This document shows positions 1 through 34,409 of a stretch of 34,409 nt of DNA, one piece after another. A model generated the notes under the pieces. The model saw nothing but the letters and a program-made list of their open reading frames with translations, was not told the origin of the DNA and did not search any database. Origin of the DNA: Ignavibacteria bacterium (lineage in GTDB: Bacteria > Bacteroidota > Ignavibacteria > UBA10030 > SZUA-254). The position numbers and the translations under genes were made by a program. Position 1 is the stretch's first letter; every line of letters begins with the position of its first letter. The stretch is taken from positions 1 to 34,409 of the forward strand of contig JACOSY010000041.1 of assembly GCA_016178595.1 (NCBI GenBank), given 5' to 3'.

Positions 1-93
1 AAGGACATCCTTTACTCCTGCTCTGGTGAATGGAATGCTTCCCCGTGCAGGATATAGGGAATCTTCCAGCAATTTTCGTTTAGATTTTTCCAT
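1..93 (-). CDS. Hypothetical protein, N-terminal 31 codons only (cut by window edge)
   Basis: On the minus strand an ATG at 93-91 opens a frame that stays open to the window edge. It begins MEKSKRKLLEDSLYPARG and continues with 13 more residues, basic and then hydrophobic. A strong Shine-Dalgarno (GGAGGT) lies 8 nt upstream of the ATG (plus-strand positions about 102-107), which is the main reason to call it a gene. It diverges from the kinase array, so 94-345 probably carries promoters for both directions. The fragment is too short to assign a family and I do not recognise it. Confidence 0.6.
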   Translation of the reverse strand, partial: MEKSKRKLLEDSLYPARGSIPFTRAGVKDVL

Positions 94-345
94 GAGGCAA
101 TACCTCCGTTTTATTTAGATTTTTAATGAGTCAATGCGATCGCTTGTTACTTCGTCGAATAATCTTTACATTCATAAGCGCTGATCGGTGTGTTTCATTG
201 TCAGGCACCATGCTCACCGGTTATGGACAGTCGGCGGCTTGTTTTCGATTTGAATTCGTATTGTACCGTGAGAGAACAAGCGCTGCCTCCTCAACTGAAG
301 GCAATCCTCGATTTTCAATAATGGTTTCGGAGAATACCTAAGAAT
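94..345. other. Divergent intergenic region upstream of the kinase array
   Basis: No convincing gene lies between the leftward partial gene and the first kinase-start remnant. A weak sigma70-like pair for rightward transcription is TTGTTA (144-149) and TACATT after a 17-bp gap; each matches the consensus at only 4 of 6 positions. A small open frame at 126-341 has no usable ribosome binding site and looks spurious. Confidence 0.35.
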
Positions 346-495
346 ATGATTGGTTCAACAATATCACATATTGAACTCACCCTGTGGTCCCTCTCTAAAA
401 TTAGAGAGGGACGGAATGGTCTCGCAAGCGCCTCCCCTTCTCTAAGTTTAGAGAAGGGGAATGAGGGGATGAGTTCAAACAGAGGGACAGTATGA
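346..495 (+). other. Kinase-start remnant forming a possible leader peptide
   Basis: The 24 nt at 346-369 read MIGSTISH, almost the N-terminus of the kinases (MIGQTISH). They then run into the palindromic repeat at 373-476. The frame stays open for 49 codons and ends in a TGA (493-495) that overlaps the ATG of the first kinase (492), in an ATGA arrangement. In nucleotides the remnant differs from the start of the second kinase at 3 of 24 positions but from the adjacent first kinase at 8. It may be a translated, coupling leader or simply debris of a duplication. There is no strong ribosome binding site in front of it. Confidence 0.4.
373..476. repeat. Palindromic (REP/MITE-like) element upstream of kinase 1
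   Basis: The outer ends are inverted: GAACTCA at 373-379 and TGAGTTC at 470-476. Inside are two near-perfect palindromes. The first has 12-bp arms at 387-398 and 401-412; the second has 12-bp arms at 434-445 and 448-459, each around a 2-nt centre. The left part (CTCACCCT, 4 nt, TCCCTCTC) matches the element at 4788-4852. Both elements sit directly after the eighth codon of a kinase start remnant, in the same orientation. Confidence 0.7.
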
Positions 496-2621
496 TCGGT
501 CAGACTATCTCTCACTATAAGATTTTAGAGAAGCTCGGCGAAGGCGGCATGGGCGTTGTATACAAAGCCCAGGATATAAAACTTGATCGTTCCGTCGCGA
601 TCAAGTTTCTTCCATCGCATCTCTCGACGTCGGAGGAGAACAAAGCACGATTTATGCAAGAAGCGAAAGCCGTGGCTGCGCTCAACCATCCTAATATTCT
701 CGGCGTGTACGAGATCGATGAGGAGGACGGAAGTTTGTTTTTCGTGATGGAATACGTCGAGGGCAAGACGCTGAAATCGCACATTGCGAATTTAAAGTCC
801 AGCACTGGTGTTCCTTTCAGCCAGGCGCTTGAGTGGACATCCCAGATCGCCCGGGGATTGGAAGCTGCTCATGAAAAGAACATTATCCACCGCGACATAA
901 AGTCCGAGAACATCATGCTGACCAACAACGGTCAAGTCAAGGTCATGGACTTCGGTATTGCGAAGCTGAAAAGCGGTACCGGACTTACCAAGACGGGTAC
1001 GTCGCTAGGAACACTATCGTACATGTCGCCCGAACAGGCGCAAGGGTCTGCAGCCGATCATCGTGCAGACATCTGGTCGCTTGGCATCGTCCTGTACGAA
1101 ATGCTCACCGGTGAGGTGCCGTTCAAGGCAGAACACGATGCGGGATTGTTGTATTTGATCGTGAATGAAGAACCGCCGCTGCCGAGTGAGATGGACAAAA
1201 AAATACCTCGCCAAGTCGATCCGGTCGTGAAGAGAATGCTGGAGAAAGATCGCACACGGCGATACGAGACAATGGGCAAGGTGCTGCAATCCCTGGCAGA
1301 TGTTCGAGCGGCGATTGAGACTACGACAGTCACGGCGAAAACGAAAGCAATCGCAGTATTGCCGTTTGGTAATATCAGTCCTGACAAAGAGAGCGATTAC
1401 TTCAGCGACGGCCTGACGGAAGAGTTGATCGCAAACCTAGCGAGACTCAAAGACATCCGCGTAGTTCCGCGTGCGACGTCGATGCAATACAAAGGTTCAA
1501 CGAAAGATATCAAGACTATTTCGAGAGAACTTGAGACACGCTATATCCTCTCGGGCAGTGTAAGAAAATTTCAGGATAATTTGCGTATCACTGTGGAGTT
1601 GATCGATGTCGATAACGACGCGCAACTCTGGGCAGAAACGTACAAGGGGAAGCTCGCCGATGTGTTCGACATCCAGGAGCAGGTTTCGAAGCAAATAGTC
1701 GATGCGCTCATGGTGAAACTGACGCCGACCGAAAAGGTCGTCCTGACGAAGCGATCCACCGTGAACGCGGAAGCATTCGATTGCAACCTTCGCGCACGAG
1801 ACTTCCTCTATCGTCGCACGAAAAGCGGAGTTCAATTTGCCATTCAACTCTTTCAACGTGCCATCGATCTTGACGCGCGTTACGCGGCAGCGTATGCCGG
1901 GCTTGGAGAAGCGTACGCAACGATGCACTACGATTACGATACAAAAGAGCATTGGATTGAGAGAGCGATTGAGTCGGGTCTCAAGGCTCTGATGTACGAT
2001 CCGACACTCTCCGAAGCGTACGCCGCACTCGCCCTTGCGTATATGAGTAAAAAGTCGCTCGATGAAGCTTCAGCGGCAGGGCATAAAGCCATCGATCTTG
2101 ATCCGAACAATTTCGCCGGCTACTGGATTCTTGGCCGCATCTATCATCTTTTTGATAGGGACCGCGAGGCGGTGGAAATGCACAAGAAAGCTATTGCCCT
2201 CAACCCGAATTTTCACACGGCGTATGGTGACCTTCGCGTAGTCTATGAACGACTCGGCGAAAAGGAAAAACATGATGAAATCCTGCAGACGCTTCTTCAG
2301 GTTTATCCGCGGTACCTCTCCCAGCATCCCGATGATGCACGTTCTCATATCTACTTTGCTATTGATCTGACACACGTAGGTAGAAACGAAGAAGCGAGGC
2401 GAGAAGCTGCCAAAGCACTCGAATTGAGTCCTGGTGACTCGCTCATGATGTACAATGCCGCATGTTTCTATGCTCGCGTGGGAGATAAGCGTCTTGCTGT
2501 CGATTCGCTGAAAAATTCCATTGCCGCAGGTCTTGAAGATTATGAATGGATTAAACGCGATCCCGATTTTGACAACATCCGCAACGAACCGGAATATATT
2601 GAGATGATGAAAGGAAAGTAA
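492..2621 (+). CDS. Ser/Thr protein kinase with TolB-like (COG5616-type) and TPR domains, copy 1
   Basis: This is a predicted soluble Hanks-type kinase that would phosphorylate Ser/Thr on unknown partners. The kinase domain (about residues 8-270) has the glycine loop GEGGMG (16-21), VAIK lysine K38, alpha-C E57, the catalytic loop HRD (133-135), DFG (153-155) and an SPE in place of APE (179-181). In the catalytic loop it reads HRDIKSEN, where the other three copies have HRDIKPEN. Residues about 286-413 resemble the TolB-like N-terminal domain found with adenylate cyclases and TPR proteins (AVLPFGNISPDKESDYFSDG). TPR-like helices follow, with a C-terminal end-of-group segment ending NEPEYIEMMKGK. 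I see no transmembrane segment or PASTA domain. Only 4 nt separate it from the next copy, and the AGGA in its last codons can serve as that gene's ribosome binding site. The substrate is unknown. Confidence 0.93.
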   Translation: MIGQTISHYKILEKLGEGGMGVVYKAQDIKLDRSVAIKFLPSHLSTSEENKARFMQEAKAVAALNHPNILGVYEIDEEDGSLFFVMEYVEGKTLKSHIANLKSSTGVPFSQALEWTSQIARGLEAAHEKNIIHRDIKSENIMLTNNGQVKVMDFGIAKLKSGTGLTKTGTSLGTLSYMSPEQAQGSAADHRADIWSLGIVLYEMLTGEVPFKAEHDAGLLYLIVNEEPPLPSEMDKKIPRQVDPVVKRMLEKDRTRRYETMGKVLQSLADVRAAIETTTVTAKTKAIAVLPFGNISPDKESDYFSDGLTEELIANLARLKDIRVVPRATSMQYKGSTKDIKTISRELETRYILSGSVRKFQDNLRITVELIDVDNDAQLWAETYKGKLADVFDIQEQVSKQIVDALMVKLTPTEKVVLTKRSTVNAEAFDCNLRARDFLYRRTKSGVQFAIQLFQRAIDLDARYAAAYAGLGEAYATMHYDYDTKEHWIERAIESGLKALMYDPTLSEAYAALALAYMSKKSLDEASAAGHKAIDLDPNNFAGYWILGRIYHLFDRDREAVEMHKKAIALNPNFHTAYGDLRVVYERLGEKEKHDEILQTLLQVYPRYLSQHPDDARSHIYFAIDLTHVGRNEEARREAAKALELSPGDSLMMYNAACFYARVGDKRLAVDSLKNSIAAGLEDYEWIKRDPDFDNIRNEPEYIEMMKGK

Positions 2622-2625
2622 TACA

Positions 2626-4755
2626 ATGATTGGCCAAACAATATCACATTATAAGATTCTCGAAAAACTTGGCGAGGGCGGCATGGGTGTGGTGTACAAA
2701 GCCAAGGACATCAAGCTCGATCGTCCAGTTGCGATCAAATTTCTCCCGTCGCATCTGTCGGCTTCCGAAGAGAACAAAGCGCGTTTCATGCAGGAAGCAC
2801 GGGCGACTGCCGCACTCAATCACCCGAATATTCTTAACGTCTACGAGATTGATGAGCAGAACGGGGGAATGTTTTTCGTCATGGAATACCTTGAAGGACG
2901 AACGTTGCGGTCCCATATTTCGAGTCTAAAATCGAGCACAGGAATTCCTTACACTCAGGCTATTGAATGGACAACGCAGATCGCCAACGGACTCCAGGCG
3001 GCGCACCAGAAGAACATTGTTCACAGGGATATAAAGCCCGAGAATATCATGGTTACCAACAATGGACAGTTGAAAATCATGGATTTCGGAATAGCCAAAC
3101 TCAAGAGCGGTTCCGGCTTGACGAAAACGGGAACATCGCTCGGCACGCTCTCCTATATGTCTCCTGAACAAGCTCAGGGAATGCCTGCCGACCATCGTTC
3201 GGATATCTGGGCACTGGGTGTTGTCCTCTATGAAATGCTCACGACGGATTTGCCCTTCAAAGCAGAACACGAAGCGGCACTCCTCTATCTCATCGTGAAC
3301 GACGATCCACCGCTGACGAGTTCAATGGACAAGAAGATTCCTCGCCATGTCGATCCCCTCGTGATGAAGATGCTGGCAAAAGTGCCGGAGCACCGATTTG
3401 CGAACATGAGTGAGGTTGTGCAAGCGCTCTCAACTGTCAAGAGTGAAATTGAAGCCACTGGTGGAACGACAAAGACGAAAGGCATCACCGTCTTGCCCTT
3501 CGGCAATATGAGTCCGGATAAGGATAGCGATTACTTCTGCGATGGACTGACGGAAGAACTGATCGTGAACCTCTCGAAACTCAAGGACATACGTGTTGTG
3601 CCGCGTTCGAAAGCGATGCAATATAAAGGGACTACGAAAGAGGTCAAGGTGATCGGCAGAGAGCTTGGGACCCGCTACGTGCTTTCCGGGAACGTGAGAA
3701 AATTTCAAGACAATCTCCGTATCAGTGTCGAGCTGATAGATATCGAAATCGACGAACAACTCTGGGCGGAGACGTATAAGGGAAAACTCGAGGACGTCTT
3801 CGATATTCAAGAGCAGGTATCAAAACAAATCGTCGATGCGTTGATGGTGAAATTGTCGCCATCGGAAAGGGTTGTGTTGACGAAACGCTCTACCCTGAAC
3901 GCGGATGCCTTCGATTGTAATCTCCGCGCAAGAGATTCCCTCTACCGGTTCACGAAGAATGGCGTGCAAACTGCAATCGAGCTTTTCCGTAAAGCCATCG
4001 AGTACGATGGGCGATATGCAGACGCGTATGCGGGCTTGAGCGAAGCGTACGCTCACCTCTACCAACAGTTCGAAAGAAAGGATGCGTGGCTCGAGAAAGC
4101 TTTGGAGTCGGGATTGAAAGCATTGATGTACGATCCGTCGTTGTCGGAAGCATACTCCGCTCTTGGTCTCGTCTACCTCTACAAGAAATCCCACGACGAA
4201 GCTGTGGAGTCCAGTCAGAAGGCAATAGAGCTAAACCCGGGCAATCATGTTGCATACTGGATTCTTGGCCGAACCTACGTTACCATGGATCGGAATAAGG
4301 AAGCCATTGAGCTTTTTAAGAAAGCGATTGATCTCAGTCCCGAATTCTATGCGGCATATAGTGATCTCATCCTCTCATTAGATCGTCAGGAGGAAAAAGA
4401 AAAGGCCATGCAGGCACTTCATGCCGCCGTTCAGATGTTCCCCCGCTACCTCTCACTTCATCCTGACGACGCACGTGCTCACATGCATTTTGCAATTACC
4501 TTGGTGCGATCTGGTCGGGCCGACGAGGCGAAAGCCAAAGCCGTCAGAGCCATTGAGTTAAGTCCAAACGACCCGCTGATGTTCTACAATGCCGCGTGTT
4601 TCTATGCGAACGTCGGTGACAAATCCCTTGCGCTCCAATCTCTGAAGAATGCTGTTTTTGCTGGCTACGAGTTTTACGAATGGATCAAGCGCGACCCCGA
4701 CCTCGACAGCATCCGCAATGAACCGGACTATATAGGATTGATGAAAGGAAAGTAA
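2626..4755 (+). CDS. Ser/Thr protein kinase with TolB-like and TPR domains, copy 2
   Basis: This paralogue has the same 709-residue length and architecture as copy 1, and the inspected motifs fall at the same residue numbers. It keeps G-loop 16-21, K38, E57, HRDIKPEN (133-140), DFG (153-155) and SPE (179-181), so it should be catalytically competent. The TolB-like segment (about 286-413) starts TVLPFGNMSPDKDSDYFC, with Cys where the other copies have Ser. The TPR half and the C-terminal segment (ending NEPDYIGLMKGK) follow. Its start lies 4 nt after the stop of copy 1, and the preceding AAAGGAAAG of that gene's last codons provides the ribosome binding site, so the two are probably one transcript. 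What it senses through the C-terminal half is not evident. Confidence 0.93.
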   Translation: MIGQTISHYKILEKLGEGGMGVVYKAKDIKLDRPVAIKFLPSHLSASEENKARFMQEARATAALNHPNILNVYEIDEQNGGMFFVMEYLEGRTLRSHISSLKSSTGIPYTQAIEWTTQIANGLQAAHQKNIVHRDIKPENIMVTNNGQLKIMDFGIAKLKSGSGLTKTGTSLGTLSYMSPEQAQGMPADHRSDIWALGVVLYEMLTTDLPFKAEHEAALLYLIVNDDPPLTSSMDKKIPRHVDPLVMKMLAKVPEHRFANMSEVVQALSTVKSEIEATGGTTKTKGITVLPFGNMSPDKDSDYFCDGLTEELIVNLSKLKDIRVVPRSKAMQYKGTTKEVKVIGRELGTRYVLSGNVRKFQDNLRISVELIDIEIDEQLWAETYKGKLEDVFDIQEQVSKQIVDALMVKLSPSERVVLTKRSTLNADAFDCNLRARDSLYRFTKNGVQTAIELFRKAIEYDGRYADAYAGLSEAYAHLYQQFERKDAWLEKALESGLKALMYDPSLSEAYSALGLVYLYKKSHDEAVESSQKAIELNPGNHVAYWILGRTYVTMDRNKEAIELFKKAIDLSPEFYAAYSDLILSLDRQEEKEKAMQALHAAVQMFPRYLSLHPDDARAHMHFAITLVRSGRADEAKAKAVRAIELSPNDPLMFYNAACFYANVGDKSLALQSLKNAVFAGYEFYEWIKRDPDLDSIRNEPDYIGLMKGK

Positions 4756-4761
4756 CCAGGT

Positions 4762-4872
4762 ATGATCGGTCAAACAATTTCACACACACCCTCACCCTAT
4801 AATCCCTCTCCCAAATTGGGAGAGGGATGTCACGAAGTGACAGGGAGAGGGTCAACAAGGGCAAGGTTATGA
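4762..4872 (+). other. Second kinase-start remnant forming a possible leader peptide
   Basis: Six nt after the stop of copy 2, an ATG at 4762 begins MIGQTISH, the exact kinase N-terminus, then runs into the repeat at 4788-4852. The frame is open for 36 codons and ends at TGA 4870-4872, overlapping the ATG of copy 3 (4869) as ATGA. An AGGAAAG in the end of copy 2 gives it a good ribosome binding site. The 24-nt remnant differs from the start of copy 4 at 1 position, but from adjacent copy 3 at 8. Translation coupling to copy 3 is possible but inferred. Confidence 0.45.
4788..4852. repeat. Palindromic (REP/MITE-like) element upstream of kinase 3
   Basis: A perfect palindrome with 13-bp arms (4802-4814 and 4816-4828) sits inside imperfect inverted ends (ACCCTCACCCT on the left, GGGAGAGGGT on the right). 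A second small hairpin, TGTCAC-GAA-GTGACA, spans 4828-4842. The CCCTCTCCCAAAT core also occurs at 25196-25221, so this is a dispersed family. It separates the kinase-start remnant at 4762 from the real start of copy 3. Confidence 0.75.
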
Positions 4873-6998
4873 TTGGGCAGGTGATCTCACATTACCAGAT
4901 TCTAGAAAAACTCGGCGAGGGCGGCATGGGTGTCGTCTACAAAGCCCAGGACACGAAACTTGATCGTCCTGTTGCGATCAAATTCCTTCCGGCGCATCTT
5001 TCGGCATCTGAAGAGAACAAAGCACGATTTATTCAAGAAGCACAGGCAACGGCCGCTCTTAATCATCCTAATATTCTCAATGTGTACGAGATTGACGAGC
5101 AGGATGGGGGGATATTCTTTGTGATGGAATACATTGAGGGAAAGACACTGAAATCTCACATCACAAGTTTGAAAGCCAGCGAAGGAATCCCCGTTCGCCA
5201 GGCAATCGACTGGACGATCCAAATTGCGCAGGGTCTCAAGGCGGCGCATGAGAAGAACATTGTCCACCGTGATATTAAGCCGGAGAATATCATGCTCACG
5301 AAAGATGGCCATCCGAAGATCATGGACTTTGGAATTGCCAAACTCAAGAGCGGGACAGGCCTGACCAAAACAGGGACGTCGCTGGGAACCCTGGCGTACA
5401 TGTCGGCTGAGCAGGCACAAGGATTGTCGGCGGACCATCGCTCCGATATTTGGTCACTCGGTATCGTGTTCTACGAAATGCTTACAAGTGAATTGCCGTT
5501 TAGAGGCGAGCACGAAGCAGCGCTGATGTACTTGATTGTGAACGAGCAGCCCCACGCACCGAGTCAGATCGACCGCAGGGTTCCACCGCAAATAGATGCT
5601 GTCGTTCTGAAAATGATCGATAAAGATCGATCGTCGAGATATCAGAACGTGGGAGAATTATTAAAGGCGCTTCGGGACGTGCGATCAGAGATCGAAACGG
5701 CGGCTCATGGAGGGAAAACGAAAACAATTGCCGTTCTCCCATTTGCCAACATGAGCGCCGACCCGGAGAATGAGTATTTCAGTGATGGGCTGACGGAAGA
5801 GATCATCGCAAGTCTCTCACGACTCAAAGACATGAAAGTCATCGCTCGAACGACATCAATGCAGTATAAGGGAACAAAGAAGGACATCAAGACGATTGGC
5901 AGGGAACTTGGAGCGCGTTACATCATGGAAGGGAGCGTGAGAAAATACCAGGACAACCTCCGCATCACAGCACAGTTCATTGATGTTGAGGATGGCACAC
6001 AGCTTTGGGCGGAGACGTATAAGGGCACACTTGCCGACGTGTTTGAGTTCCAGGAGCAGGTATCAAAACAGATCGTTGATGCGCTGATGGTGAAGTTGAC
6101 CCCAGTCGAAAAGGTTGTACTGACGAAACGCACGACGTTGAACGCAGAAGCATTCGACTGTTATCTCCGTGCCAGAAATTTCCTGTACCACCGGTCAAAA
6201 AAAAACATGCACCTCGCCATGCAGCTTTTCGAGAAGGCTCTTGAGCTTGATCCTCGTTACGCCGATGCCGCTGCCGGACTGGGGGAGGCATGTGCAACGC
6301 TCTATCAATTGTTTGAAAAAAATGACGCCTGGCTCGACAAGTCGATCGAGTCATGCTTGAGAGCTCTCATGTACGATTCAACATCATCTTCAGCCTATGC
6401 TGCCCTTGGGTTGGCATACTTTCAGAGGGATTCGTACGATCAAGCATTGGCAGCGAGCCAAAAGGCGATTGAACTTGATCCGAATAACTTTACTGCCTAC
6501 TGGATTCTTGGGCGGATTTATCACACGACTGATCGTGATAGAGAAGCGATTGAGCCGTTAACGAAAGTCCTCGCACTGAATCCTGAATTTTATTCAGCAT
6601 ACGGCGATCTCGAGACGGTATACGGGCGATTAGGAGAAAAAGAAAACCATGATCGCATCTTGTACGCTGCGATAGGAGCGTACGATAAGTACCTCTCAAA
6701 ACATCCTGAGGATGCACGGGCTCACATGTTCTATGCATGTGACCTGGCGAATGTGGGGAGAAAAGATGAAGCAAAGGTAAGGGCAGCAAAAGCGCTCGAA
6801 CTGAGTTCGGATGACCCCCTCATGCTGTATAATGCTACCTGCTTCTATTCCCAAATGGGAGATAAGAACCTGGCGATAGAAGCTCTCAAGAACGCATTTG
6901 CAGCCGGCTTTGTGGACTACGAATGGCTTAAACGTGACACTGATCTCGATCCTATCCGCAATGAACCTGGGTATAGCGAATTGATGAAAGGAAAGTGA
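4869..6998 (+). CDS. Ser/Thr protein kinase with TolB-like and TPR domains, copy 3
   Basis: The frame extends up to 4827, but the true start is the ATG at 4869. It gives the family N-terminus (MIGQVISHYQ) and exactly 709 residues like the other copies, and it has an AAGGG 7 nt upstream; the upstream 14 codons are repeat sequence. Kinase motifs are intact: G-loop 16-21, K38, HRDIKPEN 133-140, DFG 153-155. The APE-like triplet reads SAE (A180 for P180), a small departure in the substrate-binding P+1 region. The TolB-like segment begins AVLPFANMSADPENEYFS (about 288) and TPRs follow to NEPGYSELMKGK. Two stretches are identical in DNA to copy 4 (4887-4951 and 5316-5374), which suggests recent gene conversion. 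Confidence 0.93.
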   Translation: MIGQVISHYQILEKLGEGGMGVVYKAQDTKLDRPVAIKFLPAHLSASEENKARFIQEAQATAALNHPNILNVYEIDEQDGGIFFVMEYIEGKTLKSHITSLKASEGIPVRQAIDWTIQIAQGLKAAHEKNIVHRDIKPENIMLTKDGHPKIMDFGIAKLKSGTGLTKTGTSLGTLAYMSAEQAQGLSADHRSDIWSLGIVFYEMLTSELPFRGEHEAALMYLIVNEQPHAPSQIDRRVPPQIDAVVLKMIDKDRSSRYQNVGELLKALRDVRSEIETAAHGGKTKTIAVLPFANMSADPENEYFSDGLTEEIIASLSRLKDMKVIARTTSMQYKGTKKDIKTIGRELGARYIMEGSVRKYQDNLRITAQFIDVEDGTQLWAETYKGTLADVFEFQEQVSKQIVDALMVKLTPVEKVVLTKRTTLNAEAFDCYLRARNFLYHRSKKNMHLAMQLFEKALELDPRYADAAAGLGEACATLYQLFEKNDAWLDKSIESCLRALMYDSTSSSAYAALGLAYFQRDSYDQALAASQKAIELDPNNFTAYWILGRIYHTTDRDREAIEPLTKVLALNPEFYSAYGDLETVYGRLGEKENHDRILYAAIGAYDKYLSKHPEDARAHMFYACDLANVGRKDEAKVRAAKALELSSDDPLMLYNATCFYSQMGDKNLAIEALKNAFAAGFVDYEWLKRDTDLDPIRNEPGYSELMKGK

Positions 6999-7095
6999 GA
7001 AAGAATTGATTCATTGGCTCATTGAATCAATGAAACAATGAACAAAAGAGTCAAGGGATAAACCGTACTATTGAATAAATGAAAGATCTCTTATC
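6999..7095. other. Spacer between kinases 3 and 4 with an AT-rich hairpin
   Basis: The 97-nt spacer holds a perfect 9-bp inverted repeat, ATTGATTCA (7005-7013) and TGAATCAAT (7023-7031), around a 9-nt loop. No T-run follows, so it is not a classic terminator; it may reduce read-through or be processed. The ribosome binding site before copy 4 is weak (AAAGATC). Confidence 0.4.
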
Positions 7096-9225
7096 ATGAT
7101 CGGTCAAACAATTTCACATTACCAGATTCTAGAAAAACTCGGCGAGGGCGGCATGGGTGTCGTCTACAAAGCCCAGGATCTCAAGCTTGATCGAATGGTT
7201 GCAATAAAATTTCTCCCTTCTCATCTCTCTGCCTCGGCGGAGAATAAAGCGCGCTTTCTGCAGGAGGCGAAAGCCGCTGCGGCGCTGAACCATCCTCACA
7301 TCCTCGGCGTGTATGAGATCGATGAAGAAAATGGCACGCTGTTCTTCGCGATGGAGTATGTTGAAGGGACGACGCTAAAGTACTACATCGCAAACCTAAA
7401 GTCGGGAACGGGCATACCGATCAATCAAGCGATTGAATGGACGTCCCAGATTGCACAGGGACTGAAGGCGGCACACGAGAAGAACATCGTCCATCGGGAC
7501 ATCAAACCGGAGAACGTCATGCTTGCCAACGATGGGAAGCTCAAGATCATGGACTTTGGAATTGCCAAACTCAAGAGCGGGACAGGCCTGACCAAAACAG
7601 GAACCTCGCTGGGTACATTATCGTACATGTCACCTGAGCAAGCGCAAGGAGTTGCAGCCGATCACCGTTCCGATATTTGGTCGCTCGGAATTGTGCTCTA
7701 CGAGATGTTAACGGCTGACCTGCCGTTCAAGGCAGAACATGAAGCAGGACTATTATATCTGATTGTGAACGAAGAGCCACCGGTGCCAAGCCTGATGGAT
7801 AGAAAAATCCCTCATCAAATGGATGGTGTGATCAAGAAGATGCTTGCGAAGGACCGTGCGCTGAGATTTCAAAACGTTGATGAGCTGTTACACTCTCTAC
7901 AAGAAACTCGGAGCGCAATTGAAAACACGCCGGCTCAAGTACAGGCAAAAGCCATCGCGGTACTTCCATTTGGGAATATCAGTCCGGACAAAGAAAGCGA
8001 TTATTTCAGCGACGGGCTTACCGAGGAGCTCATCATCAACTTATCGAGGTTGAAAGATATTCGCGTTGTCCCTCGCACCACGTCGATGCAGTACAAGGGG
8101 ACGAACAAAGAGGTCAAAGCGATCGGCAGAGAACTTGGCACGCGCTATATCCTCGCGGGGAGCGTGAGAAAATTTCAGGATAATCTTCGCATTGCTGTTG
8201 AGTTGGTCGATGTGGATGCCGATGCTCAACTGTGGGCGGAGACGTACAAAGGGAAACTTGCGGATGTTTTTGATATTCAGGAACAAGTCTCAAAACAAAT
8301 CGTCGATGCGTTGATGGTAAAGCTGACGCCGATCGAGAAAGCGGTTCTTTCGAAACGTTCCACGCTTAACCCCGAAGCGTTTGACTATTACCTGCGTGCA
8401 CGGGGATTTCTCTATCGATTTTCCAAGAACAATATGAACATATCGATTCAACTCTTCCAAAAAGCTATTGAGCTGGATCAACGATATGCAGCCGCATATG
8501 CCGGATTGGGTGAAGCATATGCCTATCTGTATCAGTATTTAGATCGTAGAGAATCGTGGCTTGACAAAGCGATCGAGGCATGCCTCAAAGCCCAGATCTA
8601 CGATCCGAGTCTTTCTGAGGCGTACGCTGCGTTAGCGGTTGCATACTTTAACAAGAAATCATTCGACGAGGCGATCGTAGCGGGGAAAAAAGCCATCGAG
8701 CTCGATACCAATAACCATGCTGCATACTGGATACTGGGGAGAATCTATCATAACATGGATCGAGATAAAGAGGCAATCGATCTCTTCAAGACATCAATAG
8801 CTCTGAATTCCGATTTCTATATTGCCTACTCCGATTTAACATTGGCGTATGAACGGGTGGGCGACAAAGAAAAACAGATGGAAATTCTCCGGAAGACTCT
8901 TCAAATGTACCCGCGCATTCTCTTGCAGTATCCCGACGATGCACGAGCGCATATGTTCTATGCTATCAGTCTGGTTCAGGTCGGAAGAAAGGAAGAGGCA
9001 AAGATAGAGGCAAAAAAATCACTCGACCTCAGCCCCGCTGACACCGTTTCACTGTACAACGCGGCATGTTTCTATTCACAGATGGATGAAAAACGGCTTG
9101 CTCTTGATACCCTGAGAAATGCCATACTTGCCGGGTGGGTCGACTTCGAGTGGATTAAACGCGACACCGATCTTGACAACATCCGCAATGAACCCGAGTA
9201 TATTGAAATGGTGAGGGGAAAATAA
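7096..9225 (+). CDS. Ser/Thr protein kinase with TolB-like and TPR domains, copy 4
   Basis: This is the last of the four 709-residue paralogues. Motifs match the others: G-loop GEGGMG 16-21, K38, HRDIKPEN 133-140, DFG 153-155, SPE 179-181, so it should be an active kinase. The TolB-like segment (about 286-413) begins AVLPFGNISPDKESDYFS, and TPR-like repeats run to a C-terminal segment ending NEPEYIEMVRGK. It is cytoplasmic as far as can be seen. The first 24 nt nearly match the remnant at 4762-4785, and two tracts (7114-7178 and 7543-7601) are identical to copy 3. It ends the array; a strong hairpin at 9278-9325 lies just downstream. Confidence 0.93.
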   Translation: MIGQTISHYQILEKLGEGGMGVVYKAQDLKLDRMVAIKFLPSHLSASAENKARFLQEAKAAAALNHPHILGVYEIDEENGTLFFAMEYVEGTTLKYYIANLKSGTGIPINQAIEWTSQIAQGLKAAHEKNIVHRDIKPENVMLANDGKLKIMDFGIAKLKSGTGLTKTGTSLGTLSYMSPEQAQGVAADHRSDIWSLGIVLYEMLTADLPFKAEHEAGLLYLIVNEEPPVPSLMDRKIPHQMDGVIKKMLAKDRALRFQNVDELLHSLQETRSAIENTPAQVQAKAIAVLPFGNISPDKESDYFSDGLTEELIINLSRLKDIRVVPRTTSMQYKGTNKEVKAIGRELGTRYILAGSVRKFQDNLRIAVELVDVDADAQLWAETYKGKLADVFDIQEQVSKQIVDALMVKLTPIEKAVLSKRSTLNPEAFDYYLRARGFLYRFSKNNMNISIQLFQKAIELDQRYAAAYAGLGEAYAYLYQYLDRRESWLDKAIEACLKAQIYDPSLSEAYAALAVAYFNKKSFDEAIVAGKKAIELDTNNHAAYWILGRIYHNMDRDKEAIDLFKTSIALNSDFYIAYSDLTLAYERVGDKEKQMEILRKTLQMYPRILLQYPDDARAHMFYAISLVQVGRKEEAKIEAKKSLDLSPADTVSLYNAACFYSQMDEKRLALDTLRNAILAGWVDFEWIKRDTDLDNIRNEPEYIEMVRGK

Positions 9226-9277
9226 ACGATAGACAGACAATAGTACATTACCCATCGTCTCGCGGTGCTCACATATC

Positions 9278-9325
9278 GATCCCCTTTCTTTTTCTCCTGG
9301 ATGAGGGGAAATGAAAAAGGGGGTC
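9278..9325. terminator. Putative bidirectional terminator between convergent genes
   Basis: GATCCCCTTTCTTTTTC (from 9278) pairs imperfectly with GAAATGAAAAAGGGGGTC (to 9325). The T-rich and A-rich arms would give a U-run on either strand. The position, between the end of kinase 4 and the end of the leftward pilin-like gene, fits a shared terminator. Confidence 0.45.
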
Positions 9326-9351
9326 GCGTTATGCCGGAGTCTCTGTAGGAT

Positions 9352-9792
9352 TTAGTGAAACTTTCCGGTGAAGGTTAACTTGCTCACTGAGGCGCTATCA
9401 TCTAATGTCAATGTGACGGTGCCGAAACCGTTCTTGGATGTGCCGATGATGTTGAGTTGACCTCGATGCTTGTAGAATCCCTTTGCCAGGCCGTTGCTGT
9501 GCGAAAGTCCCTTGTTAGGAGCTGCAAGGATTGCGATAGCGTAGGTTCCGTTGTCATTGGATGAGAGTCTGCTTGGAATGGTGTAGCCATCGTACGAGCC
9601 ATCTCCACCACCCATAGTAGCAGGACGCATGCAGTACTGATCGATGTCTGCAACTACCGTGTGGAGATCGATGAGGATGGCATCTTTGTTCGAAGAGATC
9701 TCATATTCTCGGAAGAGGAAGACCATGGTTGCCATCACGATCAAGATGATGACAACGCCAAGTATGTAGAGGAGGAGTTGCTGGCTGCCCAT
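9352..9792 (-). CDS. Pilin-like membrane-anchored protein
   Basis: This 146-residue protein has a short polar start (MGSQQ) and then one hydrophobic helix (about residues 6-28, LLLYILGVVIILIVMATMVF). After it comes a charged amphipathic stretch (REYEISSNKDAILIDLHTVV) and a small globular part with a glycine-rich loop (MGGGDGSYDGY, 60-70). This is the layout of type IV pilin/pseudopilin-like proteins: an N-terminal helix continuing into an alpha spine, then a beta-rich head. The usual prepilin peptidase site (G before F/M plus E5) is not clear, so processing is uncertain. No pilus assembly genes are nearby. Similar orphan proteins are familiar from Ignavibacteria-type genomes; the function is unknown. 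Confidence 0.7.
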   Translation of the reverse strand: MGSQQLLLYILGVVIILIVMATMVFLFREYEISSNKDAILIDLHTVVADIDQYCMRPATMGGGDGSYDGYTIPSRLSSNDNGTYAIAILAAPNKGLSHSNGLAKGFYKHRGQLNIIGTSKNGFGTVTLTLDDSASVSKLTFTGKFH

Positions 9793-10156
9793 CTTTTCTG
9801 TCCGTCCGCCTGATTAAGTGAACATGAAATTGCATCAACGAGAACCTTATGAATATAAAATTTCAAAGGCACATTAGCAAGGCAATGTCATACTACCGCT
9901 CGAAACCATCTCCGGCAAGGCATGTTCTATCTGTTTATTTTCGTGTCATGATGTTCTCATGCAAAAATAAGTATTCTGGCAGAGATTTCTTCGTTGTTCC
10001 AACCGGCATCTCATCATTCAAAAAAACGATAACTTCGCTGATATTTTGTTGTAGCAGTATACAATTGTAGTGAATTTCCATCGCTTTGACATTCCTCGCT
10101 CCGTTAGTTGATACTCATCATCATTCTTCTTACATTTTTCCTGAATCGATACAACG
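9793..10156. other. Divergent intergenic region between pilin-like gene and histidine kinase
   Basis: These 364 nt are AT-rich and hold no convincing gene. A 73-codon open frame at 9849-10070 has no supporting signals. The only clear element is the promoter-like pair at 10086-10115, facing the histidine kinase. Confidence 0.5.
10086..10115 (+). promoter_or_regulatory. Sigma70-like promoter for the hybrid histidine kinase
   Basis: A perfect TTGACA (10086-10091) is followed after 18 nt by GATACT (10110-10115), a 4-of-6 match to TATAAT. The start codon at 10157 lies about 35-40 nt beyond the expected transcription start. Bacteroidota proper use a different consensus, so this depends on the organism having a conventional housekeeping sigma factor. 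Confidence 0.4.
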
Positions 10157-12400
10157 ATGAAAGGCATCCAAAAAATATTTCCCTCCATAGGACTCGTTGA
10201 GCAGTCACAGATCGTTGCGTCGACCGCCGTTGTCGTCGCGATGGGAACGATTGTTACCGTCCATGTCGTGACAGGAGCGATCTGGACGTGGGTCGACTTC
10301 ATTACCATCCTTACCGTCGGAGTGATCGGATATGTAAGCGTTTATTTTTCTCTGAAATACGGGCGAATGCTGGAAGAGCAACGGCGAGAGCTTCTGGAAC
10401 TCAACACTATTGCCGAAGCAGTCAACCATTCCGTTGAGCTCGATTCCGTTCTGCAGTCCTCGCTCGAAAAGGTTATGGAACTTATGAACGCCGAATGTGG
10501 GTGGATCTATCTGTTCGAAAATGATTCCCTCCAGTTAAAACACCATTCCGGAACCAAGGCAAAATTTTTCAAACCAGACTGTCTGGTGAACAGCGACTCG
10601 ATCGCATGGATTGTTGCGCCAAGCACGCTTCCAACAGATAACGAAAACATCACGCTGACGACCACGGAGGAATTCCACCGGGAAGGATTGGACATCATCG
10701 CCTCCATCCCGCTGGTCCGGCACGGCATGCTCGGCGGTGTTCTCATCATTGCGAGCAGGGACGCGAAGAAGTTCAAAGTAAAGAAGATCGGTCTCTTGCA
10801 GGCGTTCGGCAATCAAATCAGCGTGGCGCTGCAAAACGCGTCACTCTTCGAGCAGCTCAAACAATCGGAGCGTCTTTATGCCGACCTGTACGAGTACTCT
10901 CCCGACATGTACCACAGCATCGACAGCGTCGGAACAATCATCAGCTGTAATCTCACGGAAAGCCGGGTCGTGGGGTTTTCAAAGAATCAGATCATCGGAC
11001 AATCCCTCCAGAAGCTCTATCCCGCTTCTCATCACCAACAGGTTCGAGAGAACTTACGGAAGATTTTCGAGCTGGGCCAGGAGCTGCGAGGAATGGAGGA
11101 ACAGATCCAGCGGTCGGACGGGTCGCTCATTGATGTCAGTGTGAACATATCGCTCGTCCGAGATGCAGATGGAAAGCCCACGCTTGCGCGTATCGTGCTT
11201 CGGGATATTACCGAGAAGAAGAAGATGGAGGAAAAAATCCTTCAGGCGCAGAAAATCGATAGTATCGGAAGTCTCGCGGGTGGTATTGCGCACGACTTCA
11301 ACAATATCCTGACTGCCATTCTTGGATCGGCTTCCATCATGCGCAGAAAGATCAAGGATGACCCGCGCTGGCTCAAATACGTGGATCTGATTGAAACAAC
11401 ATCACGGCGCGGAGCAGCAGTAACGAGGCAATTGTTGACGTTCGCTCGCAAGAACAATCCCCACGTCAGCGCGGTGGATATCAGTGTAATCGTCGATCAA
11501 ACACTCCGTCTCTTTGAAGCAACGACGCCGAAATCGATCCACATCAAGTGTTCGATGGCCAACGAGCCTATGATCGTCGAGGGCGATGATGGGCAGATCC
11601 AGCAGGCATTTCTGAACCTCTGTCTCAACGCACGCGATGCAATGCCGGACGGCGGCATTCTTGTTATCAATTGCCGGCCGGTGTACGTTGATGAACACCA
11701 CGCCAGGCAATTTGCCGACGGAAAGGCAGGCCACTACATCCTTCTCTCTGTAGCGGATTCCGGAAGCGGTATTCCACCCGGCATCATTCATCGGATTTAC
11801 GAGCCGTTCTTTACCACCAAAGATCAAGGAAAAGGAACTGGCTTGGGCCTCTCGGTCGTTTATGGTGTCGTGCGATCGCATAATGGACACATCGGTGTTG
11901 AGAGTGAAGTGAATAGCGGCACCATCTTCACGATCTATATTCCGCGGGCGACCGATAAGCGTGCAATTCCGACCGATGGGAAAAAGCAAATGGAACTCGT
12001 TGGTGGAACGGAGCGCATCCTGCTGGTGGAAGATGAGATCTCCATCGGTGAAATCGGATCCGACATTTTGAAAGATCTCGGGTACGATATTGAGATTGCA
12101 CAAAATGGCAGAGATGCGATCCAGATTCTCACCATGTCTCGCAAGCCATTCGACCTCATCATCCTCGATATGAATATGCCGCGAATGGGAGGACGGGCAA
12201 CCTTTGACCGGATTAAAGAGATGTTCCCATCGATGAAGGTGCTGGTCTGCAGCGGCTACAGCGCTACGATGATCGATGATGGAAATTTTGCCCGGTCGAT
12301 CGACGGTTTCCTTCAGAAGCCGTATGAGCTTGAGGAGATCGCCAACAAGATTCGCACCGTGCTCGGAGCTTCGGTTCCTGCAGGTCACGTTTCGTCGTAG
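10157..12400 (+). CDS. Membrane hybrid sensor histidine kinase (GAF-PAS-HisKA-HATPase-REC)
   Basis: This 747-residue sensor kinase has two transmembrane helices (about 17-37 and 44-66) and a helical linker. A GAF domain (about 85-235) and a PAS domain (about 238-355, ending in the typical RDITEKKKMEE) follow. The HisKA segment carries the phospho-acceptor H379 in GGIAHDFNNIL. The ATPase domain has the N box around N491, G1 box DSGSGIP (534-540) and G2 box GKGTGLGL (558-565). A C-terminal receiver domain (about 619-735) has the acidic pair E625/D626, phospho-acceptor D671 in ILDMNMP, S699 and K721. The AHDFNN H-box is the NtrB-like type. No separate response regulator or DNA-binding output is adjacent, so phosphate probably passes to a distant partner. 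The start lacks a strong ribosome binding site. Confidence 0.93.
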   Translation: MKGIQKIFPSIGLVEQSQIVASTAVVVAMGTIVTVHVVTGAIWTWVDFITILTVGVIGYVSVYFSLKYGRMLEEQRRELLELNTIAEAVNHSVELDSVLQSSLEKVMELMNAECGWIYLFENDSLQLKHHSGTKAKFFKPDCLVNSDSIAWIVAPSTLPTDNENITLTTTEEFHREGLDIIASIPLVRHGMLGGVLIIASRDAKKFKVKKIGLLQAFGNQISVALQNASLFEQLKQSERLYADLYEYSPDMYHSIDSVGTIISCNLTESRVVGFSKNQIIGQSLQKLYPASHHQQVRENLRKIFELGQELRGMEEQIQRSDGSLIDVSVNISLVRDADGKPTLARIVLRDITEKKKMEEKILQAQKIDSIGSLAGGIAHDFNNILTAILGSASIMRRKIKDDPRWLKYVDLIETTSRRGAAVTRQLLTFARKNNPHVSAVDISVIVDQTLRLFEATTPKSIHIKCSMANEPMIVEGDDGQIQQAFLNLCLNARDAMPDGGILVINCRPVYVDEHHARQFADGKAGHYILLSVADSGSGIPPGIIHRIYEPFFTTKDQGKGTGLGLSVVYGVVRSHNGHIGVESEVNSGTIFTIYIPRATDKRAIPTDGKKQMELVGGTERILLVEDEISIGEIGSDILKDLGYDIEIAQNGRDAIQILTMSRKPFDLIILDMNMPRMGGRATFDRIKEMFPSMKVLVCSGYSATMIDDGNFARSIDGFLQKPYELEEIANKIRTVLGASVPAGHVSS

Positions 12401-12504
12401 CAGTTGAGGCAGCTGCGCAGTCATCGTTTGATATTCGGCATGCCATTGAGGAAAATTTTCCGGTGAGATCGGTTGTGCATCGCATAGTGTATGTGGAGGA
12501 GTAG

Positions 12505-15683
<3,179 letters not shown>

Positions 15684-15690
15684 AATTACC

Positions 15691-16050
15691 ATGAAGCTTA
15701 TGATTCTTGCTCAAAGCAGCTCTGGCGGCAACTACCCTGTCGATTTTTCGGATGACTCCGATGTTCTCCGCGTGTTCTGTCATTGCCAAGCAGGTACTCT
15801 TCAGCAAATGTACAAACACAAACTTGCTCTTCTCAAAGATGATCGTAAGATGCTTTACAATCTCGCCCAAGAGGAAATACTCAAGGAAGTATTATCGTCT
15901 CCTTCGTATGCTGTCCTCAAACGCAGACTCGACAAGCATGAAAAACAACTTGAGGAGTTGGGTCGGGAGATGGAAAAACTCAAGGACCAGGAGAAAACAC
16001 TCAAATCAGATTTTGCCTATGAAATCGCACAGGGACATAAACGAGGTTAG
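15691..16050 (+). CDS. Small conserved protein with degenerate SWIM-like zinc motif and coiled coil
   Basis: A 119-residue protein of unknown function starting 8 nt after ligA, so probably cotranscribed with it. Residues 27-47 (RVFCHCQAGTLQQMYKHKLAL) resemble a SWIM zinc finger, whose pattern is CxC then CxH. Here C30, C32 and H43 are present but the third cysteine is Y41 (codon TAC, one base from TGC). The C-terminal half (about 74-113) is a charged, heptad-like helix (LDKHEKQLEELGREMEKLKD) and probably a coiled coil. SWIM domains bind DNA or proteins, often in recombination or helicase contexts, which would fit the ligase neighbour; that link is inferred. The tyrosine suggests weak or absent zinc binding. 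Confidence 0.7.
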   Translation: MKLMILAQSSSGGNYPVDFSDDSDVLRVFCHCQAGTLQQMYKHKLALLKDDRKMLYNLAQEEILKEVLSSPSYAVLKRRLDKHEKQLEELGREMEKLKDQEKTLKSDFAYEIAQGHKRG

Positions 16051-16076
16051 TGGCCTTGGAAAACGACGGTTAACCG

Positions 16077-16616
16077 ATGTTTGAGCGAGTACTCGCACAT
16101 ATGGGTCTGCAATTTGCGCGGCTGCAATTCCGATCTGACATCGATAAAGTACAGCCGATGACGGATTTTTTCCGCAATGCCCGCACCGTCCTTGTCGCAC
16201 TTCCTGTGGGCTATGAGGATGCGGTCCTTGCAGGGAACGCGCTCAAAGTACTCCATGACCGAATGGAACGGATGCATCTGACGGTCATTCATACCGGCAC
16301 GCGCGCGACACCCCTGTCCGTTCTTCCACACTCCGAAGTTGTGCGGATCGGTCCGACCGATATTAACAGGTTTTCGTTACCGCGTCGATCGTTACTCCAG
16401 CGCATCGCCCCCCAATCATTCGATGTTGCGCTCGACTTAAATCTTGACTTCGTCTTGCACACTGCGTATATTTGCAAAGTGACGCGAGCAGGTGTGCGTG
16501 TCGGGTTTGCGCACGACGTATCCGATTCGTTCTTCAATGTGCAGCTACACATTGATCGACCACGCACACCGCGATCACCGTACGAACATGTTGCAACGTT
16601 TCTCTCAATGTTTTGA
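16077..16616 (+). CDS. Glycosyltransferase-9/heptosyltransferase-like protein, single-domain
   Basis: This 179-residue protein has a Rossmann-like pattern: RTVLVALPVGYEDAVLAGNA (about 35-54) resembles the opening strand-loop-helix of ADP-heptose-type glycosyltransferases. It is followed by SEVVRIGPTDINRFSLP and a FDVALDLNLDF segment (about 114-124) like the end of their N-terminal domain, then RVGFAHD. Family 9 enzymes are usually 320-380 residues with a C-terminal nucleotide-sugar domain, which is absent here. It may therefore be a stand-alone non-catalytic domain rather than an enzyme. No frame for the missing half follows; the STAS gene begins 18 nt downstream. Assignment is by pattern only. 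Confidence 0.55.
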   Translation: MFERVLAHMGLQFARLQFRSDIDKVQPMTDFFRNARTVLVALPVGYEDAVLAGNALKVLHDRMERMHLTVIHTGTRATPLSVLPHSEVVRIGPTDINRFSLPRRSLLQRIAPQSFDVALDLNLDFVLHTAYICKVTRAGVRVGFAHDVSDSFFNVQLHIDRPRTPRSPYEHVATFLSMF

Positions 16617-16634
16617 CGTCTATGAGGAGATTGC

Positions 16635-16970
16635 ATGAAATTTGATGTTACAAAGAACGGCAAGGCAACGGTACTCACCCTGAGCGGCAAGAAGCTCGAC
16701 GCAACAACTTCTCCTGCATTGAAAGCGGAATTCCTCGTTCTCTGCAAGCCCAAGGTTTGCCGGCGATTGATCGTTGATATGAATTCGGTGGAGTTCTGCG
16801 ACAGCAGCGGGTTGAGCGCCCTCCTTATCGCCGACCGGACAATGCGAGAACACGGCGGAAGTGTTCACCTTGTTCGCGTGCATAAGAAAGTGCTCGACCT
16901 CATGAAAATCTCGCAGCTTGATCGTGTCTTCTCCATCCACAAGAAGATCGAAGAAGCACTGAGTGTCTAA
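16635..16970 (+). CDS. STAS-domain anti-sigma factor antagonist (SpoIIAA/RsbV-like)
   Basis: This 111-residue single-domain protein has the STAS fold pattern. It begins KFDVTKNGKATVLTLSGKKL and continues with LDATTSPALK and the signature VEFCDSSGLSALL. By analogy with SpoIIAA and RsbV, the serine directly after the aspartate (S57) is the residue phosphorylated by an anti-sigma kinase; the unphosphorylated form binds the anti-sigma factor. No partner anti-sigma kinase (HATPase_c/RsbW type) or PP2C phosphatase is in this window, so the partners must be elsewhere. The ribosome binding site GAGGAG lies 6 nt before the ATG. The four Ser/Thr kinases are not the usual type that acts on this serine. 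Confidence 0.88.
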   Translation: MKFDVTKNGKATVLTLSGKKLDATTSPALKAEFLVLCKPKVCRRLIVDMNSVEFCDSSGLSALLIADRTMREHGGSVHLVRVHKKVLDLMKISQLDRVFSIHKKIEEALSV

Positions 16971-17021
16971 ACGGAATGTAACTCTTTCCCGCTGCCATCC
17001 TCTCCCGCAGCAGAGTCTCTA

Positions 17022-18497
17022 ATGGGCTTTGCTGCTCTCGATTACCTCATTGTTACCGTCTATCTCGTTGGCGTCACGGTTATCGGAATTATTATTGCCG
17101 GAAGACAGCGAACCTCTCGCGATTACTTCCTGGGGGGGAAGGAGATGTCGTGGTGGTCCGTCGGGTTCTCGATCGTTGCGAGCGAGACCAGTACGCTCAC
17201 CTTCATCAGCATTCCCGGCCTGGCATACAAGAGCGATATGCACTTCCTGCAGGTCGCGATCGGCTACTTCATCGGACGACTCCTTGTGAGCGTCATTTTC
17301 ATTCCTGCGTATTACAAAGGCGATCTTGAAACTGCGTACGATTATCTCGGTAAGCGTTTCGGTGTATCGCTTCGAAAGTTTACCTCCACAGTCTTCATCG
17401 TTACGCGTGTGCTTGCATCCGGCGTGCGCCTCTTTGCAACGGCCATTCCTGTTCACATCATCACAGGTCTCGACTACCCGGCGAGCATTCTTGTCATCGG
17501 GCTTTTCACGCTTGCGTATACGTACCTGGGCGGATTGCGAGCCGTCGTTGCGATGGATGTTGTTCAGCTCTTCATCTATTTGTGCGGTGCAGCCGCGTCG
17601 ATGTACATCATCCTCCATCATCTGCCGAACGGCTGGAGCGATGTGGCGGCCTTCGCGACGGAAGGAGGGAAGAACAAATTTGAGATTTTCAATCCCACGT
17701 GGGGTGAAAGCTTCATCGGTTTTTTGTCTTCTCCGTACACACTGCTCGGTGGATTGTTGGGCGGCACGTTTCTTACAATGGCCTCGCACGGAACGGACCA
17801 GTTGTTGGTGCAACGCCTTCTCGGCTGCAAGACGAAGTGGGATAGTCAGCGTGCATTGATGCTCGATGCAGCGTTGATCGTTCTGCAGTTTGCATTCTTC
17901 CTTGTACTCGGTCTCTGCCTGTACGCTTTTTATCATGGAGTGGCATTCACGGAACTTGGCCTGAAATCATCGGATGAAATCTTTCCGAAGTTCATCATTG
18001 AGAATCTTCCTACGGGAATAGCCGGACTCGTCATCTCCGGCGTGCTTGCCTCTGCCATGGGAAGTTTGTCCTCGTCGATCAGCTCGCTCGCCTCATCAAC
18101 CTATCTCGATCTCTTCAAACAAAGAACGGGTGGACAATCGGTCGATCAGAAACAAGAAATCCTCTGGTCGCGCATCTTTACATTGCTGTGGGGAATTGTG
18201 CTCATTGGCGGTGCAATGCTGTTTGCCGATACGAAGAATCCTGTTGTCGAGCTGGGCTTGAAGATCGCATCCTTCACCTACGGCGGATTGCTCGGGACGT
18301 TCTTTCTCGGACTTCTCTTCAAGCACACGACGCAGCGGGATGCGTTCATCGGTTTTGTTGCCGGGTTGCTTACGATGGTCGCAGTTCTCACCTGGACGAA
18401 GATCGATTTTACCTGGCACACGTTCATCGGCTGTTCAGCGACGATCATTATTGGCAATATGGCGACGCTCACAAGAGTGCGCACGGAGGATTTTTGA
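17022..18497 (+). CDS. Sodium:solute symporter (SSS family), 491 residues
   Basis: A multi-spanning inner membrane transporter with about 13 hydrophobic segments, expected to couple Na+ entry to uptake of a small organic solute. It starts LDYLIVTVYLVGVTVIGI, then the family's RTSRDYFLGGKEMSWWSVGF loop after helix 1. The Na2-site-like motif of helix 8 is seen as SAMGSLSSSISSLASST (about 345-361), followed by a conserved YLDLF. The substrate cannot be told from sequence; SSS members carry sugars, amino acids, sialic acid or pantothenate. There is no strong ribosome binding site. It is probably in the same direction group as the STAS gene 51 nt upstream, but a shared promoter is not certain. Confidence 0.9.
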   Translation: MGFAALDYLIVTVYLVGVTVIGIIIAGRQRTSRDYFLGGKEMSWWSVGFSIVASETSTLTFISIPGLAYKSDMHFLQVAIGYFIGRLLVSVIFIPAYYKGDLETAYDYLGKRFGVSLRKFTSTVFIVTRVLASGVRLFATAIPVHIITGLDYPASILVIGLFTLAYTYLGGLRAVVAMDVVQLFIYLCGAAASMYIILHHLPNGWSDVAAFATEGGKNKFEIFNPTWGESFIGFLSSPYTLLGGLLGGTFLTMASHGTDQLLVQRLLGCKTKWDSQRALMLDAALIVLQFAFFLVLGLCLYAFYHGVAFTELGLKSSDEIFPKFIIENLPTGIAGLVISGVLASAMGSLSSSISSLASSTYLDLFKQRTGGQSVDQKQEILWSRIFTLLWGIVLIGGAMLFADTKNPVVELGLKIASFTYGGLLGTFFLGLLFKHTTQRDAFIGFVAGLLTMVAVLTWTKIDFTWHTFIGCSATIIIGNMATLTRVRTEDF

Positions 18498-18548
18498 TTT
18501 TATAAGTCTGAATTTAGAATCACTAATAACCGATTGGGAGGAATTGCA

Positions 18549-18911
18549 ATGCAAGAGATCGATCTAAAGAAAAGAACGAAGGAGTTTGCTTTGCGAGTCA
18601 TCGTACTGGCCAATGCCTTGCCGAAGTCACAGACAGCAAGAGTTCTTGGCAATCAGCTTCTTAGAGCAGGAACATCTGTCGGTGCAAACTATCGATCGGC
18701 ATGTCGAGCGCGTTCGATTGCCGATTTCATTTCCAAACTTGGGATCGTTGTTGAGGAAGCCGATGAATCATCATACTGGATGGAATTGATTGCTGAGTCT
18801 GGATTGATGAAACAAGGCAGGATAAACCAACTCTTGCAAGAAGCCAATGAACTGACTGCAATCTTTACGTCTTCCATCCTTACAGCGAAAAATCATCATT
18901 CAAAAATCTAA
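18549..18911 (+). CDS. Four-helix-bundle protein (S23/IVP type)
   Basis: A 120-residue all-helical protein of the family first found in intervening sequences of 23S rRNA genes and later as free chromosomal genes. The signature is clear: QLLRAGTSVGANYRSACRAR (about 39-58), then FISKLGIVVEEADESSYWME. The start is the ATG at 18549 with GGAGGA 8 nt upstream; a TTG at 18534 in frame is less likely. It sits between two symporter genes, 51 nt from the first and 15 nt from the second, with AT-rich partly inverted ends (18510-18518 and 18914-18923). That looks like a small inserted cassette. The biological role of free-standing members is not well established. Confidence 0.85.
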   Translation: MQEIDLKKRTKEFALRVIVLANALPKSQTARVLGNQLLRAGTSVGANYRSACRARSIADFISKLGIVVEEADESSYWMELIAESGLMKQGRINQLLQEANELTAIFTSSILTAKNHHSKI

Positions 18912-18926
18912 AATCTAAAATTCAAC

Positions 18927-20684
18927 ATGGCTACTACAGACTGGATTATTCTCGCGTTCTACTTCGTTGCAAGTGCTCTCGTCGGCATCTACTACTCCAA
19001 ACGCGCCGGCGGCAGCATGCACGAGTTCTTTCTCTCGGGCCGCAACCTTCCCTGGTGGCTTGCGGGGACTTCCATGGTCGCGACGACCTTCGCTGCCGAT
19101 ACGCCGCTTGCCGTCACCGAGCTTGTCGCAAAAAACGGCATCGCCGGCAACTGGCTCTGGTGGAATTTTCTTTTCGGCGGAATGCTCACGGTGTTTTTCT
19201 TCGCGCGGCTCTGGCGCCGTGCCGGCATTATGACCGATGTCGAGTTCGCCGAGCTGCGGTATTCCGGAAAGCCTGCAGCGTTTCTCCGTGGATTCCGCGG
19301 ACTCTATCTCGGCATCTTCATGAACTGCATCATCATGGGCTGGGTGAACCTGGCGATGGCAGCCATACTGGAAGGCATGTTCGGCATTCCACATGGACAG
19401 GTCATGCTCTACGTCGGGCTTTCACTTGTACTCACGGCGATATACTCCGCGCTCTCGGGTTTGTGGGGCGTCGCGATCACGGATGTCTTCCAATTCGTCC
19501 TTGCGATGTTCGGATGCATTGTGCTCGCGTTCATCGTTCTCGCGCTTCCGGAGATCGGCGGGATGAGCGGACTTGTTGCAAAGCTGCCGGCGTGGACTCT
19601 TCGCTTTACGCCCGTCATTGGCGACGGTGCTGACACGGGCGGCGTCGTCGGCGCGCTCGCTCTCAGCGTGTCGGCGTTTCTTGCTTTCATTGGAGTGCAG
19701 TGGTGGGCGTCGTGGTATCCCGGCGCGGAGCCGGGCGGCGGCGGCTACGTCGCGCAGCGTATGATGTCTGCAAAGGATGAGAAGCATTCGCTCTTTGCAA
19801 CGCTCTGGTTCCAGATCGCCCACTATTGCGTGCGGCCGTGGCCATGGATCATCGTGGGCCTGGCATCGCTCATTCTCTATCCCAATCTCGCACCCGATGC
19901 GAAGAAGTTAGGCTACGTTTACGCCATGCGCGATCATCTTCCTGTCGGATTGAAGGGCTTGCTCGTTGCCGCGTTCTTTGCCGCGTACATGTCCACGATC
20001 TCGACGCAGCTCAACTGGGGCACGTCATACATCATGAACGACTTCTACCGCCGCTTCCTGAAACCGAAGGAGAACGAAAAGCATTATGTGGGAGTGTCGA
20101 GAGTGGTCACGATAATATTGATGGCGCTCTCTCTTTTCGTCACGCAATTTATGGATACGATCTCCGGCGCGTGGTCGTTCATCATCGAGGCGGGCGCAGG
20201 ACTCGGATTGGTTTTGATTCTCCGGTGGTTCTGGTGGAGGATTAATGCATGGAGCGAGATTGCAGCGATGCTCGCGCCCTTCATCGCCTACGGCTACGTG
20301 AAGTTCTTCACCGATATTCAGTTCCCCGTGTCGCTCTTTCTCATTGTCGGATTCACAACGACGGTATGGCTTGTCGTTACATTCCTGACGAAGCCGACCG
20401 ATATTGCGGTTCTCAAGAAATTCTTCGAGCGCATTCATCCGGGAGGATGGTGGAAACCGGTTGCAAATTCAATGCCGCATGTGAAGCAAGACTCTGGTTA
20501 TGGTAAGCTCATCATCGACTGGATTGCCGGGATCATTCTTGTATACGATGTTCTGTTCGGAACCGGAAAGTTGATACTTGGCGATATTCGGTCTGCGGTA
20601 ATGTTCTTCATCATCGCGGCGGCGGCGGCGAGTATTCTCTACTATCACCTTTCACGAATAGGATGGGAGAAGGTAGCGGAGTAG
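18927..20684 (+). CDS. Sodium:solute symporter (SSS family), 585 residues
   Basis: A second SSS transporter, longer than and divergent from the one at 17022. It opens TDWIILAFYFVASALVGIYY, followed by the GGSMHEFFLSGRNLPWWLAG loop. It also carries FAADTPLAVTELVAKNGIAG and, in the helix 8 region, AYMSTISTQLNWGTSYIMND (from about residue 354), which marks a distinct SSS subgroup. About 13-15 transmembrane segments are visible, with extra C-terminal hydrophobic helices (about 530-575). The substrate is unknown. The coding region is more GC-rich than ligA or the four-helix gene. It begins 15 nt after the four-helix gene and ends convergently with the LamG lipoprotein. Confidence 0.9.
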   Translation: MATTDWIILAFYFVASALVGIYYSKRAGGSMHEFFLSGRNLPWWLAGTSMVATTFAADTPLAVTELVAKNGIAGNWLWWNFLFGGMLTVFFFARLWRRAGIMTDVEFAELRYSGKPAAFLRGFRGLYLGIFMNCIIMGWVNLAMAAILEGMFGIPHGQVMLYVGLSLVLTAIYSALSGLWGVAITDVFQFVLAMFGCIVLAFIVLALPEIGGMSGLVAKLPAWTLRFTPVIGDGADTGGVVGALALSVSAFLAFIGVQWWASWYPGAEPGGGGYVAQRMMSAKDEKHSLFATLWFQIAHYCVRPWPWIIVGLASLILYPNLAPDAKKLGYVYAMRDHLPVGLKGLLVAAFFAAYMSTISTQLNWGTSYIMNDFYRRFLKPKENEKHYVGVSRVVTIILMALSLFVTQFMDTISGAWSFIIEAGAGLGLVLILRWFWWRINAWSEIAAMLAPFIAYGYVKFFTDIQFPVSLFLIVGFTTTVWLVVTFLTKPTDIAVLKKFFERIHPGGWWKPVANSMPHVKQDSGYGKLIIDWIAGIILVYDVLFGTGKLILGDIRSAVMFFIIAAAAASILYYHLSRIGWEKVAE

Positions 20685-20776
20685 AAGCGGTAGGTCGTCC
20701 CGTTTTGCGGGTCGTCTTATCGAGCTTAGCATTGAAGGCAGAGCAAGTGCGTCGCGCTTTTCATGAGCCTGAGCGG

Positions 20777-21868
20777 CTATCTCCCCCGACACTTCCCGGC
20801 GCTTCCCGCCGCATAAACAGAATAGATCTCGCGGGCTGAAAGTTCCCGATTGTAAATCGCAAGTTCATCGATAAGACCATGAAACGGGTAATGTTGAGCG
20901 AAGCCAGCGTGATTTCCGATGCCGACACCTCCGTTAGATTCCGGATCTAAGTCCCGGAAGGGTCTTACATTTGTGATAGCCTCTGCAGCCAACCTGCCGT
21001 CGATGTATATCCTCATAGCTCCAACCGATGAATCGAGAGTCGCTGCAACATGGACAAACCGCCCCGCTGGAACCGGCGCATAAAGATTCGTGCCAGAAGT
21101 AAGAGACTCGATATGGAACAGTATTTTCCCGTCGGGCGTAGTACCGACTGCATAAGGATCAAGACCACTTCGGTCATCCCCTCGAAACAGAATGACGCCA
21201 CCAGAATTCGAGTCGGGAAACGAAGCGATTTTGACCCACGCTTCAATCGTGAGTGAACCCGTTATTTTCAGGTTATCCGGATCACCCACATTCATTCTAT
21301 CGTCCACACCATCAAACGAGAAAGCTTCACCCACAAGACCTGCGGCGTACGACGTACCGTTTAGGAAATCTCCATTGTTTCCTCCCATGATATCAATGGG
21401 GCTTCCGTCGCCTGGCCACCAGCTTACGACACCGAAGGGAACCGCCGCGCACATCCTACCCCACGTAACGTGAATGTCAATGTTTCCGTTGGCGGGTAAT
21501 AACAGAAGCTCAACGTTCGATGTTTCGCCCGGAAATACGTCGACGTCTGTCTCCCCCGTGAAGCGAACAACATTCGAATCATCCAACGCGTCTACCTTCA
21601 AATGCCACTGACCGATGCTGACGTTCCGAAACGTCCCGGTCGCACTTGGTCCTGTGTTCGAAATGGTCAACTCTAAGATTTGGGCATCATACCCGCGTCG
21701 TAATAATCTGGCAACCACCTTGCTGATGCCTTCAGGAGCGGACGTGAGGGAGAGTGCCACCTTGCCGACCTGGTTTTCTTGAGGATCCTTAATGGCCGTT
21801 ACATCGTCTTTGCAGCTCAGTCCACTGAGGATGAGTGCCGCAAGAGAAAGATTTCGCAAGAGTTGCAT
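20777..21868 (-). CDS. LamG-domain surface lipoprotein
   Basis: A 363-residue predicted lipoprotein. The ATG at 21868 is preferred over an upstream TTG because it places a short signal peptide (MQLLRNLSLAALILSG) before Cys19 in GLSCKDD; the lipobox is imperfect, with Gly at -3. Residues about 30-145 form a beta-rich region (KVALSLTSAPEGISKVVARL). From about 160 to the end is a concanavalin/LamG-like jelly roll (FDGVDDRMNVGDP, LTIEAWVKI, GRFVHVAATLDS, RIYIDGRLAA, FHGLIDELAIYNRELSAREI). Such domains bind glycans or stick to surfaces. It is convergent with the symporter and upstream of nothing obviously related. The function is inferred from fold only. Confidence 0.85.
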   Translation of the reverse strand: MQLLRNLSLAALILSGLSCKDDVTAIKDPQENQVGKVALSLTSAPEGISKVVARLLRRGYDAQILELTISNTGPSATGTFRNVSIGQWHLKVDALDDSNVVRFTGETDVDVFPGETSNVELLLLPANGNIDIHVTWGRMCAAVPFGVVSWWPGDGSPIDIMGGNNGDFLNGTSYAAGLVGEAFSFDGVDDRMNVGDPDNLKITGSLTIEAWVKIASFPDSNSGGVILFRGDDRSGLDPYAVGTTPDGKILFHIESLTSGTNLYAPVPAGRFVHVAATLDSSVGAMRIYIDGRLAAEAITNVRPFRDLDPESNGGVGIGNHAGFAQHYPFHGLIDELAIYNRELSAREIYSVYAAGSAGKCRGR

Positions 21869-22082
21869 GACAGACGTTCCAAGAATGAAGTGGTTGAGAC
21901 CCAAGACGGATGAGATAAACTGTTGATAATCTAATTGAATTCTTGATAATTGTCAAGGCATCGACTAAAAAGTATTGGGTGTGATTGTTTGTGCGAGAAG
22001 CAGGGGAGGAGACGTACGACGCACTTCTCAGTGTTCAGTCAGGATTAAGTGCGTCACACGGCTCCGGATGATGCCGATAAAT

Positions 22083-23957
22083 CTACTTCTTCATCCTATC
22101 CAAAATTTTCTCCATCTCATCGATCACCCGGTTCATTTTCTGCATCGTCAGCTCGAGAGGCTGTGAGGTCGTCATATCGACGCCGGCATCCTTTAACAAG
22201 TCGATGGGATACTTCGAGCCGCCTGCCGAAAGGAACGCCAGGTACCGCTTCGTCGCTTCTTGGTCTCCAGCGAGAACTTTTTCCGAAAGCGCTGCCGATG
22301 CGGTGAACGACGTAGCGTATTGGTAGACATAGAAGTTGTAATAGAAGTGCGGGATGAACGCCCATTCGGATTTAATCTCATCATCGATGATACAAACGCC
22401 CTTGTCGTGTCCGTAGTACTTTTTCGTAATCTCCATGTAGAGATCGTTGAGCCGGTCGCCGGTGAGCGCTTCTCCTTTCTCAGCCAGCTCGTGCATCTGA
22501 AGCTCGAAATCCGCAAACTGCGTCTGCCGGAAGACCGTGCCTTTGATGTTCTCGAGATAATTGCCGAGGAGCGAGAGCTTCTGCTTATCGTCTTTGATCT
22601 GCTTGAGCATGTAATCGATGAGCAGCGCCTCGTTGAATGTCGAAGCGACTTCAGCGACAAAAATCGGATACTCGGCCGTCGGGTACGGCTGATTCGTGTT
22701 CGAAAGATAGCTTTGCATCGTGTGGCCAAGCTCGTGCGCAAGCGTGCTCATGTCGTCGTACTTGGCATTGTAATTGAGCAGCATGTAGGGATGCACGTCG
22801 TACGCGCCACCCTGTGAGTACGCGCCGGCGCGTTTGCCGGCCGTGGGATACAGATCGATCCACCGCTCGTTGAGCGCCTTCTGTACAACATCGATGTAGC
22901 CCTTGCCCAGCGGCTTTAGCGCGGCGAGGATATTCTTCTCCGATTCTTCGACCGAATATTTCAGATCGAGCCCGCTGACGAGCGGCGCGTAGAGATCATA
23001 GTAATGAAGCGTGTCGAGTCCGAGGATACGCTTGCGCAAATTCAGGTAGCGATGGAATGTCGGGAGATTCGCGTTGACGCCATCGACGAGACTATGGTAC
23101 ACTTGCACCGGAATGTTGTTCGCGTCGAGCGCGCGTTCGAGCGACGAGCCGTAGCTGCGTGCCTTGGCGTAGAACATGTGGCTCTTCACGTTGGCATTCA
23201 TCGTCGTGCCGAGCGTGCGGCGATAATCGTTCAACCGGTTGAAGAACGTCGCGAAGACTTTCTTGCGGTCATCGCGGTTCGGTGCCGGGCGCAGACGATT
23301 GAACGCCGGCTTATCCAGCTTCGCCGTCGATCCGTCGCTGAGCGTCACGTCGGCGTAGGGGAAGTCGGCGTCGGAGAAAATGCCGAAGACCGTTCCCGGC
23401 GCATCCGACATCAAACTGGCGTCGGCAATGATTTTTTCTTCACCTTCGGTTCCCGTGTGTGCTTTGGTCCGGAGGATGTCGTCGAGGTTATGGCGGAACA
23501 CTTCCAATCCTTTTTCCTGCTGAACGAACGACATGACCGCCGCACTCTCCATTTTCAAAATCTCCGGACGGATGTAGGATGACTTCGCCGCGTAATCGGA
23601 ACCGATCTGGCTGATCTCCTGCGACATCGCGAGGTACTTCGAGTCGCGCGTATCCTGGTCGTGGTTCAAGCTTGCGTAGACCGACAGACGCGCATAGATT
23701 TTCGAGAGATCGCTGTCGAATTGCAGGCACGCGAGCAGCTGCTTCGCCGATTGGTTGAGCGTTCCTTTGAACTGCTCGATCTTCGGTATCCCGGCGATGA
23801 ACTGCTTCTTCGCCTCCTGCCAGGCGTCGTCGCTGGGGTAGAGGTCTTTCAAATTCCATTTGTACTTGTCGGCGATTTTGGATCGGTCGCGTTCCTGACC
23901 TACACCCGACTCGACTGAGAGCAGAATTGCAAAAAGAACGAGGAGTGAAACGTACAT
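22083..23957 (-). CDS. pepF: Oligoendopeptidase F-like M3B metallopeptidase, exported
   Basis: A zinc metallopeptidase of 624 residues that would cleave short peptides. The zinc motif HELGH is at 408-412, and E436 in FVAEVASTFNE fits the third ligand of family M3. Both are intact. The family N-terminal helical part is visible (WNLKDLYPSDDAWQEAKK), as is the C-terminal SALYQ-like region (YQYATSFTASAALSEKVL). Unlike the cytoplasmic Firmicutes PepF, it starts with a hydrophobic signal-like segment (MYVSLLVLFAILLSVESGVG), so it is probably secreted or periplasmic. AAAGG lies 8 nt before the ATG. It stands alone, about 130 nt from the TIR gene upstream. Confidence 0.92.
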   Translation of the reverse strand: MYVSLLVLFAILLSVESGVGQERDRSKIADKYKWNLKDLYPSDDAWQEAKKQFIAGIPKIEQFKGTLNQSAKQLLACLQFDSDLSKIYARLSVYASLNHDQDTRDSKYLAMSQEISQIGSDYAAKSSYIRPEILKMESAAVMSFVQQEKGLEVFRHNLDDILRTKAHTGTEGEEKIIADASLMSDAPGTVFGIFSDADFPYADVTLSDGSTAKLDKPAFNRLRPAPNRDDRKKVFATFFNRLNDYRRTLGTTMNANVKSHMFYAKARSYGSSLERALDANNIPVQVYHSLVDGVNANLPTFHRYLNLRKRILGLDTLHYYDLYAPLVSGLDLKYSVEESEKNILAALKPLGKGYIDVVQKALNERWIDLYPTAGKRAGAYSQGGAYDVHPYMLLNYNAKYDDMSTLAHELGHTMQSYLSNTNQPYPTAEYPIFVAEVASTFNEALLIDYMLKQIKDDKQKLSLLGNYLENIKGTVFRQTQFADFELQMHELAEKGEALTGDRLNDLYMEITKKYYGHDKGVCIIDDEIKSEWAFIPHFYYNFYVYQYATSFTASAALSEKVLAGDQEATKRYLAFLSAGGSKYPIDLLKDAGVDMTTSQPLELTMQKMNRVIDEMEKILDRMKK

Positions 23958-24090
23958 AGCAATGCCTTTCGGAAAATAATGAACGAATGAGCTTCTAAAG
24001 GGTACGACTAATTCTTGATCGAGGTTGCAAACGAGCGGAAGGAATATAGGAAATTTCCGGGAAAGAAGAAGGGATGTCGGAAGGACGCTT

Positions 24091-25119
24091 TTATTTTATC
24101 GTCGGCTCTGCCTTCAAGTCCTTCAGCAGACGTTCAAAAGCCTTCTGGTAAGAATCGTGATTCTTCCAGTCGGTGAAGTTGCCGATTTCTCGCATCCTTC
24201 GAATGTCAGCCGGCCATCCGGATTCGATCTCCATGACTGACTCGTCGAGGCGGATGGGGAAGAGGACTGTGCGTTTGTCTTTTCGCTCTCTCTCCATCGC
24301 AGTCTCGACTTCCTTCTCGACCCAATCGCTGGAGACGGAATGTTTCGAGAGGATCAGCAAGAGCTTGTCGTGCAACCGTATCGATTCATCGATCCGGATT
24401 CTGAATTTATCTCCGATCTTCAAATCCTCCGGTGCAAACCAGCAGCGCACGCCTTTGCTCTGAAGATCGTTGTGTATGCGTTGTGCGATCTCCTGGTCTT
24501 TGCTGGAATAGCTGATGAAGCAGGAGTAATATTCAATGGGCTTGCCGACAAGCGATCCAATGTATTCGATCATCTGATCCGGCACGCCGCAGCCGCGGAG
24601 GAAGATTTCGGGAATTTTGCCCTCTGAACGGAATAGGGTATCCATGCCAATTGTCGATGGTGCCCAATGAACCACAGTCTCAAGGTGCTGAACTTCACGC
24701 AGGTCAACATTGCCGAGAATTGTATACCCTAACCATGCCTTATTGAAATCAGCCTTTGTGAGTTTGGCATCGAGGAAGTTAACAGCGATGAGATTGGCAT
24801 TGAAGAGATTGGCACCAGAGAAGTTAGTACCAAAACAATCTGAACTGTGGAGTAGGGCATAGCGCAGTTTGGCATAGCTGAGATTGGCTCTGCCAAGATA
24901 AGCGCCCAATAACTGGGCACTGATAAGATTGGCACCCGTCAGATCAGCGCTGCTGAGATTAGCGCCGTTGAGATCAGCACCCCTGAGATTAGCGTCCGCG
25001 AGATTGGCACCGCTGAGATCGGCCACGATCTTGTTTGGTGACTTATAGTTTTTTCCTTTCCACTCATTCCAAACTTTCACGCCTTGCTTCAGAATCTTGA
25101 GTTGTTCTTGGTTTGCCAT
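24091..25119 (-). CDS. Pentapeptide-repeat/TIR-domain protein
   Basis: A 342-residue fusion. Residues about 31-150 are pentapeptide repeats of the A(D/N)LxX type (LSGANLADANLRGADLNGAN), forming a right-handed beta helix. A linker (150-195) leads to a TIR domain (about 196-335) opening YYSCFISYSSKDQEIAQRIH, with GVRCWFAPEDLKIGD as the BB-loop region. The segment SDWVEKEVETAM places E270 where the catalytic glutamate of NAD-cleaving TIRs (the WVxKE of SARM1) lies, so NADase or cyclase activity is plausible. Bacterial TIR proteins often act in anti-phage defence, with the fused part sensing or scaffolding. No partner gene (such as ThsA) is adjacent. AAGGAG lies about 9 nt before the start. Confidence 0.92.
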   Translation of the reverse strand: MANQEQLKILKQGVKVWNEWKGKNYKSPNKIVADLSGANLADANLRGADLNGANLSSADLTGANLISAQLLGAYLGRANLSYAKLRYALLHSSDCFGTNFSGANLFNANLIAVNFLDAKLTKADFNKAWLGYTILGNVDLREVQHLETVVHWAPSTIGMDTLFRSEGKIPEIFLRGCGVPDQMIEYIGSLVGKPIEYYSCFISYSSKDQEIAQRIHNDLQSKGVRCWFAPEDLKIGDKFRIRIDESIRLHDKLLLILSKHSVSSDWVEKEVETAMERERKDKRTVLFPIRLDESVMEIESGWPADIRRMREIGNFTDWKNHDSYQKAFERLLKDLKAEPTIK

Positions 25120-25158
25120 TTGTCTTTTCTCCTTCCGGGAAATTTTGTCTCGCTTTTA

Positions 25159-25235
25159 ACCCTCTCCCCGTCTCCCGCTCTTCGAGCGGGATCCACCCCT
25201 CTCCCAAATTTGGGAGAGGGGCCGGGGGAGAGGGT
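25159..25235. repeat. Palindromic repeat element upstream of the TIR gene
   Basis: Inverted ends ACCCTCTCCCC (25159-25169) and GGGGAGAGGGT (25225-25235) enclose a hairpin of 7-bp arms (25174-25190, CCCGCTC/GAGCGGG) and a perfect 26-bp palindrome at 25196-25221. The CCCTCTCCCAAAT core is the same as in the element before kinase 3. It is a member of the dispersed family, located in the gap between the TIR gene and the aldo/keto reductase. Confidence 0.75.
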
Positions 25236-25242
25236 CAACGAT

Positions 25243-25271
25243 GTGCCACGCACCTCCGAGGTGCGTGGCAC
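25243..25271. repeat. Perfect 29-bp palindrome
   Basis: Arms of 14 bp (25243-25256 GTGCCACGCACCTC and 25258-25271 GAGGTGCGTGGCAC) flank a single C. It lies 14 nt past the end of the aldo/keto reductase gene, on the 3' side of its leftward transcript, and could form a very stable hairpin. No T-run follows, so it is either a REP-type element or an mRNA-end stabiliser rather than a typical terminator. Confidence 0.75.
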
Positions 25272-25285
25272 GTTTCCCGCTTTCG

Positions 25286-26266
25286 CTACTGATGCCCCAG
25301 CACCTTATGCGGCACGTACAACTCCTCCAAAAATTTTCTCTCATCTTCACTCAGCTTCACCTCCAACGCACCAACGGCATCCTCCAAATGTTCCATCTTC
25401 GTCGCGCCTACAATCGGAGCGGTGAGTCCGGGTTGGTGCAGCAGCCAAGCAAGCGCGACCTGTGCAGGCTTCACGCTTTTCTTCTTTGCCAGCTCGACAA
25501 CGCGATCAACGATTTGGTAATCAGCCTCCTGGTAGTACAAGTCTTTCGCAAACTGGTCATCTTTCTCACGTGGTGTTGCATTTTGCGAGCCGCGCTTGCG
25601 TGTGCCACTGAGGAAGCCGCGTGCAAGCGGACTCCACGGTATGATGCCGATTCCTTCCTCGCGACAAAGCGGGATCATCTCGCGTTCCTCTTCGCGGTAG
25701 ACAAGATTGTAATGATTCTGCATCGAGACGAAGCGCGTCCATCCATGCAGGTCGGCGACGCGCAGCGTTTTTGCGAATTGGTACGTGAACATACTCGATG
25801 CGCCGATGCAACGCGCCTTGCCCGACTTCACCACGTCGTGCAGCGCTTCCATTGTCTCTTCGATGGGTGTGTGATAATCCCATCGATGGATTTGGTAAAG
25901 ATCGACGTAATCCGTTCCGAGACGCCGCAGCGAATTGTCGATCGCATCCATGATGTGCTTGTGCGATAGTCCCTGGTCGTTCGGACCGGGTCCCATCTTG
26001 TAGAAAACCTTTGTCGCGATCACCACCCGATCTCTCTGCGCGAAGTCTTTGATTGCCCGACCGAGAATCTCCTCGCTTTTGCCGAGCGAGTACATGTCGG
26101 CAGTGTCGAAGAAGTTGATGCCAAACTCGAGTGCGCGCTTGATGAACGGCCGGCCTTCTTCCTCGGTGAGAACCCACGGCCGCCACTCCGGCGAGCCGTA
26201 GCTCATCACGCCGAGACAAAGCCGCGAGACGTTTAATCCGGATTTACCAAGACCGACATATTCCAT
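25286..26266 (-). CDS. Aldo/keto reductase
   Basis: A 326-residue NADPH-dependent oxidoreductase of the (beta/alpha)8-barrel family, reducing an aldehyde or ketone. The catalytic tetrad is visible: D54 and Y59 in FFDTADMYS, K86 in VVIATK and H127 in YQIHRWD. The family pattern GWTRFVSMQNHYNLVYREEE and the cofactor-binding C-terminal part (PIVGATKMEHLEDAVGALEV) are present. The protein belongs to the YajO/Tas-like aldo/keto reductases (similar to those with LGVMSYG starts). The physiological substrate is unknown. The ribosome binding site is weak. It stands between repeat-rich gaps with no clear operon partner. Confidence 0.94.
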   Translation of the reverse strand: MEYVGLGKSGLNVSRLCLGVMSYGSPEWRPWVLTEEEGRPFIKRALEFGINFFDTADMYSLGKSEEILGRAIKDFAQRDRVVIATKVFYKMGPGPNDQGLSHKHIMDAIDNSLRRLGTDYVDLYQIHRWDYHTPIEETMEALHDVVKSGKARCIGASSMFTYQFAKTLRVADLHGWTRFVSMQNHYNLVYREEEREMIPLCREEGIGIIPWSPLARGFLSGTRKRGSQNATPREKDDQFAKDLYYQEADYQIVDRVVELAKKKSVKPAQVALAWLLHQPGLTAPIVGATKMEHLEDAVGALEVKLSEDERKFLEELYVPHKVLGHQ

Positions 26267-26431
26267 AATTGTTGTGTAAGAAGGATGATGTGGAATGATT
26301 CTCTAGAATATAGAAGTTAGAATGCTGAATGCAAAATGGGCCTGGAAGTATGGCCGGGATGTCACGTTAACTGGAAGAGGTGAAGATGTTGGTGATATGA
26401 TCGAAGAACGAATGCTTTTAGGCGGGGAGAT

Positions 26432-28243
26432 TCACAAGACGGTCACGCTTGTCTCAAGCGACATTCTGCATAACTCGTCGCGCATCTCTTCCAGACCACG
26501 AAGAATGTTCTCTCTCTTAACGGCCAGTCGTGTTTCAAGTTCGGAGAAGAGATCCTGGTAATACCCGATTCCATCCTGCAAGTTCTGTTGGAAGGATTGA
26601 AAATATTTCAGCTGCTTTTCCGACAGCGGCTTTGGCGCTTCATCAATCCTTTGTCGAATGTAGTCTACATATAATCTGAGTTCTTTCAGAAACATGTGGG
26701 GGCGCGTCTCTTCGTTGACGAGCGACGTGCGCCCGTAAATATGATCGACCATTTCTTTCAACGATACGGCTTTATCGAAATACGCGAGATTCGGTCCCGG
26801 ACAAATCGAAACGCCCGGTCCCTCTACTCTTGTGCTCGCATCATTCACGAGCAACGCCGCTGTTCCCAACCCGACACAGATGCATGACTTTTCGGTGATG
26901 GCGTCAAATTCTTTTTTGTACTCTTCCACACTCAGATTCTGCTCGTCAAGTTGCTTGATCTTCAAATGCTGATATTCGCGAGATGCAAGGCAGATAGGTC
27001 GGTCGGTAAATTCCGTATTGAGCGAAACATATTTTTTCGGGCACGAGCTTCCGGGGTGTCCCTTGTCGATCGATTCCTGCTTTTCAATATCTTTGGTATT
27101 GTTCTTCAATGTGTTGAACGGAACGCCAAGCGGAGAAATGTTACTCAAGTAGATATCATCTTCTCTTGCGTTGCAGAGAAGCTCCAAGGTATGAGGATCG
27201 ACATTGGTTACCTCCTGCACAAGAAGGAACGGCGAACCCCAGCCGACGGAATCGAGCTCGTAATGCTCGAGCAGCAATTGATGCTCCTCCGCCGTACCGA
27301 CTCCACCTTGCGCTGTGACCCTGACCGGAAGAGGCGAAGGAGGGCACGGGCGATTCTTGTTCTTCAACGCTCCGGCAAAAAGCTCGTATGTGGTTTGAAT
27401 GAGCGACGCCCGGTTGATCTTGAATTCCTCAAGGATCGGTCCCAGCAAATATCCATCCGTTGCAAAGGCGTGTCCGCCGCAATTCAACCCGGATTCGATC
27501 CGGTACTCCGATACCCAGAGACCCTTTTTGGCGAGAAATTTTCCCTGGATCAGTGCAGATCGATAATCGCTTACCTTCAGCGTGATTTTCTTTTTCAGGT
27601 TACCTTGCTCATCGGGATAAAAATCATCGAATGCTTCGGCGTACCCGTAGAGGCGCGGATTCATTCCTGCTGAAAAGACTATCGAGGAGCGCAGGGTGCT
27701 CTGCGCGTACCCTCGAAGCGCGGCGTGTGCATCGTTGAATGTCGCGGGGAGTTTCTCGTCGTTCCGGTAGTTTTCTTTGTCGAGCTTCGTCATGATGTTC
27801 ACATCGATGCTGCCGGGCTGGAGATGAGTGTGAATCCATTCCCGAAGCTCTTCTTTCAGCGTGCCCTTCTCCGGAAGTCTGTGAAAATGTTGCGCGATGG
27901 CGGAACCATCCGGAAGCATGTCGATGTATTTGTGAAGCTCTTCACCTGTTTCTTCGATGGAGTGTTTTAGTTTGGCGAACTTATCGTGGACAATCATGTC
28001 GATGAGATTCAGATATGCCGTGATTCGTTTCGCCCGATGATCCTCCTCTTTTTCGGAGATAGGGCGGAAGGGGATGTTCAATTGCTTGCTGTAGAACCCC
28101 CTCATTTTATCGATGAGAATATCGTCGACCAGCGAAATGACGGACGAAATGCCGTAGTGTGCGACTTTGGCAGGCGTGTCAATGGTGAAACCGATTCCCA
28201 TGACGGGAATGTGAAATGTGTGTGTCTTTTTCGCTTCGCTCAA
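26432..28243 (-). CDS. Conserved protein of unknown function, possible FMN-dependent TIM-barrel
   Basis: A large protein whose family I do not recognise by name. The frame is open to 28390, but homology-like sequence begins near TFHIPVMGIGFTIDTP. The TTG at 28243 (MSEAKKTHTFHIPVMGIG, 603 residues, with CGGAAAA upstream) is the best start; ATG codons downstream would lose conserved-looking sequence. Notable stretches are GLWVSEYRIESGLNCGGHAF (residues about 262-281) and RVTAQGGVGTAEEHQLLLEH. A further one, SVGWGSPFLLVQEVTNVD, resembles glycine-rich phosphate-binding and strand motifs of nitronate monooxygenase or glutamate-synthase-like barrels. A cysteine-containing KSCICVGLG and a C-terminal helical coil follow. 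No transmembrane segment is seen. The enzymatic guess is weak; an alternative is a nucleotide-binding metabolic protein. Confidence 0.8.
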   Translation of the reverse strand: MSEAKKTHTFHIPVMGIGFTIDTPAKVAHYGISSVISLVDDILIDKMRGFYSKQLNIPFRPISEKEEDHRAKRITAYLNLIDMIVHDKFAKLKHSIEETGEELHKYIDMLPDGSAIAQHFHRLPEKGTLKEELREWIHTHLQPGSIDVNIMTKLDKENYRNDEKLPATFNDAHAALRGYAQSTLRSSIVFSAGMNPRLYGYAEAFDDFYPDEQGNLKKKITLKVSDYRSALIQGKFLAKKGLWVSEYRIESGLNCGGHAFATDGYLLGPILEEFKINRASLIQTTYELFAGALKNKNRPCPPSPLPVRVTAQGGVGTAEEHQLLLEHYELDSVGWGSPFLLVQEVTNVDPHTLELLCNAREDDIYLSNISPLGVPFNTLKNNTKDIEKQESIDKGHPGSSCPKKYVSLNTEFTDRPICLASREYQHLKIKQLDEQNLSVEEYKKEFDAITEKSCICVGLGTAALLVNDASTRVEGPGVSICPGPNLAYFDKAVSLKEMVDHIYGRTSLVNEETRPHMFLKELRLYVDYIRQRIDEAPKPLSEKQLKYFQSFQQNLQDGIGYYQDLFSELETRLAVKRENILRGLEEMRDELCRMSLETSVTVL

Positions 28244-28690
28244 TGTTTTCCGTATATAGGCATGAACAATATAATAATTTTTCCTCTGGGGATGAAATGG
28301 TTTTTTGATTGGACGGTGTCGTAATTTGAAATTTAAAAAGTGGACTCTGCGTGTCCCGTCGAAAGACGGGAAACCATTTGCCAAAGGCATCTCCCGAAGG
28401 GATCTGCCGAAGGCATCACTTCGGGACCGTGACCGAATCCCACGCTTGTGTCATGGTGTGGACTCTCGCTTTTCAGCGGGACAGGCTGTGACACCTATGA
28501 AAGGACAATACCCGCTCCAGTACTTTGTGCTCGCGAACAAGTGAGAATTCGCAACCTGAAGGCTTCGTCGCGAGCGCTCAACCGAGAGAATCATCCACAT
28601 TCCCAAAATCGCAAATCCAAAATCCCAAATAATAGTTCTCATTCCTCTCCTCCTTGCTTCTCTTTTCCATTCTTCTGATATTTATGAGGC
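28244..28690. other. Divergent intergenic region, hairpin-rich
   Basis: No credible gene lies in these 447 nt; small open frames lack ribosome binding sites. It has perfect or near-perfect small hairpins: CCCGTC-GAAA-GACGGG (28355-28370), TCCC-GAA-GGGA (28392-28402) and CCGAAG-6 nt-CTTCGG (28407-28424). Two short direct repeats (GTGGACTCT at about 28340 and 28460) and an AT-rich right part (28600-28630) are also present. This looks like a cluster of decayed palindromic repeats, or a structured RNA, next to the pgpH promoter. Confidence 0.5.
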
Positions 28691-31156
28691 ATGACAACTT
28701 CTTCAAAGAACATACTCCAAAAGTTACGCGATTTCTTGCTCGAGAATACTCGAGACAACATAACGCTCAAGTTTCTCATCGGTCTGATTCTCATTGCGCT
28801 CATTACAGTGATGTTCCCGCATCCGGAGTCGATCGAGTACAGCTACAATGTCGGCTCGGTGTGGACGGATAAGGATCTCATCGCACAGTTTTCATTCCCC
28901 GTTTATAAAGACTTCCGGCAGTACGAAAAAGAGCGGCAGGAGGCTGAGAAGAATGTTTACCCCGTGTTCCAGCGACATGAAGATGTTACGAAAAACCAAA
29001 TCGATGCGCTCGGTCAGATCGTCCAATCTCTCGAGGAGGTCGTCGTTGCGCGCGTTCGCATGATGAAGACCCGTGCATCCCGGGATTCGCTCTCGTACCG
29101 TGAGTCAATCGGTGAGCTGCCGTTCTCACTGACCGATGATGAATGGAACCTGCTTCACCAATGGCAAGCAACAGAGAATCGAGGAGGAGTAAAGCGCTTT
29201 GAGAATTTTACGCAGACCCTTTCGTCGATCGTCTCGGATGTGTTGAAGACGGGCATCATCGATCAACTCAAGATGAAACAATCGCGGGCAGAGCTTGCGC
29301 TCCGCAAGGGGACGGAGGAAGACATCATTCCTTATGCGAAGCTGTATGATGACGATGAAGCGATAAACGTTCTGTCTGCTCGTATCAGGGCGGCGATGGG
29401 GGAAGGAACGCAGGCCTCGCTCGCCTTGAAAATTGTTCGCGCGATCGTCAAACCGAATATTCTCTTCAACCGGGAAGAATCCGACCGTGCCATCCAGAGA
29501 GCGGCAGACGATGTTCCGCGCACGATCGGCTTCATGCAGGAAAACGAGCGCATCATCAGCAAACATGATCGCATTACCGACGAGAAGAAACTGAAGCTCG
29601 ACTCCTACAGAAAGGCGCGCGTTGAGCAGGGATCGGAATACATCGAGTGGCGGCACCGGATCGGGATCGTTCTTCACGTGACGATAGTGATCGGTCTCTT
29701 TACCATTTATCTCTTCTTGTTCCGGAAACGAATCATCCATGACAACGGAAAGCTCGTCCTCATTTCGCTGATACTATTATTGGAAACCTTCTTTGCCTAT
29801 CTTTCGCTCGCACTCACCTTGACGGAACCGGTGCAGTATTTGATCTTCGTCCCGGCCGCATCGATGCTCTTGACGATCATCTTCGATTCGCGCGTTGCCT
29901 TTTACGGCACGGTGACGATTGCGTTGCTCATCGCCGGCATCAGGGGAAACGATTACGCTTTCGCACTCACATCGCTTGTGGCGGGAGCGCTCGGAGCATA
30001 CACCGTTCGAGATATCCGCAACAGGACACAGATATTCCGTTCTCTCATTTTTATTTTCACCGGTTATGCACTTTCGATTATCGCCATCTCGCTTGAGCAA
30101 TTTGAAAGTCTCACGACGATCACATCGGCGCTCACCTACGCACTTGCAAATGCCGTATTCTCTCCCGTTCTGACGTATGGACTTCTCATATTCTTCGAGC
30201 GTGTTTTCAAGGTGACGACCGATCTGACGCTGCTCGAACTTTCCGACTTCAACCAGCCGCTCCTGCATCAGCTCTCGGCGAAAGCGCCCGGAACGTTTCA
30301 CCATAGTATTATGATCGGCAACATGGCAGAGGCTGCTGCCGATGCGATAGGCGCTAATTCCATCCTCGGACGTGTCGGCGGGTACTACCATGATATTGGA
30401 AAAATGATCAAGGCGGAATACTTCGTCGAGAACCAGGTTGGATCAGGCAACCGTCATAATCGGCTCAAGCCGCGGATGAGTGCGCTCATTATTCAGTCGC
30501 ATGTGAAAGAAGGAGTAGAGCTTGGTCGAGAGTACGGATTACCGGAAAAGATTCTTGATTTTATCCCGCAGCACCATGGCACGACGCGAATATCGTATTT
30601 CTATGATAAAGCGTTGAAGCAAGCCATGCGACGGCCGGGGAAAGAAACAATCAACGATGAGGACTTCCGGTATCCGGGTCCGAAACCGCAGACAAAAGAA
30701 ACCGGTATCGTCATGCTTGCCGATTCCGTTGAAGCCTCCACGCGCGTCATCGATGAGATAACGCCACAGAAGCTCGAACAGGCGATTGAAAATATGATCA
30801 AGCAACGTTTTATCGAAGGACAGCTTGATGACTGCGACCTGACGCTTCGCGATCTGACAAAGATCAAGGACGCATTCCTGAAAATTCTGCTCGGCATCCA
30901 CCATCAGCGGATCAAGTATCCGGAACAGCAAAGGTCTGAGGAAGCCGCCGCTTTGCCGGCCTCGAAGCCGAGCGATACTGCTCTCCCCGTTGTTGAAACT
31001 GTTCCAACAGTCGCACGGGAACCATCGACAACTGCAATGCTTCCTGAGACGCGATCTTCGCCGGAAATCGCACCGCCAACTACAGAAGACAAAACGCCAC
31101 GCGGTGAACGCGAACAAGCCGACACCCTTCGGCACATGACGGACCAGCAATCATGA
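28691..31156 (+). CDS. pgpH: PgpH-like 7TM-HD phosphohydrolase (cyclic-di-AMP phosphodiesterase family)
   Basis: An 821-residue inner membrane protein. A first transmembrane helix (about 27-42) is followed by a long extracytoplasmic domain (about 43-320, the 7TMR-HDED type, LIAQFSFPVYKDFRQYEKER). A cluster of transmembrane helices (about 330-500) and a cytoplasmic HD domain come next, with H537/H538 in FHHSIMIGNMAEAAADAI and the metal-binding H567-D568 in GGYYHDIGKM. In Listeria, PgpH of this architecture hydrolyses the second messenger c-di-AMP to pApA; that role is transferred here by family. The last about 80 residues are Pro/Thr/Glu/Ser-rich and probably disordered, an extension not typical of the family. 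Its stop overlaps the xerD start by 4 nt. The start ATG has a weak ribosome binding site. Confidence 0.93.
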   Translation: MTTSSKNILQKLRDFLLENTRDNITLKFLIGLILIALITVMFPHPESIEYSYNVGSVWTDKDLIAQFSFPVYKDFRQYEKERQEAEKNVYPVFQRHEDVTKNQIDALGQIVQSLEEVVVARVRMMKTRASRDSLSYRESIGELPFSLTDDEWNLLHQWQATENRGGVKRFENFTQTLSSIVSDVLKTGIIDQLKMKQSRAELALRKGTEEDIIPYAKLYDDDEAINVLSARIRAAMGEGTQASLALKIVRAIVKPNILFNREESDRAIQRAADDVPRTIGFMQENERIISKHDRITDEKKLKLDSYRKARVEQGSEYIEWRHRIGIVLHVTIVIGLFTIYLFLFRKRIIHDNGKLVLISLILLLETFFAYLSLALTLTEPVQYLIFVPAASMLLTIIFDSRVAFYGTVTIALLIAGIRGNDYAFALTSLVAGALGAYTVRDIRNRTQIFRSLIFIFTGYALSIIAISLEQFESLTTITSALTYALANAVFSPVLTYGLLIFFERVFKVTTDLTLLELSDFNQPLLHQLSAKAPGTFHHSIMIGNMAEAAADAIGANSILGRVGGYYHDIGKMIKAEYFVENQVGSGNRHNRLKPRMSALIIQSHVKEGVELGREYGLPEKILDFIPQHHGTTRISYFYDKALKQAMRRPGKETINDEDFRYPGPKPQTKETGIVMLADSVEASTRVIDEITPQKLEQAIENMIKQRFIEGQLDDCDLTLRDLTKIKDAFLKILLGIHHQRIKYPEQQRSEEAAALPASKPSDTALPVVETVPTVAREPSTTAMLPETRSSPEIAPPTTEDKTPRGEREQADTLRHMTDQQS

Positions 31157-32043
31157 ACGAACACCTCCGTTCGTACATCCATTACCTTCAGCTTGAAAAG
31201 AATGCTTCGGTGAATACAGTCGCATCGTACAAGCTTGACTTACAACGCTATCTGGATTTCGTGAAGGGAAAAGGTGCTGCTGCGCCATCGACGATCACGG
31301 AGAGCCACGTCAGCGCGTATCTGAATCTTCTTCATCGGCTTGGATTGTCGGCGCGGAGCGTCGCGCGAAATTTGTCATCGATCAAAATGTTTCATAAATT
31401 TTTGGTCGGCGAAGGGATTGCGCGGCTCACGCCCGCGGAAAACATCGATACGCCCAAGCAGACGAAGACGCTGCCGGAGGTGTTGAGCCAGGACGAAGTC
31501 GAAGCGATCCTGAGCCAGCCTGATACCGTTCATTTGCTTGGCATTCGCGACAAAGCAATTCTTGAAACTATGTACGCCACCGGCATGCGTGTTTCGGAAG
31601 TCATCACGCTGAAGCAATCGCACGTATACCGCGATGAAGGAATCGTGAAGGTCTTTGGCAAAGGCTCGAAGGAGCGTCTTGTACCGATCGGTCGATCGGC
31701 ACTCGAGTGGATTGCAAAGTATCTGCATGAGGTCCGTGGACGATTGGTGAAGAATGGAAGCGGGCACGATGTTCTCTTCCTGAATGCCCGCGGCAAGCCG
31801 ATGTCGAGAATGGCGATTTGGAACATCGTGCGGACGTACACGGTGAAGTCCGGCATTACGAAAGACGTTCATCCGCATACGTTGCGGCACTCGTTCGCGA
31901 CGCACTTGCTCGAAGGCGGAGCCGATCTTCGTGCCGTACAGGAGATGCTCGGGCATTCCGACATCTCGACGACGCAGGTTTACACGCACATCGATCGAGA
32001 GTACTTGAAGGAAGTCCATCGAACATTTCATCCAAGAGGATAA
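31153..32043 (+). CDS. xerD: Site-specific tyrosine recombinase XerD
   Basis: A 296-residue integrase-family recombinase. XerC and XerD together resolve chromosome dimers at dif. The N-terminal SAM-like domain (LQLEKNASVNTVASYKLDLQ) is followed by the catalytic domain with every active-site residue in place: R146 (ATGMRVSE), K170 (GKGSKER), H242 and R245 (HTLRHSF), H268 (LGHSDI) and nucleophile Y277 (TTQVYTHID). Each is exactly two residues below the E. coli XerD numbering. It overlaps the pgpH stop by 4 nt and is followed by the aminotransferase 11 nt later, so it belongs to a compact operon. A plasmid or phage integrase origin is unlikely given this context. Confidence 0.95.
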   Translation: MNEHLRSYIHYLQLEKNASVNTVASYKLDLQRYLDFVKGKGAAAPSTITESHVSAYLNLLHRLGLSARSVARNLSSIKMFHKFLVGEGIARLTPAENIDTPKQTKTLPEVLSQDEVEAILSQPDTVHLLGIRDKAILETMYATGMRVSEVITLKQSHVYRDEGIVKVFGKGSKERLVPIGRSALEWIAKYLHEVRGRLVKNGSGHDVLFLNARGKPMSRMAIWNIVRTYTVKSGITKDVHPHTLRHSFATHLLEGGADLRAVQEMLGHSDISTTQVYTHIDREYLKEVHRTFHPRG

Positions 32044-32054
32044 CCGGAGACAAC

Positions 32055-33500
32055 ATGCATCAGACTCAGAGCACTGTGTGGAAAATAGCAGAACTCAGGA
32101 GTGAAGTCATCGGCATCGACACGAAGGTACCGTTGCTTGATGGAACGGAACGCCGCTACGTTTTCCTTGATAATGCGGCAAGCACTCCGACATTCAAGAG
32201 CGTGCTGAAGTGCGTCGAAGAATTCCTGCCGTGGTACTCCGGCGTCCATCGCGGGATGGGCTTGAAGGCAGTCGTTGCCACGAACGTCTACGATGAAACG
32301 CACCGTATCGCCGGTGAATTCGTTGGGGCGGATCTCGTAAGCAATTCCGTTCTCTTCGGAAAGAATACCACGGAATCAATCAACAAGCTTGCAAAGCGAT
32401 TCAACTTCTCACCGAACGACGTCGTTATTTGCACCGTCATGGAACATCACTCCAACGATCTCCCGTGGCGAAAGTATGCGAAGGTTGTGCACACGGCGAT
32501 TCGACCGGATGGTGGAGTCGATCTCGATGATCTCAAGCGCACGCTCGAAATTTACAAGGGCAGAGTGAAACTTGTTGCAGTGAGTGGGGCTTCGAATGTC
32601 ACTGGAATCTGTAATCCTATTCACGATATTGCCGAGTGGGCGCATTCGGCTGGCGCGAAGATATTCGTCGATGCAGCACAGCTCGCGCCGCACCGTGCGA
32701 TCGACATCCTTCCGAATCGCGCCGCCAAACACATCGACTTCATAGCATATTCTGCACACAAGATCTATGCGCCATTTGGTATTGGCGTTCTGGTTGGCCC
32801 GACGGAATTTTTCGCAAAAGGTGAGCCGGATATGGTTGGCGGCGGCACTGTTTCTTATGTCGGTACAGACGATGTTGAGTGGGGAAGTCTGCCGCAGAAG
32901 GAAGAAGCAGGAAGCCCGAATGTCGTTGGCGCGGTTGCACTTGCAGAAGCGTTGACGGTGCTGAGAACAGTCGGCATGGAAGCGATTGCCGGGCACGAAC
33001 GAACTCTTCTTGAATATGCGATCCCGCGCATGCAGAAACTCCCGGGTGTTCGCATCTATGGGCCGACAGAGGATCTGACGAACAAAATGGGAGTCATTCC
33101 CTTCACGGTCGATGGATTGGATCATGCACTCGTTGCAACGATCTTGAGTGCAGAGGGGGGAATCGGCGTTCGGAACGGCAACTTTTGCGCACAGCCGTAT
33201 ATGAGGAAACTCCTCAATGTCACACCGGAGGAGGAGAAGTCGAGGCGCGCTGCTCGGTGCGATAATCCGATTCTTCCGGGAATGGTTCGTGTAAGCTTTG
33301 GCTGTTACACGAACGAAGATGACATCGATATCTTTGTCGATATGCTGGAGCGGATCGTGAAGCGCGAGTACAAGGGAAAATACTCTGTCGATCCGAGCAC
33401 AGGCATGTATATGACGGACGGATACGGCGTCAACGCGGCGAAGCACTTCCGCTTCTTCAATCCCGCCGGAGCGTCGGTTGCGGGAGAGGAAGTGGCGTGA
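32055..33500 (+). CDS. Class V aminotransferase, SufS/cysteine-desulfurase-like
   Basis: A 481-residue PLP enzyme. The start is the ATG at 32055 with CCGGAG just upstream; upstream open codons belong to another reading frame of xerD. Residues typical of SufS-type desulfurases are present: H131 (MEHHSN, stacks on PLP), D206 (VDAAQ), K236 (AYSAHK, Schiff-base lysine) and C378 in RNGNFCAQP, the position of the persulfide cysteine. The RxGxHCAQP consensus has Phe in place of His. SufS enzymes deliver sulfur for iron-sulfur cluster assembly, but no suf genes are beside it and it is 70 residues longer than usual. Other class V uses, such as cysteine lyase-type reactions, remain possible. Confidence 0.9.
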   Translation: MHQTQSTVWKIAELRSEVIGIDTKVPLLDGTERRYVFLDNAASTPTFKSVLKCVEEFLPWYSGVHRGMGLKAVVATNVYDETHRIAGEFVGADLVSNSVLFGKNTTESINKLAKRFNFSPNDVVICTVMEHHSNDLPWRKYAKVVHTAIRPDGGVDLDDLKRTLEIYKGRVKLVAVSGASNVTGICNPIHDIAEWAHSAGAKIFVDAAQLAPHRAIDILPNRAAKHIDFIAYSAHKIYAPFGIGVLVGPTEFFAKGEPDMVGGGTVSYVGTDDVEWGSLPQKEEAGSPNVVGAVALAEALTVLRTVGMEAIAGHERTLLEYAIPRMQKLPGVRIYGPTEDLTNKMGVIPFTVDGLDHALVATILSAEGGIGVRNGNFCAQPYMRKLLNVTPEEEKSRRAARCDNPILPGMVRVSFGCYTNEDDIDIFVDMLERIVKREYKGKYSVDPSTGMYMTDGYGVNAAKHFRFFNPAGASVAGEEVA

Positions 33501-33535
33501 GAAGCGACGCCATGACTGGGAGGGGGTTGCATGAC

Positions 33536-33597
33536 TGGGAGGGAGTTCCACTCCCGACCCAGAGACAGCACAACTAGGAGGGAGTTCTACTCCCGAC
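33536..33597 (+). repeat. REP-like hairpin copies upstream of the RAYT
   Basis: Two direct copies of a short hairpin repeat lie just before the transposase. They are GGGAGGGAGTTCCACTCCCG (from 33537) and GGAGGGAGTTCTACTCCCGA (from 33577). Both form GGGAGT/ACTCCC stems with 3-nt loops and end in CGAC. A degenerate copy lies at 33517-33530. The same unit recurs downstream from 34165. RAYT proteins act on such repeats. Confidence 0.8.
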
Positions 33598-33613
33598 CTA
33601 AATAGCTGCAATT

Positions 33614-34159
33614 ATGTCGCATTGGAAAATCATTAAAGAAAAGGAAACCGAGCTCTACTTTCTTACTGCCACAATTGTCGAGTGGACTCCGATCTTTCTT
33701 TCACATAAGTATTTTGGGGTAATCATAGAAAGTCTCAAACACTGTCAGGATAAGAAAGAATTGCGCATTGCCGGCTTCGTTATTATGCCGAACCATCTTC
33801 ATATGATAGCGGCAGGAAGTACATCGCATCCTCTATCGGAAACACTAAGGGACTTTAAACACTATACGGCGGTCCAGATAATCAAAACTCTCCAAGAAGC
33901 GAATCAAACAAGAATGCTGAATATATTTCAACAAGCAGCAGCAATGGATGAGCGCAGCAATATTCACAAACTATGGAATGAGGGCAATCATCCAATTCTC
34001 GTTGAAGATGAATATATGTTTCGCGAAAAGCTCAACTACCTCCACGATAATCCCGTACGCAAAGGATTTGTAGAACAACCGGAGCATTGGTTATATTCCA
34101 GTGCGCGGAATTATATTCTCGATGACCATTCGGTATTGAAGATAGAATGTTTAGTATAA
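33614..34159 (+). CDS. REP-associated tyrosine transposase (RAYT, IS200/Y1-like)
   Basis: A 181-residue single-strand transposase of the Y1/HUH class. The metal-binding HUH pair is H61-L-H63 in IMPNHLHMI, and Y84 in DFKHYTAVQI is the likely nucleophile. The C-terminus (LNYLHDNPVRKGFVEQPEHW, about 138-157) is the usual RAYT ending. Such proteins nick and rejoin DNA at small hairpin repeats (REPs), are normally single-copy, and lack the paired ends of an IS. Here the gene is bracketed by the candidate repeats at 33536-33597 and 34165-34409. The start has no strong ribosome binding site. All key residues are intact, so it may be active. Confidence 0.92.
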   Translation: MSHWKIIKEKETELYFLTATIVEWTPIFLSHKYFGVIIESLKHCQDKKELRIAGFVIMPNHLHMIAAGSTSHPLSETLRDFKHYTAVQIIKTLQEANQTRMLNIFQQAAAMDERSNIHKLWNEGNHPILVEDEYMFREKLNYLHDNPVRKGFVEQPEHWLYSSARNYILDDHSVLKIECLV

Positions 34160-34164
34160 TCAGT

Positions 34165-34409
34165 ACTAGGAGGGAGTTCCACTCCCGACTTTATCGTGAG
34201 TGAAGGAATGCCACGCCTGACCACACAACAAGGTCGGGAGTTCAACTCCCTCCCAGCAGGAGAACGGATCATGACTACACAACTAGGAGGGAGTTCCACT
34301 CCCGACTTTATCGTGAGTGAAGGAATGCCACGCCTGACCACACAACAAGGTCGGGAGTTCAACTCCCTCCCAGCAGGAGAACGGATCATGACTACACAAC
34401 TAGGAGGGA
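34165..34409. repeat. Tandem 117-bp REP repeat units
   Basis: Two identical 117-bp units (34165-34281, 34282-34398) and the start of a third reach the window edge. Each unit has a direct hairpin copy (CTAGGAGGGAGTTCCACTCC) and, about 60 nt on, an inverted copy (GTCGGGAGTTCAACTCCC), joined by linkers. This gives a head-to-head pair, the layout of REP doublets. Because 117 is divisible by 3, a false open frame of 39-codon repeats appears on the minus strand. Confidence 0.85.

Follow-up and report, generated by a model that had tools for sequence, protein, structure and literature searches.

The window, meaning the whole stretch of 34,409 nt that was analysed, is contig C35 of a 61-contig, 3.1 Mb draft genome of an Ignavibacteria bacterium, and all of the genomes compared with it are likewise drafts. 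It carries four kinase genes in tandem, each of 709 aa when counted from its MIGQ start (Table 1), and a kinase search gives its closest named matches in MAGs assigned to Ignavibacteriales, Ignavibacteriae and Bacteroidota. Kinases 1 and 3 are each preceded by a short leader ORF that begins with a copy of a kinase 5' end, referred to here as a remnant, and continues through a palindromic repeat. The second in-frame ATG of kinase 3 lies inside its repeat, and translation of this kinase may therefore also begin there, from an N-terminally extended start. The ATGA-rich repeat type found before kinase 4 also occurs before two other kinases (L094 7057-7151, and L096, reverse strand, before 5136); it makes up a row of very short ORFs, and the final ORF of the row (14-17 nt) shares bases with the kinase ATG. 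At 33614-34389 the window has a gene for an IS200-like transposase (Y1_Tnp) and, behind it, tandem repeats whose translation gives SGVELPPS-type peptides, a pairing that resembles a REP-associated transposase with its repeats.

Table 1. Coordinates of the kinase genes, leaders and repeats of the window.
Feature	Position	Strand	Description
Remnant 1	346..369	+	Copy of kinase 5' end, codons 1-8, MIGSTISH; start-pattern match 346-368
Leader ORF 1	346..495	+	49 aa, MIGSTISH-IELTLWSLSK...; open across repeat; TGA 493-495 overlaps kinase 1 ATG (492)
Palindromic repeat A	371..478	+	Inverted ends TTGAACTCACCC ... GGGATGAGTTCAA; further copies in genome
Spacer	479..491	+	Shine-Dalgarno-like AGAGGGA 5' of kinase 1 ATG; like spacer at C11:14397
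Kinase 1	492..2621	+	Pkinase + TPR domains, 709 aa
Kinase 2	2626..4755	+	Begins 4 nt past kinase 1 stop; no leader
Remnant 3	4762..4785	+	Copy of kinase 5' end, codons 1-8, MIGQTISH
Leader ORF 3	4762..4872	+	36 aa, MIGQTISH-TPSPYNPSPK...; open across repeat; TGA 4870-4872 overlaps kinase 3 ATG (4869)
Palindromic repeat B	4788..4857	+	ACCCTCACCC ... GGGAGAGGGT; 70-nt identical copy 5' of C11:22190
Kinase 3	4869..6998	+	Other in-frame ATG at 4827, within repeat B
Gap 5' of kinase 4	6999..7095	+	Different repeat type, ATGA-rich; no kinase remnant
Kinase 4	7096..9225	+	ORF

An earlier note on this DNA had described two such fusions of remnant and repeat, each open and each closing in an overlap of TGA and ATG, and both are exact in the sequence. 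The note had also placed the two repeats in one family, which is not the case, as A and B give separate lists of genome matches and represent separate sequence families that share a similar layout and CCCTCTC-type arms but nothing more. The predicted RNA fold of repeat A has an energy of -61.2 kcal/mol (z -6.5) and that of leader 3 an energy of -45.4 kcal/mol (z -4.8). A search for known RNA elements gave no Rfam match within the window, which rules out that identity for the leaders. Similarly, the predicted accessibility of the kinase start is the same with and without a leader, with no extra fold over the start, and masking of the start by a hairpin can therefore be dismissed.

The two cases are also not the only ones. 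A search of the genome with the kinase-start pattern found copies before other kinases as well, and inspection of the regions upstream of all 17 kinase matches gave the order of remnant, insert and kinase at about ten places, with several types of insert; eight of these pairs are additional to those of the window (five on C11 and one each on C19, C20 and C42). The distances from remnant to next start in this genome are 146, 146, 107, 107, 101, 95, 95, 89, 158 and 138, all of which except the last equal 2 modulo 3. The survey was extended to the regions 5' of 137 kinases in 14 other genomes of the family together with the named-MAG loci from the kinase search, and with pairs chosen by scoring codons 1-8, and two dropped by eye, it yielded 42 non-redundant remnant-to-next-start pairs among 209 kinase starts. 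Remnants occur in chains of up to three (L236), and the repeat type, the length (38 to 341 nt) and the peptide of the leader are different at nearly every locus. For instance, the best match to kinase 3 among the compared loci (L310 at 5110, 77% identity) is preceded by a GTG-start remnant and a repeat unlike that of kinase 3, and the ORF again ends in ATGA. No strain pair differing by one kinase insert was present among the genomes compared. At L094 9488-9690 (C11:21988-22190) two remnants stand in succession before a kinase start, with the outer one closed at codon 4, and the kinase downstream is a pseudogene whose frame is broken after about 21 codons. Expansion of the kinase family is very uneven, from 2 to 45 matches per genome; the genome with the most, G012, has no DUF559 gene and, in the regions read, one short remnant only.

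Why should the frame that begins in a remnant so regularly lead to the start of a kinase? The frame test read each pair in the frame set by the remnant itself, with the other two frames as the control, and counted it as coupled when the first stop fell between -25 and +15 nt of the next start. With this interval, which was set post hoc and with which narrower intervals agree, the own frame is coupled in 35 of the 42 pairs, against 14.7 ± 2.9 expected under a random frame. The stop falls within -20 to +12 of the next start in 32 pairs and exactly at an ATGA overlap in 24, both cases in the window included, and pairs with a phase other than 2 still often stop at -3, -4, -12, -13 or -21. It could be argued that the frame fits through chance and shared descent, with few independent insertions having been copied often. 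Copies of one repeat type are indeed related, the coarsest clustering giving 6 groups, and this reduces the number of independent events and counts against the reading that we prefer below. When kinship was controlled by clustering the repeats into 15, 10 or 6 groups, with one random frame per cluster, p was nevertheless <2e-5, 0.00024 and 0.008, respectively, for the -25 to +15 interval, and 2e-5, 0.0026 and 0.025 for the exact ATGA overlap. Moreover, lengths vary inside repeat types and yet the stop stays close to the next start, and chance with shared descent is on this evidence a very improbable explanation.

The bias is also specific. Among 74 gaps of at least 40 nt with a start codon close to the stop on their upstream side, 14 of the 21 in which the first start is kinase-like are coupled (7.0 expected), whereas the remaining 53 have no excess (13 coupled, 11.0 expected). 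A property of all intergenic ORFs is thereby ruled out, since the excess is limited to those with a kinase-like start, and it follows that an ORF is kept open where it continues a former kinase start, and not elsewhere. Selection would be the probable cause. Several gaps in the kinase arrays measure just 3-6 nt; 47 of 106 kinases without a remnant lie within -25 to +15 of an upstream stop (17 by a 4-nt overlap), as do 15 of 31 of the remnants themselves, and the Shine-Dalgarno match is better at the new start than at the remnant start (p 0.005).

Taken together, the open own frames of 35 of the 42 pairs and the lack of bias in gaps without a kinase-like start support, at the level of sequence, the proposal of the earlier note that the leaders couple kinase translation, such that ribosomes would translate the leader and reinitiate at the kinase; in most pairs the stop overlaps the next start or is no more than about 20 nt away, the spacing by which coupled gene pairs are recognised. 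The regulatory half of that proposal fares less well. Leader peptides that had evolved as controls throttling the kinases, for example by attenuation, would account for the frame bias and for the strong predicted hairpins of both leaders. Set against this are the changing repeat type, length and peptide, the lack of an Rfam match in the window and the predicted accessibility of the kinase start, which is no lower than in leaderless kinases; nor does the predicted folding give any sign that a leader is needed to open the start. A role as regulators is accordingly improbable, and an origin as insertion scars fits better.

This origin can be approached through the remnants themselves. The long remnants differ from the true start mainly at synonymous positions, the synonymous and nonsynonymous codon differences being 12/0 (L264), 10/0 (L242), 8/0 (L266) and 11/2 (L248), and over codons 2-8 of all pairs pooled there are 130 synonymous and 75 nonsynonymous differences. 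This preponderance suggests that remnant and true start each evolved within a working kinase before the two were joined. Paralogues that share a repeat are close to identical (~1.0) over at least the first 10 codons and highly similar in the 40 nt upstream, after which identity falls to 0.6-0.75, and such paralogues carry unlike remnants (L236; the genome's own A and D). Judged from these alignments, the unit that is exchanged is the repeat together with the ribosome site and the first 10-20 codons, and the leaders have the look of insertion scars. A transposition of the ordinary kind, whose long target-site duplication happened to take in the gene start, would also leave gene-end copies on either side of a repeat, but we give it the least credence of all: the differences between the copies are largely synonymous, unlike those of a neutrally decaying duplicate, a pattern that rules out plain target-site duplication; the duplication does not reach past the ATG into upstream sequence, and its length ranges from about 12 to 80 nt.

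A survey beyond the kinases covered 400 kb of stretches, some of which were picked for a known repeat, so that its rate is not unbiased, and several of the gene names it yielded reflect resemblance by eye only. Copies of A and B elsewhere are flanked by direct repeats in excess of a cross-locus null; these flanks are diverged gene-end copies, and not the short identical target-site duplication that marks a MITE or insertion sequence. In the window's genome two 5' remnants precede clpB, and after the second come repeats, a DUF559 gene, further repeats and the true start. The clpB of G005 has its own 5' remnant, and none was found in the stretches read at ten other clpB genes of the family, two of them with <500 nt upstream (L315 is not among the ten). 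Further cases from the survey are a 5' remnant at a methylase-like gene and, at 3' ends, cases in a VIT-like, a GNAT-like and two further genes. In the 3'-end versions, located at L356 8669 (C51), L358 9428 and 17675 (C3) and L357 6050 (C58), the last codons of the gene are copied downstream of an A- or B-type repeat; the 3' copy of the VIT-like gene has few differences, largely synonymous. The four 5' remnants outside the kinases (two at the clpB of the window's genome, that of G005 clpB and that of the methylase) are all uncoupled, and coupling is thus no general feature of scars. Random frames elsewhere, which the earlier note had named as evidence against its proposal, are therefore found at these four, whose frames are closed, but not at the kinases.

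A link to DUF559 endonucleases comes from the contents of some inserts. At L128 a 126-aa ORF with a DUF559 match (E 2e-31) lies between a 27-codon kinase remnant and the new kinase start, which its TGA overlaps as ATGA. DUF559 is present in 9 of 15 family genomes, and the context of 26 loci was examined by coordinates. DUF559 genes lie between gene-end copies with mostly synonymous differences at clpB, at the L128 kinase, at L375 (G007:C27), where the gene ends in PVRVEETGVIKPMK, and at L380 (G007:C34), where the gene resembles a seryl-tRNA synthetase, as which we take its C-terminus; in the latter two the nuclease gene is at the 3' end and the second gene-end copy lies beyond the insert. Kinases, clpB, L375 and L380 thus have the same plan, with two diverged gene-end copies flanking an insert and the gene whole on one side. 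Palindromes of the A or B type flank further DUF559 genes (L362, L363, L366 and L367), and many loci have, at the sensitivity used, neither these nor gene-end copies. The nuclease gene is absent from most kinase inserts, including the two in the window, and a DUF559 gene at every insert is therefore ruled out. The literature searched, which left subscription journals largely aside, contained nothing relevant on DUF559 with palindromic repeats or homing.

These loci also bear on the possibility that the leaders are deletion scars, formed where a repeat separated tandem kinases and the upstream one was lost apart from its start, which then stood before the repeat and the downstream kinase, with the in-frame leader kept for coupling. 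Tandem kinase arrays exist, and the synonymous divergence of remnant and start is explained equally well. The shared blocks, however, stop after the first 10-20 codons and do not span the downstream kinase, DUF559 genes lie between the copies, and the same arrangement is seen at clpB and the seryl-tRNA-synthetase-like gene, neither of which is likely to have stood in tandem copies. Deletion is the strongest of the alternatives and still an unlikely one.

We regard it as probable, with real room for doubt, that the leaders are insertion scars of homing-like elements that replace gene ends and are kept because ribosomes are handed on. The arrangement, frame bias, synonymous divergence, shared blocks, other gene ends and nuclease genes in some inserts are seen directly; the mobility of the element, and homing driven by the nuclease as the cause of insertion, are what we infer from them. 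In the proposed sequence of events a palindromic-repeat element, some copies of which carry a DUF559 endonuclease gene, would enter a kinase gene just past its start, at a point from about codon 5 to codon 27. From a homologous kinase the element would provide substitutes for the ribosome site, the start codon and the first codons, such that the kinase is whole again downstream, while the old start would be left upstream as a remnant that still draws ribosomes. Copies would persist mainly where the frame of the remnant crosses the repeat without a stop and ends at or next to the new start, allowing ribosomes to terminate at the leader stop and then reinitiate at the kinase. The palindromic repeats would on this scheme be the ends of DUF559 elements, with nuclease-less copies forming the kinase leaders. 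Whether bacterial chromosomes in general host homing-like elements of this kind, built from DUF559 and palindromic ends, inserting into the opening or closing codons of protein genes and providing a substitute gene end, with nuclease-less copies turning the displaced start into a coupled leader ORF, is a proposition to which we would give even chances.

If correct, the insertion-scar reading would show how a needed gene can take up a repeat in its coding end and not be destroyed, and would indicate a role for DUF559, which is still of unknown function in Pfam. The approximately 40 leaders of unrelated sequence represent a natural series for studying the passage of ribosomes between ORFs, and there is a warning for annotation in that short ORFs or alternative starts annotated ahead of genes of this kind could be scars.

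Several known systems share features with these loci. In termination-reinitiation coupling ATGA overlaps and very short distances predominate (PMC6728339, PMC10666635), and reinitiation requires an overlap or a very short distance, with about 20 nt nearly abolishing coupling (PMC10666635). The leaders have the same overlaps and very short spacing, and differ in that a short ORF derived from an insertion takes the place of an established gene as the upstream partner. Rickettsia palindromic elements and MITEs are short repeats with inverted ends and many copies, some of which are read as coding sequence. The repeats described here are likewise short, multi-copy and bounded by inverted ends, with some in ORFs, but a homologous gene end is supplied in place of a short target duplication and the candidate driver is a DUF559 nuclease and not a transposase. 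The closest analogue would appear to be the mobile ORFs with a carboxy-terminal duplication of fungal mitochondria, known from Allomyces atp6 and from Glomus atp6, atp9, cox2 and nad3, where the native gene end is displaced and the inserted end restores the gene (PMC3630166); no report of a bacterial version of such a gene-end-replacing ORF was found in the literature searched. As in the fungi, at some of the loci described here an endonuclease ORF lies between two gene-end copies, and the copies differ mostly at synonymous sites. The nuclease is of the LAGLIDADG or GIY-YIG type in the fungi and DUF559 here, where the setting is a bacterial chromosome with palindromic repeats and with 5' as well as 3' ends affected, and where most copies lack a nuclease and the displaced starts would have become coupled leader ORFs.

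Follow-up and report, generated by a model that had tools for sequence, protein, structure and literature searches.

The DNA analysed here (the window) is a 34,409-nt stretch that makes up an entire contig, C35, of a 3.1-Mb genome held in 61 contigs and 96.9% complete. Contigs C1, C28, C33 and C59, mentioned below, belong to the same genome. With a single genome of the genus compared, no change in copy number was seen, a point against the explanation proposed below. Near the right end of the window, a gene encoding a RAYT / TnpAREP (HUH Y1 transposase) of 181 amino acids was found at 33614..34159 on the + strand. The neighbouring gene (32055..33500, + strand) encodes an aminotransferase class V (SufS-like); it lies outside the element and was used as a synteny anchor. 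Elsewhere in the window, a 652-aa ORF on the - strand (26432-28390) had no Pfam match at E <= 0.001.

The window RAYT scored 27.1 bits against Pfam Y1_Tnp (cut-off 23) and 105.8 bits against the NCBIfam REP_Tyr_transpos equivalog NF047646 (cut-off 80). It carries the HUH motif and a single catalytic tyrosine followed by x(3)NP, and residues H61, H63, Y142, N146 and P147 were invariant across 18 aligned rows comprising the window protein and 17 relatives. The full active site claimed in an earlier note on this DNA was confirmed, with H61, H63 and Tyr142 intact and the family score above its cut-off. The only PDB sequence match at E <= 0.01 was 4er8 (TnpArep), the structure of a RAYT in complex with a REP hairpin, and this entry was also the top structural match in the PDB of the AlphaFold model (mean pLDDT 91.7; E 1.6e-7, TM 0.64, 16% identity). 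The nearest named relatives came from Ignavibacteriales/Ignavibacteriae MAGs. Membership of the IS200/IS605 family was rejected, because the IS200 transposase model gave 21.4 bits, well below its cut-off of 55, and the tyrosine motif was Y142-x(3)-N146 and not Y-x(3)-Q.

The hairpin CT[A/G]GGAGGGAGTTnnACTCCCGAC was found on either side of the RAYT gene. Upstream on the + strand, a degenerate half REP (CTGGGAGGGGGTTG, 33516..33529) is followed by a REP with the sequence CTGGGAGGGAGTTCCACTCCCGACC at 33535..33559 and by another at 33574..33598, which is the left end of the RAYT element and the point where homology to C28 and C59 begins. Downstream the same hairpin recurs from 34166, so its presence on both flanks was as previously described. 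The gene is flanked by inverted REPs, the + REP at 33574 and the - REP at 34232. However, the REP nearest to the stop codon is a + REP and the inverted one lies 72 bp past the stop, which is a point against the explanation proposed below.

The downstream REPs belong to a tandem array. BIME unit 1 (117 bp, 34165..34281, + strand) contains a + REP at 34166..34189 and a - REP at 34232..34256, which together form a REPIN. BIME unit 2 (117 bp, 34282..34398, + strand) is 100% identical over its 117 nt and contains a + REP at 34283..34306 and a - REP at 34349..34373. The opening 11 bp of a third unit (34399..34409, + strand) are cut by the contig end. Each unit consists of + REP, spacer, - REP and linker, and the units run head-to-tail. 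The earlier description of head-to-head units was therefore incorrect, as the units are direct repeats and only the two hairpins inside each unit are inverted. The sequence TGAC[C/T]ACACAAC occurs twice per unit (window 34215-34285), once ahead of the - REP and once ahead of the + REP that follows, and one similar to it, GACAGCACAACTAGG, precedes the left REP of the RAYT. This recurrence is possibly a trace of how the unit originated.

REPs were counted genome-wide with the strict pattern GGAGGGAGN{3,9}CTCCCGAC, and the reversed pattern served as control. The 3.1-Mb genome contained 30 strict REPs and no control match, indicating that the pattern does not arise by chance. Strict REPs were detected in 15 of the 60 genomes searched, the second-highest count being 9, and over all 60 genomes the control matched once, in G007. 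Eleven of the 30 sit at C35 or in the opening part of C1. Among the 19 outside the array, 5 are single and 14 form 7 pairs with members <=500 bp apart, all of which face each other, i.e. in REPIN orientation. Two of these pairs enclose RAYT remnants, one at C28 and one at C59.

The foot of the REP was CTGG in 22 copies, CTAG in 6 and TTGG in 2, and GT[A/G]G was absent from all 30. DNA folding gave a six-pair stem, and several copies additionally showed a short lower stem and a mismatch; for E. coli REPs, a mismatch bulge is known (PMC8266576). The innermost stem pair varies between T-A, C-G and A-T. It was Watson-Crick in 23 of the 27 distinct REP sequences and not in the other 4, compared to a mean of 10.4 in shuffles, of which 0/20000 reached 23. 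From this covariation the REP hairpin appears to be maintained by selection.

The array does not end with the window. It resumes at C1:1-295, where a partial unit was 97.5% identical to the window unit over 80 bp (2 of 80 positions differ), the next unit 95.7% over 117 (5 of 117) and the last 96.8% over 95 (3 of 95), giving a total of at least ~4.5 units across C35 and C1. The 11 bp of the third unit and the further units on C1 thus agree with the earlier view that the array continues past the contig edge. The proposed identity of the units holds for the two in the window (100%) and fails for those on C1 (96-98%). Likewise, the very recent amplification suggested before has to be limited to the window's two identical units, because the C1 units differ at 2-5 positions.

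The repeat at the end of C35 is exactly 128 bp long with a period of 117, a length that would be consistent with a stop by an assembler run at k=127. We therefore considered that the second identical unit might be an overlap left at the contig end by such an assembly graph. This was judged very improbable and set aside, because C1 holds ~2.5 more units that are different, and synteny places C1 beside C35. Fourteen relatives were searched for two marker genes, the SufS-like gene from the C35 end and the DUF1611 gene from the C1 start; both were found in 6, and in 6/6 they were adjacent and on the same strand, which supports C35 and C1 as neighbours.

No RAYT was found between sufS and DUF1611 in these 6/6 relatives. 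Their gap of 754-861 bp encodes an M50-peptidase-like protein in 6/6; the G009 protein belongs to Pfam M50, and the other five are 62-72% identical to it. Our assembly contained just a 34% match to this protein, at another place, and the gene was either lost in the window genome or left unassembled between C35 and C1. On the C1 side, a 157-aa ORF (L046:317-787) had no Pfam match.

Because the linker belongs to the exact 117-bp period, whole units, linker included, have been duplicated, and separate insertions of the units were ruled out. This duplication, together with the local homogenisation of the array units, would also be expected if replication slippage or unequal exchange acted on palindromic DNA alone, with the RAYT uninvolved. 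We give this alternative close to an even chance. It is countered by the position of the array: in a search of the genome, tandem copies of the 117-bp unit were matched nowhere but at C35 and C1, adjoining the one intact RAYT of its subfamily, and BIME arrays beside RAYTs are already known (PMC2817692, in excerpt).

A RAYT or a remnant of it was found at three loci of the genome, intact at C35 and incomplete at C28 and C59. At C28:31643-32157 (L047:2144-2658), a RAYT between REPs has an internal deletion that removed the stretch around Tyr142. Its right side carries one degenerate and one good REP, which weakens the explanation proposed below. At C59:7919-8085 (L049:1420-1586), a 167-bp remnant extends from REP foot to REP foot and contains the opening 75 nt (25 codons) of the RAYT and ~24 nt of the gene end. 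At E <= 0.01, the RAYT part of this remnant matched only C35 and C28. Next to the remnant lies a second stretch similar to the C-terminus of MutS, this one diverged. The genome also contains a second RAYT, 39% identical to that of the window, at C33:110087-110560, with another hairpin family (CTCCCAAGCAGAGCTTGGGAG) around it.

The left boundaries of C35, C28 and C59 were measured, and the right boundaries were read by eye. Homology between the three loci begins at the CT of the REP foot. To the left of the foot, segment identity was 0.15-0.40, save for one 5-nt segment at the C35/C28 boundary (CACAA/CATAA, 0.8) that was taken as chance. For the part before the deletion, C35 and C28 gave dN 0.06, dS 0.35 and dN/dS 0.17 with an NG86 script, and a tree paired them at 91/92, below the star mark of the tool. 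Towards the nearest other RAYT (71% aa) dS was saturated. A dS of 0.35 indicates that the event that separated C35 and C28 was not recent, which also counts against the explanation favoured here.

For the C28 locus eight relatives were fetched, of which G006 lacked one flanking gene in the stretch. The two flanking genes were adjacent in 7/7 relatives holding both, with gaps of 40, 44, 79, 510, 537, 713 and 1942 bp, and neither a RAYT nor a strict REP was present at this locus in any of the 7. The C35, C28 and C59 RAYTs might instead be separate horizontal acquisitions of related REPtrons, none of which moved within the genome. The three loci are wholly different outside the left REP, and Nunvar 2013 (PMC3686654, in excerpt) offered horizontal acquisition as another way in which RAYTs may have come to novel sites. 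We regard separate acquisitions as improbable, though, as C35 and C28 (dS 0.35) are much more similar to one another than either is to any further RAYT matched among 98 genomes of the order, and homology starting at the REP foot requires an element-sized event anyway.

A further alternative is that homologous recombination or gene conversion involving REPs resident at the target sites, rather than transposition, distributed the RAYT and its REPs. The boundaries do lie at REPs, and REPs are dispersed in the genome. On the other hand, the homology offered by a REP is just ~25 bp, which is short for RecA exchange, and no further REP of the C35 family was found within 500 bp around the C59 remnant. 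We regard recombination between REPs as unlikely.

A RAYT match at E <= 1e-20 was obtained in 29 of the 98 genomes of the order, our own genome counted. In all six close homologues (51-71% aa), read by eye, an inverted REP comes after the stop codon; it conforms to the strict pattern in G010-C156, G055 and G040 and is a stem variant in G003, G010-C316 and G001. A strict + REP upstream of the RAYT was seen, also by eye, in only three of these six, a further point against the favoured explanation. A repeat-bracket test was applied to 69 of 80 wider loci, the other 11, ~230 bp or nearer to a locus end, being left out. In 60/69 of these wider relatives an inverted repeat bracket scored above the best of 10 shuffles. 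A bracket score >= 40 was reached by 31 loci with inverted and 27 with direct repeats and by none of the shuffles; since direct repeats score nearly as often, as palindromes would, the test indicates repeats on both sides and not their orientation.

Within-genome comparison covered 30 RAYT pieces from 11 multi-copy genomes, and most pairs were of different subfamilies. Near-duplicates (>= 85% over 300 bp) were found in two of the 11, our own genome (C35/C28) and G063, and G024 contained a less similar pair (74.6% over 457 bp). The G063 copies, L256 and L257, are 91% identical over 513 bp (90.3% over 648 bp in a wider alignment), belong to another RAYT subfamily and lie at separate loci, and one contains a stop codon. 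Their match runs from the left hairpin into the right one, and the outer flanks differ. Between genomes, the pairs G001/G010 and G075/G076 share their outer flanks and are orthologues that stayed in place, so stable inheritance also occurs.

Taken together, we consider it probable that the RAYT, its cognate REPs and the BIME array form a REPtron, that the array arose by copying of units, and that the RAYT itself was copied in the past. By homology, the RAYT would bind single-stranded REP hairpins, Tyr142 would cut close to the CT in the CT[A/G]G foot, and hairpin pairs (REPINs) would be spread in this way. The array would have grown by duplication of entire units, whether by slippage, unequal exchange or a rolling-circle mechanism. 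Copies of the RAYT and its REP ends have probably reached three or more loci of the genome in the past, and the shared homology bounded by REPs suggests that two of these copies decayed, internal deletions leaving MITE-like remnants. REPtrons that carry a REPIN/BIME array are already known, and the locus is mostly ordinary.

Movement of the RAYT and its REPs as one unit fits the C28 and C59 copies and the G063 pair; we infer it from the copies bounded by REPs, from the 7/7 relatives that have no RAYT at the C28 locus, and from the G063 pair. The REP-bounded copies and remnants suggest that the RAYT gene itself can move. We tentatively propose, as a possibility that falls somewhat short of even, that the RAYT and its two REP ends are, or were until lately in this genus, an autonomous IS-like element, one that travels between REPs and gives rise to internal-deletion derivatives. 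If so, one genome would keep the successive steps from the RAYT element (C35) through the deleted copy (C28) and the 167-bp remnant (C59) to the plain REPIN. This would exemplify the proposal that REPINs originated as MITEs of a RAYT, and the G063 pair would show a second RAYT subfamily behaving likewise.

RAYTs are described as single-copy, domesticated genes without evidence of mobility in the excerpted texts (PMC8266576, PMC3116915, PMC8049555). In the excerpts of Nunvar 2010 (PMC2817692), RAYTs are flanked by two inverted REPs, BIMEs lie beside one third of them, and neither multiple RAYT copies nor a changed location were found. As excerpted, Bertels and Rainey 2011 (PMC3116915) described REPINs, stated that RAYTs appear 'incapable of self-mobilization' and gave an IS200-like element as one possible origin. 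The excerpt of a 2013 study (PMC3686654) reports some RAYTs at novel sites, for which duplication or horizontal gain was proposed, as well as pseudogenised RAYTs; REPtrons are treated in another 2013 paper (PMC3733652, in excerpt). From 2021, the available text of one paper reports CT cleavage by RAYT and no evidence of mobility (PMC8266576), and that of another single-copy, vertically inherited RAYTs (PMC8049555). Within the open-access literature subset, internal-deletion derivatives or MITEs of RAYTs were not recognised, a weak absence, and Ignavibacteri and REPs occurred together in one paper, on Caldithrix. The RAYT copies bounded by REPs, at three loci here and as a pair in G063, make it directly testable whether REPINs descend from a mobile RAYT, and the array beside the intact RAYT offers a natural reporter of RAYT activity.

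Compared to known systems, the locus is most like the REPtrons of E. coli, Pseudomonas and Stenotrophomonas. It shares with them the HUH Y1 enzyme, the position of the gene among REPs, REP pairs that face each other, arrays beside the gene, a stem with a small mismatch, and a CT foot. In contrast to those REPtrons, where the foot is GT[A/G]G, it is CT[A/G]G in 28 of the 30 REPs here; the REPs are few (30), with 11 at the RAYT locus, and three loci with RAYTs or remnants occur in one genome. The IS200/IS605 elements (IS608, ISDra2) have a related fold and a gene between hairpins, but the window RAYT has N and not Q after the tyrosine and is present in one intact copy only. TnpAY1 subclass 2.6 (with group 5 in brackets in the table of the paper) is described, in the excerpted text of PMC6006769 (2018), as mainly from Bacteroidetes, with 'atypical secondary structures', the motifs NH[LIV]H, WQ, YIH[QN]NP and SS, and a length of about 179 aa. 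As far as this excerpt allows comparison, the window RAYT resembles the subclass in its length of ~180 aa, NHLH, Y-x-H-x-NP and SS motif and in a foot without GT[A/G]G. Since subclass 2.6 is likewise described as lacking GT[A/G]G, the foot does not bar RAYT membership. When the protein motifs were compared with those in the excerpt, the window RAYT differed from subclass 2.6 in having WN and not WQ, and YLHDNP and not YIH[QN]NP.
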